Part shown: piece by piece, positions 1 through 49,315 of the stretch | Layout of the letters: each line of letters opens with the position of its first letter | Position numbering within the stretch: position 1 is the first letter of the stretch | Source of the DNA: Desulfobulbaceae bacterium UBA2273 | GTDB lineage: Bacteria; Desulfobacterota; Desulfobulbia; Desulfobulbales; Desulfurivibrionaceae | DNA length: 49,315 nt | Assembly: GCA_002347095.1 (NCBI GenBank) | Contig: DDWZ01000010.1 | Coordinates: forward strand, 1-49,315 | Reading direction: 5' to 3' | The notes under the pieces: generated by a model | The model's input: only the letters and a program-made list of their open reading frames with translations | Told to the model about the DNA's origin: nothing | The model's database searches: none | Translations under genes and position numbers: made by a program

Positions 1-1590
1 TACACAATCCTTTTTACACCCTCTTTACCTCCCGAAGATTGGACACTAATCGAGGGCTTTAAATTTTCTGTAGAGGAACTAGCTGCTCATGCAGGTATTA
101 CCGAAGAGACTGCGGATGCGGTTGTCAAGGCCTTCGCTGTTCCGCAAGGCGAAATAAACACTGAATTTCAGTCGCTTAGTGATTTCAATATTGCTAACGC
201 ATTTCCACTAATCCCAACCAGCACAGGCTCATTCCTTCTATTTCAGCAATATAATATCCTCGAAGCCCTTTATGAGTCACCGTACTATTGGATGACCTCC
301 GACAAAGCGTATTGGGGCACAGCAACCAAAAACCGAGGACTATTTACCGAGGAGTTCTGTAAGCAACGCCTATCGCAAGTATTCGGCAACAAACACGTTT
401 TTGCAAATGTCGAAATTTACGAATCTAAAGGAAAACGTATCGGCGAGATTGATGTCCTCGTCGTCTTTGGTAACCGGTCAATTTTGTTGCAAGCAAAATC
501 CAAAAAGCTGACACTTGAAGCTCGAAAAGGAAATGATCTGCAGATTAAGGACGACTTCAAGAAGAGCGTTCAAGATGCCTATGACCAAGGACTTATCTGT
601 GCAAAAGCACTTGGCAATACCCAATACAAATTTGTTCCCAAAGATGGGAGCCCGATCAATCTGTCCGCATTCAAAGAGATTTACATCGTTTGCGTGGTGT
701 CGGATCACTATCCTGCTCTTGCGTTCCAGGCAAGGCAGTTCCTAAAGTTTGAAACAACGGACCAAATAGCGCCGCCCTTCGTGATGGATATATTCACGCT
801 CGATGCGCTAACTGAAATGGTTTCTACTCCTTTACAACTGCTGAGCTATGTTAACCGTCGCACGCGATATACAGGACGCCTTATGGCAACAAACGAGCTC
901 ACAGTTCTCTCGTACCATCTCAAATACAATCTCTGGTTACAGGACCGATATGACATGATCACGCTTGAGGATAACTTTTCAATAGACCTCGATGCGGCAA
1001 TGATGGTTCGACGAGAAGGGTTTTCTGGAAAAGCAACTCCCGACGGTGTTTTGACTCGGCTTTCTAAGCTTTCACTGGGTAGATTAATAACATCGATTGA
1101 GCGAGAGCCTCATCCTGCCACTATTGCGTTGGGCTTCATGTTGCTTACTATCGGTGAAGATTCAGTTCGCAATATTAGTAGTGGCATAGACAAAATCGTT
1201 GGTGAAGCACAAAAGGATGGCCAACATCATGACTTCACAGTCGCCGTGGGTGAGTCCGATACTGGCTTCACGGTTCACTGCAATGACTATCCAAAAGAAA
1301 TTTCTATGGCACGTCTCCGAGATTATTGTCAAAGACGTATGTACAAGCAGAAGGCAGGCACTTGGTTCGGCGTCTGCCTGTCACCTTATGATGGAGAACT
1401 AAGGTTTGTTGTAAACCTACAAAACAAGTGGCAGTACGATAAGGCTATGGAGGCCGCAACCCGACGAATGGCTGCACCGAGCAAAATGGCAGATATTCTC
1501 AAAAAATCACGAAAGAAACGCAAGCCTGGAAGAAACGATCCTTGCTCCTGCGGAAGTGGGAAAAAGTACAAGAAATGCTGCTTGCCATAG
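1..1590 (+). CDS. SEC-C motif protein with a PD-(D/E)XK nuclease-like domain (5' end cut by the window)
   Basis: The frame is open from base 1, so the gene begins left of the window; at least 529 residues are visible. The first internal Met codon is at 292, but the coding-like sequence before it is continuous. In the middle, residues encoded around 445-520 read GEIDVLVVFGN then ILLQAKSKK, an acidic residue followed by QxK that resembles the PD-(D/E)XK restriction-endonuclease fold. The C-terminus is a SEC-C zinc motif (DPCSCGSGKKYKKCC), as at the end of SecA and of many stand-alone proteins. An attC-like site follows within 100 bp, so this is probably an integron cassette gene. A defence or DNA-processing role is inference; no function is proven. 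Confidence 0.75.
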   Translation, partial: YTILFTPSLPPEDWTLIEGFKFSVEELAAHAGITEETADAVVKAFAVPQGEINTEFQSLSDFNIANAFPLIPTSTGSFLLFQQYNILEALYESPYYWMTSDKAYWGTATKNRGLFTEEFCKQRLSQVFGNKHVFANVEIYESKGKRIGEIDVLVVFGNRSILLQAKSKKLTLEARKGNDLQIKDDFKKSVQDAYDQGLICAKALGNTQYKFVPKDGSPINLSAFKEIYIVCVVSDHYPALAFQARQFLKFETTDQIAPPFVMDIFTLDALTEMVSTPLQLLSYVNRRTRYTGRLMATNELTVLSYHLKYNLWLQDRYDMITLEDNFSIDLDAAMMVRREGFSGKATPDGVLTRLSKLSLGRLITSIEREPHPATIALGFMLLTIGEDSVRNISSGIDKIVGEAQKDGQHHDFTVAVGESDTGFTVHCNDYPKEISMARLRDYCQRRMYKQKAGTWFGVCLSPYDGELRFVVNLQNKWQYDKAMEAATRRMAAPSKMADILKKSRKKRKPGRNDPCSCGSGKKYKKCCLP

Positions 1591-1686
1591 GCCTCGTAAT
1601 ACTGGAGAAAAGACCAGATGTAAGGTCAAAACACAAGAGATAAAAGGGCCATATAATTTCAAGGAATAAGTATTTAATACAAATAG

Positions 1687-1734
1687 TTCCAACAATAAAA
1701 TGCACCGGATAAACCGGTGATTTTCACGTTGGGC
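1687..1734 (+). other. attC-like integron recombination site A
   Basis: Left core TTCCAAC (1687-1693) and right core GTTGGGC (1728-1734; consensus GTTRRRY) bracket a short stem. AAAATGCACCGG (1697-1708) pairs with CCGGTGATTTT (1714-1724), leaving one unpaired G, the extrahelical base typical of attC. At 48 bp it is shorter than most described attC sites, but its right core is the exact reverse complement of the left core of the next site. If real, the cassette carrying the SEC-C gene should begin with G/TTGGAA left of the window. Confidence 0.6.
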
Positions 1735-2251
1735 GTCATGCCGGCTCGCCATTTTTTACCAAAGGGGAACATAAATGGAACGTGATAGCCAGCAAACCCT
1801 CCTCGCGCAGCAACTTGAACATGACCGACAGATGAGGGTCTCTGACCGCCTTCACGATCTCATTGGACAGGGAGCGAAAGGATTGGCTTTTTTGAATGGA
1901 GGTGCGGTTGTAGCTATGCTCGCCTTCATTCAAGCTCTGGTCGACAAGCCCGTGTACTGCTGTTTCAAATCCTATGCACTTAGCGCATTGTCATTTTTCC
2001 TCTTGGGAGCATTTTCTTCCGCCATCGTATTTTTCTTTCATTACAAGGCCATTCGTGACGCTTACACAAATGCTAATCCTAACGGCTGGGAAACTTTGCA
2101 CAAAATTGTTTGGGGGATTCTTATTTTCTCTACCGCTTGCGCGTTCATTGGCGGTGGTTTAGTAGCCGTCGGCATATATGTCGCTGTCTAAAACGCCCAA
2201 CCCATCAGTCGAGAGGGACTGCGCAAAAGCGCGCAGCCCCTCACTTTTACG
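1729..2251 (+). mobile_element. Integron gene cassette 1
   Basis: The unit runs from the T after the G/TT crossover point in GTTGGGC (1728-1734) to the G of GTTATAA (2251). In an excised circle its ends would join as GCCCAAC...G/TTGGGC, a perfectly complementary pair of cores, which is the signature of an integron cassette. It carries one gene (1775-2191) read toward its attC, with only 3 bp between the stop codon and the attC. No integrase is visible; it would lie to the left. Confidence 0.8.
1775..2191 (+). CDS. Small multi-span membrane protein in an integron cassette
   Basis: A 138-residue protein with a polar, charged N-terminus (about residues 1-35, possibly helical) and three hydrophobic stretches at about 36-55, 64-90 and 108-136, so it is probably an inner-membrane protein with three helices. 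A GGGGAA ribosome site lies 7 bases before the ATG. I do not recognise a family. Being the only gene in its cassette it must act alone or with a chromosomal partner. Small membrane proteins are frequent among integron cassettes, and some such proteins are toxins or abortive-infection effectors, but nothing here shows that. Confidence 0.75.
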   Translation: MERDSQQTLLAQQLEHDRQMRVSDRLHDLIGQGAKGLAFLNGGAVVAMLAFIQALVDKPVYCCFKSYALSALSFFLLGAFSSAIVFFFHYKAIRDAYTNANPNGWETLHKIVWGILIFSTACAFIGGGLVAVGIYVAV

Positions 2252-2257
2252 TTATAA
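2195..2257 (+). other. attC integron recombination site B
   Basis: Left core GCCCAAC (2195-2201; fits RYYYAAC) and right core GTTATAA (2251-2257). The interior folds on itself around AAAA (2225-2228): GGGACTGCGC pairs with GCGCAGCCCC with an unpaired A. GCCCAAC is the exact reverse complement of the GTTGGGC that opens this cassette. The total length of 63 bp is normal for attC. Confidence 0.82.
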
Positions 2258-2820
2258 ATAAAAACAATGACACCTGCACAACTAAAAGAGGTAGTAATTG
2301 AGTCACTCTCAAAATTATGTGAAAATGATTATCTATTAATTGAAAGTTCTGTCAAAGAAGAATGTATCAATCACAAATTCGCTCAATATATCGAGTATAT
2401 TACTAAACAATCATTACCTCATATTGATGTTGATGTTGATGTTGAATATAATAAGTATGAACATGATCCAAAAAAAATGATGGGGCAAACCCCTATCCGC
2501 CCAGACATAATAGTCCACAAAAGACAAAGCGGTAACTCAAACAACTATTTGGCTATTGAAGCAAAAAAAGAGTATTCAAGCAAACACGACAAAGAAAAAA
2601 TAGAACACCTAGTTCTATCAGAAAATTTTAATTACTCTCTAGGTTGCCTTGTATCTTATCAACCAGATAGAGAGTATCTAATAATTCAATTTCTTGTGCC
2701 TAGTTCAAATGATTGGGAAAAATTGAAATACAGAAAACAACCATTTGAAATATTATAATTTTTTATAACCACCAGCTCCACTCGGACCCCGCAAACAGCG
2801 CGGGTCCGGTGAGCCGGACG
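2252..2820 (+). mobile_element. Integron gene cassette 2
   Basis: It begins with TTATAA after the crossover in GTTATAA and ends at the G of GTTAGAC (2820). Its attC left core TTATAAC (2763-2769) is the exact reverse complement of its own opening GTTATAA. The cassette is strikingly AT-rich compared with the chromosome to the right, evidence of foreign origin. Confidence 0.82.
2267..2758 (+). CDS. PD-(D/E)XK-like nuclease-fold protein in an integron cassette
   Basis: A 163-residue soluble protein rich in Lys, Asn, Ile and Glu with very low GC codons. Residues about 83-106 read RPDIIVH, then LAIEAKKE about 15 residues later: an Asp at the end of one strand and ExK in the next, the usual core of the PD-(D/E)XK fold. 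An acidic-helix N-terminus precedes it and a strand-like YLIIQFLV lies near the end. The ATG at 2267 sits 15 bp into the cassette, and no strong ribosome site is visible. The stop codon falls 4 bp before attC site C. A restriction or anti-phage nuclease is plausible, but no target domain is recognisable. Confidence 0.7.
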   Translation: MTPAQLKEVVIESLSKLCENDYLLIESSVKEECINHKFAQYIEYITKQSLPHIDVDVDVEYNKYEHDPKKMMGQTPIRPDIIVHKRQSGNSNNYLAIEAKKEYSSKHDKEKIEHLVLSENFNYSLGCLVSYQPDREYLIIQFLVPSSNDWEKLKYRKQPFEIL

Positions 2821-2826
2821 TTAGAC
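2763..2826 (+). other. attC integron recombination site C, last in the array
   Basis: Left core TTATAAC (2763-2769), right core GTTAGAC (2820-2826, fits GTTRRRY). The inner arms CGGACCC and GGGTCCG flank CGCAAACAGCG, with unpaired bases as in true attC sites. No GTCTAAC partner, which a third cassette opening with TTAGAC would need, was found by eye up to 3800, so the array seems to end here or the last cassette is decayed. Confidence 0.82.
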
Positions 2827-2904
2827 AGCAGAGGCATCGATTGGTATTGGAGGTTGCCGCCAGTTATCATGCCACCCGCGACAGTGGCTGAAGTTCGATG
2901 GGAA

Positions 2905-3570
2905 TCAGCAATTCGCATAGAGCATATACTCTTCACCGCCGATAATATAGCCGTTCTTGGGCAGAAACGCATTATCGAGAATGTGGGAGTGGACCGGATT
3001 GTAATAGATGACGGCAATCTCCCGTGGTTTTCTTTGCAGCGATTTCTTTATATTTTTCACAACCGCTTCAAGAACAACATCGTCAAAGGGATTGAAGAAG
3101 AAAAACACATTCTGATCGTCCTTGATCTCGTAATGGGTGACATCCCCCTCGATCACCGAGATATCCAATCGCGATCCGGTTGCCTGCTCCACGATCTTGA
3201 TATTATTGTGCGCTATGGCGCAGAGTTCCGGGGAAAATTCAATCCCCACCGCCTTTTTTATCCCCCGCAACACCGCAAGCAGCAAGACCCGCCCTTTGCC
3301 GCAGCCGAAATCCACCAGCACACTTTCCGGCGGGAGCGGCACCCTCTCCAGCAACCGATTGAACGACAGGGCCATGGTCGGCTGATAAAACGAGCCGTGC
3401 TCCTTGTTCTCCCCGGTGACGGTGAGATCGTGCAGGCTGATTTTATTCCTCGTGTCGGTCTTGTATTTGAAGTCAAAATGGAAATCGACCATCCTGTTAA
3501 AGATGATGCTCAGGGTGCGGACGAGTCCTTTTTCTTGTATATGCAGCCAGATATTTGTCAGCAGATCCAT
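2905..3570 (-). CDS. Class I SAM-dependent methyltransferase
   Basis: A 221-residue protein. LVDFGCGKGRVLLLA at about residues 85-100 is a clear SAM-binding motif I (E/DxGxGxG), followed by AVGIEFSPEL, whose acidic residue would bind the ribose. The N-terminal 60 residues are basic and helical. No substrate motif is evident. It points against the direction of the neighbouring integron cassettes and lies between the last attC and a MITE, so it may be a cassette in reverse orientation or a chromosomal gene at the array edge. There is no strong ribosome site at the ATG (3568-3570). Confidence 0.75.
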   Translation of the reverse strand: MDLLTNIWLHIQEKGLVRTLSIIFNRMVDFHFDFKYKTDTRNKISLHDLTVTGENKEHGSFYQPTMALSFNRLLERVPLPPESVLVDFGCGKGRVLLLAVLRGIKKAVGIEFSPELCAIAHNNIKIVEQATGSRLDISVIEGDVTHYEIKDDQNVFFFFNPFDDVVLEAVVKNIKKSLQRKPREIAVIYYNPVHSHILDNAFLPKNGYIIGGEEYMLYANC

Positions 3571-3597
3571 TGAGTTCCCTTACAAATTAATTGTTTT

Positions 3598-3783
3598 CCT
3601 GATTAGCGTTAATCTTCCGCAAATTCCCTCGCCCTCGAGGGAGAGGGTCAGGGAGAGGGTGAACAGCCGCCGTGTACCCCCTCTCCCCAGCCCTCTCCCC
3701 CACCAAAACGGGGGAGAGGGAGCATTTCGTAGGGGCTCTCCGATGTACAAATTACGTCTTGCGGAAGATTAGCGCTAATCAGG
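3598..3783. mobile_element. 186-bp MITE-like element with terminal inverted repeats and target duplication
   Basis: The ends, 3598-3622 and 3759-3783, are 25-bp inverted repeats with one mismatch; each starts CCTGATTAGCG when read inward. The direct repeat ATTGTTTT lies immediately outside on both sides (3590-3597 and 3784-3791), an 8-bp target-site duplication. The interior is a second set of palindromes built from CCCTCTCCC / GGGAGAGGG blocks. There is no coding capacity, so it must have moved with a transposase supplied in trans. Confidence 0.85.
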
Positions 3784-3806
3784 ATTGTTTTCTACTGACC
3801 CGGCGG

Positions 3807-5138
3807 TTATCGCCGCCCCAGCCGGACCAACCCGGAGATATGCGCGCCGATTTCGCGCAGGCGAGCCAGCACCGCATCCTCGTCCATGGTGAGCAGTTTC
3901 CGATCCCGCATCACCACCCGGCCGTTGATCACCGAATGCGCCACATCCGCGCCGGTGGCCGCATAGACCAAATGCGAGGGGATGTTGTACATCGGGGTCA
4001 GATGCGGCTTGTTCATATCCAGCACGATGAGATCCGCCTTTTTCCCCACCTCCAGGCTGCCGATCAGGCTTTCCGCCCCCAGCAGCTTGGCGCCGCCCAG
4101 GGTGGCCATGCGCAGAGTGGTTTCGGCGCTCATCACCGTGGGGTCGAGGCGATGCACCTTGTGCAGCTTGGCCGCAGTGTCCATCTCGCCGAACATATCC
4201 ACATCGTTGTTGCTGGCCGCGCCGTCGGTGCCCAACCCCACCGTGACCCCGGCCGCCAGCAGCTCCGGGATCGGCGCCACGCCCGAAGCAAGTTTCATGT
4301 TGCTTTCCGGGCAATGGGCCACCTTAACGCCCCGCTGGGCAAGGAGGTCGATCTCCGGTTCGGTCAGCACCACGCAATGGTCCGCCACCACCTGACTGTC
4401 GAGAATCCCCAGGGCATCCAGGTGCATGACCGGGGTGTGCCCGTATTTGGCCCGGCACCCCTCCACCTCGTCCCTGGTTTCGGAGAGATGGATCACATAG
4501 GCGGCTCCGTGCTTTTCCGCCACGGTCTTGAGCCGTTTGAGCAGATCCGGGGAGCAGGTGTACACGGCATGCGGGTCAACGGTAATGGAGATGAGCGGAT
4601 GATTGCGATATTGAGCCATCAGCTCTTCCAGGTACACGATGCCGTTTTCCGGCGCGCCGTAGTTGGGCGAGGGAAAATCGTACAGCACCTCGCCCAGCCA
4701 GCCGCGCATCCCGGAATCCGCCGTGGCCCGGGCAACTTCCTTAGCAAAGAGATACATGTCGCAGAAGCTGGTGGTGCCGGACTTGATCATCTCGGCCATG
4801 GAGAGCAGCGAAGAGTGGTAGACCATCTCGGCATCGAGGTTCCCCTCCACCGGAAAGATGTACTCGGTGAGCCAGGTCATCAGGGGCAGGTCATCGGCCA
4901 GCCCGCGAAAGCAGGCCATGGCCGCGTGGGTGTGGCTGTTGACCAACCCCGGCATGACCAGGCCGTGGGGCTGGACGAGCTGCTCCGCGCTGGGATACTT
5001 GCCCAACAGGGCTGCCCGCTCCCCCACCTCGACAATGGTGTCTCCGGCAATGGCCACGGCGCCGTCTTCGATCACGGTGTTGCTCTGGTCCAGGGTCAGA
5101 ATCTGGCCGCAGACCAGCAGAGTTGCTTTGGCGTTCAT
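3807..5138 (-). CDS. mtaD: 5-methylthioadenosine/S-adenosylhomocysteine deaminase
   Basis: A 443-residue amidohydrolase that deaminates methylthioadenosine and S-adenosylhomocysteine to the inosyl forms. Metal ligands are visible in order: NSHTH near residue 66, HLSET in the middle, VADHCV, and LGTDGAASNND with the catalytic Asp. The start at ATG 5138 is preceded by AGAGAGGA; the frame is open further upstream but that part overlaps the next gene. It lies 10 bp downstream of a purine nucleoside phosphorylase gene on the same strand, a two-gene salvage unit: deaminate, then cleave the nucleoside by phosphorolysis. Confidence 0.92.
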   Translation of the reverse strand: MNAKATLLVCGQILTLDQSNTVIEDGAVAIAGDTIVEVGERAALLGKYPSAEQLVQPHGLVMPGLVNSHTHAAMACFRGLADDLPLMTWLTEYIFPVEGNLDAEMVYHSSLLSMAEMIKSGTTSFCDMYLFAKEVARATADSGMRGWLGEVLYDFPSPNYGAPENGIVYLEELMAQYRNHPLISITVDPHAVYTCSPDLLKRLKTVAEKHGAAYVIHLSETRDEVEGCRAKYGHTPVMHLDALGILDSQVVADHCVVLTEPEIDLLAQRGVKVAHCPESNMKLASGVAPIPELLAAGVTVGLGTDGAASNNDVDMFGEMDTAAKLHKVHRLDPTVMSAETTLRMATLGGAKLLGAESLIGSLEVGKKADLIVLDMNKPHLTPMYNIPSHLVYAATGADVAHSVINGRVVMRDRKLLTMDEDAVLARLREIGAHISGLVRLGRR

Positions 5139-5148
5139 GAAGTCCTCT

Positions 5149-5973
5149 CTAAATCTCTGGCAGGAGAGCAAGAAGCAGCCGCGACAAGCGGTCCTCCGCT
5201 CTTTTGGTTTCCTCGATGATCTCTTCCAGGATGATGGGCTTGAGGTTGTCAGGATCATTAACGTTTGCCACCACCGATAGCCCCAAGACACGCATCCCGG
5301 CATGGATGGCCACGATCACCTCGGGCACGGTGGACATGCCCACACCGTCGGCGCCGCATTGCCTAAGATAGCGGGTTTCCGCCGGGGTTTCCAAGCTGGG
5401 TCCGGGGATGGCCACATAGACACCGGTGGCAACCTGGCCGATCTGCTCCCTGGCCGCGCAGGCCAGAGTTGTCTCGATCAAGCTCCGGTCATAGGGAGCG
5501 GAAAGATCTGGGAAGCGCGGACCCCAGGCGTCAACATTGGGACCGCGCAGGGGATTGTCCGGGATGAAGTTCAGATGATCGCGCACCACCATCACGGTGC
5601 CGGCAGCGAAGGCCGGGTTGAGGCCGCCTGCCGAGTTGGAGACAATAAGGGTTTTCGCCCCAAGCAGGGCGAGAACCCGGATCGGCATGGTCAACTCACG
5701 GGCCGAATACCCCTCGTAATAATGAAACCTGCCCTGCAGCACGGCCACCGGCCTGTCGCAGAGCCTGCCGAGGATGAGATTGCCGGCATGGCTGGCCACG
5801 GTTGCCTTGGGAAAATTGGGAATCCCGGCATAGGGCAGGACAAGCGGCGATTCGATCTGTTCTCCCAGGCCGCTCAGGCCGGTGCCGAGCACCAGGACAA
5901 TCTCCGGCGGTTCCACCATCTTTTCCCGTAAAAAACCGACAGCCTCATCAACCCTCTGTTTGAAATTTTCCAT
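5149..5973 (-). CDS. Purine nucleoside phosphorylase (PNP/MTAP family)
   Basis: A 274-residue trimeric-type nucleoside phosphorylase. Phosphate and base site motifs are visible: LVLGTGLSGLG near the N-terminus, SHAGN, GRFHYYEGY, SNSAGGLN, and GPSLETPAETRYL followed by GADGVGMST. The frame extends to a GTG at 6021, but homologues normally start close to the ATG at 5973 (MENFKQRV). It is first of two genes with mtaD. Together they suggest methylthioadenosine removal through methylthioinosine or general purine salvage; the true substrate cannot be read from sequence alone. Confidence 0.88.
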   Translation of the reverse strand: MENFKQRVDEAVGFLREKMVEPPEIVLVLGTGLSGLGEQIESPLVLPYAGIPNFPKATVASHAGNLILGRLCDRPVAVLQGRFHYYEGYSARELTMPIRVLALLGAKTLIVSNSAGGLNPAFAAGTVMVVRDHLNFIPDNPLRGPNVDAWGPRFPDLSAPYDRSLIETTLACAAREQIGQVATGVYVAIPGPSLETPAETRYLRQCGADGVGMSTVPEVIVAIHAGMRVLGLSVVANVNDPDNLKPIILEEIIEETKRAEDRLSRLLLALLPEI

Positions 5974-6078
5974 CACACCTGCCTTGCTGTCTGATCCCGG
6001 AATCAGCGAAACATTCGACACACAATACAGCCACGGCGGAAATCCGCATCATGGCCAACAGCTCTTGAAAACCGTTGT

Positions 6079-7158
6079 TTACCCGATTGAAACGGAGATG
6101 GGAAGGCGGATGGTGAAGGTCGTGCCCCGGCCGGGCGTGGATGCAAAGGAGAGGCTGCCGCCATGGGTTTCTTCGATGATCTGCTTGCAGGAGATAAGAC
6201 CGATCCCATTGCCGTCGCCCTTGGTGGTAAAATGGGGCTGGAAGATTTTTTCCCGGACCTCATCGGAAATACCATGCCCCTGGTCGATGATCTTGACCAC
6301 TGCCTGGTCCGCCTCGCGGGAAAGGGCAATGGTAATAAGCCCCCCGGCCTCGCTGGCCTGGGCGGCATTGACCACCAGATTTGAAAGCACCCGGCAGAGA
6401 CCGAGGGAAGAAAAAGGGAATTCCGGCAGACTGCCTGTCACCTCGATCCGAATTCCACGACCGCCAATGTCCGGATGGACCATCCAGGCCGATTCCAGAA
6501 GATCAGCGATCACCTTGTCCAGGGAGTCGGTATGGATCGGGGTGGCGACCTGGCGCCGCCGGGCCTGAGCCAGGGCATTTTCCATGAGCACGAGCAGATC
6601 CCCCCGCGCCTTGACCATGCAGGCAAGATATCTGTTCCCGGCAAGTCCGGGCACGGTTTTCTCCAAAATCTCCAGGAGATGAAAGGGAGTAAGCAGGTTC
6701 TTCATATCATGGACCATGATATTGATCTGCTCATAATCATGTCCGAGAATGTGAAGATCGCGGCGAACCCGCTGGCTCAGGGTACGCATCATGGCGACCA
6801 GCGATTTCGGCTGCCGGGAGAAATACTCATGGAACACTGCCAGGGGAACCTGCAGAAGCAGGGATTCTTCCAGAGTCGCGACGCTGGCGGAACGGGGTTG
6901 GTTTTCGATGATGGCCATTTCGCCGAAATAGTCGCCGGGCTTGATGACATCAATCACCCGGTTGCCGCGAAAAATCTTGACCATGCCCCGCAGGACGAGA
7001 TACATATCCTGCCCGGGCTCGCCCTCATGGAAGAGAATCTCTCCCTTGGCTACCTGCACCTCCCTGGCCTTTTCCAGAAAAGCCGCAAGCTCTTCATCGG
7101 AAAAGAAATGGAACAGGTCTATCGTGCGCAAAAAATGCAGGAGTTCGGTTGGATTCAC
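6079..7158 (-). CDS. Histidine kinase with N-terminal cyclic-nucleotide-binding domain
   Basis: A 359-residue soluble protein. Residues about 10-130 are a cNMP-binding (Crp/CAP_ED) fold: GEILFHEGEPGQDMYLVLRGMVKI, then GDYFGEMAII and PRSASV, close to the PRSAT phosphate cassette. The kinase half has an H-box VHDMKNLLTP near residue 160, an N-box SNLVVNAAQAS, then DQGHGIS and GNGIGL ATP-lid motifs ending near 355. No membrane segment is present. The start is GTG with GAGGG upstream. No response regulator is adjacent, so its partner lies elsewhere. The PRSA-containing cassette could bind cAMP or cGMP or have lost ligand; this is not decidable here. Confidence 0.88.
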   Translation of the reverse strand: MNPTELLHFLRTIDLFHFFSDEELAAFLEKAREVQVAKGEILFHEGEPGQDMYLVLRGMVKIFRGNRVIDVIKPGDYFGEMAIIENQPRSASVATLEESLLLQVPLAVFHEYFSRQPKSLVAMMRTLSQRVRRDLHILGHDYEQINIMVHDMKNLLTPFHLLEILEKTVPGLAGNRYLACMVKARGDLLVLMENALAQARRRQVATPIHTDSLDKVIADLLESAWMVHPDIGGRGIRIEVTGSLPEFPFSSLGLCRVLSNLVVNAAQASEAGGLITIALSREADQAVVKIIDQGHGISDEVREKIFQPHFTTKGDGNGIGLISCKQIIEETHGGSLSFASTPGRGTTFTIRLPISVSIG

Positions 7159-7274
7159 TGCACCCTCGTTCAGTTGACTTCCAACTGCTTTTTTTCAACG
7201 ACCACTCATCTATCCGTCTCACTATAGCAGAGAAAAGACGCGTCTCCCTTGAAAAAACCGCTTCCCCTGAAAAA

Positions 7275-8666
7275 TTACAGGGCGTGCTGCTCGACAAATG
7301 CCTTTACAGCCCCGACCTCGGCCGGGATCACCTCACAGCGGGTTTCCTTGTCGGCCAGATCGGCAAGGCTTGGCGGCAGCTCAGGCTCGTGGCCGATGGC
7401 GCGTTCGACGGCCGCGCCAAACTTGGCCGGATGGGCAGTGGCTAGGCAGATCATCGGCACTCCCTCCTCACGTCCAGCCAGGCCGGCCTTGACGCCCACG
7501 GCGGTATGCGGATCGAGCACATAGCCGTGCTGCTGGTAAAAATCGCGGATGGTGGCGATGGTTTCCTCTTCATTCACGCTGCGCGAGGCAAAATCCGCCC
7601 GCACCCGTTCCTGGGCAAGCTCGTCGAACTGGAGGCTGCCGCTGACCGCGAAGCGATCCATGTCCTGGCGGGTCCGTTCGGCATCCTCGCCGTTTAAGTA
7701 GTAAAGATACCGTTCGAAATTGCTGGCCACCTGAATGTCCATGGAGGGGCTTGAGGTTTGCGCCACCGCGCCCAGGGAATAATCGCCGTTTAAAATAAAA
7801 CGGGTCAGCAGGTTGTTCTCGTTGGTGGCCAGAATCAGGTGGCGGATCTGATTGGGCAGCATGCGCCGGGCCACAAAGCCTGCGAAGATATCGCCGAAGT
7901 TGCCGGTGGGCACCGAGAAATCAACCTTGTCCACTCCAGCGCTCGCGGTAATCTTGAGCGCGGCATGGATATAGTAGACAACCTGGGCCACAATCCGGGC
8001 CCAATTGATGGAATTGACCGCGCCCAGCTGATGCTTCTCCTTGAAAGCCAGATCGTTGAAGATGGTCTTGACTATTGCCTGCCCGTCGTCAAAGGTGCCG
8101 CGCACCGCCAGATTGAAGACATTGGCGTCGGTGACCGTGGTCATCTGCAGTTCCTGAATGGGACTGACCCGATTGTGGGGGTGCAAAATAAAGATGTTGA
8201 TCCGCTCCTTGCCGCGCACCCCGTAGATCGCCGCACTTCCGGTGTCGCCGGAGGTGGCGCCGAGGATGTTCATCTTGCCGCCGGACTCCTTGAGCAGGTA
8301 CTCAAAGACATTGCCCAAAAATTGCAGGGCCACGTCCTTGAAGGCCAGGGTCGGCCCGTGGAACAGCTCAAGGATGTAGCAGTCGCCCTGCTTGACCAGC
8401 GGGGTGATCTCCGGGTGGTTGAAGGTTTGATACGATCGTGCCACCAGCTCGCGCAGGTCGTTTGCAGGAATATCGTCGATGAAAAGGCCGAGCACCGCGG
8501 TTGCCAGCTCCGGATAGCTGAGCTGGCGCCATTGGACCAGGGTTTCGGCGGAAATCTCGGGAATCGAGGTGGGCAGCAGCAGGCCGCCGTCGGTGGCCAG
8601 GCCCATCATCACGGCCTGTTTGAAGGATATGGGAGCAATGCCGCCCCTGGTGCTGATGTATTGCAT
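7275..8666 (-). CDS. thrC: Threonine synthase
   Basis: A 463-residue PLP enzyme converting O-phosphohomoserine to threonine. The N-terminus MQYISTRGG...ATDGGLLLP is typical of the longer threonine synthase type. The PLP lysine lies in TLAFKDVALQFLG near residue 110, and ILGATSGDTGSAA is the phosphate-binding loop. The ATG has AGGGGT 8 bases upstream. Length matches the bacterial family. It is separated from the next gene upstream (gpmI) by a REP-like repeat. Confidence 0.95.
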   Translation of the reverse strand: MQYISTRGGIAPISFKQAVMMGLATDGGLLLPTSIPEISAETLVQWRQLSYPELATAVLGLFIDDIPANDLRELVARSYQTFNHPEITPLVKQGDCYILELFHGPTLAFKDVALQFLGNVFEYLLKESGGKMNILGATSGDTGSAAIYGVRGKERINIFILHPHNRVSPIQELQMTTVTDANVFNLAVRGTFDDGQAIVKTIFNDLAFKEKHQLGAVNSINWARIVAQVVYYIHAALKITASAGVDKVDFSVPTGNFGDIFAGFVARRMLPNQIRHLILATNENNLLTRFILNGDYSLGAVAQTSSPSMDIQVASNFERYLYYLNGEDAERTRQDMDRFAVSGSLQFDELAQERVRADFASRSVNEEETIATIRDFYQQHGYVLDPHTAVGVKAGLAGREEGVPMICLATAHPAKFGAAVERAIGHEPELPPSLADLADKETRCEVIPAEVGAVKAFVEQHAL

Positions 8667-8752
8667 TATAAATTACCCCTGAACACTCTTGTTCGTCGTT
8701 ACTCTAACTTTTCCGCCTTTTTATTTCGGGACGTGTCACTACACAACAGCAG

Positions 8753-8858
8753 GTGCTTCGACAAGGCCCTCTTGAGCTTGTCGAAAGGCTCAGCACGAAC
8801 GGAATTTCAATATATTAAGAAAATCACCGTTCACCCTGAGCCTGTCGAAGGGCTTTTT
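8753..8858. repeat. REP-like inverted repeat, family 2, copy 1
   Basis: Left arm GTGCTTCGACAAGG...CTCAGCACGAACGG and right arm CCGTTCACCCTGAGCCTGTCGAAGG face each other. The left arm holds a partly duplicated core. The same family recurs at 27897-28010 and 38756-38838. The right arm ends in CTTTTT, so it might also stop gpmI transcripts coming from the right. Confidence 0.75.
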
Positions 8859-8875
8859 AGAAAATTATCATTATG

Positions 8876-10426
8876 TTATTTCCGCACAAGCAGGCTGGCG
8901 CTTTCCATCTCAGCCGGAATCGGCAGCCCCATGAGGTCGAGAATGGTGGGGGCGATATTGGTCAGGGTGCCGCCATCCTTCAGACCAAGGCCGGGCTGAT
9001 TGCCGAGCATGACCAGGGGCACCGGGTTGGTGGAATGCGCTGTCACCGGGCCGCCGGTCTTTTTATTGATCATGACCTCGGCATTGCCGTGGTCCGCGGT
9101 GATCAGCACCACCCCGCCGAGTTCGGTGAAACGCTCGGCCACTTGGCCAATGCACCTATCCACGGTCTCGACCGCAGCGATGGCCGCGGGCATGATCCCG
9201 CTATGCCCCACCATGTCGCAGTTGGCGAAGTTGAGCACCACCAGGCTGTACGGGTTGTCCGCAAGCCGGCGCAGCAGCTCCTCGGTCACCGCCGCCGCGC
9301 TCATCTCCGGCTTCAAGTCATAGGTGGCCACCTCGCGGGGAGATGGGAGCAACGCCCTGTCCTCCAGTGCAAAGGGGGCTTCCCGGCCGCCATTGAAAAA
9401 ATAGGTGACGTGGGCGTATTTTTCCGTCTCGGCGATGCGGAGCTGCCGCAAGCCGTGACTGCTGACCTCTTCTCCCAGAATATGAGTAAGGGGTACCGGG
9501 GGAAAGGCCACGGGCAAAGCGAAATCCTTCTCATACACCGTGAAGGTGAGATATTCGGCCAAACAAGGACGGTGCCGCACCGGGAACCCGGCAAAATTCG
9601 GGTCGACAAAGACATGGGTCATCTGCCTGGCCCGATCGGCCCGGAAGTTGAAAAAAATCACCGAATCCCCATCGTTGATGGTAGCCACCGGCTGCCCGTT
9701 GTTGGTGATCACCGTGGGGTTGATGAACTCATCGTTTTCGCCGCGGTCATAGGCCGCGGCCACAGCCTCCCCTCCGTCCGTGGCCGTATGCTGGGCCCGG
9801 CCATCCACCATGGCCTGCCAGGCCAGGGAGACCCGGTCCCAGCGATTGTCGCGATCCATGGCATAGTAGCGGCCGCACACCGAAGCGACCCGGCCCACGC
9901 CGATACGTTTCATGGCCTCTCCAAGCTCAGCCATGTACCCCCCACCGCTCCGGGGCGGGGTGTCGCGGCCATCCATGAAGGCGTGGACATACACCTTGGC
10001 AAGGCCCAGTTGTTTGGCCATTTCCAAAAGCGCGATGAGATGACGGATGTGGCTGTGCACCCCGCCGTCGGAAACAAGGCCGAGCAGATGCACCGCCGTG
10101 CCCTGCCCAGCGGCGCGGCAGAAAACCTTGGCCAGCTCCTCGTTCTTGAAGAAATCCCGGTTTTCGATATCCCGGTTGATCCGGGTGAAATCCTGGTAAA
10201 CAATGCGGCCGGCGCCGATATTGAGATGCCCCACTTCGGAGTTGCCCATTTGCCCTTCCGGCAGACCCACAGCGCCATTATGGGCAACCAGGGTGGTGGC
10301 GGGCTGACTGGCCTGCCAGCGGTCCATATTGGGCGTTCTGGCAAGATGGATGGCGTTGCCCTCCCACGGCTCCCCGATTCCCCAGCCGTCGAGAATGGCC
10401 AGCAACACCGGCGTGATCTTTTTCAT
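8876..10426 (-). CDS. gpmI: 2,3-bisphosphoglycerate-independent phosphoglycerate mutase
   Basis: A 516-residue manganese-dependent enzyme interconverting 3- and 2-phosphoglycerate in glycolysis and gluconeogenesis. The N-terminal ILDGWG holds the first metal Asp, and MGNSEVGHLNIGAGR contains the phosphorylated Ser. The C-terminal LITADHGNAEVM carries further metal ligands. Length fits the family (about 510). It lies 25 bp downstream of rsfS on the same strand and is probably co-transcribed. Confidence 0.96.
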   Translation of the reverse strand: MKKITPVLLAILDGWGIGEPWEGNAIHLARTPNMDRWQASQPATTLVAHNGAVGLPEGQMGNSEVGHLNIGAGRIVYQDFTRINRDIENRDFFKNEELAKVFCRAAGQGTAVHLLGLVSDGGVHSHIRHLIALLEMAKQLGLAKVYVHAFMDGRDTPPRSGGGYMAELGEAMKRIGVGRVASVCGRYYAMDRDNRWDRVSLAWQAMVDGRAQHTATDGGEAVAAAYDRGENDEFINPTVITNNGQPVATINDGDSVIFFNFRADRARQMTHVFVDPNFAGFPVRHRPCLAEYLTFTVYEKDFALPVAFPPVPLTHILGEEVSSHGLRQLRIAETEKYAHVTYFFNGGREAPFALEDRALLPSPREVATYDLKPEMSAAAVTEELLRRLADNPYSLVVLNFANCDMVGHSGIMPAAIAAVETVDRCIGQVAERFTELGGVVLITADHGNAEVMINKKTGGPVTAHSTNPVPLVMLGNQPGLGLKDGGTLTNIAPTILDLMGLPIPAEMESASLLVRK

Positions 10427-10451
10427 CGTTTCTCCCGTGCCTCGATCTGCT

Positions 10452-10838
10452 TCAGGACGCTGCTTCCGGGGTTATCTCCACCCTGGGTGCGTCGTGCCAC
10501 AGCCCTTCAATATCGTAAAATCTGCGGTCTTCGTTGTAAAAAATATGCACGACCACATCGTTATAATCGAGCAGAACCCAATGCCCCTCGCCCAGGCCCT
10601 CGGTGTTGCCGGTCTTGACGTTTTTGTGACGCAGGGCCACGTCCACGGACTGGGCCAACCCCTGCACGTGGCGGGTGGAGCGTCCGCTCATGATGACGAA
10701 AAAATCAGTAAAGGAAGACAGGCCACGCACATCAAGAACGACCAGGTCCTCCGCTTTTTTTTCCAGGGCTGCCAGGGCTGCAAAACGAGCCAGCTCCATA
10801 CTTGACGCATCCTGAATATCCTTATGGACCTTTTTCAT
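10452..10838 (-). CDS. rsfS: Ribosomal silencing factor RsfS
   Basis: A 128-residue protein of the RsfS/Iojap family that binds ribosomal protein uL14 and blocks subunit joining in starvation. Family motifs are LVVLDVRGLSSFTDFFVIMSGRSTRHVQGLA, then GHWVLLDYNDVVVHIF and FYDIEGLW. ATG 10838 is chosen because AAGGAG stands 6 bases upstream; the frame is open to 10883 but without homology. In many genomes it neighbours the ribosomal methyltransferase rlmH, which here is about 0.5 kb away on the same strand across the nfu-type gene. Confidence 0.93.
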   Translation of the reverse strand: MKKVHKDIQDASSMELARFAALAALEKKAEDLVVLDVRGLSSFTDFFVIMSGRSTRHVQGLAQSVDVALRHKNVKTGNTEGLGEGHWVLLDYNDVVVHIFYNEDRRFYDIEGLWHDAPRVEITPEAAS

Positions 10839-10937
10839 TGTGACTCCTTGTTGGGGTAGGCGCCCATGGTTCGCCATGAACAAAATGGGAGCGCTATCAT
10901 ACTACAACAACGGCTAATCTGGCAATCGGTTAGTTCC

Positions 10938-10985
10938 GTAAGCAATCACAGGGCAGTGCAGATGCGCCGTCCTGTGATCGCTTAC
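10938..10985. repeat. Intergenic palindrome between divergent rsfS and nfu
   Basis: GTAAGCAATCACAGG (10938-10952) and CCTGTGATCGCTTAC (10971-10985) are inverted repeats with one mismatch and an 18-base loop. No T-run follows on either strand, so a terminator is unlikely. It could be a regulatory hairpin or REP-type sequence for the divergent pair. Confidence 0.5.
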
Positions 10986-11059
10986 AAGGTTGTCGGCGGG
11001 AAAGAGCTGTGTTAGATTGTTACACGCTTTCACCTGACAATCCAGCTTGAGGAATAACG

Positions 11060-11281
11060 ATGCGCGACAGAATTCTGGCGGCTCTGGCAAAGATTCGCCC
11101 CACGCTCCAGGCGGACGGAGGCGATGTGACCCTGGTTGATGTGAGCAAGGACGGGGTGGTCACGGTCCAGTTGACCGGGGCTTGCAAGGAATGCCCCATG
11201 TCCAGAAATACGCTCAAAAACGGGATTGAAAAATTCTTGAAAGGCGAAGTTCCGGAGGTCCGTTCCGTGGAATCCGTTTGA
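11060..11281 (+). CDS. NifU C-terminal (Nfu) domain iron-sulfur scaffold protein
   Basis: A 73-residue single-domain Nfu protein. IRPTLQADGGDVTLVDV and GACKECPMS are the hallmark motifs; the CxxC (residues 42-45) holds a bridging 4Fe-4S cluster between two subunits and delivers it to apoproteins. GAGGAA lies 6 bases before the ATG. It is a single gene, divergent from rsfS and convergent with rlmH. Confidence 0.93.
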   Translation: MRDRILAALAKIRPTLQADGGDVTLVDVSKDGVVTVQLTGACKECPMSRNTLKNGIEKFLKGEVPEVRSVESV

Positions 11282-11300
11282 CCTGGCCGGAGTTGTTGCC

Positions 11301-11771
11301 TTATTTATGATATCCGGTTCCGGCCTTGATGGAAAACGCCCGGTACAACTGTTCGAGCACCAGCATTCGAGCCATCTCGTGGGTAAAGGTCATCCGCGAG
11401 AGCGATAAGACATAATCCGCCTTTTCAACAAGCTTCGGCGCAAGGCCGGTGGGACCGCCGATCAAAAAGGCAATCTCCCGCACCCCCTGATCCTCCCAGC
11501 GGCAAAGCAGATCGGCCAGCTCTTCCGAGCTGAGCTGCTGTCCTAACGGAGCCAGAGCTACGACTTTGGCAGATTGCGGAACACTGCCAAACAATATTTG
11601 CGCTTCCTCGTTCTGCAGCCGCGCCGCATCTTCCTTGGCCCCGCTCTTCTTTTCCTTCAAAACCGGCAGCTCAAGCTGGACAAAACGCCTGAGCCGCCCG
11701 GCAAAATCATCGATTCCGGCGCCAAGGTACTGCTCCCTGGTTTTGCCCAAGAGCGGCAGGATGATCTTCAC
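11301..11771 (-). CDS. rlmH: 23S rRNA pseudouridine(1915) N3-methyltransferase RlmH
   Basis: A 156-residue SPOUT-family enzyme acting on helix 69 of 23S rRNA in assembled ribosomes. Typical motifs are EYLGAGIDDFAGRL near the start, VVALAPLGQQLSSEE, IAFLIGGPTGL (the SAM knot) and LSLSRMTFTHEMARMLVLEQLYRAFSI, ending in YHK. The start is GTG at 11771, with GGGGAAGG just upstream inside the spacer after the YkgJ-like gene, only 6 bp away. Confidence 0.95.
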   Translation of the reverse strand: MKIILPLLGKTREQYLGAGIDDFAGRLRRFVQLELPVLKEKKSGAKEDAARLQNEEAQILFGSVPQSAKVVALAPLGQQLSSEELADLLCRWEDQGVREIAFLIGGPTGLAPKLVEKADYVLSLSRMTFTHEMARMLVLEQLYRAFSIKAGTGYHK

Positions 11772-11777
11772 CTTCCC

Positions 11778-12182
11778 CTACTTTCCCGCATCCTGCTGCT
11801 TGAGAAGCTCGGCAAACCGGGAGCGAAATTCCTCATAGCCGAGCTCTCCTTTAATGCCGGGGCAGGATTGGCGGATGGCCTCGAAATTGTTCTGGTCGGT
11901 GAGCATGCTGGGATGCAGGGGCCATTGCCGGCAACGCCAAGGCTTGCCTTCATGCACCGTGCAGCCTTCGTTAAAAAAGATGCAGTGACCATCCACGATC
12001 TTCATCTGCACCACCTTGCCGGTAAGTCGCAGATATTTCTCCTGCACTTCGGCAATGGGCAGATGCAGATAGGCGACCAGCCGGGCGACATCATCGGGGT
12101 CCAGAGAGACCGTGGTTTCGCCCTGACAGCAATGGCCGCACTGCCGACACTGAAAAATTTCCTGTTCCTCAACCATATTCAA
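11778..12182 (-). CDS. YkgJ-family zinc/iron-chelating cysteine-cluster protein
   Basis: A 134-residue protein of the CxxCxxCC family (UPF0153/YkgJ). FQCRQCGHCC near residue 10 is the N-terminal cluster, and GHCIFFNEGCTVHEGKPWRCRQWP contains the second cysteine set. Members bind zinc or an iron-sulfur centre; the cellular role is not established. It is co-directional with rlmH. It borders the type I restriction island on the right, so it marks the core-genome edge there. Confidence 0.88.
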   Translation of the reverse strand: MNMVEEQEIFQCRQCGHCCQGETTVSLDPDDVARLVAYLHLPIAEVQEKYLRLTGKVVQMKIVDGHCIFFNEGCTVHEGKPWRCRQWPLHPSMLTDQNNFEAIRQSCPGIKGELGYEEFRSRFAELLKQQDAGK

Positions 12183-12253
12183 TCACCTGCCCTTGCCTTA
12201 TTTTTCACCAGCACCATGTTCCAGGCGCATTTCAGCGCAAAAACATACACCAA

Positions 12254-13729
12254 TTACGTCAAAGCCGCCGCAATTTCCCGAAAGCTGTTCAAGCCCGCCT
12301 CAAGATTGTCGATGATCTCCCCGGCCAACACGTCCGGCTCGGGCAGGTTGTCCAGATCGGCCAGGCTCTTGTCTTTGAGCCAGAAGATGTCCAGGCTGGT
12401 TTTATCACGACCGATGATCTGCTCGTAGCCGAATCTGCGCCAGCGCCCTTCCGGATTGTCCTGCTCGCTCCACAGTTCCTTGCGCGCCTGGCGGTTTTCC
12501 GGGTTGTAGCAAGCGATGAACTCCTGCAAATCCGCAAAGCGCAGCGGTTTCTTTTTCAGGGTGTGGTGGATGTTGGTGCGATAGTCGTAGTACCAGACCT
12601 CCTTGGTCCACACCTTCTTGGAAGCGGCGCGATTGTCAAAGAACAGGACATTGGCCTTCACCCCGTTGGCGTAGAAGATGCCGGTGGGCAGACGCAAAAT
12701 GGTGTGCAGTTCGGTGGTTTCCAGCAGCTTTTTGCGCACCGTCTCACCCGCGCCGCCCTCGAACAGCACGTTGTCCGGCACCACCACCGCCGCGCGCCCC
12801 GTGGTTTTCAGCATGGTACGGATGTGCTGCACGAAGTTGAGCTGCTTGTTGGAGGTGGTAGCCCAGAAATCCTGACGGTTGTAGGTCAGGTCGTCTTTTT
12901 CCTGCTCACCCTCCTCGTTGGTGAAGCTCATCGAGCTTTTCTTGCCGAATGGCGGATTGGCCAGCACGTAGTCGAAACGCTGGCCGCTGTCAGCCACCAG
13001 CGCATCGTTGGACGACACCATGCTCTCGCCGTCGATCTCGCCGATGTTGTGCAGAAACATGTTCATCAAGGCCAGGCGGCGGGTGCCCGCGACAATCTCG
13101 TTGCCGAAAAAGGTTTCGTGCTTGAGAAACGCCTTCTGCGTCTTGTCCAACCGGTGGGCAGCCACCAAAAAATCATAGGCCGCCAGAAAAAAACCGCCCG
13201 TGCCGCAGGCAGGATCGGCGATGGTCTTGCCCGGTTCCGGCCGCACGCACTCCACCATGGCCTTAATCAGGGCGCGCGGCGTGAAGTACTGCCCGGCCCC
13301 GGATTTGGTGTCCTCGGCGTTTTTCTCCAGCAACCCCTCGTAGATGTCGCCCTTCACATCCGCGCCCATGGTCACCCATTGGGTTTCGTTCACCATGTCG
13401 ATCAGGCGATAGAGCTTGGCCGGGTCCTGGATCTTGTTCTGGGCCTTGGTGAAGATCTGCCCCAGCATCCCCGGCTTGTTGCCCAGCTCACGGAGTAGGG
13501 TCACGTAATGTACCTCCAACTCCGCGCCGCGCATGGGCTTGAGGCTCTGCCAATTGTACTCGGTGGGAATACCCACCTTGCGGTTGTAGGGCGGCCGGCT
13601 ATACTCGTCCGCCATCTTGAGGAAGATCAGATAGGTGAGCTGCTCCAAATAGTCGCCATAGCTCACCCCGTCGTCGCGCAACGTGGTGCAGAAACTCCAA
13701 ACCTTGGAGATAATGGCTGCGGGGGTCAT
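12254..13729 (-). CDS. hsdM: Type I restriction-modification DNA methyltransferase subunit HsdM
   Basis: A 491-residue adenine-N6 methyltransferase subunit. The N-terminal helical HsdM domain (SKVWSFCTTLRDDGVSYGDYLEQL) is followed by motif I ADPACGTGGFF near residue 172 and the catalytic motif IV NPPFGKK near 256. It needs HsdS for DNA recognition. GAGGT precedes the ATG by 7 bases; that ribosome site is part of an 18-bp sequence also found at the end of the fic gene. It is the last gene of the hsdR-hsdS-fic-hsdM operon, separated from fic by an inserted unit. Confidence 0.95.
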   Translation of the reverse strand: MTPAAIISKVWSFCTTLRDDGVSYGDYLEQLTYLIFLKMADEYSRPPYNRKVGIPTEYNWQSLKPMRGAELEVHYVTLLRELGNKPGMLGQIFTKAQNKIQDPAKLYRLIDMVNETQWVTMGADVKGDIYEGLLEKNAEDTKSGAGQYFTPRALIKAMVECVRPEPGKTIADPACGTGGFFLAAYDFLVAAHRLDKTQKAFLKHETFFGNEIVAGTRRLALMNMFLHNIGEIDGESMVSSNDALVADSGQRFDYVLANPPFGKKSSMSFTNEEGEQEKDDLTYNRQDFWATTSNKQLNFVQHIRTMLKTTGRAAVVVPDNVLFEGGAGETVRKKLLETTELHTILRLPTGIFYANGVKANVLFFDNRAASKKVWTKEVWYYDYRTNIHHTLKKKPLRFADLQEFIACYNPENRQARKELWSEQDNPEGRWRRFGYEQIIGRDKTSLDIFWLKDKSLADLDNLPEPDVLAGEIIDNLEAGLNSFREIAAALT

Positions 13730-13770
13730 GTCTTAACCTCGAATAGGCTGTCATTCCGTCCACTATGCCC

Positions 13771-13797
13771 GTCATTCCCGCGCAGGCGGGAATCCAG
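13771..13797. repeat. REP palindrome family 1, left of the GIY-YIG gene
   Basis: The sequence GTCATTCCCGCGCAGGCGGG followed by AATCCAG has an internal hairpin ATTCCCGC/GCGGGAAT. Further copies occur at 14118-14185, 15336-15403 and 16324-16413, all inside the restriction island; none was seen elsewhere in the window. Confidence 0.85.
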
Positions 13798-13817
13798 TTT
13801 TTGAATGACTGCTCTGT

Positions 13818-14108
13818 TTAAAGCAACTCTTCCCACAAATCTTTCCATGTCGGATTCGTCTTCTCGATCAAATTTATTTTCCATTGCCTGTTCCATTTCT
13901 TGAGCTGCTTCTCTCGCTGAATCGCTAACAGCATCTGTTCATGAAATTCGTAATACGCCAGTGAATGAACCGCATATTTCTCTGCAAATCCTTCAACCAG
14001 ATCATTTTTGTGCTGCCAAATGCGCTGCACAAGATTGCTGGTTACACCGATATAAAGCGTGCCATTATATCCGCTCGTCAGAATATAAACCGCAGGGTGT
14101 TTTTCCAT
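13818..14108 (-). CDS. GIY-YIG domain endonuclease (YhbQ-like), REP-associated
   Basis: A 96-residue single-domain protein. AVYILTSGYNGTLYIGVTSNL carries the two-part motif (here VYI...LYIG) with the Arg of QRIWQH downstream; the EKYAVHSLAYYE segment supplies the catalytic-helix region and a conserved Glu. The frame is open to 14144, but the first 12 residues would come from the REP palindrome, so ATG 14108 (MEKHPAVYIL) is the likely start. Such short stand-alone GIY-YIG proteins are widespread with unclear roles; UvrC and homing nucleases share the fold. Flanked by REP palindromes, it may drive or have hitchhiked on the insertion. Confidence 0.88.
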   Translation of the reverse strand: MEKHPAVYILTSGYNGTLYIGVTSNLVQRIWQHKNDLVEGFAEKYAVHSLAYYEFHEQMLLAIQREKQLKKWNRQWKINLIEKTNPTWKDLWEELL

Positions 14109-14117
14109 AAAACGCCC

Positions 14118-14185
14118 GTCATTCCCGCGCAGGTGGGAAGCCATTCGGTTTAAAAGCTGGATTCCCGCCTGCGCGGGAATGACGG
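14118..14185. repeat. Paired inverted REP palindromes family 1 (REPIN), right of the GIY-YIG gene
   Basis: A forward copy (14118-14141, slightly degenerate: AGGTGGGAAG) and a reverse copy (14157-14184, GGATTCCCGCCTGCGCGGGA) are separated by about 15 bp. This head-to-head layout is that of REPIN doublets, and it lies just upstream of the GIY-YIG start. Confidence 0.8.
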
Positions 14186-14208
14186 ATTATTTGTATTTTG
14201 TGCATGTC

Positions 14209-15210
14209 TTAACCTCGAATCAGATTCATGATCAAATGAATCATCAGTTGTTTTTGGCCGGGATCGCTTTGCGCCACCAGCAAGGCGATTGCCGCCAGGG
14301 CGTTGTCGTTGATCTTCAACTCGCCGTCGGTTTTGAGATGGTGCTGGTTGCGCTGCAAGAACCAGATGAACAAAAAGGCGCCGATGCGTTTGTTGCCATC
14401 GGAAAACGGATGATTCTTGATGACGAAATACAACAGATGCGCCCCCTGCTCTTCGATGCTGGGATAAAGAAACTCCCCGCCAAACGACTGTACGATATTG
14501 CCGAGAATACCGGCAAAACTGTCGTCCTTCTGGTTACCAAACAGCTCGGAGGCTTCGTTTTTCGCCATCAAATCCGCCTTGAGCGCGGCAATGCCAGCCA
14601 CCGCTTCAGCAGGCAGGATTTCATAGCGTATCGCCGTGGCAAAATCACCCAGCGGCAGCCGCTCGCTGTCGAACTGGTTGAGCAGCACAAAGGTGCGGGC
14701 ATACCCGGCAATCACGCTCACCAGCCCGCGCGCCTCCGGCAGGCTGGCCTGCTCGATCAGATTTTGCTGAAACAGGGTCAGGGTTCGCTCAAGCTGCTTG
14801 ATATGTTCTTGCTGGGTTTGCAGACGTTGGGTGTTCAGGGTGTAGCCTTGCACCAGATAGTCTTTGAGGATGCGGCTGGCCCAGATGCGGAAGCGTGTGC
14901 CTTCAAGCGATTTGACGCGATATCCGACTGAAATAATAACATCCAGATTGTAATGCTCGACCTGATAAGTTTTTCCATCTGCGGCAGTATGTGCAAATTT
15001 TGCACATACTGAATTGGCCTCTAGCTCCCCTTCAGCAAAGATATTGCGCAAGTGTTTGTTGATAACCGACCGCTCTCGTCCAAACAATTGGCTGATCTGC
15101 TCCTGCTTTAGCCATACTGATTCGCCTTCCAGTCTGACCTCAGTGGCGATTGAGCCATTGGCGGATTGGTAAATGACGATGGGGGCAGCGGTGTTTTCTG
15201 GAGTAGTCAT
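14209..15210 (-). CDS. RhuM-Fic fusion protein in a type I restriction operon
   Basis: A 333-residue protein. The N-terminal part (about 1-115) is the RhuM/virulence domain with a DNA-binding look (WLKQEQISQLFGRERSVINKHLRNIF is helix-turn-helix-like). The C-terminal half is a Fic/DOC domain with HPFSDGNKRIGA near residue 266, the intact HPFx(D/E)GNxR motif expected for nucleotidyl transfer. LGNIVQSFGGEFLYPS precedes it as in Fic proteins. GGGAGGT lies 6 bases before the ATG. Genes of this family recur inside type I restriction loci. A regulator or a toxin released when restriction fails are possible roles, not shown here. Confidence 0.88.
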   Translation of the reverse strand: MTTPENTAAPIVIYQSANGSIATEVRLEGESVWLKQEQISQLFGRERSVINKHLRNIFAEGELEANSVCAKFAHTAADGKTYQVEHYNLDVIISVGYRVKSLEGTRFRIWASRILKDYLVQGYTLNTQRLQTQQEHIKQLERTLTLFQQNLIEQASLPEARGLVSVIAGYARTFVLLNQFDSERLPLGDFATAIRYEILPAEAVAGIAALKADLMAKNEASELFGNQKDDSFAGILGNIVQSFGGEFLYPSIEEQGAHLLYFVIKNHPFSDGNKRIGAFLFIWFLQRNQHHLKTDGELKINDNALAAIALLVAQSDPGQKQLMIHLIMNLIRG

Positions 15211-15289
15211 GCCTAAACCTCCCTTGTCTTACAGGCCTTACGGCAGTTGTAAAGAATTTCTTGCTAACTGCCAAAGCCACTATTCTGAC

Positions 15290-15314
15290 AACTATTCGGA
15301 ATTTCCGAATAGTT
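15290..15314. promoter_or_regulatory. Perfect palindrome upstream of fic, candidate operator
   Basis: AACTATTCGGA (15290-15300) and TCCGAATAGTT (15304-15314) are perfect 11-bp arms around ATT, 80 bp upstream of the fic start. There is no T-run after it in the direction of transcription, so it is not a simple terminator. The size and symmetry fit the binding site of a dimeric repressor, perhaps the helix-turn-helix part of RhuM-Fic itself. Confidence 0.5.
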
Positions 15315-15335
15315 GAAAAAAGCCAATCTCCACTC

Positions 15336-15403
15336 CGTCATTCCCGCGCAGGCGGGAATCCAGTTTTTGAACGGCATGGATTCCCGCCTGCGCGGGAATG
15401 ACG
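15336..15403. repeat. Paired inverted REP palindromes family 1 (REPIN) between hsdS and fic
   Basis: A forward copy at 15336-15362 and a reverse copy at 15376-15402 face each other across about 13 bp (TTTTTGAACGGCA). Both match the family consensus almost perfectly. Confidence 0.88.
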
Positions 15404-15424
15404 ACACAGGTGTGCAAGGTACGA

Positions 15425-17065
15425 CTAACCACGCTTGCCCTTTTGGCGAACTACTAAATTTTCCTTAGCAGTTGCCCGCTCCGCCTTGATCCGCGCCAGC
15501 AGGGCCGAGGCGGGTTCGTCATGCGGGTCTTGCTCCACCAGTTGGCCGGAGAAGGCTTTTTTCAGGATGGATTGGCGCAGGGCTTCGGCTTGTTGCAGGG
15601 AGGTGGTGATGGTTTGGTCGAGTTGGTCGGCTTCGGAGAGGCATGATTCGATTTGGCCGATTATGGTCCGTTGTTCTTCAGCACTACACACAGGAATAAC
15701 AACATTTTTGAGTTGCGTTGTGTTAATACGCGGCCTCCCCACTCCATGAATGAGGGCCTCAAGCTGTTTAAATACATGCCGCGTTGACAGGAACATTACA
15801 GCGAAGGCATTACTCAACGTATCGCCGTAAAGCCTTACACAAAAACAATCCGCCTTGTTTATTGCGCGTTTAATGCTGGAAGGCAATAAAGCCACACGAA
15901 CATTCTCGGTAATGAATGACGAAAAAATGATGTCTCCCGATGACACCGTATGATTTTTCAGTAACTCGTATTTTGCCTCTGTAATGAATGATTCCTTGTC
16001 TTCGATAAATTCCAGCAACCCAATATTCTCAAGGCGAACAACTCGAACGCCACTGTCCACATAGTCACTACTTTTCAAATTCGAACCAAACGGACCATCC
16101 GATACATCTACATTTGTGTTGCCCAAGCGCGTCCAAACCCACCCCTCCGGCAGTTCAGGCAACTCGGCCAGTTCCTCGGCGGTGAGCGGCGGGAGAGGCT
16201 TCGGGGCTTTTGGCCTGCTGCCCTGTTTGCCGTTGGCTTCCCAGTCAGCGAGCTGTTGCTGAAAGCGTTGGGCGCGTTCGGCCTGGATGCGCTTGAGCAA
16301 GGCATCGGCGGTTTCGAGGGGTTTGTCATTCCCGCCCCCCATACTGTCATTCCCGCGCAGGCGGGAATCCATGTCGTTCAACGGCTGGACCCCCGCCTTC
16401 GCGGGGGTGACGAATCGCTCCGCACGCCACTGGGCGGTGAGCTTGCCCTCGAAGGCGTGTTTCAGCAAGGCCTGGCGATACACCTTGAGCTGCGCCTGGG
16501 CGGTTTTCAGGTTCTCGATGCCTTTGTCCAGCTCGGAAAACAGCTCCTCGATCTTGGCGACGATGCGGTGTTGTTCATTTGTGGGAGGGAGAGGGACTTC
16601 ACAAGCACTCAAAAAAGGGGTTGTCACGCGCCGTTGACCAACCGCCCCAGACATATTGTGTTCAGCCTCACGGCGAAAGGCTTGAGATGATACATAGTAG
16701 TAAACGTACTTTGCGGCCACGCCAGAAAAAGCACGAAGCACATGAAATTCGGTTGAGCCAAAGCCTATGCCGTTTCTAACTTCTGGCACTACGGCCATTT
16801 TCCCGTTTTCCATACAGGGGGTTATCTTGGCAAACAGAACATCCCCTTCAAGAAACGGTGTATAGCCCTTTTTAACTTCTAAAAATTTACGTTTTCCACT
16901 GACATCGATAATCCCGCTCTCAGCTTGTACTGCGGGCATCGGTACAAACGAAATATCTAGGTCGTCAGGTATTCCGGCTTTATCAATTGTCGGGTTTACA
17001 GAGGTGATCTCAGAAATCTTGGCATTACACCAAGTACGGGGCAGCACGCCAATGTTATCCATCAT
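15425..17065 (-). CDS. hsdS: Type I restriction-modification specificity subunit HsdS
   Basis: About 546 residues with two target-recognition domains (about 1-155 and 310-460), each followed by a coiled-coil spacer (AKIEELFSELDKGIENLKTAQ; GQIESCLSEADQLDQTITTS). It directs HsdM and HsdR to a bipartite site. The start is ATG at 17065 or one of the flanking GTG/ATG codons; the hsdR TGA overlaps it, so translation is probably coupled. Oddity: residues about 218-248, in the central region between the coiled coil and the LETADALLKRIQAER helix, are translated from REP palindromes (TPAKAGVQ...SRLRGNDS). The frame is kept, so the protein may still work with an extended linker. Confidence 0.93.
   Translation of the reverse strand: MMDNIGVLPRTWCNAKISEITSVNPTIDKAGIPDDLDISFVPMPAVQAESGIIDVSGKRKFLEVKKGYTPFLEGDVLFAKITPCMENGKMAVVPEVRNGIGFGSTEFHVLRAFSGVAAKYVYYYVSSQAFRREAEHNMSGAVGQRRVTTPFLSACEVPLPPTNEQHRIVAKIEELFSELDKGIENLKTAQAQLKVYRQALLKHAFEGKLTAQWRAERFVTPAKAGVQPLNDMDSRLRGNDSMGGGNDKPLETADALLKRIQAERAQRFQQQLADWEANGKQGSRPKAPKPLPPLTAEELAELPELPEGWVWTRLGNTNVDVSDGPFGSNLKSSDYVDSGVRVVRLENIGLLEFIEDKESFITEAKYELLKNHTVSSGDIIFSSFITENVRVALLPSSIKRAINKADCFCVRLYGDTLSNAFAVMFLSTRHVFKQLEALIHGVGRPRINTTQLKNVVIPVCSAEEQRTIIGQIESCLSEADQLDQTITTSLQQAEALRQSILKKAFSGQLVEQDPHDEPASALLARIKAERATAKENLVVRQKGKRG
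16324..16413. repeat. REP palindromes family 1 inside the hsdS coding sequence
   Basis: Three arms are seen: a partial GTCATTCCCGCC at 16324, a full copy at 16345-16372 and an inverted diverged copy (ACCCCCGCCTTCGCGGGGGT) ending at 16413. They insert about 30 codons in frame into hsdS. Confidence 0.88.
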
Positions 17066-19848
17066 CACGCCACCAACACTTCATTCAACTCATCCAGCAG
17101 CGTATCCATCCTCGCGCCGAACAACTGGTACATCCTGCCCAGCCCGCCCTGCCCGTCAAAGGGCGACATCTCCAGATCGTCGCGCTCGATGTGAAAGGAG
17201 TTGGCCACATGGTCGCGGACCATGCGCAGCCATTCCATCTGGGCTTCGTTGAATTTCTCGCCGGAGCCGGAATGGTGCTGCATGATCCAGTTCTGGAAGT
17301 TACGGCGCACGGTGTCGTCGAAGGTGGCGAGTTTGGCATCCATGCCGCAGACGCGGCGGATGAGGGCGACCAGGGCGGTGAGTTCGCTGATGGGCTGGGC
17401 GCCCTGGTAATTATCGAGCTGGCGGTATGCCTGCCAGACCCGCAGGGGGGCGAGCTTGGGCTTGTCGCTTTTGAGCTTCTCCAGCACCTGGCGGATCAGC
17501 TCGAAGCTCAGTTCGCGCCTCCGGTACGGCTGGCTAAAGAAGATGGTAAGTGCCGCGATCTTGTCCTGGTTGGCCTTCAGGTACTCGGCAAACTCGTCGG
17601 TGAGGGCCTGGGCGTTGTTGGCTGCATCCTTGTCCCATTCGGCGCGCAACACCGTATCGAGGTTGTCGTGGTCAATGGTCTGTTCCTTGTCGCGGCGGAT
17701 GGTATCGATGAGTTCCACCAGATCGCCGTTCAGCACCCGGGCCGCTTCGCGCACCAGTTGCTGTTGCGCCTGCTCCCGTTTGTCGTCGCCGGGGTCGCTG
17801 CCTGCGGGCAGACCCGTCAGCTCCAGGGCTCGGGCCTCGATGTTGTCACCGTCGATGGCCCCGAACAGCTTGCCGATGAGCTGGGTCAGCTCCATGCCTC
17901 CGGCAGCCTCCCGGATTTGCCGCTGCTCATCCGGGTTCAGTTGCTTGTTGAGCCGGGCCAACCGGCCGGCCAGGGAACTCACCGTGTCTGCATCGCTGGC
18001 CCCCATCATCACGCTCATGGCCAGGTCTTTCAGCGGCACGCTGGGCTTGGTGATCAGCGGCTGGCTGGCGGTCTTGAGCGATTTGGTTACGCCGATGGCA
18101 TCGACGATCACATAGTGGGTCTTGGCGCTGATTGCCGAGGGGGTGACCTTTTTCAGGTCGTCCATCTCCAGGGTGCGGGTGCCCCGCCCCTTCATCTGCT
18201 CGAAGTAGTTGCGGCTTTTCACGTCGCGCATGAAGAGCAGGCATTCCAGCGGCTTGACATCGGTGCCGGTGGCGATCATGTCCACGGTGACGGCGATGCG
18301 CGGGTGGTACTCATTACGGAATTGTTGCAAAACCGACTTGGGGTCTTCCTCGCTCTTGTAGGTGAGCTTTTTACAGAAGGCGTTGCCCTCGTCGAACTCC
18401 TCGCGCACCGTCTGGATGATGTCGTCGGCGTGGCTGTCGGTCTTGGCGAAGATCAGGGTCTTAGGCACCTCGGTGCGGCCGGGGAAAATCTCCGGCAGTT
18501 TGTTGCGAAAAGCGCGGATGACGGTGCGGATCTGATCGGGGTTGACGATGTGGCGGTCCAACTGGGTGGCGGAATAGGCCTCGTCCTCGTCCTGCTGCTC
18601 CCAGCGCCTTCGGCGGGTGAGCTTTTCGCGCTTTTCCACCTGCTGGCGGGCGCTGATCTTCGCGCCCTGTTGGGTGATCTCGGTTTCGATGACATAGATC
18701 TCATTGCCCACGTTGACGCCGTCGGCCACTGCCTTTTCGTGGCTGTAATCGCTGACCACGTTCTTCTTGAAAAAGCCGTAGGTGCGGTTGTCCGGCGTGG
18801 CGGTGAGGCCGATCAGGCTGGCGTCGAAATAATCGATCACCTGCTGCCACAGGTTGTAGATGGAGCGGTGGCACTCGTCGATGAAGATGAAATCGAAAAA
18901 CTCCGGCGGAACCTTTTCGTTGTACACCACCGGCATGGGCGTTTTGGGCTGGGCCAGCTCCGCCGGGTTGATCTCCTCGGCAGCCTCATCCAGCGGGGTA
19001 TCCTTGAGAATGGAGTAGAGCCGCTGGATGGTGCTGATGCAGACCTGGCTGTCCTTGGCAACGAAGGAGGATTTGAGCCGCTGCACGTTGTAGAGCTCGG
19101 TGAACTTGCGGTTGTCGTCGAGCGGCGTGTAGGACATCATCTCCTGCTCCGCCTGCTCGCCGAGGTTCTTGGTGTCCACCAAAAAGAGGACCCGCTTGCC
19201 GTGGGCGTGTTTGAGCAACCGATAGATGGCGGTGATGGCGGTGTAGGTCTTGCCCGCGCCGGTGGCCATCTGGATCAGAGCCCGGGGGCGGTCGGCCTTG
19301 AAGGAGGCTTCCAGATTGGCAATGGCGATTTCCTGGCAATCGCGCAACCGCAACTCCTTGGCAGGCAGGTGATCCGGGTTCAGCAATGGAAGGTACTGCA
19401 AACGCTCGCGCAGGCTGCTGCCCTGGGCCAGCCATTCCTTGAGGGTTTCCGGGCGGTGGAAACAGAAGACCTCGCGGGAACGGGGCTTGGGATCGAAACG
19501 GTTGGTAAAGCGGGTGAGGATGCCGGTGCTTTCATAGAGAAAGGGCAAGGGCTCCTTGTTATTGACCCATCTGAGTGTGGCTGTGGCATAGCCATCGGTC
19601 TGGGATTCATGGGTGGTGAGCCGCTGGCCTTCCTCGGCGCGTTTTGCCTCAACAACCCCCACGGCCTTGTGATCGACGAACAGCACATAATCCGCCGGGC
19701 CGACATCGGTGTGGTATTCCCGCACCGCCTGACCAACCCCGTCACCCAGATCGATTTTTTTGCTGTGCTGCACCGACCAGCCCGCCTGTCGCAACAAGGC
19801 ATCAATGGCGTCGCGGGCTTTCTGTTCGGGGTTCTGGTTTTCGCTCAT
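17065..19848 (-). CDS. hsdR: Type I restriction enzyme endonuclease/translocase subunit HsdR
   Basis: A 927-residue motor subunit. The N-terminal nuclease domain shows PADYVLFVDHKAVGVVEAKR (Asp53, Glu67, Lys69: PD-(D/E)XK). The helicase core has MATGAGKTYTA near 195 (Walker A), FIFIDECHRS near 322 (DECH box), LTATPDN, and QMKGRGTRT (motif VI). A C-terminal HsdM/S-contacting region follows. ATG 19848 is chosen because AGAAGG lies upstream and its ATGA overlaps the stop of the agmatinase gene; the frame is open beyond but without homology. First gene of the restriction operon. Confidence 0.95.
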   Translation of the reverse strand: MSENQNPEQKARDAIDALLRQAGWSVQHSKKIDLGDGVGQAVREYHTDVGPADYVLFVDHKAVGVVEAKRAEEGQRLTTHESQTDGYATATLRWVNNKEPLPFLYESTGILTRFTNRFDPKPRSREVFCFHRPETLKEWLAQGSSLRERLQYLPLLNPDHLPAKELRLRDCQEIAIANLEASFKADRPRALIQMATGAGKTYTAITAIYRLLKHAHGKRVLFLVDTKNLGEQAEQEMMSYTPLDDNRKFTELYNVQRLKSSFVAKDSQVCISTIQRLYSILKDTPLDEAAEEINPAELAQPKTPMPVVYNEKVPPEFFDFIFIDECHRSIYNLWQQVIDYFDASLIGLTATPDNRTYGFFKKNVVSDYSHEKAVADGVNVGNEIYVIETEITQQGAKISARQQVEKREKLTRRRRWEQQDEDEAYSATQLDRHIVNPDQIRTVIRAFRNKLPEIFPGRTEVPKTLIFAKTDSHADDIIQTVREEFDEGNAFCKKLTYKSEEDPKSVLQQFRNEYHPRIAVTVDMIATGTDVKPLECLLFMRDVKSRNYFEQMKGRGTRTLEMDDLKKVTPSAISAKTHYVIVDAIGVTKSLKTASQPLITKPSVPLKDLAMSVMMGASDADTVSSLAGRLARLNKQLNPDEQRQIREAAGGMELTQLIGKLFGAIDGDNIEARALELTGLPAGSDPGDDKREQAQQQLVREAARVLNGDLVELIDTIRRDKEQTIDHDNLDTVLRAEWDKDAANNAQALTDEFAEYLKANQDKIAALTIFFSQPYRRRELSFELIRQVLEKLKSDKPKLAPLRVWQAYRQLDNYQGAQPISELTALVALIRRVCGMDAKLATFDDTVRRNFQNWIMQHHSGSGEKFNEAQMEWLRMVRDHVANSFHIERDDLEMSPFDGQGGLGRMYQLFGARMDTLLDELNEVLVA

Positions 19849-20714
19849 GGCGCCTTCTGCTGGAAGACATACCCCAGGGTCCGATAGATCAGCTTGGCCA
19901 CGGTAAAGGCCGCATGCTCCGCGCCGGGACGCGGCGAGAACTCGACACAATCCATGCCCACGATGCGGTGCTTGGCGGCAAGCGCCCGCAGCAGGCCGAT
20001 GGTCTGGCGCCAGGTCAGGCCGTCGGGCTCCGGGGTGCCGGTGGCCGGCATGATCGCCGGGTCCAACCCGTCCACGTCGCAGGTGAAATACACCGGCCCC
20101 TTGATTTCGGCGCAGACCTGTTCGATCCAATCCGCTTCGGCATGGATGCGGTGCATGAAAAATGGGCGCCACCCCTTGGCCTGAACGAGCGCGTATTCCT
20201 CCTTGGAAAAGGAGCGGATGCCGATCTGGGTAAAGGGAACCCCCAATTCGTCGAGCCGCCGCATGACGCAGGCATGGCTGTTGGGGTTGTCGTCATACTG
20301 GTCGCGCAGATCAAGGTGGGCATCGATCTGCACCACATGCAAATCCGGGTATTTCGCCAGACACGCCCTGACCGCGGGCACGGTCACGGTGTGCTCGCCG
20401 CCGAGCAGCACCGGGAACATCCCCCCCGCAAGTTCGGCAGCCACCCCAGCCTGGATCCGGCGGCAGGCCTCGGCTGCGGCAAGGCCTTTAAAATCCGGCA
20501 CCGGCCGGGTGGCGATGCCGAGCCGCACGGTTTCGGCCAACAGCTCGTCATCAAACACCTCCAGGGCCGGGGAGGCGTCGATGATCGCCTGCGGCCCAAG
20601 TTCGGTGCCGCCCAGCCAGCTCACCGAGGAGGCCAGCGGCGCGGAGAGAATGGCGATGCGTTTTTCCGGGCCGAGATCGGCCTCTTCCCCAAGAAATTGC
20701 GAGATGTGCGTCAT
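19845..20714 (-). CDS. speB: Agmatinase/ureohydrolase family protein
   Basis: A 289-residue binuclear manganese ureohydrolase. The metal motifs are all visible: LLGGEHTV, VQIDAHLDLR and FTCDVDGLDP, then GTPEPDGLTW as in agmatinases. The usual product would be putrescine plus urea from agmatine; related enzymes act on other guanidino compounds, so the symbol is tentative. AGGAAAG precedes the ATG at 20714; the frame continues upstream without homology. Its TGA overlaps the hsdR start by 4 bp, an unexpected coupling of a metabolic gene to a restriction operon. Confidence 0.88.
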   Translation of the reverse strand: MTHISQFLGEEADLGPEKRIAILSAPLASSVSWLGGTELGPQAIIDASPALEVFDDELLAETVRLGIATRPVPDFKGLAAAEACRRIQAGVAAELAGGMFPVLLGGEHTVTVPAVRACLAKYPDLHVVQIDAHLDLRDQYDDNPNSHACVMRRLDELGVPFTQIGIRSFSKEEYALVQAKGWRPFFMHRIHAEADWIEQVCAEIKGPVYFTCDVDGLDPAIMPATGTPEPDGLTWRQTIGLLRALAAKHRIVGMDCVEFSPRPGAEHAAFTVAKLIYRTLGYVFQQKAP

Positions 20715-20740
20715 TGTCTTTCCTGTAAAAAAACGGCTAC

Positions 20741-21295
20741 TCAGGCCGAACCAACCACATCGCCGAACAGGGCGATATCGATGCCGTGCCGCTGGGCCGC
20801 CTTTTGCCACCGCAACCTGTCCGGCGTATGAAAAATGATGTCGTCATCCGCGGGCAGAGTGAGCCACCCGTCCACGGTGAGTTCTGCTTCAAGCTGTCCA
20901 GGCCCCCAGCCGGAATAGCCCAGGGCCACCAGCAGATTCCGCGGCCCCTGGCCTGCGGCGAGATCATAGAGCAACTGCGGGTCACTGGTGAGATGAACGG
21001 ACTTGCTCACCGCCAAAAAATGCTCTGCCCGATACTCGGAGCTGTAGAGAAAAAAGGCGTTTGCCACCTCCACCGGCCCGCCCAGATACACCGTGGGCAT
21101 CAGCCCGGGCGGCAGCGGGATATCGGCGCTCTTGAAAACATCCGCCAGGCTGATATCGGTAATGGGCTCGTTCACCACCAGTCCCATGGCCCCGTCGTCG
21201 TTATGGGCGCAGAGATAGACAACCTTGCCGGCAAAACGGGGGTCTTCCATCTGGGGGGTGGCAATGAGAAAATAGCCTTGCAGGGTTTCGATCAT
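20741..21295 (-). CDS. YqgE/AlgH family protein (UPF0301)
   Basis: About 184 residues. GYFLIATPQMEDPRFAGKVVYLCAHNDDGAMGLVVNEP is the family signature, followed by VYLGGPVE and ALGYSGWGPGQLEAEL. The function is not established; homologues were linked to alginate regulation and transcription. ATG 21295 aligns with the usual start just before the FLIATP motif; the frame is open to 21355. It lies 26 bp upstream of the agmatinase gene on the same strand, so the two are probably co-transcribed. Confidence 0.9.
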   Translation of the reverse strand: MIETLQGYFLIATPQMEDPRFAGKVVYLCAHNDDGAMGLVVNEPITDISLADVFKSADIPLPPGLMPTVYLGGPVEVANAFFLYSSEYRAEHFLAVSKSVHLTSDPQLLYDLAAGQGPRNLLVALGYSGWGPGQLEAELTVDGWLTLPADDDIIFHTPDRLRWQKAAQRHGIDIALFGDVVGSA

Positions 21296-21439
21296 CCGGG
21301 AGAAAGCCCCATGGTTGCGTTGCGTGTCGTTGATCGCCGCGGCGACCGATCTCAATTCGCCTGCAACTTAGCACCTGCCCGGGCTGTCAGTCAAGAAATC
21401 CCGTACATCCAACAAATTTAGCCCGGTTCCGGAAAAGAG

Positions 21440-21470
21440 TTGGAGTTTCCTTACTGATCCGTGCTAGAAT
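21440..21470 (+). promoter_or_regulatory. Candidate promoter for the glgB leader
   Basis: TAGAAT (21465-21470) is preceded by TGC, an extended -10. TTGGAG (21440-21445) is a possible -35 at a 19-base spacing. Transcription would start at about 21477, at the base of the terminator-like hairpin. The region 21296-21637 holds no gene, only this and the hairpins that follow. Confidence 0.4.
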
Positions 21471-21475
21471 TTAGA

Positions 21476-21526
21476 AACCGTTACGAAAGGGTCTGCGCCT
21501 TTTTGACCTTTTCGTTACGGTTTTTT
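21476..21526 (+). terminator. Strong intrinsic-terminator hairpin in the glgB leader
   Basis: AACCGTTACGAAAGGGTC (21476-21493) pairs with GACCTTTTCGTTACGGTT (21505-21522), 18 positions with one T-T mismatch and one G-U pair, followed by T's to 21526. No plus-strand gene ends before it, so it either terminates a tiny RNA or attenuates glgB. A second small stem (ATGCCGT / ACGGCAT, 21527-21533 and 21550-21556) comes right after. Confidence 0.7.
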
Positions 21527-21637
21527 ATGCCGTTTGGTTACGTACGATGACGGCATTATTGTATTACTCACGGCCCCCTAGCCGCTCGTGCGGCAACTTG
21601 CGAAAGCCAATAACCCTTACAGACAGAAGCCACGCAT

Positions 21638-23833
21638 ATGAACTGTGATATAAATTCCGAAATCAACCGGATCATTGCCTCCGAACACCACGACCCCTTT
21701 CAGGTTCTGGGCTTCCACGTTCTGGACCACGACGGCGCCTCCTCGGTTATCAGAACCTTCCAGCCCAACGCCAACACCTGCTGGCTGATAGCCAACGGAG
21801 AACGAAAGGAGATGTACAAGACCAGGCCCGAAGGCTTTTTCGAGATTGTCATCACCAATTGTAACGAGCCTTTTCCCTATGAGTTTGAAGCGTCCTACTA
21901 CGATGAAAACCACCACGTATTCAAGGACCCGTATCGCTTTCTCCCCCAGATGTCCGAGTACGACCGCTATCTTTTCAACAACGGCACCAACTACGAGATT
22001 TACAATCTCCTTGGCGCACAGCTCGTCACCATCGACGGCGTCAGCGGCACCATCTTCCGCGTCTGGGCGCCAAGCGCCAAAAGGGTCAGCATCTTAGGCA
22101 ATTTCAATTACTGGGACGGCAGAGTCCATCAGATGCGGGTCTTGGGCCATTCCGGCGTCTGGGAGCTGTTCATTCCTGACATCGGCCAGGGAGAGCCCTA
22201 CAAATACGAGGTCAAGACCCAGCAGGACGCGCTGCTCGAAAAGGCCGATCCCTTCCAGTTTTTCTCGGAGATCCGGCCCAAAACCGCCTCGGTTGTCTGG
22301 GGGTTGGACGGCTATGCCTGGAATGACGGCGCCTGGCTCAAAAAGCGCAAAAAATTAAGAAGCTACGACCAGCCCATGTCCACCTACGAGGTCCATCTGG
22401 GTTCCTGGCGGCGCGATCCGGCAGACCCCACAAGGCTGCTCTCCTATCAGGAGCTGGCCGGCTCCCTGATCCCATACGTCAAGGAGATGGGCTTTACCCA
22501 TATCGAACTGATGCCCATCATGGAGCATCCATTGGACGAATCCTGGGGATATCAGGTCACCGGCTACTTTGCCGTGACCAGCCGACACGGCACGCCCCAG
22601 GATTTCATGTACTTCGTGGACCAGTGTCATCAAAACGGGATCGGGGTGATCCTCGATTGGGTGCCCTCCCACTTTCCCTCCGATGGCCATGCCCTGAGCA
22701 GATTCGACGGCACCGCGCTCTATGAGCACGAAGACCCGAGGCAGGGCGCGCATCCCGAGTGGGGCACCCTGATCTTCAACTACGGCCGCAAGGAAGTGCA
22801 AAACTTCCTCATCGCCAACGCCCTCTTCTGGATGGATAAATTCCACATCGACGGCCTGCGGGTGGATGCGGTGGCCTCCATGCTCTACCTGGACTATGCC
22901 CGCAATGACGGGGACTGGGTGCCCAACATCTACGGCGGCAAGGAAAACATCGACGCCATCGAGTTCATCAAGCACATGAACGCCATCATCTACAGCCGCT
23001 ATCCCGACACCCTGATGATCGCCGAGGAATCGACCAGCTTCTACGGGGTTTCCAAACCCCTGGACTGGGGCGGCCTGGGCTTTGGCTACAAGTGGAACAT
23101 GGGCTGGATGAACGACATCCTGGGCTATTTCAGCAAGGAGCCGATCTTCCGCAAATACCACCACAACGCCCTCACCTTCTCCCTGCTCTACGCCTTCACC
23201 GAAAACTTCATCCTGCCCATGTCCCACGACGAGGTGGTGCATGGCAAGCGCTCCCTACTCTTCAAGATGCCCGGCGACATGTGGCAGAAATTCGCCAACC
23301 TGCGGTTGCTCTTCTTCTTCCTCTGGACCCATCCGGGCAAGAAGCTCCTATTCATGGGAGGCGAGTTCGGCCAGATCTCCGAATGGTACTGCAAGGTGAG
23401 CCTAGACTGGCATCTGACCGAACAAAACACCATGCACCAGCAGTTGCAGAAATTCGTCCAGCAGTTGAACGCGGTGTACAAGGAGACCCGTCCCCTCTGG
23501 GAGGTCGATTTTTCCTTCGACGGCTTTCGCTGGATGGATTTCAGGGACGTGGACAACAGCATCATCGCCTTCTGCCGCCAGGGCAAAGACCCCAAGGATC
23601 ATGTGGTCTGCCTGCTCAACTTCACCCCCCAGGTGCTGCACGACTATAAACTCGGGGTGCCTGCACCGGGCTGGTACCAGGAGATCCTTTCCACCGACAC
23701 CGCCGAGTTCGGCGGCAGCAACGTGTTCAACCCGGACCGCAAGCAGGCCATTGCCGAGCCCTTCGGCGAGGCGCCGTGCCATATCCTGGTCTCGGTCCCG
23801 CCCCTGGGCGGAATCATCGTGAAGCCTGTATAA
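21638..23833 (+). CDS. glgB: 1,4-alpha-glucan branching enzyme
   Basis: A 731-residue GH13 enzyme that makes alpha-1,6 branches in glycogen. A duplicated carbohydrate-binding/N-terminal region has HDPFQVLGFHV and RVWAPSAKRVSILGNFNYWDGR. The catalytic barrel has DWVPSHF, GLRVDAVASMLY (nucleophile Asp), IAEEST (acid Glu) and PMSHDEVVHGK. Length is full for the family. The leader carries a terminator-like hairpin, so expression may be attenuated. No other glycogen gene is adjacent. Confidence 0.97.
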   Translation: MNCDINSEINRIIASEHHDPFQVLGFHVLDHDGASSVIRTFQPNANTCWLIANGERKEMYKTRPEGFFEIVITNCNEPFPYEFEASYYDENHHVFKDPYRFLPQMSEYDRYLFNNGTNYEIYNLLGAQLVTIDGVSGTIFRVWAPSAKRVSILGNFNYWDGRVHQMRVLGHSGVWELFIPDIGQGEPYKYEVKTQQDALLEKADPFQFFSEIRPKTASVVWGLDGYAWNDGAWLKKRKKLRSYDQPMSTYEVHLGSWRRDPADPTRLLSYQELAGSLIPYVKEMGFTHIELMPIMEHPLDESWGYQVTGYFAVTSRHGTPQDFMYFVDQCHQNGIGVILDWVPSHFPSDGHALSRFDGTALYEHEDPRQGAHPEWGTLIFNYGRKEVQNFLIANALFWMDKFHIDGLRVDAVASMLYLDYARNDGDWVPNIYGGKENIDAIEFIKHMNAIIYSRYPDTLMIAEESTSFYGVSKPLDWGGLGFGYKWNMGWMNDILGYFSKEPIFRKYHHNALTFSLLYAFTENFILPMSHDEVVHGKRSLLFKMPGDMWQKFANLRLLFFFLWTHPGKKLLFMGGEFGQISEWYCKVSLDWHLTEQNTMHQQLQKFVQQLNAVYKETRPLWEVDFSFDGFRWMDFRDVDNSIIAFCRQGKDPKDHVVCLLNFTPQVLHDYKLGVPAPGWYQEILSTDTAEFGGSNVFNPDRKQAIAEPFGEAPCHILVSVPPLGGIIVKPV

Positions 23834-23845
23834 GGGAGAACGGAC

Positions 23846-24040
23846 ATGGGATGCGACTGCAAGGGACCGACCGGGGGCGACAAGGTGAAAAAAGCCATCT
23901 GCTGGATGAGCGAAGAGTTGCTCCATAATCCGCAGAAAAAAAGGGATGCTGTGATCCGGGAAGCGGAGATCCGGTTTGATCTCTCCCCGGCCGAATGTGA
24001 ATTCCTTTCAAAAAACTTCGGCGACTCCGCCCCCTGTTAA
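23846..24040 (+). CDS. Small cysteine-containing hypothetical protein
   Basis: A 64-residue protein 12 bp after glgB, with GGGAGAA upstream of the ATG. It begins MGCDCKG (CxC near the N-terminus) and has Cys at residue 19, in ECEF-like context near 52 and as the last residue. The middle is a charged helix (KKRDAVIREAEIRFDLSPAECEFL). The cysteines suggest metal or redox chemistry. I do not recognise a family. Its stop overlaps by 4 bp the stop of the convergent glycosyltransferase gene. Confidence 0.65.
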   Translation: MGCDCKGPTGGDKVKKAICWMSEELLHNPQKKRDAVIREAEIRFDLSPAECEFLSKNFGDSAPC

Positions 24041-25119
24041 CCCGGCGCTTCAAGCCATTGGCTATAACCCGCGGCCAGTTCCGGCCAGGACAGCCCGCTG
24101 GTCATGGCATGCGCCTCATCCTCCGCCAGCCTTCCCGCCGCCATGGCGGCCAGGAGTTTCCCGGTAAAGTCAACATCCCCGTAGCGAAAGAGTGGGGCAA
24201 AAATTTCCCGGTAGGACAGACGATCCGGCACCAGGGGACGGCAGCCTGCACGCACCGCCTCAAGCACGGCCATGCCATAGAACTCGTGGTTGGCGGTGGA
24301 AACCACAATATCCCCCTGGCACAGTAACCGGCAATACTCCTGCCGGTCTTCCGCATAGCCGAAATGCAGTATCCGCCCGGAAAGCCGCTCTTTTGCCTGG
24401 GCAAAAACCTGGGGCTGATTCCGGAAGGACTCGCCCAGCACGATCAGGCCGAAGGGAACCCCCTGCCCGGCCAGCGCGTAGAGGGTATTAAAAAACAATT
24501 CCGGATTCTTGTCGTGCTCCCAACGGTGGTTCCAGACCAGCACCGTTCCCTTGCCCGTCCGCCTCTCGTCCCTGCACGAATCAACCTCGCTGAAATCCAG
24601 GCCCGGAGGGAGAATGGCCGCCTTGGCGCGGATCGCTTCTTCGTAACCGGACAAGGACATGTCCGGCATCTTGTCCATAAGCTCCCGGCAACCGGCGAGG
24701 AAAGAATCCAGATTATACTGGGAATTGAAGGCAATCCTGTCCGAGGCCAGGGCGGTGGTGAGGTTGGTCAGGCCAAAATGCACATCCCGCGGTTCGGACA
24801 CCTGCACCGGATAGGCGAACTGGTTTTCGTGGAAATAGGTAAGAAGCGGAACCCCACGCAAATGTGGCGGCAGCAAGCCGCGCAAGGCAGCGACATCGAT
24901 CAGGGAGGAACAGAGAATCCGGTCAAAGGTCTTGCCGGCATAGCGCGGATCTTCAACGAGAACCGCGGCGAAATGCGGGGCCGCAAGACGCATCCGCCAT
25001 TTCCAACTGTGGGCGGGCAGGGTCAGCAGGTCAAAGTTATGGGGAAGATGGTGGATCAGACCGGAGAGAAAACTCCGGTGGGAGCCGCCGTAATAGGGCT
25101 CAAGGACAAGGATGTTCAC
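24037..25119 (-). CDS. tRNA-queuosine alpha-mannosyltransferase family glycosyltransferase (DUF3524)
   Basis: A 360-residue GT-B glycosyltransferase. The N-terminus NILVLEPYYGGSHRSFLSGL...LPAHSWKWRMR is diagnostic of the DUF3524 family, whose animal member GTDC1 mannosylates queuosine in tRNA-Asp. A GT4-type C-terminal half is seen: WNHRWEHDKNPELFF, then VVSTANHEFYGMAVLEAVRAGCRPLVP (donor-binding). The start is GTG with GGGGAGGG upstream. In the bacterial setting the activity is inferred from family, not shown. It ends the ispH-ftsY-djlA-like-glycosyltransferase run. Confidence 0.88.
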   Translation of the reverse strand: MNILVLEPYYGGSHRSFLSGLIHHLPHNFDLLTLPAHSWKWRMRLAAPHFAAVLVEDPRYAGKTFDRILCSSLIDVAALRGLLPPHLRGVPLLTYFHENQFAYPVQVSEPRDVHFGLTNLTTALASDRIAFNSQYNLDSFLAGCRELMDKMPDMSLSGYEEAIRAKAAILPPGLDFSEVDSCRDERRTGKGTVLVWNHRWEHDKNPELFFNTLYALAGQGVPFGLIVLGESFRNQPQVFAQAKERLSGRILHFGYAEDRQEYCRLLCQGDIVVSTANHEFYGMAVLEAVRAGCRPLVPDRLSYREIFAPLFRYGDVDFTGKLLAAMAAGRLAEDEAHAMTSGLSWPELAAGYSQWLEAPG

Positions 25120-25136
25120 GGCTGTCCCTCCCCTGA

Positions 25137-25973
25137 TCAGGCTGTTTTCTTCAGGTGCTGGTACGCCTCATTCAGCTCTTTCATCTTCTCCTCGGCCACC
25201 CGCCGAAACTCCTCGCCCAGATGCGCGACCTTGTCCGGGTGATACTGCATGCTCAGTTTCCGGTAGGCGCTTTTGATCTGTTCAGGCGTTGCCCCCGGCT
25301 CAAGGCCGAGAATTTCATAGTACTGGCGCTCGCTCCTCCCCTGACCGGGGAAGGTGCGGCCATGGCCGGGGCCGACGTATTTGCTCCGGATGGCGTGGTG
25401 ATCGTGGGCGGCAATCTCGAGAAAATCGGCAATGGTCTGCACCATGGCCAGTTCCTGAGGAGAGACCTGATCATTGGTGTAGAGCACCTGATAGATGAGC
25501 TCCACCAGGATCAGCCGGGGCTCGTAGGCAAAATGGCTCTTGAACTCGGCCAGCATCGCTTCGAGGGAGGCCTGGGAGGCAAGGGCATCCTGGATCAGGT
25601 CGCGCACCCAGTACATCTGGCTCTGGTTGTAGCGAAGATGCACGCGGAAAAAATTCTCAATGGGAGCAAGCTCGGCTTTGGTGACCACCCCGTCCGCCTG
25701 GGCAATGCGGATCAATATATTGACCAGCAGGAAGACGAACTGGTTGTGGCTTTCGGTCTGGGATCGTTCGTACCGGCTCGCCATGCGCCGGATGTACTGG
25801 GAGAAGCCCCAGATCCCGACAAAGACCATGAGCACCAGGAAGACCCCGGTAAAAAAGAGAAATCCCAGCACATCAAGGATGAGGGGCGCGCCGCCCATGA
25901 GAAACAGCAGCAGGGCAGCAACCAGTAAAAACCCGCCACACCCCGGGGGCTTATGAGAACGGTACACAATCAT
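25137..25973 (-). CDS. Membrane-anchored TerB/J-domain co-chaperone (DjlA-like)
   Basis: A 278-residue protein. Two hydrophobic segments (about 13-32 and 36-60) anchor the N-terminus. A TerB-like helical domain spans about 78-195 ([22 protein letters not shown]). A C-terminal J domain (about 214-278) has [24 protein letters not shown] and the HPD triplet in MQYHPDKV, which stimulates DnaK. The architecture matches DjlA. Its ATG overlaps the ftsY stop (ATGA), indicating translational coupling. Confidence 0.92.
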
Positions 25974-27016
25974 GCCTCACCCTCGGCAAACAGGGCCTCG
26001 ACAAACTCGTTCGGCTCGAAATCCCGCAGATCCTCCATCTGTTCGCCAATGCCGATGAAACGGATGGGGATATTGAACTCGTGACAGATGTTGATGACGA
26101 TGCCGCCCTTGGCTGTGCCGTCCAGCTTGGTCAGGGCCAGGCCGGTGACATCCACGGCCTCGTTAAAGAGCCGCGCCTGGGAAATAGCGTTCTGGCCGGT
26201 GGTGGCGTCGAGCACCAGCAGGATCTCATGGGGCGCGCCCGGGATCTTCTTGTCCATGACCCGCTTGATCTTTTTCAGCTCTTCCATGAGATTGACCTTG
26301 GTGTGCAAGCGGCCGGCCGTGTCCACCAGCACCACGTCAAAATTGCGCGGCTTGGCATAATCCAGGGCATCAAACACCACGGAGGATGGGTCAGCTCCGG
26401 CCTGTTGGGCCACAACCTCCACCCCGACCCGCTTGCCCCAGATCTGCAACTGCTCACTGGCCGCGGCCCGAAAGGTGTCGGCGGCCACCAGCAAAACCTT
26501 CTGCCCTGCCTGGGTGAACTTGTGGGCCAGCTTGCCGATGGTGGTGGTCTTGCCCACCCCGTTGACCCCCAGCACCATGACGACAAAGGGGGTTTGCGCA
26601 GGCAGGGCAAGATCCGCAGGCCGATCCGCATTGATGAGATAGTCGAGGATCATCTCCTTGAGCGCCGTTTTGAGGGCTTGCCCATCCGCCAATTCGTTTC
26701 GCTGCACCTGCTCCCTGGTTTTCTCAAGGAGTTCCTGGGTGGTGTTGGCGCCGATATCCGCCATGATCAGAATCTCTTCCAGATCTTCAAGCAGCTCGGC
26801 GTCGATCTGCTTCTTGCCCAAGAAAAGCGCGTCAATCTGACGGACAAAGGTTTTCCGGGTGCGGGACAACCCATCCTTGAGCCGCAGGAAAAAGCTGGCC
26901 CCATCCTCCTGTTGCCCCGAAGCTTCCGCGACAGGCGTGGGGGCTTCTGATCCAGCAGCCTGTTCCGGCGGCAGTGGTTGCGCGCCGCCGATTTTTTTCT
27001 TAAACCAACTCAGCAT
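25970..27016 (-). CDS. ftsY: Signal recognition particle receptor FtsY
   Basis: A 348-residue SRP GTPase. A short variable acidic N-terminal region (1-50; [11 protein letters not shown], likely membrane-touching) precedes the N domain. The G domain shows [15 protein letters not shown] (P-loop), [22 protein letters not shown] and [11 protein letters not shown]. It docks ribosome-nascent chain-SRP complexes at the translocon. GAGAGGG stands upstream of the ATG. Second gene after ispH. Confidence 0.97.
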
Positions 27017-27028
27017 TCGTCATCCCTC

Positions 27029-27877
27029 TCAAGGCGTTTTCGCCGTTATATTCTCCAACACTTCCACAATCCGGCTGATCACCCAATTCGGGGTGGAGGC
27101 CCCAGCCGTAACCCCTACCCGCCCATAATGCTCCAACATTTGGGAATCGAGGTCCTGTTCCGACTCCACCATGAACACCGGGCAACCCAGACTTTCGGCA
27201 ATCTCTCCCAGCCGCTTGGTGTTGGCGCTGGTCTTGCCCCCCACCACCACCAGCGCCTCGACTTCCTGACAGAGCTGGCGGACCTCTTCCTGTCGTTTAT
27301 GGGTGGAATCGCAGATGGTGTTGAACACCTCGCCTTGGGGATATTTTTGCAGGATCGCTTCCTTGAGCCTTTCAAAAAGGCGCTCGTCCTGGGTGGTCTG
27401 GCTGACGATGATGTACGGCCCATCAAGTTGCAGGGCCGCCACATCCGCCTCGCTGTTCACCACCTGCCCGTTGTTGCCGGCATAGCCCATGAGTCCTTCC
27501 ACCTCGGCGTGGTCACGGTCTCCGATGATCACCGTGGCAAAGCCCTCTTTTTTGTATCTGGCAATGATGGCCTGAACTTTGAGAACCCGGGGACAGGTGG
27601 CATCTTCCACCCTGGCGCCGGTGGCTTCAAGCTTTTTTTTCTGTTCAGGGGGAATGCCGTGGGCCCGGATGATTATGGCGCCGCTGGCCTGGGAGGGAAT
27701 CTCTGTGAGAATCCTCACCCCCTGCTCCTCAAGAAGCTTTAGGACCTGGGGGTTATGGATCAAGGGGCCAAAGGTGGCAATGGTGGTCTCGCCCTTCTGG
27801 ACCATGCCGAGGGTGGTATCAACAGCCCTCCGCACCCCCATACAAAAGCCTGCGTTCTTGGCAAGCACCACTTCCAT
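27029..27877 (-). CDS. ispH: 4-hydroxy-3-methylbut-2-enyl diphosphate reductase
   Basis: A 282-residue iron-sulfur enzyme of the non-mevalonate isoprenoid pathway, making IPP and DMAPP. The three cluster cysteines are in NAGFCMGVRRAVD, EDATCPRVLK and NTICDST; RAHGIPPEQ and TSANTKRLGE hold substrate contacts. Ribosome site AAGGTG. dxs and ispA of the same pathway lie at 46453-49274 in this window. Confidence 0.97.
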   Translation of the reverse strand: MEVVLAKNAGFCMGVRRAVDTTLGMVQKGETTIATFGPLIHNPQVLKLLEEQGVRILTEIPSQASGAIIIRAHGIPPEQKKKLEATGARVEDATCPRVLKVQAIIARYKKEGFATVIIGDRDHAEVEGLMGYAGNNGQVVNSEADVAALQLDGPYIIVSQTTQDERLFERLKEAILQKYPQGEVFNTICDSTHKRQEEVRQLCQEVEALVVVGGKTSANTKRLGEIAESLGCPVFMVESEQDLDSQMLEHYGRVGVTAGASTPNWVISRIVEVLENITAKTP

Positions 27878-27896
27878 CTGTTCACCTTTTTCCTAT

Positions 27897-28010
27897 GGTA
27901 CTTCGACAAGGCTCTCCTGAGCAACGTCGAAGGGCTCAGCATGAACGGAAGAAACTATAATGATTTCAAGATAGCTACCGTTCGCCCTGAGCCTGTCGAA
28001 GGGCCTTTTT
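27897..28010. repeat. REP-like inverted repeat, family 2, copy 2
   Basis: Left arm ACTTCGACAAGG...GGCTCAGCATGAACGG, right arm CCGTTCGCCCTGAGCCTGTCGAAGGG. Between ispH and the divergent DUF2156 gene. The rest of the interval to 28148 holds no gene I can support. Confidence 0.75.
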
Positions 28011-28148
28011 CTATTTTTACAAGAGGCACAATCTATACGGATTTCTCAGTATTTGCAAGAAAAGCAACACGCCCTTGGCAAGGGAATCAATTGCGAGAAT
28101 CCTGCTACGCCTCTATACTGATCCTATCCACCCTCTCACAGGAGCCCC

Positions 28149-29027
28149 ATGAACTTGCGCCCGCTTTCCTTCGATGACCGACAGCCTGTTACGGAATATC
28201 TCAGGCGCTTCCCCCCTGAGATCTCGGAGCTGACCTTCACCAATCTCTATGCCTGGCGACATAGCCGACCGATCTTGATCGACGAATTCAGGGAGTCACT
28301 ACTCTTTTTTGCCGAAACAAAAACAGGGCTGGCCATCTTGGGAAACCCGGTGGGCCTGGTATCCCTGCCCGAGGTTTTCACTGAATACACCAGCCGGATC
28401 GCGGGAGCGGACCGCTTTCCCAAGGAGAGGCTCCCGGATGTTGCTTTAAACGGGGCAGTGGTTGTCGAGGATCGGGACAATGCCGACTATGTCTACCGCA
28501 GGGAAGATCTTGCCACCTTGGCAGGCAGGCATTTCACCAAAAAGAGAAATCACATCAACCAGTGTTTGGCTGCATACAAATGCCAGTACGAAATGATCAC
28601 CGAAGAAACAGTTCCGGAATGCCTGGCCATGCAGGACCGCTGGTGCGCTGCCCGGGATTGCAAGACCGAACCGGGGTTGTGCGGGGAATATCGGGCAATA
28701 GTGGAAACGTTGCAGAATTACCGGGAATTCCCCCTCACCGGGGGCGCCATCCGGATTGATGGGATCATCGAGGCCTTTGCCGTGGGCGAGAGGCTCAATC
28801 CCTCAACCGCGGTCTGGCATTTCGAAAAAGCCATGTCCCAGTTTCATGGCTTGGGCCAACTGATCAACCAGTGGTTTACCAGAGAGAACCTTGCTGAATT
28901 TACCTATGTCAACCGGGAGCAGGACCTGGGGATTCCAGGTCTGCGCAAGGCTAAAGAAAGCTATTTTCCGGATCATCTGGTGGAAAAGGTGCGGATTGTT
29001 CTGGGGGAAATTGGGGAGCGTACCTAA
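28149..29027 (+). CDS. DUF2156 (phosphatidylglycerol lysyltransferase C-terminal-like) protein
   Basis: A 292-residue soluble protein with the GNAT-like fold of DUF2156. The start LSFDDRQPVTEYLRRFPPEISELTFTNLYAWR is typical of stand-alone members, and FEKAMSQFHGLGQLINQWF ... YVNREQDLGIPGLRKAKESYFPDHLVEK closes the second acyltransferase-like half. No membrane domain, so it is not a full MprF. The substrate is unknown. AGGAG lies just before the ATG. Confidence 0.88.
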   Translation: MNLRPLSFDDRQPVTEYLRRFPPEISELTFTNLYAWRHSRPILIDEFRESLLFFAETKTGLAILGNPVGLVSLPEVFTEYTSRIAGADRFPKERLPDVALNGAVVVEDRDNADYVYRREDLATLAGRHFTKKRNHINQCLAAYKCQYEMITEETVPECLAMQDRWCAARDCKTEPGLCGEYRAIVETLQNYREFPLTGGAIRIDGIIEAFAVGERLNPSTAVWHFEKAMSQFHGLGQLINQWFTRENLAEFTYVNREQDLGIPGLRKAKESYFPDHLVEKVRIVLGEIGERT

Positions 29028-29055
29028 TTACTAAAGACTCACCGAGGGATAGATT

Positions 29056-30843
29056 GTGCGAACCATAGATCGCAGAACCTTTCTGAAGATCGTCGGCACC
29101 GTGGGCATTGAGCCGCTATTGAGGCCTCTCTCTGTCATGGCTGCCCGGCCGGAGGCATCCCTGATCCTTTTCAATGGCAGGGTTATCACCGTAGACGAAT
29201 CGAATTCGGTGGCCGAGGCGATTGCCGTCAGCGGGGACAAAATTCTTGCGGTCGGCTCGACGCCGCGTGTCAAGTCCTTTGCCGGACGAGATTCGACGCT
29301 GATAGATCTGCAGGGAAAGGCCGTCACCCCCGGATTCATCGACTCGCACGCGCACCTTCCGCCATTCGGCAGCAGGGAGATGTCCTGGGTCAAACTGCAA
29401 GGGGTTGGGTCAAAGGACGAGATACTCGAGCTCATTGCCACCCACGCCGAAAAAACACCGGCGGGGGAAGTCATCAACGCGTGGGGCGTGGAGAGCTATG
29501 ATTTGGCGTTTATGAACCGCGACGACCTCGATACGGTCACGATGCGGCACCCCGTACTGGTCGTTCACACGACCGGGCAGTGGGGGTTCGCCAACTCCGC
29601 CGCGCTCAAACTTGGTGGGGTGAATCAGGCGACGGTGAGCCCTCCCGGTAGCCTGGTCGAAAAAGGGCCGCGAGGAAAACCAACCGGTCTCCTTGTCCAT
29701 TATCCCGCACTCGCTCTTGTCAGGAACGCCATACCGCCTCCTACCGCTGAACAGATGAAAATGGTCATCAGCCACGCGGCGGCACTGTACAGCCAGGAAG
29801 GCGTTACCTCGGTTCACGATAATTTCTTCATGGTCACCGGCATGTCGAGCGTTGACTCCTCGCGGCTCTATTTTGACCTTGCGGCATCCGGGCGATTGCC
29901 GCTGCGCGTGAAGATATGGCCTTACCTGCCGACACTTCACGACACGCATGATGCCGTCGCGGAGCTATTCACCGCCAGCGAGCCTAATCCGTCATCACCC
30001 TTTTACAGCCTGGGTGAGATGAAGCGTGCGGACCCGGTATCGTTTGCGCGGGTATGGGGCGGCCTCAAGATTGCGATAGACGGCTCGGGGCCAACAGCCG
30101 GATGGTCGCGCAACCCGAAGGCTCTGATGCTACATTCTCCGGCGGAACTGCGGCAGATGGTCAACATCATTCATAAAGTCGGGCAACAGGTAAATGTCCA
30201 TGCCGTAGGAAATATGGCGGTTGAGACGATGCTCGACGCGTTTGAAGTCGCGCAGAGAGAACACGACCGCCCCGATCCGCGCCACCGCATCGAACACGCT
30301 CTTTGGCCTGGCGATGAATCGATCCGCCGCATAAAGAAGGCGGGGATCGTTATATCGACACACCCCCAGTTTATCTACGCGTGGGGTGATCTATTTGGCA
30401 AGGGGCAACGAGTGCCTGAGTTCATCCCGCTGCGTTCTTTCCTGAACCGGCAGATACCGGTGGCTCTGGGCGCCGACCCACCCGCCTTTCCACTCTGGCA
30501 ACCGCAGTATGCCCTCTGGCAGGCCGTTGCGCGGGTGAGCAAAGGCGGAACGCGCTTCGCACCCAGTGAAGCAATCTCCATCGGTGAGGCGCTTCGCCTG
30601 CAGACGATGGGCAGCGCCTACGCCGCTTTCCAGGAGCGCGATCTCGGTTCGCTGGAGGAGGGCAAGCTTGCCGACATGGTCGTCTGGGATCAAGACTTCC
30701 TCACCATGCCGACCGAAGAGATTCGCAACGCGAAAGTGTGCACAACAATTATTGGCGGGAAGGTTGTATTTTCGAGGGAAGAACAGCGCCATTCAAACAC
30801 CCCCCTGTTTTCTCATAGCAAGAGAAGTGGCGCGTGGTTTTGA
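29056..30843 (+). CDS. YtcJ-like metal-dependent amidohydrolase with a Tat-type N-terminus
   Basis: A 595-residue amidohydrolase. The N-terminal DRRTFLKIVG resembles a twin-arginine motif, though the following hydrophobic stretch is weak. GFIDSHAHLP gives the metal-binding HxH, with HAVGNMAVE and RHRIEHALWP later, and the C-terminal LGSLEEGKLADMVVWDQDFLTMP is the usual end of the family. The start is GTG, with GAGGG upstream. The substrate cannot be named. The last 12 or so residues (HSKRSGAWF) are read from a repeat shared with 33141-33365, so the original C-terminus was probably replaced. Confidence 0.85.
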   Translation: MRTIDRRTFLKIVGTVGIEPLLRPLSVMAARPEASLILFNGRVITVDESNSVAEAIAVSGDKILAVGSTPRVKSFAGRDSTLIDLQGKAVTPGFIDSHAHLPPFGSREMSWVKLQGVGSKDEILELIATHAEKTPAGEVINAWGVESYDLAFMNRDDLDTVTMRHPVLVVHTTGQWGFANSAALKLGGVNQATVSPPGSLVEKGPRGKPTGLLVHYPALALVRNAIPPPTAEQMKMVISHAAALYSQEGVTSVHDNFFMVTGMSSVDSSRLYFDLAASGRLPLRVKIWPYLPTLHDTHDAVAELFTASEPNPSSPFYSLGEMKRADPVSFARVWGGLKIAIDGSGPTAGWSRNPKALMLHSPAELRQMVNIIHKVGQQVNVHAVGNMAVETMLDAFEVAQREHDRPDPRHRIEHALWPGDESIRRIKKAGIVISTHPQFIYAWGDLFGKGQRVPEFIPLRSFLNRQIPVALGADPPAFPLWQPQYALWQAVARVSKGGTRFAPSEAISIGEALRLQTMGSAYAAFQERDLGSLEEGKLADMVVWDQDFLTMPTEEIRNAKVCTTIIGGKVVFSREEQRHSNTPLFSHSKRSGAWF

Positions 30844-31030
30844 ATTCAGCGACCACCTCAACCAGCATCAAAACGACCATCGATGGATTCCAGCAACCGT
30901 CTGTCGTGGATCACGCCCAGGATATAGATCGTTTCTCCCCGGATTTCGTAGATGAGTCGGAGCTGTAGATGAAATGTTCGCGAATCTGAGGGGAGCCGGT
31001 TTCCGGCACCGGTCGGTCCATCATGGGCTG
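30808..31030. repeat. Left copy of the parE-end duplication
   Basis: About 223 bp nearly identical by eye to 33141-33365, in the same orientation, with scattered substitutions and small indels. The repeats enclose the CHAT gene. Confidence 0.85.
30858..31030 (-). pseudogene. Truncated ParE/RelE-type toxin remnant
   Basis: Matches the 3' portion of the intact toxin gene at 33191-33502, but lacks its 5' third. A base missing in GAGTCGGAGCTG (GAGTCGGTAGCTG in the intact copy) breaks the frame. It ends where a different, palindromic sequence begins at about 31031. Confidence 0.82.
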
Positions 31031-31040
31031 GGGGTATTTA

Positions 31041-31129
31041 GGGGACGCCCATGAAAATATGCGTTTCCATTTTTAAAATGATATGAATCACCTTTTGGGC
31101 AGGAAATGCATGAAATCATGGGCGTCCCC
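31041..31129. repeat. 89-bp palindromic element at the end of the CHAT gene
   Basis: GGGGACGCCCATGA (31041-31054) and TCATGGGCGTCCCC (31116-31129) are perfect inverted repeats. The arms continue imperfectly inward (TATGCGTTTCC against GGAAATGCAT). The CHAT stop codon lies inside it. It resembles hairpins mobilised by REP-associated transposases. Confidence 0.75.
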
Positions 31130-33022
31130 AATATTTCGGCTAGGTGGGGGTGGGCGTGTGTCAAGAATAAAGATTTGACCCCTTATCTGTTGAGACCCCT
31201 TATCTGTTGACCCCTTATCTGCTCCGTAGAAGTGACGACGGAGCCCCTCTATCTCGCCATTCAGGAACCTCACGTAGTCGTCAAAAGTGAGCGTATTTGA
31301 AACGTCAGAAGGCTCAGTGCGACCCGCTCTCTTTGACCAATACTGTTCAGAAAGAGAAAGCCGCTCAAGCAAGTACTTTGGCTTATCTTGCACCTTTGTT
31401 CTTAGTCGCTGAAAATGCGTTCCAACCAATAAATAGGGCCGCCGTATTGAATCTTGGTACACAGCGTTCTGCGCATGCCAAAGCGCAAGTGCTAACGATT
31501 TGCCAAAGTGTCGATCAAGAATGTTCATGGCAACATCCTGCGCTTCTGCATTGCTCACGCTAAAAAGTGTCCCAATATATGCACGAGCGTTACAAAATGC
31601 GAAAGTCCCAGCCAATCGGTGCCAGGAGGCGCAGGCGTTGTTGAGCACAATAGGACTACCATTGTCAGCGAGAGCTCGCGGGGCCAAGATAAGGTTATTG
31701 TCAAACATCTTGAGCGCCGCCGACCAGCGCACACGACCAATTGACTCTCGCTTCACAGGTTCCAACTGTTCCGCTCTTGCCAAGTAATCCTTGATAGCAT
31801 TGCCCACATTAAGCTTTTTTTTCTTCTCCGGGTCGGCCCAGTCAACGCCATCAAGGGAAACGAACTTTGTGAACTGCATCACCTCCAACTTTTCTCGCCC
31901 AGGGACATGGGACACTCCAATCGCCACGTCGACAATGAGTTTTCTCTCAATGCCTTCGCTATCGACAAATTCGTAGGTCCAGCGCCATCCGTCTGCATCT
32001 CCACAATGGGTGGCGATCAGTAAAAAGTCATAAGGAAGAAGTTCTATCATTCTGGAGATTTCGCTAACGGTCGCATTCGCGCCACGATAGCCGCGAACGA
32101 GAACTGATCTCTCCGCAAGACATTTGGCTGCAAGCTCAATTTCCGGTGCGTCGACAGCCTTCGGGTCAATCACTGCCGCGACCCGTATGCCTGGCGCATT
32201 CGATTGCTCGGCAGCTATTCCATTGATAAGCGAGATTCCAAGATCTGGGTAAATAAAGAGATGACTTGACGGCACTTCGCTAAATGCGAAACCCCAAGGC
32301 AACTCTTTTGATATGAACGTTATCATCCGATATTGCTTTTCGGGAATCGCCGCTGCTCTTTGGCGTAGCTCGGCGCGAAGTTGTTCTAGTAAAGACGTTG
32401 GAGAGTTTTCCCTGTCATCGTACAAGCCATAAAAGGTTTCTCGGATTCGCTCCGCGTCTTCCTCTGATACAAAAGGGACAAGACATAAGCCTGCGTCAAT
32501 AGCGTAGGCATAGTTGGCCGCGATCACCTGCGCCAACTCGTCGCCTTCTTCACAAACTACCAAGTGACCAGAATCAGAAGAAATCATTCCCTCTGACGAA
32601 TTTGAATCTGTAAATTCGATTTCACGCTTCGTGCGAAGTGCATTTAACAGACCGATGCCGATTCGGTCCTTCCCCCAAGTTAGAACTTTCCGCGATCTCA
32701 TTACCTGCCCATGCTGTGCCTTCCGAAGTTCATCCACATTGGAAATCAGGAAACATCGTTCAGATGGGAAGTAGGACTTAAATTCATCACACGTCGTATT
32801 AGTCAACCCAGCAAAGAAAATTGCCGAAGGAGCAACGCGTGCGGCAGCGTTGTTGCGACGAATTACTTCTGCATCAGCGTCCGGACGTTGTATCCGGGGG
32901 CCATCCAGAATTGGAAGATAACTATTTTTTCGGGCCAGAACCGACGATATTTGAGCAAGTAGTTGGGCGTCATCGCCTATGACTAGGGCGCGATGCATTA
33001 ATGGACAGCCGGAAGACATCAT
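31088..33022 (-). CDS. CHAT-domain (caspase-like) protease protein
   Basis: About 644 residues from ATG 33022; the frame continues upstream to a TTG at 33154 inside the flanking repeat, and the native 5' end may have been cut. The C-terminal half is a CHAT domain: catalytic His in FLLIATHCGDADG (about residue 339) and Cys in VLNNACAS (about 464), then AYIGTLFSVSNAEAQDVA and SLALALWHAQNAVYQ, the typical following helices. The N-terminal half (1-280) is unrecognised, possibly a sensor. CHAT proteases serve in bacterial cell-death and anti-phage systems, but usually with partners; none is adjacent. The last 45 or so residues come from repeat DNA. Confidence 0.82.
   Translation of the reverse strand: MMSSGCPLMHRALVIGDDAQLLAQISSVLARKNSYLPILDGPRIQRPDADAEVIRRNNAAARVAPSAIFFAGLTNTTCDEFKSYFPSERCFLISNVDELRKAQHGQVMRSRKVLTWGKDRIGIGLLNALRTKREIEFTDSNSSEGMISSDSGHLVVCEEGDELAQVIAANYAYAIDAGLCLVPFVSEEDAERIRETFYGLYDDRENSPTSLLEQLRAELRQRAAAIPEKQYRMITFISKELPWGFAFSEVPSSHLFIYPDLGISLINGIAAEQSNAPGIRVAAVIDPKAVDAPEIELAAKCLAERSVLVRGYRGANATVSEISRMIELLPYDFLLIATHCGDADGWRWTYEFVDSEGIERKLIVDVAIGVSHVPGREKLEVMQFTKFVSLDGVDWADPEKKKKLNVGNAIKDYLARAEQLEPVKRESIGRVRWSAALKMFDNNLILAPRALADNGSPIVLNNACASWHRLAGTFAFCNARAYIGTLFSVSNAEAQDVAMNILDRHFGKSLALALWHAQNAVYQDSIRRPYLLVGTHFQRLRTKVQDKPKYLLERLSLSEQYWSKRAGRTEPSDVSNTLTFDDYVRFLNGEIEGLRRHFYGADKGSTDKGSQQIRGQIFILDTRPPPPSRNIGDAHDFMHFLPKR
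31175..31222. repeat. Three-copy tandem repeat in the CHAT C-terminus
   Basis: GACCCCTTATCTGTTGA occurs three times with a period of 15-17 bp, the last copy incomplete. On the minus strand it encodes GADKGSTDKGSQQ. Confidence 0.8.
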
Positions 33023-33140
33023 TTTCACCCTGTATGCACAGTCATGAGGTAGATTAGCAAACTGAAATACTGCGTCGTAAAATACACTTCGGAAGGATAC
33101 GGGACTGTCGATGTTTGGAAAAATTCGGGGCACTCCCCAA

Positions 33141-33365
33141 TTTTCTCTTAGCAAGAAAACTGGCGCATGGTTTTAAATTCAGCGACCACCTCAACCAGCA
33201 TCAAAACGACCATCGATGGATTCCAGCAACCGCCTGCCGTGGATCACGCCCAGGATATAGGCCGTTTCTCCCCGGATTTCGTAGATGAGTCGGTAGCTGT
33301 AGATAAAATGTTCGCGAATCTGAGGGGAGCCGGTTTCCGGCACCGGTCGGCCCATCATGGGCTGA
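33141..33365. repeat. Right copy of the parE-end duplication
   Basis: Direct repeat of 30808-31030; this copy includes the 3' part of the intact toxin gene and about 50 bp beyond its stop. Confidence 0.85.
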
Positions 33366-33502
33366 GAAGCAAGAAGTTCCGCCGTGACAACAATCTCTTC
33401 GACAACGCGGCGGGCATGCTGGGGGGAGTCACGGCTGATGTATTCGCCGATGGCCTCGATATCCCCGAGGGACTGTTCCGACCAGATCAGTGACCCAGCC
33501 AT
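33191..33502 (-). CDS. ParE/RelE-superfamily toxin
   Basis: A 103-residue type II toxin. LIWSEQSLGDIEAIGEYISRDSPQHARRVVEEIV is the ParE N-terminal helical pair, and HFIYSYRLIYEIRGETAYILGVIHGRRLL the conserved beta-strand end with the Arg. ParE members poison gyrase and RelE members cut mRNA; the sequence looks closer to ParE. It overlaps the antitoxin gene by 16 bp, antitoxin first. Confidence 0.88.
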   Translation of the reverse strand: MAGSLIWSEQSLGDIEAIGEYISRDSPQHARRVVEEIVVTAELLASQPMMGRPVPETGSPQIREHFIYSYRLIYEIRGETAYILGVIHGRRLLESIDGRFDAG

Positions 33503-33681
33503 TTCTTCAACCGTTCTTTGGCCTCGGCGTGACCGCTGGTTCTTCCCTGATTGATATCGTCCTGGCCTTTCCGGATTTTTTCAAGCACGTAGAGATGGTA
33601 CTGAATATCCTCATGGGTGCTGTCGTCGGGAAGCTGCTTCAACAACTCCTCCACCTCTTGTTTCGCCGTTTGCATGGTCAT
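33487..33681 (-). CDS. Antitoxin of the ParE-type module
   Basis: A 64-residue acidic-helical protein (MTMQTAKQEVEELLKQLPDDSTHEDIQYHLYVLEKIRKG) followed by a charged tail, the usual form of a small antitoxin. ATG 33681 has GTGAGGG upstream; ATG 33675 is also possible. The gene precedes and overlaps the toxin gene, so both are made from one message with the antitoxin leading. Confidence 0.82.
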   Translation of the reverse strand: MTMQTAKQEVEELLKQLPDDSTHEDIQYHLYVLEKIRKGQDDINQGRTSGHAEAKERLKKWLGH

Positions 33682-33784
33682 GCCCTCACTTGCTAATGTC
33701 GTCACCGCGTATCGGCCCAATAATACGCTGTCCGCGTGCCGATGTCGAACGGAAAAGAATCTCCATGCGTACCGCTAACCCCTA

Positions 33785-36178
33785 TCACTCCTTGGCCAGC
33801 AGCAAACCAAGCGCCTCCTTAATATCCTGCACCAGATGAAACCGGACATCCTCTTTCACGTTATCCGGAATCTCCACCACATCCTTCTCGTTGAGCGCCG
33901 GCAAAACAATCTCCTTGATCCCGGCCCGCACCGCAGCCAAGACCTTTTCCTTGATCCCACCCACGGGCAGCACATCGCCGCGCAGGGTGATCTCGCCGGT
34001 CATGGCCATGTCCTTGCTCACCGTGCGCCCGGTGAGCAGCGAGGTAAGGGCTGTGACCATGGCCACCCCGGCCGAAGGCCCGTCCTTGGGGATGGCGCCC
34101 TCGGGCACATGGATGTGCAGGTCTATCTTGGCGAAAATCCCTTCGTCAACCCCCAGCTCCTTGGCATGGGAGCGGATGTAGGTCAGCGCGGCGGTGGCCG
34201 ACTCCTTCATCACATCCCCCAGCTTGCCGGTCATGGTGAGATTGCCCTTGCCCTTCATCTTGGCCGCTTCGATGAACAGCAGCTCGCCGCCCACCGGGGT
34301 CCAGGCCAGGCCGGTGGCAAGGCCCGGCCCCCAAGTGCGGGCCTTGGTCTCCGGGAAGAACTGGAGCGGTCCGAGATAGGTGGCGAGATTGGCCTTATCG
34401 ACCAAGGTGGTTCCTGTCTTGCCGGTGACAATCTCCTTGGCAACCCCTCGGCAGATCGCGGCCAGCTTCCGTTCCAGGTTTCTGACCCCGGCCTCCCGGG
34501 TATAGGAGCGGATCACCATCCGGATTGCCTGATCATCCATCTTCAGGTCGTCCTCGCTGATGGCATGGGCCTCCAACTGCTTGGGCAGGAGGTGGCGCTT
34601 GGCAATGTTGAGTTTTTCATCCTGGGTATAGCCGGACAGCTCGATGACCTCCATCCGGTCGCGCAGCGGGCCGGGGATGTTGTCGAGCAGGTTGGCCGTG
34701 GTGATGAACATCACCTTGGAAAGATCAAAGGGTATCTCCATGTAATGGTCGGCAAAGGTGAAGTTCTGCTCGGGATCGAGCACCTCCAGCAGGGCCGAGG
34801 AGGGATCGCCCCTAAAATCCATGCCCAGCTTGTCGATCTCATCGAGCATGAAGAGCGGGTTATTGGCCCCGGCCTTGCGCAGGCTCTGGATGATGCGGCC
34901 CGGCAGGGCGCCGATGTAGGTGCGCCGGTGCCCGCGGATCTCCGCCTCGTCCCGCACGCCGCCTAACGAGATGCGGATGAATTTGCGGCCCATGGAGCGA
35001 GCGATGGATTGGCCGAGCGAGGTCTTGCCCACCCCCGGCGGGCCGACAAAACAGAGGATCGGGCCGTGCATGTCCTGCTTGAGCTTGCGCACCGCGAGAA
35101 ACTCGATGATCCGTTTCTTGATCTCCGCAAGGCCGTAATGGTCTTCGTCCATCACCTGCTGCGCCTTGACGATATCCAGGGAATCGGGGGTGGAGGTCAG
35201 CCAGGGCAGATCAAGGAGCCAGTCGAGATAGGTGCGGGAAACCGTATATTCCGGCGAGGAGGGCGAGATGCGGGCCAGCCGGTCGAGCTCCTTTTCCGCT
35301 GTTTTTTTGGCCTCAGGGGGCAGCTCTGTTTGCGCAAACTTTGCCCGTAGCTCCTTGAGGTCGAGATTCTCCTCATCTTCGCCAAGCTCCTTGCGGATGG
35401 CGTTGAGCTGCTGACGCAGGAAGAAATCCCGCTGCTTCTGGTCCGTATCCTCCTTGATGCTTTTCTGGATATCCTGGCTCATCTCCGCCGTTTCAACGCG
35501 TTTATTGAGTTCGCGGGCGGTGCGGTGCATCAGGGCCTTGCCCGGCTGAATCTCAAGGATTTCCTGCTCCTCGATCGGCGTGAGGTTGAGCTGGGAAATC
35601 ACCAGGTAGGAGATATAGAAAGGATCGGACAGCGATTCGATGGTGGTGACCAGTTCCGTTGGCAGCGAAACCATCTCCGCCAGCTTTTTGAACTGGGTGC
35701 GGAGATTGAGCACCAAGGCCTCGACCTCCTTGTCCTCTTCGACCTCCATGGGGATGACGGCGACCCGGGCGGTCAGATAGGGCTCCTTCTGGACAAACTC
35801 GACAAGCTCCAATTTTTTAACGGCGCTGATCAAGACATGATACCCACCGCCCTCTTTGACCTTGACCAATTTGTGGATATAGCCCAACACCCCTATCCGG
35901 TACAGGTGCTCCGGTTCAACCCGATCCTGTTTTTCCTCGGCAGGCTCCTTGTGGCTGACAATGGCAACCAGCCGGTCTTTTAGAGTCGCCTCGTCTATGA
36001 GTTTCTGTGAGGCCGGATGCAGAATATTCAGCGGAAAGCCCATGCCGGGGAAAAAAACAAAACCGTGCAGGGGCAGAACCGGCAGAATCTCCGGGACCGG
36101 CAACTCGGCGGGATTTCCGTGATGGCCTGTTTTATTTGTGGAATCTTCCGTCTCTTGCTTGCTGTCGTCTTCACGCAT
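33785..36178 (-). CDS. lon: ATP-dependent protease Lon
   Basis: A 797-residue LonA protease. An N-terminal substrate-binding domain (LPVLPLHGFVFFPGM) and a central coiled coil (FFLRQQLNAIRKELGED) lead to the AAA domain with GPPGVGKTSLG and FMLDEIDKLG. The protease domain has the catalytic Ser in KDGPSAGVAM near residue 700 and the Lys in GGIKEKVLAA. ATG 36178 is favoured because AGGGTG lies 6 bases upstream; a GTG 9 bp earlier is in frame. Lon degrades type II antitoxins, and one such module lies just downstream. Confidence 0.97.
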   Translation of the reverse strand: MREDDSKQETEDSTNKTGHHGNPAELPVPEILPVLPLHGFVFFPGMGFPLNILHPASQKLIDEATLKDRLVAIVSHKEPAEEKQDRVEPEHLYRIGVLGYIHKLVKVKEGGGYHVLISAVKKLELVEFVQKEPYLTARVAVIPMEVEEDKEVEALVLNLRTQFKKLAEMVSLPTELVTTIESLSDPFYISYLVISQLNLTPIEEQEILEIQPGKALMHRTARELNKRVETAEMSQDIQKSIKEDTDQKQRDFFLRQQLNAIRKELGEDEENLDLKELRAKFAQTELPPEAKKTAEKELDRLARISPSSPEYTVSRTYLDWLLDLPWLTSTPDSLDIVKAQQVMDEDHYGLAEIKKRIIEFLAVRKLKQDMHGPILCFVGPPGVGKTSLGQSIARSMGRKFIRISLGGVRDEAEIRGHRRTYIGALPGRIIQSLRKAGANNPLFMLDEIDKLGMDFRGDPSSALLEVLDPEQNFTFADHYMEIPFDLSKVMFITTANLLDNIPGPLRDRMEVIELSGYTQDEKLNIAKRHLLPKQLEAHAISEDDLKMDDQAIRMVIRSYTREAGVRNLERKLAAICRGVAKEIVTGKTGTTLVDKANLATYLGPLQFFPETKARTWGPGLATGLAWTPVGGELLFIEAAKMKGKGNLTMTGKLGDVMKESATAALTYIRSHAKELGVDEGIFAKIDLHIHVPEGAIPKDGPSAGVAMVTALTSLLTGRTVSKDMAMTGEITLRGDVLPVGGIKEKVLAAVRAGIKEIVLPALNEKDVVEIPDNVKEDVRFHLVQDIKEALGLLLAKE

Positions 36179-36234
36179 AATTTTCACCCTGCTGCGTTAT
36201 TTGTCCGGGGAAAAAAATCCGGCACATGTTTCCC

Positions 36235-36654
36235 TTAGCCAACGGTGATCTTGATCTTTCCCGTATTACGCCGCAACGGAAGGGTAATCAGCAGAAAGCC
36301 GTTTCTGCTTTCCGAAACCGCCTTGGCAACATCAACCGTTTTGGGCAAGGAGATGGAACGCTCGAAGAAACCGCGCTCAATCTCCAGTTGGTGAATGCGC
36401 GAGACCAGGTCGTGCGGTTCATACCCCCGCTCTCCGGAAACCGTGAGCTGGGTGCCATCGGCAACCACGGAGAGCGTCCGTGGATCCATGCCGGAGATAT
36501 CCATGTGCACGATGAGCGCCGAAGCGGTTTCATACACATCGGCGGCGGGAAACCAGTTTCCGCCCTGGCCCACGGAAAACATCCGTTGCCGGAGAAGGTT
36601 TCGCGGTATTGCGGCGGACTGGCTTGGGACGGTTTTCTTTTTGGAGTGATCCAT
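36235..36654 (-). CDS. Hsp20/alpha-crystallin family small heat-shock protein
   Basis: A 139-residue chaperone that holds unfolding proteins. FPAADVYETASALIVHMDISGMDPRTLSV is the start of the alpha-crystallin domain, with SGER and FERSISLPKTVDVAKAVSESRNGFLLITLPL at its end. ATG 36654 (MDHSKKKT) has AGGA 9 bases upstream; the frame is open to 36768 over REP-like DNA. It lies upstream of lon on the same strand, a proteostasis pair. Confidence 0.92.
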   Translation of the reverse strand: MDHSKKKTVPSQSAAIPRNLLRQRMFSVGQGGNWFPAADVYETASALIVHMDISGMDPRTLSVVADGTQLTVSGERGYEPHDLVSRIHQLEIERGFFERSISLPKTVDVAKAVSESRNGFLLITLPLRRNTGKIKITVG

Positions 36655-36694
36655 GGCGTTTATTCCTACCCGCGCTTTCGCGGCAAGCAACCCG

Positions 36695-36738
36695 GCTAAC
36701 AGGGTGTTGAAAAACTCGTTTTTCGATGCCCTGCTAGC
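36695..36738. repeat. Hairpin repeat upstream of hsp20, copy 1
   Basis: GCTAACAGGGTGTTGAAAAAC pairs imperfectly with GTTTTTCGATGCCCTGCTAGC. Related to the hairpin at 36815-36857 (shared ACAGG-TGTTGAAAAA core). Confidence 0.6.
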
Positions 36739-36814
36739 GATCCAGGGATGGGTCGCCAATTTCGACAAGTTCTAACTCGTTGAAATTGTGAGATCGGACA
36801 GAATTCACTTCTAA

Positions 36815-36857
36815 CAGGATGTTGAAAAAAGCCAGGACGGCTTTTTCCAACATCCTG
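36815..36857. repeat. Hairpin repeat upstream of hsp20, copy 2
   Basis: CAGGATGTTGAAAAAAGCC (36815-36833) and GGCTTTTTCCAACATCCTG (36839-36857) are 19-bp arms with one mismatch and a 5-base loop. It directly follows the stop of the small zinc-finger gene and could terminate it. Confidence 0.75.
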
Positions 36858-37040
36858 CTAGAGATTTTCAACAAACCCGGTCCCCTTGCACAAGGGGCAG
36901 GTCACTTGCGGCACGCACTGGCAATCATTCCACTCATCGCCGGTTTTGGTCCCCCGCCACTCGCTGCCGCATTCGCAGGTTCCCTGAATCACCTTCTCGC
37001 CGTTGCATTCCGGGCACACCTTTTTATCCGTATTGCTCAT
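36858..37040 (-). CDS. Small DnaJ-type zinc-finger protein
   Basis: A 60-residue protein with paired zinc-binding motifs: CPECNGEKVI and CPLCKGTGFV (CxxCxG as in DnaJ), plus CECG and CQC between them. It begins MSNTDKKVC with GGGAGGTG upstream; an ATG one codon earlier is possible. There is no J domain. It may act as a redox or folding factor, but I cannot name a function. Neighbours are hsp20/lon and the Fur-FeoA gene. Confidence 0.75.
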   Translation of the reverse strand: MSNTDKKVCPECNGEKVIQGTCECGSEWRGTKTGDEWNDCQCVPQVTCPLCKGTGFVENL

Positions 37041-37172
37041 CATACACCTCCCTGTTGTCAAATGAGAGACTGTTGGCCAGGCTCACCGGCCCATACTTCT
37101 TCACACTGTATAAAAAGTATGGGTCAGGTTCGGTTGGATGTCAAGGGATGGGGAAAACCGGCCGGGCAATCC

Positions 37173-37937
37173 TTATGATTCCTCTCCGTGACGGCAAACA
37201 TGACTCACCATGATCTTTTGGGCCAGACCGGCATTGATTGCCAGACGCGCCCCTTTGTTTGCAACAATGAGGGGCCCGGAGGAATGGTTGCTGACAATCT
37301 CAAGACATGCTCCCACCGCCAGCCCCATATCACCGAGCCGGGCCTGCACTTCCCTGCCGCCCAAGATCGTCACGATCCGCACCCGCTCGCCATTGGCGGC
37401 ATACTGCAGGGAGAGGGCGGGTTCCCGTTGCGCCATGCAGGAGGCGCAAAGCCCGTAGATCTCCATCTTGTGCTGGAGCGGATGGAACTGGAACTGACGG
37501 GCGATTTCGTGTTGGAGCCTTTCCAGGTTCTGGTTGGCAAACTCCTGAATCTTACCGCAGCGGGTGCAGATAAAATGGTCGTGGTGCATGCCGAGGTGGT
37601 GGTGTTCGTAAACCGGTTCCTGGGTTTCAAACACCTGTTTCTGGGCAAAGCCGAACTGGCAGAACATCTCCATGGTTTCTTTGAGAAACTCCCGGTCCAG
37701 CAGCTCCGGCCTTTTTTCCCTGATGATCCCTTCCAGCCCGCTCAGGGTCAGATGCTCTTCCACGGAAAGAAAGATATCCAGCACCTTGAGCCGCTCTTCG
37801 ATGCGGGAGGCGTTGAAGGATTGCAGCACCTCCTGAAACTGTTCCCGCTCCTGCTGGTGCTGGGTCTGGGGGTCAAGTCCTTCCGGACCAACGTCTTTGG
37901 CCCTCTTGCCTTTTACCGACCGAAAAAAATCAAACAT
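37173..37937 (-). CDS. Fur-family regulator fused to a C-terminal FeoA domain
   Basis: A 254-residue protein. The first half is Fur: a winged helix (FNASRIEERLKVLDIFLSVEEHLTLSGLEGII), then EHHHLGMHHDHFICTRCGKIQEF and IYGLCASC with the zinc-site CxxC pairs. Residues about 178-250 are a FeoA SH3-like domain (LSLQYAANGERVRIVTILGGREVQARLGDMGLAVGACLEIV...LIVANKGARLAI). FeoA domains are also found on DtxR/MntR regulators, less usually on Fur. AGGTG precedes ATG 37937. It could sense iron and regulate ferrous-iron uptake; no feoB is in view. Confidence 0.9.
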   Translation of the reverse strand: MFDFFRSVKGKRAKDVGPEGLDPQTQHQQEREQFQEVLQSFNASRIEERLKVLDIFLSVEEHLTLSGLEGIIREKRPELLDREFLKETMEMFCQFGFAQKQVFETQEPVYEHHHLGMHHDHFICTRCGKIQEFANQNLERLQHEIARQFQFHPLQHKMEIYGLCASCMAQREPALSLQYAANGERVRIVTILGGREVQARLGDMGLAVGACLEIVSNHSSGPLIVANKGARLAINAGLAQKIMVSHVCRHGEES

Positions 37938-37962
37938 TGTCACCTGCTCCTTGCGCCGAACA

Positions 37963-38691
37963 TCAATCCACCTGCACCCACGCGCCATTCAGCAACAGGA
38001 AATGGGGCCGGAACCGGGCCTTGTAGGCCATGGCCGCAACCTCCTCTATCCAATAGCCGAGATAAAGATATTCACAATGCTCGCGCCTGGCAAGCTCGTT
38101 CAGATACAGAATATTAAAGGTTCCCAGGCTTCTTTTCTCAAAAGCCGGGTCAAAATAAAAATACACCGCGCTCAGGCTGCGCTCCGCCAGATCGACAATG
38201 GAGCCCCCCACCAGCTCTCCGGACAGCCGGAAGGATATATCCATGCTCGGAACCAGGGAGTTGACGAAAAAGCCGCTGTAATAATCCAGCGCGGTGCTTG
38301 CCCGTCCGGGATACCGGCTGTTTAAAAAGCGGTCCAGCAATTGCAGCTTTTCCGGCGTCACCTCCAGCGGCCCAAGGCTGATCTTAAGATCCTGGTTCCG
38401 TTGCCAAACGCGGTGCATGTTGCGGGAGGGACGAAAGAAGGCCGTTTCAAGCCGGATGGGCACACAGGCCGTACAATCCGGACAGCGCATGGCATAGATG
38501 GTGTTGCCGTTGCGCCGGTATCCGGCGGCAAGAAATTCATCCAGCACGGCCGGGGGCAAAAAGCTGAAACCCGCCTGGTGGTAGACTGCGGTGCGGTCAA
38601 GGGTGTACGGGCACTCCGCCGGGGTGTCCACAAAATATGGGGAGAGCTTGGCGATGAACCGGCTGGTATCACTTACATCCACGGAGGTCAT
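37963..38691 (-). CDS. bpt: Aspartate/glutamate leucyltransferase (bacterial Bpt, arginyltransferase family)
   Basis: A 242-residue aminoacyl-tRNA-protein transferase that adds Leu to N-terminal Asp or Glu, marking proteins for ClpAP. Motifs: CPYTLDRTAVYHQAGFSFLPPAVLDEFLAAGYRRNGNTIYAMRCPDCTACVPIR and AVYFYFDPAFEKRSLGTFNILYLNELARREHCEYLYLGYWIE. Four N-terminal-half Cys are kept. 25 bp upstream of the Fur-FeoA gene. Confidence 0.95.
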   Translation of the reverse strand: MTSVDVSDTSRFIAKLSPYFVDTPAECPYTLDRTAVYHQAGFSFLPPAVLDEFLAAGYRRNGNTIYAMRCPDCTACVPIRLETAFFRPSRNMHRVWQRNQDLKISLGPLEVTPEKLQLLDRFLNSRYPGRASTALDYYSGFFVNSLVPSMDISFRLSGELVGGSIVDLAERSLSAVYFYFDPAFEKRSLGTFNILYLNELARREHCEYLYLGYWIEEVAAMAYKARFRPHFLLLNGAWVQVD

Positions 38692-38755
38692 GTCTCACGC
38701 TGGCAGGTCGCTTCGTATTGTTGGACTCGTAACAACTTAGAACTTGGTGCAAACA

Positions 38756-38838
38756 GGTGCTTCGACAGGCTCAGCACGAACGGAATATCAAGACAATACA
38801 TTAATAACATCCGTTCGTGCTGAGCCTGTCGAAGCACC
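38756..38838. repeat. REP-like inverted repeat, family 2, copy 3 (perfect arms)
   Basis: GGTGCTTCGACAGGCTCAGC... (38756-38784) is perfectly inverted at 38810-38838, 29-bp arms with a 25-base loop. It lies between the bpt and namZ-like genes. Confidence 0.88.
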
Positions 38839-38856
38839 GTTGTTATAAAGCAATAC

Positions 38857-40023
38857 TTATCGGTAAAGAAAATATCTTCGCCGCATCTCGCTGAACCCGC
38901 CAATCCCAGGTTGCCAAGCCGACTCAAGCTCCTGGATATCCGCGCCTGCCACCAGTTGATGCCGGAGCGCACTATCGCCCAAGATCAGATCAAGGGGGGC
39001 CCGCTCGAATTCGTACTCATAGGGCGGCGCTTTCAGGGCAAACTGCTCCGGATAGCAGCGCATAAAGGCCTGCAACAGGGCCAGCGAGGTGCGATAGGGC
39101 AAAAAGGTCTGCGGGTCCGTGACATGGAGCTGAAAACCCTTGCAGGGCTGGCCGGCCCATTTGTTGGCCGTGGGCTCAAAGGCCAGGGGCCGCAAAAAAC
39201 AACCAGGCAGAGGCACTTGCATGCTGTCCAGAACCGTGTGCCAATCAAGAAACGGCGCGCCGAACAGCTCAAAGGGCAAGGAGGTGCCCCTGCCTTCGGA
39301 GATGTTGGTGCCCTCAAAGATCACCTGCCCCGGATAGACCAGGGCCGTGGTGGGGTTCGGCATGTTGGGCGAGGGGAACACCCACGGCAACCCGGTGTCG
39401 CTAAAGAGCATCCGCCGCTGCCAGCCGTCCATGGCCACAACCTCAAGATCCGCCCCGATTCCGTACTCGCCATTAAGCAAGCGGGCCAACTCGCCAAAGG
39501 TGAGGCCGTGGCGCATGGGCAGCGGATACAGCCCGACAAAGGAGCGGCAATCATCCTGCAACAGATTGCCCTCAACCGCCTCCCCGCCCACGGGGTTGGG
39601 CCGGTCCAGCACCACCACCTTCTTGCCATGGCGGGCAGCCTCTTCCATGCAATAGGCCAGGGTGTAGAGAAAGGTGTAGACCCTGGTGCCCACATCGACG
39701 ATATCCACGAGCAGCACGTCAAAATGCTCGTACATGGCGGCAGTGGGCCGCCGCACCTCGCCGTAGAGGCTGAACACCGGCAGACCGCTGACCGGATCGG
39801 TCATATGATCCGACTCGATCATATTGTCCTGCTTTTCCGCGAAAAAACCGTGCTGGGGGGTGAACAGGCAGGTGAGCTGGCCCGGGAAGGCGGCCATGAT
39901 CAGATCCCGGCTGTGGCGAAGGTTCCGGCCGGTGGAGGCCTGGTTGCAAAGCAGGGCCAGCCGTTTGCCGGCAAGAGAGGCAGGGGGGGACGCTACAAGA
40001 TGCTCAATTCCAAGGGTAACCAT
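38857..40023 (-). CDS. NamZ-like exo-beta-N-acetylmuramidase (DUF1343, GH171)
   Basis: A 388-residue protein of the DUF1343 family. Signature pieces: LALLCNQASTGRNLRHSRDLI, LFTPQHGFFAEKQD, VDIVDVGTRVYTFLYTLAYCMEEAARHGKKVVVLDRPNPVGG and FPSPNMPNPTTALVYPGQVIFEGTNISEGRGTS. Characterised members remove MurNAc from peptidoglycan ends. No signal peptide is seen, unlike secreted Gram-positive NamZ, suggesting cytosolic recycling or turnover. AGGAGAACC precedes the ATG. Confidence 0.9.
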   Translation of the reverse strand: MVTLGIEHLVASPPASLAGKRLALLCNQASTGRNLRHSRDLIMAAFPGQLTCLFTPQHGFFAEKQDNMIESDHMTDPVSGLPVFSLYGEVRRPTAAMYEHFDVLLVDIVDVGTRVYTFLYTLAYCMEEAARHGKKVVVLDRPNPVGGEAVEGNLLQDDCRSFVGLYPLPMRHGLTFGELARLLNGEYGIGADLEVVAMDGWQRRMLFSDTGLPWVFPSPNMPNPTTALVYPGQVIFEGTNISEGRGTSLPFELFGAPFLDWHTVLDSMQVPLPGCFLRPLAFEPTANKWAGQPCKGFQLHVTDPQTFLPYRTSLALLQAFMRCYPEQFALKAPPYEYEFERAPLDLILGDSALRHQLVAGADIQELESAWQPGIGGFSEMRRRYFLYR

Positions 40024-40094
40024 GGTTCTCCTGTTTCAGAGGATGGAGGAATGACCAACATTTTTTTCTTTGCACTTTGCCCACGGCTGATTAG

Positions 40095-40123
40095 TTTAGC
40101 CATGTGGGTCAATGGAATATAAT
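40095..40123 (+). promoter_or_regulatory. Candidate sigma-70 promoter upstream of the cooC-like gene
   Basis: A perfect TATAAT (40118-40123) with TTTAGC (40095-40100) 17 bases earlier. The weak -35 lowers certainty; the start codon is 70 bp further on. Confidence 0.4.
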
Positions 40124-40192
40124 CGAACCTGGAGCCTTCTTGCATCAAAAAGGAGACAGGCGCACGAATGATCTGAAATTGAGAGGATTACG

Positions 40193-40957
40193 ATGAAGAT
40201 TGCAATCAGCGGCAAGGGCGGCGTGGGCAAGACCACGATCATGGCCATGCTGGCAAAATATCTCCAGAAACACGGCAGGGAGGTGCTGGTCATCGACGCG
40301 GACCCCAGCCCGCACATGGCCCAGAGCCTCGGCCTGGCCGAGGACGAAAAAATCACCCCCATCGCCGAGATGAAGGATCTGCTGGTGGAACGCTCCGGCA
40401 AGGTGGACGGCTCGCCCTTCTACAACATCAACCCGCAGGTGGACGACCTGCTGGCCCGCTTCATCGTGGAGAAGGACGGGATCAAGCTCATGGTGCTGGG
40501 CGCCATCCAGACCGCCAAGGGCGGCTGCGCCTGCCCGGAGAGCAACGTGCTCAAACGGATGCTCACCAAGCTGCTGCTCTCCCCCTCCCAGGTGGTTCTG
40601 CTCGACATGGAGGCAGGGGTGGAACACTTGGGCCGCGGCACCATCGCCGGGGTGGATCACCTGCTGATCGTGGTGATTCCTTCAAAATCCGGGGTGCGCA
40701 CCGCGCTGAAGATCAAGAAACTCGCCGAGGAATCGGGCATCCCCCGCATCTCCTATGTGGGCAATCTGGTAACGGATGACGATGACCGGGCTTTTCTGGC
40801 CGAGGCCTTAGGCGAGCCGCCCCTGGCCTGCTTCCCCGACTCCGCCGCGATCCGGAAAATCGAACGGGCGGGGTTGGCGATTACCGGCGCGCTGGGAGAG
40901 GTGGAAGAGGCGGCAGGGCAACTCATCAACAGTGTCCTTGGCCAGGCGCAACAATGA
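40193..40957 (+). CDS. CooC-like MinD-family ATPase (nickel/CODH maturation type)
   Basis: A 254-residue P-loop protein. ISGKGGVGKTT at residues 5-15 is a deviant Walker A with signature Lys; VLVIDADPSPHMAQSLG follows. GGCACPESNVL near residue 105 is a CxC motif as in CooC1, where it holds a metal between two subunits. CooC helps load nickel into carbon monoxide dehydrogenase. No CODH gene is in the window. GAGAGGA precedes the ATG. It overlaps the methyltransferase gene by 4 bp (ATGA). Confidence 0.9.
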   Translation: MKIAISGKGGVGKTTIMAMLAKYLQKHGREVLVIDADPSPHMAQSLGLAEDEKITPIAEMKDLLVERSGKVDGSPFYNINPQVDDLLARFIVEKDGIKLMVLGAIQTAKGGCACPESNVLKRMLTKLLLSPSQVVLLDMEAGVEHLGRGTIAGVDHLLIVVIPSKSGVRTALKIKKLAEESGIPRISYVGNLVTDDDDRAFLAEALGEPPLACFPDSAAIRKIERAGLAITGALGEVEEAAGQLINSVLGQAQQ

Positions 40958-41661
40958 GCATGGCTGCGGTCAAAACCGTTTTCGACGAGGGAGCCCATAC
41001 CTACGACCGAGCCCGCCGCCAACTTGTCCCCTGCTTCGATGATTTTTACACCACGGCGCTAGCGCTGATCCCGCACCAGCCCCAGGCCACCTTCCGGGTC
41101 TTGGACCTGGGCGCAGGGACGGGAATGCTCTCGTCCCTTATCGCCAAGAAGTTTCCCCAAGCCAAAATCACCCTGCTGGACATCTCCCAAGAGATGCTGG
41201 GCAAGGCCAGGGAGCGGTTTGCCGGGATGGAGGAGCGTCTGGAATTTTTCGCTGGGGATTATGCAAACGGCTTTGCGGGACAATTCGAGGTGGTGATCTC
41301 GGCCCTCTCCATCCATCATCTCCCGGATACAGACAAGATCGCGCTGTTCAAGAACATCCATGAGGCCTTGCCCGATGGGGGCATATTCATCAACGCCGAT
41401 CAGATCCTCGGCCCAACGCCGGACATCGAACAGGTGTACCAGGAAACCTGGCTCCGGCAGGCGCGGGATCTCGGGGTCTCCGAGGCCGACCTCAATGCGG
41501 CATTGGAACGGATGCAGGCGGACAAAATGGCCCCCCTAAGCTCTCAGTTGGAATGGTTGCAGCAGGCAGGGTTCAGTTCGGTGCACTGCTGGTACCAAAA
41601 CCACCGCTTCGCTGTTTTTTCCGGGCAAAAGGGTAAGGGCTGCACAAATCTGCCCACATAA
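40954..41661 (+). CDS. Class I SAM-dependent methyltransferase
   Basis: A 235-residue protein. RVLDLGAGTGMLSSLIAKKFPQAKITLLDIS is motif I with the following acidic strand; EVVISALSIHHLPD is the post-I/IV segment typical of small-molecule methyltransferases. It is translationally coupled to the CooC-like gene by ATGA overlap. The substrate is unknown; the pairing is unusual enough to suggest a shared pathway. Confidence 0.88.
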   Translation: MSMAAVKTVFDEGAHTYDRARRQLVPCFDDFYTTALALIPHQPQATFRVLDLGAGTGMLSSLIAKKFPQAKITLLDISQEMLGKARERFAGMEERLEFFAGDYANGFAGQFEVVISALSIHHLPDTDKIALFKNIHEALPDGGIFINADQILGPTPDIEQVYQETWLRQARDLGVSEADLNAALERMQADKMAPLSSQLEWLQQAGFSSVHCWYQNHRFAVFSGQKGKGCTNLPT

Positions 41662-41709
41662 TTCCTCAGCCGAAGCAGAGCCCGCAATCCGGGCAGGTCA
41701 CATGGAGAA

Positions 41710-41991
41710 TCAGGCGGCTTCCAGTTCAAGATGAACCCGGCGGCCAAGGGCCGTGGCGAGGTTGACCAGGGCGTCGAGAGAGAACCGCGAAACACGGCCC
41801 CGCAGAAGGTCGTTCATCCGAGGCTGGGTCACGCCGCAACGGGTCGCGGCCTCGGCCTGCTTCCAACCGTTCTCCTTGATAATCCCTGCGATCTGCCGCA
41901 TCAACTCCGCCCTGGTCCGCAGATTGGCCGCCTGTTCCGGCGTGTCGGCAATGGCGTCCCAGACACTGTTATAGCTTTCCATCTTGGTCAT
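41710..41991 (-). CDS. HigA-type helix-turn-helix antitoxin
   Basis: A 93-residue protein with an XRE-type helix-turn-helix: AGIIKENGWKQAEAATRCGVTQPRMNDLLRGRVSRFSLDALVNLATALG. It would neutralise the toxin encoded just upstream and repress the shared promoter. It overlaps the toxin gene by 4 bp (ATGA), with the toxin first, the usual HigBA order. Confidence 0.9.
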   Translation of the reverse strand: MTKMESYNSVWDAIADTPEQAANLRTRAELMRQIAGIIKENGWKQAEAATRCGVTQPRMNDLLRGRVSRFSLDALVNLATALGRRVHLELEAA

Positions 41992-42320
41992 TTCGTATCC
42001 CTCCTGTTCAGCTCGGAATATCGCGCCCTGGCGAGGTCGATGTCGCGCTTCGCCGTGGCCTGGGTCTTTTTCTGAAAGGCATGTAGCACATAGACCGCAT
42101 CCGCAAGCTTGGCGGTGTAGATTACCCGATAGGCTCCCGAGTCATCCCGCACCCGGATTTCCTCGGCACCCCTGCCGATGGATGGCATTGGCTTGAAATC
42201 GTCCGGTTGCTCGCCATGTTGCACCTTGTCCAGTTGGTACCCAGCATCCTGCCTGGCATCTTCAGGAAAACCCCGCAGGCATTTGAGCGAGTCGCCAAGA
42301 AAGCACAATGGCTTATTCAT
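41988..42320 (-). CDS. HigB/RelE-like (Gp49 family) toxin
   Basis: A 110-residue toxin. Motifs: CLRGFPEDARQDAGYQLDKVQHGEQPDDFKPMPSIGRGAEEIRVRDDSGAYRVIYTAKLADAVYVLHAFQKKTQATAKRDIDLA; the basic KKT and RVIYTA segments match HigB-like mRNA interferases. A strong promoter ends only about 8 bases before the ATG, so the mRNA may be almost leaderless. Confidence 0.9.
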   Translation of the reverse strand: MNKPLCFLGDSLKCLRGFPEDARQDAGYQLDKVQHGEQPDDFKPMPSIGRGAEEIRVRDDSGAYRVIYTAKLADAVYVLHAFQKKTQATAKRDIDLARARYSELNRRDTK

Positions 42321-42327
42321 AAATTAT

Positions 42328-42356
42328 ATTATACTGAAACGGATATAAAAAGACAA
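42328..42356 (-). promoter_or_regulatory. Sigma-70 promoter of the higBA cassette
   Basis: On the minus strand TTGTCT (42351-42356) and a perfect TATAAT (42328-42333) are 17 bases apart. Transcription should start close to 42321, next to the ATG at 42320. HigA-type repressors often bind over such a promoter. Confidence 0.75.
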
Positions 42357-42385
42357 CATTTTTGGTTCTTCTCGCCCCTTTCAAT

Positions 42386-42904
42386 TCACCCGAAACAGAG
42401 CCCGCAATCCGGGCAGGTTGTGGTGGTGGTGGCAAAAGCAAAGCCGCAGGCCGGACATACCGCCTCCCCAGCCTCGGGGTTAAAAACCGCTCCGGCATGG
42501 GTGGCGTCGTGCTCGGCCAGGGCGGTTGCCCGGCGATGTTCTTGGGCAAGCACCTCCAAGGCATCCCGCACCTCTTCCTGCCTGACCTGGAGTTCAAACT
42601 TAGGCGCGCAACCGCCGCTGGCGCACCCCCCGCCCTCCTTGCTGATCATGGCGCCGATCTGTTCCGCCTCCAGCAGATCCTTGAGGTGCTTGAGATCACC
42701 AAGCGCACCCTGAAAAACAACGACCAGTTGGTCATCCGGGGTCAACGGTCCTTTCCGGTTCCGCCGGGAAGCGCCATTATTGCTTTCCATGACAACCAGC
42801 TCCGCCCCCCAGACAAGGGCAATGGTGCAGGTCGCGCAGGTTTCCGCTTCCGCCCGGTACTCGTCCCGGCATTTCGGGCAGTATTTCAAATCGTGTTCAA
42901 TCAT
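42386..42904 (-). CDS. Double zinc-ribbon protein with a DUF2007-like middle
   Basis: A 172-residue protein. The N-terminal CPKC...CATC (residues 9-26) and C-terminal CPAC...CPDCGLC form two zinc ribbons. The middle LVVVFQGALGDLKHLKDLLEAEQIGAMIS resembles DUF2007 strands. Another Cys pair (GGCASGGC) lies between. Function unknown. The last ten codons are duplicated at 41666-41698, beyond the inserted HigBA cassette. Confidence 0.82.
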   Translation of the reverse strand: MIEHDLKYCPKCRDEYRAEAETCATCTIALVWGAELVVMESNNGASRRNRKGPLTPDDQLVVVFQGALGDLKHLKDLLEAEQIGAMISKEGGGCASGGCAPKFELQVRQEEVRDALEVLAQEHRRATALAEHDATHAGAVFNPEAGEAVCPACGFAFATTTTTCPDCGLCFG

Positions 42905-42943
42905 CTTGGTCGCCCCTAAAAGCTATAAGCTGTCAGCGGACAG

Positions 42944-44335
42944 CTATAAAATAAACCTGCTCAGATCCTCGTCTTCCGAAATATCCTGCAACTGCTTTTT
43001 CACATACTCGGCGGTAACGAGAAATTTTTTCTCCTCCCGATCGGTGGCGTCAAAGGAGAGTTCCTCCAGCAGCCGCTCCATGATGGTATGCAGCCGCCGG
43101 GCCCCGATATTCTCGGTTTTCCGGTTCACCGTGGCGGCGATTCTGGCCATACCCCGGATGGCGTCCTCGGCAAACTCCAGGGCGATCCCTTCGGTGGCCA
43201 TGAGGGCGATGTACTGTTTGATCAGGGCGTTCTGCGGCTCGGTGAGAATCCGGTAGAATTCCTCCTCCCCCAAGGCATTGAGTTCAACCCGGATGGGGAA
43301 GCGCCCCTGCAACTCCGGCACCAGATCCGAGGGCTTGCAGAGATGGAAGGCGCCGCTGGCGATGAAAAGGATATGGTCGGTTTTGACCATCCCGTGCTTG
43401 GTGGTCACGGTGGAGCCTTCGACAATGGGCAGCAGGTCGCGCTGCACGCCCTCGCGGGAGACCTCGGGTCCATGGCCTGAACCGCCCTGCCGCGAGGCGA
43501 TCTTGTCGATCTCATCGAGAAAGATGATCCCGGACTGCTCGGTGCGCTGGATGGCCAGCTTGGTAACGCTCGCCATGTCGATCAGCCGTTCGGCCTCCCG
43601 TTTCTTGAGCACCTCCATGGCGTCTTTCACCGGCATCTGCTGACGCTGGGTTTTCTTGGGAAACATCTTGCCGAACACATCCTTGAGCCCGGATTCCATG
43701 TCGTCCAGCCCGCTGCCCCCGTGGGAAAGAATCTCGATCATGGGCATTGGTGAGGCCTGGTCAATCTCCATCTCCACCTGCCGCTCGTCGAGCTTGCCGT
43801 CTTTAAGCATCTGCCGGAACTTTTCCCTGGTGGAATCAACCGGCTCCCCTGCCCGACCGCCATCTTCGCTTCTTTCCGCCATGGGCGTGACCTGGCCCAA
43901 GGGGGCCGGCCGTGGCGGCACCAGCAGGTCGAGCATCCGCTCCTGGGCCTGCTCCGCCGCTTTCTGCGTCACCTGCTCCCGCGCTTCCTCGCGCACCATG
44001 TTGATGGCCAGGTCGAGCAGATCGCGGATCATGGACTCCACATCCCTGCCCACATAGCCCACCTCCGTGAACTTGGAGGCCTCCACCTTGAGAAAGGGCG
44101 ATTGGGCCAGGCTGGCCAACCGGCGGGCAATCTCGGTCTTGCCGACCCCGGTGGGACCGATCATGATGATGTTTTTGGGCGCAATCTCCTCGCGCAGGGG
44201 TAGAGGCACCTGCTGGCGCCGCCAGCGGTTGCGCAGGGCAATGGCCACGGATTTCTTGGCTGCGTCCTGGCCGATGATGTAGCGGTCCAGTTCGGCCACG
44301 GTCTGCCTGGGGGTCAGGGTGTTCATGGGTTCCAT
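42944..44335 (-). CDS. hslU: HslU ATPase subunit of the HslUV protease
   Basis: A 463-residue AAA unfoldase. [34 protein letters not shown] starts the ATPase domain; [15 protein letters not shown] is Walker A and [12 protein letters not shown]alker B, separated by the intermediate I domain (about 110-240). [18 protein letters not shown] and the end SRFIL fit the tail that enters HslV. GGAAG precedes ATG 44335; an ATG three codons later is possible. Confidence 0.97.
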
Positions 44336-44352
44336 CTTAAAATCTTCCTTTT

Positions 44353-44892
44353 TTATTCAGCCGCCATCTTTTCTACAACAATACGGTCATTGGTAAAGAC
44401 GCAGATGGAGGCGGCAATCCGCATCGCCTCCCGGCAGATCTCCTCGGCGGAAAGCTCGCTGTGCGCCACCAGACCCTTGGCCGCGGCCTGGGCGTATGGC
44501 CCGCCCGAACCGATGGCCAGGATGCCATCGTCCGGCTCGATCACGTCGCCGGTGCCGGAGAGGAGCAGGGAGTGGTGCTTGTCCACCGCCACCAGAAAGG
44601 CCTCCAGCTTGCGAAGCATCTTGTCCGTGCGCCAATCCTTGGCCAGCTCCACCGCCGCCCGCATCAGATTGCCGTCATACTGCTCAAGCTTCTGCTCCAG
44701 CCGGTCAAACAGGGTAAAGGCATCGGCCGTGGCCCCGGCAAAGCCGGTGATGACCTTGCCTTCATACAGGCGGCGCACCTTACGCGCCTCATGCTTCATG
44801 ATGGTATTGCCCAACGAGACCTGGCCGTCCCCGGCCAGGGCCACTTCACCCTTGTGCCGGACGGCAATGATTGTGGTCGATCTGATTTTCAC
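44353..44892 (-). CDS. hslV: HslV peptidase subunit of the HslUV protease
   Basis: A 179-residue N-terminal-nucleophile threonine peptidase. The start is GTG 44892 ([24 protein letters not shown]), with AGGAGGAG 7 bases upstream; the short leader KIRS is removed to expose the first Thr of [22 protein letters not shown] and the C-terminal [12 protein letters not shown] match the family. 17 bp upstream of hslU. Confidence 0.96.
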
Positions 44893-45059
44893 AGTTTGCT
44901 CCTCCTGATGGAGATAATGTTGATGCCTTCCTTGTAACATTCCGCCTGTAACAGGAACGGTTCAGCAGTGCCACAGATGCGAGGAAGAGGCCTGCGAAGT
45001 GTGCTATTGCACATGAGCAGGCCGATGACAAAGCAGATGTGGTGGTGCTGGACCGTTAC

Positions 45060-45974
45060 TTACATTCGCGCCTTGGGATGGGCCCGGTCATAGACCTCGT
45101 TCAGATGATCCATGTTCAGATGGGTGTACCGCTGGGTGGTTGACAGGCTGACATGGCCCAGCAATTCCTGCACCGTGCGCAGATCCGCCCCCATTTCCAA
45201 CAAATGGGTGGCAAAGGAATGGCGCAGGGCATGGGGCGTTACCCGGGCGGCGATCCCGGCCCGCAGGGCATAAAATTTCACCAGCCGCTCGATGCTGCGG
45301 GTGGTGAGCCGCAGCCCCCGGTGGTTCAGAAAAACCGCCTTGTTTTCCGGCGGATCCCCGCGACCGATCCGTTCGCGGATAAGCAAGGTTCGCTGGGGCA
45401 GATATCGGCTCAGTGCTTCCAGGGCGGGAGTGCCCACCGGCACCAACCGTTCCCGGTTGCCCTTGCCGGTAACCCTAAGCATTCCCTCTTCCGAGTCAAG
45501 GCGCTCCAGATCAAGGGACGCAAGTTCGGCAACCCGCACCCCGGTGGAATAGAGGATCTCCAGAATCGCCCGGTCCCGAAAGGCAAAGGCATCCTGATCG
45601 CCCGGCATCTCCATGAGGGTGAAAACCTCGTCCACCGTGAGAAAAACAGGCATGTGCTTTTCCAGTTTCGGCGTGGCGATGGGCGCGACAGGATCGTGGG
45701 TGATAATCTTCTCGCGGAGGAGATGGCGAAAAAAGGTGCGCAGGGCGGAAAGCTTCCTGGCCACGGAAGTGCCCTTGTTTTTGCCGTTTAGGGCATAGAC
45801 ATAGGAGCGGACAGTGTGGGGCTCGATCCGGCGCACATCCTGATCTGAACCAATAAACGATGCAAATTCGGCAAGATCGCGCCCATAGCTCTCAACAGTC
45901 TTGGGAGAATAGCCCTTTTCCACGGAAAGCCAGCGGCTGAATTGAGGGAGCAGATCCTGCAAGGAATATGGCAT
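45060..45974 (-). CDS. xerC: Tyrosine recombinase XerC
   Basis: A 304-residue recombinase resolving chromosome dimers at dif. N-terminal SAM-like DNA-binding domain (FSRWLSVEKGYSPKTVESYGRDL); catalytic Arg in STGVRVAELASLDLERLD, then HALRHSFATHLLEMGADLRTVQELLGHVSLSTTQRYTHL with His, Arg, His and the Tyr nucleophile. The order xerC-hslV-hslU recalls codV-clpQ-clpY of Bacillus. No ribosome site is evident before the ATG. Confidence 0.93.
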   Translation of the reverse strand: MPYSLQDLLPQFSRWLSVEKGYSPKTVESYGRDLAEFASFIGSDQDVRRIEPHTVRSYVYALNGKNKGTSVARKLSALRTFFRHLLREKIITHDPVAPIATPKLEKHMPVFLTVDEVFTLMEMPGDQDAFAFRDRAILEILYSTGVRVAELASLDLERLDSEEGMLRVTGKGNRERLVPVGTPALEALSRYLPQRTLLIRERIGRGDPPENKAVFLNHRGLRLTTRSIERLVKFYALRAGIAARVTPHALRHSFATHLLEMGADLRTVQELLGHVSLSTTQRYTHLNMDHLNEVYDRAHPKARM

Positions 45975-46011
45975 GGAGGTTTTTCTTCAAAAAAGCGTTT
46001 TATACCGGCCG

Positions 46012-46058
46012 AACATGAGCATACGATGCCCAGCCAACCTACCATACTCATGTTTTTT
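46012..46058 (+). terminator. Hairpin with T-run before xseB
   Basis: AACATGAG (46012-46019) and CTCATGTT (46047-46054), partly extended inward, followed by T's to 46058. No plus-strand gene ends here, so it may be a leader attenuator of the xseB operon or chance. Confidence 0.35.
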
Positions 46059-46165
46059 TGGAAAGACATTGCCCAGAACCGCAACTTCATTTATTTTAGA
46101 AGATTACATTCATAGTTGCCGTCAGACGAGGAGCATTCTTTTGGCAAGAAACCTCGGGAGGGATC

Positions 46166-46414
46166 ATGTCCAAAAAATCTTTTGAAGAAGCCCTGGAGTC
46201 GCTGGAACAGATCACCCGGGAACTGGAAAACGGCGACCTGAGCCTGGAAAAATCCCTGAAAAAATTCGACGAGGGAATCAAACTGGCCGAGCTGTGCAAC
46301 CACAAACTGGAAGAAGCGCAGCAGAAAGTCGATCTCCTGTTGAAAAAAGACGGCAAACTCATCAGCGTTCCCTTTACTGCTTCCGGCACGGCTGCCGATG
46401 AAGACGACGCCTAG
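46166..46414 (+). CDS. xseB: Exodeoxyribonuclease VII small subunit
   Basis: An 82-residue helical protein; [55 protein letters not shown] is the whole family pattern. It binds XseA, which is not in the window. GGGAGGG lies before the ATG. First gene of xseB-ispA-dxs. Confidence 0.96.
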
Positions 46415-46452
46415 CCCCTGTCTCGCTTGCAACCCACGGAAATTTCCCAGCC

Positions 46453-47343
46453 ATGGACGTTAAAAAATATCTAACGCAACAATGCGCGGTTGTCGAACAG
46501 GCCCTGGCGCGCTATATGCTGCCTGAAGAGGGGGTGCTGGCCAATCATATACAGGCCATGCGTTACAGCCTTTTCGCCGGGGGCAAGAGAATCCGTCCCA
46601 TCCTGGCCCTGGCCGCGGCAGAGGCCCTGCACGCCGCCACCGCCCCTCTGTTGCCCGTTGCCTGCGCCCTGGAATGCATCCATACCTATTCCCTGATCCA
46701 TGACGATCTGCCGGCCATGGACGACGATGACCTCCGGCGCGGCAAACCAACCTGCCATGTGGTGTTCGGCGAAGCGGCAGCCATTCTGGCCGGAGACGGG
46801 CTGCTCAGTTTCGCCTTTGAGCTACTGAGTCATCCCGATGCCCTCCAGGGGATCTCCCCGCAGGCACAGCTTACGATGATCAACACCATCGCCAAGGCCA
46901 TCGGCCCAGTGGGCATGGTGGGCGGCCAGTCCCTGGACCTTGCCGCCGAAGGCCAGGCAATCGACTTCGAGCATCTGCGGCTGATCCATGGTTACAAAAC
47001 CGGCGCCCTTATTACCGCCTCGGTGCAGGCCGGGGCCATCTTCGGCAAGGGTGACGAGAATCAGTTTGCCGCCTTGAGCCGATACGGCGCGCAGATCGGC
47101 CTTGCCTTCCAGATAGTCGACGACCTGCTGGATGTCGAAGGAACCACGGCAGATCTCGGCAAGACCGCCGGAGCCGACGCCCAACGGAACAAGGCGACCT
47201 ACCCAGCCTTTTTCGGTGTTGCCAAAACAAAGGTCATGGCCAAGGAAGCTGTTGATGCGGCCGTAACCGCCCTGGAGATTTTTGACGCCAAAGCCGAGCC
47301 GCTCCGCGCCATTGCCCGGTATATCTACGAACGAAACAACTAA
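46453..47343 (+). CDS. ispA: Polyprenyl (farnesyl/geranyl) diphosphate synthase
   Basis: A 296-residue prenyltransferase. The first Asp-rich motif is [16 protein letters not shown] and the second DDLLD near residue 220; GGKRIRPIL near 45 holds IPP ligands. Chain length (C15 or C20) is not readable with certainty. It is 38 bp after xseB and 38 bp before dxs. Confidence 0.95.
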
Positions 47344-47381
47344 CCGGACACCCGCCAGGGTACCCCGGAGGAAAAGGCCAC

Positions 47382-49274
47382 ATGAGCCATACCCCCTTGC
47401 TGGACACCATCAATTCCCCGGCCGACCTCAAAAAGCTCTCCGTGGAGCAACTCGAAACACTGGCCGCGGAGATCAGAGAGACGATCATCCAGACCGTTTC
47501 CCAGACCGGCGGACACCTGGCTCCCTGCCTGGGCGTGGTCGAACTCACCCTGGCCATCCATTATGTTTTCGATACCCCGGAGGACAAGGTCGTCTGGGAC
47601 GTGGGCCATCAGAGCTATGCCCACAAGCTGATCACCGGCCGCCGCGGGCAATTCCACACCCTGCGCCAGTACCAGGGAATCAGCGGTTTTCCCAAGAGGG
47701 CGGAAAGCGCGTATGACGCCTTTGATACCGGCCACAGCAGCACCTCGATCTCGGCCAGCCTGGGCATTGCCACGGCCAAGGATCTGAAGGGCGACCGACA
47801 CAAGAGCATCGCCGTGATCGGCGACGGCTCCATGACCGGCGGCATGGCCTTTGAGGCCCTCAATCAGGCCGGGCATCTCCACAAGGATCTCATCGTCATC
47901 CTCAATGACAACGAGATGTCCATCTCCCCCAATGTGGGCGCGCTTTCCAGTTTTTTAAGCAGAAAACTAACCAGCAAGACAGCGGTGCGGGTCAAAAAGG
48001 AGATGGAGCATTTCCTCAAATCCTTCTCCAACGTGGGGGAAAACATCCTCTCGGTGCTCAAGAAAAGCGAGGAAAGCCTCAAGGGATTTTTTACCCCCGG
48101 CATGCTCTTCGAGGCCCTCAAGTTTGAATACATCGGCCCCCTGCCCGGCCACAAGCTGGAAAACCTCATTGAGGCGCTGCGCAATGTCCGCGATTTCAGC
48201 ACCGGCCCCACGCTCATCCATGTGCTGACCACCAAGGGCAAGGGCTACGAGCCGGCGGAGAAAAACCCGGGCGATTTTCACGGGGTCGGCCCATTTTGCA
48301 TCGAAACCGGCCTGCCCGTCCCTTCCCCTCCGGCCCCGCCCAGCTACACCAAGGTCTTTGGCGAAACCCTGGTGCGGATCGCGGAGCAAGACCCGCGCGT
48401 GGTCGCCATCACCGCGGCCATGCCCGTGGGCACCGGCTTAAACGATTTTTCCCAGCGGTTTCCCGAACGTTTTTTTGATGTGGGCATCGCGGAACAGCAT
48501 GCTGTTACCTATGCGGCAGGCATGGCCACGGAAGGATTGCTGCCGGTGGTGGCGATCTACTCCACCTTTTTCCAGCGAGCGCTTGACCAGATTATCCACG
48601 ATGTCTGCCTGCCCAACCTGCCAGTTACCCTGGCCATTGACCGGGGCGGCCTGGTCGGGGACGACGGTCCGACCCACCATGGGGTGTTCGACCTTTCCTT
48701 CCTGCGCTTCATCCCCAATCTGGTGATCATGGCCCCCAAGGATGAGAATGAGCTGCGCCACATGCTCCACACCGCCATTCTGCACCCCGGCCCCGCGGCA
48801 GTCCGCTATCCTCGGGGAAACGGGGAAGGCGTTGCCATGGACGAAGCGCTGCAACGCATCCCTTTGGGAACAGGCGAGCTTCTCCGTCAAGGAGCGGATA
48901 TTCTGTTGCTCCCCATCGGCAACAGGGTTCCTGCCGCGCTGGAGGCGGCAGCAGGTCTCAAAAAACTTGGGATTGAAGCGGCGGTGATCAACCCGCGCTT
49001 TGTCAGGCCCCTGGACGATGCGCTGATCTGCGAGTGGGCCAATCGGACCGGCAAGGTGGTAACCATTGAGGACAACGTCAAGAAGGGTGGGTTTGGCAGC
49101 GCCATTCTGGAACTCTTTGCCCAGAAAAATCTCTGGACCGTCCGGACGAAGGTCTTGGGTTTACCGGATAAATTCATGGAGCACGGCACCCAGGCCCAGC
49201 TCCGCAGCAAGGGCAATATCGATGGACCGGCGATCATTGTCGAGGCCCTTGCCCTCTGCGGAAAAGACTGCTAG
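47382..49274 (+). CDS. dxs: 1-deoxy-D-xylulose-5-phosphate synthase
   Basis: A 630-residue thiamine-diphosphate enzyme joining pyruvate and glyceraldehyde-3-phosphate, the first step of the MEP pathway whose last step (ispH) is also in this window. ThDP/Mg motif [15 protein letters not shown]...NDNEMSIS, then [15 protein letters not shown] with the catalytic Glu and [15 protein letters not shown]. Ribosome site GGAGG. Complete; the stop is 41 bp before the window end. Confidence 0.97.
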
Positions 49275-49315
49275 GCCTATACCGGATAAAGCGGGTGTGT
49301 AAAGAATTTTGTGTA

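What the first reader, a model, noticed from the sequence alone, without database searches (positions are those of the whole stretch)
13727..14220. A REP-bounded GIY-YIG nuclease unit that inserted with an 18-bp duplication and kept both host genes intact
Seen: CATGTCTTAACCTCGAAT flanks the unit on both sides. One copy preserves the fic stop, the other the hsdM ribosome site and ATG; deleting 476 bp restores a tight operon. Inside is a lone GIY-YIG gene with REP palindromes on both sides. Known: REP doublets are usually moved by RAYT tyrosine transposases, and none is here. Inference: a GIY-YIG nuclease may itself cut at or mobilise REP palindromes, making a minimal REP-homing element.
Basis: partly seen in the sequence, partly recalled or inferred. 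Interest (0 to 1): 0.85.

Follow-up and report, generated by a model that had tools for sequence, protein, structure and literature searches.

The report
REP-flanked nuclease gene beside hsdM
A tiny DNA-cutting-enzyme gene wrapped in short hairpin repeats sits between two genes of a bacterial immune operon, bounded by an exact 18-letter repeat; the enzyme-hairpin partnership recurs across many bacterial phyla, but whether the enzyme moves the hairpins is unproven.

Summary
CATGTCTTAACCTCGAAT occurs twice, 476 bp apart. A same-genus genome, G015, has the unit-free fic-hsdM junction with one copy; its flanks, 96-97% identical, overlap by exactly 18 bp. The insert is 458 bp: a REP dimer, a 96-aa GIY-YIG gene, one REP.

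The REPs are CGTC-type, not the GTAG-type served by RAYTs; a 2013 survey says CGTC REPs lack a dedicated transposase. The partnership is general: 85 of 89 loci carry CGTC-type arms within 250 bp, 65 of 89 on both sides, against 25 and 0 of 424 control windows (motifs chosen on these data). From memory, the protein is an Ssn-type single-strand nuclease.

In 9 of the 10 best-matching loci (Nitrosomonadales) this gene already precedes a closely related hsdM; the cassette looks resident in this operon family, and G015 may be a loss or another operon type. Five other sites compared with cassette-free relatives showed no clean long duplication, though some were too diverged to read. Mobilisation by the nuclease is open but testable.

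The parts
13727..13744 (+). 18-bp direct repeat, copy at the hsdM start (RBS + ATG on the - strand)
   Evidence: single copy in G015
14203..14220 (+). 18-bp direct repeat, copy at the fic end (holds the fic stop codon)
13745..14202 (.). 458-bp insert relative to the G015 allele; G+C 46% against 57% for the window
13818..14108 (-). GIY-YIG nuclease gene (96 aa, Ssn-like); the longer ORF 13818-14144 starts inside a REP
   Evidence: Pfam PF01541 E 7.3e-15; 96-aa homologues; alignment
13769..13797 (+). single CGTC REP downstream of the gene, tag facing outwards
14116..14143 (+). REP of the upstream dimer, tag towards the gene (two changes in stem and tail)
14158..14185 (-). REP of the upstream dimer, tag facing outwards
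   Evidence: dimer folds at -35.9 kcal/mol, z -9.3
13745..13768 (.). 24 bp between repeat and REP, holding a partial REP end
14186..14202 (.). 17 bp between REP and repeat; not an inverted repeat of the other end
12254..13729 (-). hsdM of the type I RM operon
   Evidence: Pfam N6_Mtase, HsdM_N
14209..15210 (-). fic gene with RhuM-type N-terminal region
   Evidence: Pfam Virulence_RhuM, Fic
15335..15404 (.). second REP dimer, between hsdS and fic
   Evidence: a REP dimer also follows hsdS in N. mobilis
15425..17068 (-). hsdS; contains an in-frame REP pair
   Evidence: Methylase_S; REP at 16344, peptide

Best explanation
The unit is a CGTC-REP/GIY-YIG cassette: a small Ssn-like nuclease gene lying in the spacer of head-out CGTC REPs. 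The partnership recurs in many phyla (shown by comparison). Here the cassette occupies an accessory slot in front of hsdM of a type I RM operon that the window's lineage and Nitrosomonadales appear to share horizontally (inferred: hsdM 92% to N. mobilis, 83% to the next copy in the window's family); in Nitrosomonadales the gene is a usual neighbour of hsdM (shown for 9 loci). The 18-bp repeat is the fic-end/hsdM-start junction present twice. It arose when cassette and fic-hsdM junction were combined, by insertion with an 18-bp duplication or by a swap of operon blocks joined just behind the hsdM ATG, and it allows exact loss of the cassette (inferred). The protein most likely nicks single-stranded DNA at its own REP type (inferred from recalled Ssn biochemistry and from REP type following gene clade). 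This could make REPs points of strand entry and recombination that help cassette and REPs persist; transposition by the enzyme is not required.
For: REP association: 85 of 89 loci any, 65 of 89 both sides, controls 25 and 0 of 424; strict hairpins head-out on both sides 41 of 92 against 1 of 437. REP type on the gene tree: 20 changes, shuffles mean 35.4, minimum 32 of 300. REP counts higher in the 13 genomes with the gene than in 45 without, p 0.0025; genus 5 against 12, p 0.007. ssn is the gene before hsdM in 9 of the 10 best loci. Similar divergence of ssn and hsdM from N. mobilis. Similar right junction in N. mobilis: GGAATGACGGCTT-ATTTGAGGTCAGGATATG against GGAATGACAGCCT-ATTCGAGGTTAAGACATG. 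hsdM identities 92% (L035) and 83% (G025). Unit-free G015 allele. Other genes precede related hsdM elsewhere: a VapC-family toxin in two Methylomonas plasmids, hsdS itself in a Vibrio plasmid, a DinD/BRO-like ORF (my naming) beside ssn in L041 and L043.
Against: The two 18-bp copies are identical while N. mobilis differs at 4 of 18, which points to a fairly recent duplication; plain insertion with target duplication explains that most simply. Only one of the nine hsdM-linked relatives (L035) has a right junction like the window's, and by eye none has a left copy of the 18-mer. The gene tree is weak (10 of 86 inner branches well supported). REP classes were defined on the same loci that were counted; the genome comparison is not corrected for kinship. 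Ssn biochemistry is recalled; the paper is not held.
Confidence: 0.62

Rival explanations
1. REP homing: the nuclease cuts its REPs and drives insertion of the REP-ssn cassette; the window shows a recent insertion into a G015-like junction with an 18-bp target duplication.
For: Exact 18-bp overlap against the unit-free allele; identical copies; presence/absence of ssn at further orthologous sites; gene-less dimers share outer sequence with a cassette, by eye; a gene-less REP pair in G047 keeps ATGCCC at the place of the ssn start; REP counts correlate with the gene; G004 shows a 7-bp repeat AATCAAT next to a REP tag.
Against: Insert ends lie 17 and 24 bp outside the REPs and are not inverted repeats; no clean long duplication at the five other sites; the ssn-hsdM link is not peculiar to the window; GIY-YIG enzymes are nucleases, and no strand-transfer activity is known to me.
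Confidence: 0.2
2. Operon recombination: a fic-type operon (hsdS-fic-hsdM, as G015) and an ssn-type operon (hsdS-ssn-hsdM, as N. mobilis) recombined; both 18-bp copies are the hsdM ribosome site and start, joined illegitimately just behind the ATG.
For: Both operon types exist; left neighbours of ssn vary while ssn-hsdM is kept; right junctions of window and N. mobilis resemble each other.
Against: Needs an illegitimate join exactly after the ATG and an ssn-type parent with an identical 18-mer, which was not found; hsdM of the window is 91-99% identical to G015 in every 150-bp bin, with no switch to an N. mobilis-like stretch.
Confidence: 0.35
3. Old insertion with an 18-bp duplication in the ancestor of window and N. 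mobilis operons; N. mobilis later lost fic and the left copy by REP-REP recombination, G015 lost the cassette by recombination between the 18-mers.
For: Explains all three arrangements with one gain; REP dimers lie at the right places.
Against: Copies that old should differ, unless converted or constrained.
Confidence: 0.2
4. Passenger of an ordinary insertion sequence or MITE.
For: Gene-less dimers in the genus sit in several larger repeat frames; one has TATTG...CAATA ends.
Against: The window insert shows none of these ends and no terminal inverted repeat outside the REPs.
Confidence: 0.08

Closest known systems
Ssn, site-specific single-stranded nucleases of the GIY-YIG superfamily (Neisseria meningitidis; Nature Communications 2025; recalled, paper not held)
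   Same: Small lone GIY-YIG protein; 59% identity to a N. gonorrhoeae and 65% to a N. dentiae homologue; flanked by dRS3-like CGTC repeats
   Different: Seen here in a type I RM operon with an 18-bp repeat and a unit-free allele; no biochemistry done. That the Neisseria rows are Ssn itself is recalled.
CGTC REP super-family (Di Nocera 2013, PMC3733652; abstract, section on dimers and passages seen)
   Same: CGTC tag, 8-bp stem, short loop, CCA tail, dimers; dRS3 of Neisseria belongs here
   Different: The passages I saw report no dedicated mobilising gene; here a GIY-YIG gene occupies the dimer spacer
RAYT/REPtron (GTAG REPs with IS200/IS605-like transposase)
   Same: Nuclease gene flanked by inverted REPs, with gene-less doublets elsewhere in the genome
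   Different: GIY-YIG instead of HUH Y1; CGTC instead of GTAG
Free-standing GIY-YIG homing endonucleases (recalled)
   Same: Selfish-looking lone nuclease gene, patchy distribution
   Different: No cognate intact target shown; occurs with repeats rather than at one site

Membership tests
Ssn GIY-YIG family | single small GIY-YIG domain | tested here: met
   PF01541 7.3e-15; 96 aa
Ssn GIY-YIG family | full-length similarity to the Neisseria member | tested here: met
   59% and 65% to N. gonorrhoeae and N. dentiae rows; that these are Ssn is recalled
Ssn GIY-YIG family | cognate repeats next to the gene | tested here: met
   that the repeats are the enzyme's target is inferred
Ssn GIY-YIG family | sequence-specific cleavage of single-stranded DNA only | not testable with these tools
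   needs biochemistry
CGTC REP super-family | CGTC tag, 8-9 bp stem, 4-5 nt loop, CCA tail | tested here: met
RAYT/REPtron | HUH Y1 transposase gene inside the unit | tested here: not met
   the coding gene found in the insert is GIY-YIG; Y1 genes exist elsewhere in G000, their flanks were not examined
RAYT/REPtron | GTAG-tagged REPs | tested here: not met
   tags are CGTC
DDE transposon or MITE | terminal inverted repeats at the insert ends | tested here: not met
   ends AGGCTGTCATT / TTTTGTG are unrelated; the inverted repeats found are the inner REPs
DDE transposon or MITE | target-site duplication | tested here: inconclusive
   18 bp exact here, origin disputed; none clean at five other sites
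GIY-YIG homing endonuclease | cuts the cassette-free allele at the insertion point | not testable with these tools
   assay needed

The most novel reading that the evidence does not exclude
Ssn-type GIY-YIG nucleases are the missing mobilising enzymes of CGTC REPs: the ssn gene in a REP-dimer spacer is the autonomous element, ordinary CGTC dimers are its gene-less derivatives, and the window shows an insertion with an 18-bp duplication.
Probability: 0.2. Interest if true: 0.85.

Novelty: new member of a known kind. Interest (0 to 1): 0.5.

Why it matters
CGTC REPs are widespread bacterial repeats, and a 2013 survey left open what spreads them. A nuclease gene that lies inside the repeats across phyla, and whose clade goes with the repeat type, is an obvious candidate and makes the question testable in a laboratory strain. 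The operon also ties such a nuclease to a type I RM system.

Tried and rejected
Direct-repeat scan of the loci: in the loci I read out long direct repeats beside homologous genes were REPs or dimer spacers, not target duplications; among those only the window repeat is host gene sequence. Six control values of 350 in that scan are an artefact of short flanks and were ignored. Other polymorphic sites: the second site of the genus (G007/G011/G015) and pntAB of G056/G099 are too diverged to read a duplication; sufBC of Azospirillum lipoferum against three relatives (spacer diverged) and fnrL of Sphingobium against three show presence/absence but no clean duplication, and two of the Sphingobium relatives hold a single symmetrical palindrome there; G004 gives only 7 bp. 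Phage and virus carriage: no homologue in 50,697 phage records at E 1e-5 or in IMG/VR with the peptide patterns used. Solved structures: no convincing sequence match. Same-genus descent of the gene: unlikely, since the nearest rows are Nitrosomonadales (88% to L036, against 72-74% to G007 and G011). The strict stem detector missed imperfect stems (42 of 92 loci lacked a strict hit on one side or both), hence the motif count, which is post hoc.

Rows dropped: one search left out loci under 45% identity, L005, L030, L031, L046 (duplicates or fragments) and loci with under 150 bp of flank; searches also L001 (replaced by the window), L018, L019, and L041, L056 (stop in the aligned piece). Literature: seven searches, judged from their listings, showed no paper joining GIY-YIG genes with REP or dRS3 repeats in the held library; the Ssn paper is recalled and not held, so this is no proof of absence.
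Full report
WHAT IS THERE. Between fic and hsdM of a type I RM operon (all on the minus strand) lies a 458-bp stretch bounded by an exact 18-bp direct repeat, CATGTCTTAACCTCGAAT, at 13727-13744 and 14203-14220. One copy carries the end of fic with its stop, the other the hsdM ribosome site and ATG. Inside are a REP dimer (14116-14143 and 14158-14185), a GIY-YIG gene, and a single REP (13769-13797). Most of the 120 listed homologues are 96 aa, so I place the gene at 13818-14108; most of the 12 extra residues of the 108-aa ORF are translated REP. The dimer strand folds at -35.9 kcal/mol, z -9.3. The insert has 46% G+C against 57% for the window.

UNIT-FREE ALLELE. Searching hsdM in 146 genomes of the order gave one 99% relative, G015 of the same genus. 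Its junction reads fic-ATTCGAGGTTAAGACATG-hsdM with a single copy. blastn of the window against 19.5 kb of G015 gives two pieces, 95.9% and 96.8% identical, that overlap in G015 by exactly 18 bp. So the presence/absence difference is real and exact. With one unit-free genome its direction is not shown.

THE REPS. They start with the CGTC tag, have an 8-bp stem and a CCA tail: the CGTC super-family of Di Nocera and colleagues (PMC3733652; abstract, section on dimers and passages seen). That paper says CGTC repeats are not associated with transposase genes and calls their mobilisation future work. RAYTs belong to GTAG repeats, so the absence of a RAYT here is no anomaly. Y1 transposase genes exist elsewhere in the genome (3 matches, 2 over the family cut-off); I did not examine their flanks.

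A GENERAL PARTNERSHIP. The protein search found 4630 relatives and listed 120; the DNA scan kept the best 80 of 286 confirmed stretches, from nine phylum labels in the tree. With a strict hairpin detector, head-out REPs lie within 250 bp on both sides in 41 of 92 loci against 1 of 437 displaced control windows. With seven stem classes read off the loci themselves, 85 of 89 loci have an arm within 250 bp and 65 of 89 on both sides, against 25 and 0 of 424 controls. In compact cases the gene simply occupies the spacer of a REP dimer (L056, L091, L099, L104). Stem class follows the gene tree: 20 changes against a shuffled mean of 35.4 and minimum of 32 in 300, on a poorly resolved tree. In 58 related genomes the count of one REP type is higher where the gene is present (13 against 45 genomes, p 0.0025; within the genus 5 against 12, p 0.007; no correction for kinship, and G015 was counted as present although its gene is interrupted).

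HINTS OF AN ELEMENT. In the genus, gene-less REP dimers share outer sequence (TTGCTTCGGTGGTTAAA...) with the ssn cassette of a second site (by eye). In pntAB of another genus, G056 and G099 carry ssn while G047 carries a gene-less REP pair that still has ATGCCC where ssn starts. ssn is present or absent at orthologous sites in several lineages. None of these five other sites shows a clean long duplication: the second genus site, pntAB and the sufBC spacer are too diverged to read well, fnrL shows none, and G004 shows 7 bp. The gene-less dimers also sit in several different larger frames, one with TATTG...CAATA ends, so other transposases may move them.

AGAINST A FRESH INSERTION HERE. The nearest relatives of the window gene are not the same-genus copies (72-74%) but Nitrosomonas and Gallionellaceae genes (up to 88%). 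In 9 of the 10 best loci (all but L037) that gene precedes an hsdM 87-93% identical to the window's, behind hsdS or another gene. Beyond these and the window itself only L053 gave an hsdM match above 30%. The gene and hsdM are about equally diverged from N. mobilis (86.6% over 276 bp; 79-89% per 150-bp bin), and the N. mobilis right junction resembles the window's, with a REP end five bases before the ribosome site; the other eight right junctions do not, and by eye none of the nine has a left copy of the 18-mer. What stands left of ssn varies: fic, a truncated RhuM-like frame (L043), a DinD/BRO-like ORF (my naming), or hsdS. In two Methylomonas plasmids a VapC-family toxin precedes the related hsdM, in a Vibrio plasmid hsdS does. 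So the place before hsdM looks like an accessory slot, and ssn like an established tenant of it.

READING. I think the cassette came with, or was recombined within, this RM operon family, and that the 18-bp repeat is the fic-hsdM junction present twice. Identity of both copies, against 4 differences in N. mobilis, says that the doubling is fairly recent. Insertion with target duplication, a block swap joined behind the ATG, and an old insertion with loss in G015 all remain possible. For function I rely on recalled work on Ssn nucleases (site-specific, single-strand only, targets in repeats, influence on transformation); the alignment to Neisseria homologues (59-65%) is consistent with this. 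That the enzyme mobilises REPs is the most novel reading not excluded; I give it 0.2.

Noticed in passing
window 16340-16375 and L041 1-100: hsdS carries an in-frame REP pair (peptide VTPAKAGVQ...DSRLRGND); a similar DSRLRGND peptide is in hsdS of a Nitrosomonadales relative (L041), so REP sequence has become part of a specificity subunit in both.
   Followed up: partly
window 14858-15210 against L191 7655-8000: The fic gene matches G015 at 97% only in its C-terminal part; the RhuM-type N-terminal part is different, like a domain swap.
   Followed up: partly
L191 13365-13525 (window 20723-20741): G015 has a REP heterodimer between two genes where the window has none.
   Followed up: partly
L197 (G015 C18 site): ssn in G015 is interrupted by a further short insertion whose ends look inverted (GGGAGCCTTGAAAAA...TTTTTCAAGGTTCCC) with CTTAAG on both sides, seen by eye.
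   Followed up: no
L279, L280 (Sphingobium): At the site where sister plasmids carry REP-ssn-REP these two have one symmetrical palindrome tagged at both ends, like a deletion scar between the two REPs.
   Followed up: partly
L203 (Planktothrix agardhii plasmid): The homologue lies between an MmeI-type restriction enzyme and DISARM drmA, another defence neighbourhood.
   Followed up: no
L245-L274: CGTC REP dimers in this genus sit in several larger repeat frames that look unrelated (one with TATTG...CAATA ends, one within a GAGGCTCTTGCAAAATGA-like inverted repeat).
   Followed up: partly
L283-L306: The junction hit by ssn in G004 is a turnover spot: relatives hold a few bases, a short repeat pair or a stretch of some 550 bp that looks like an extra gene there.
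   Followed up: no
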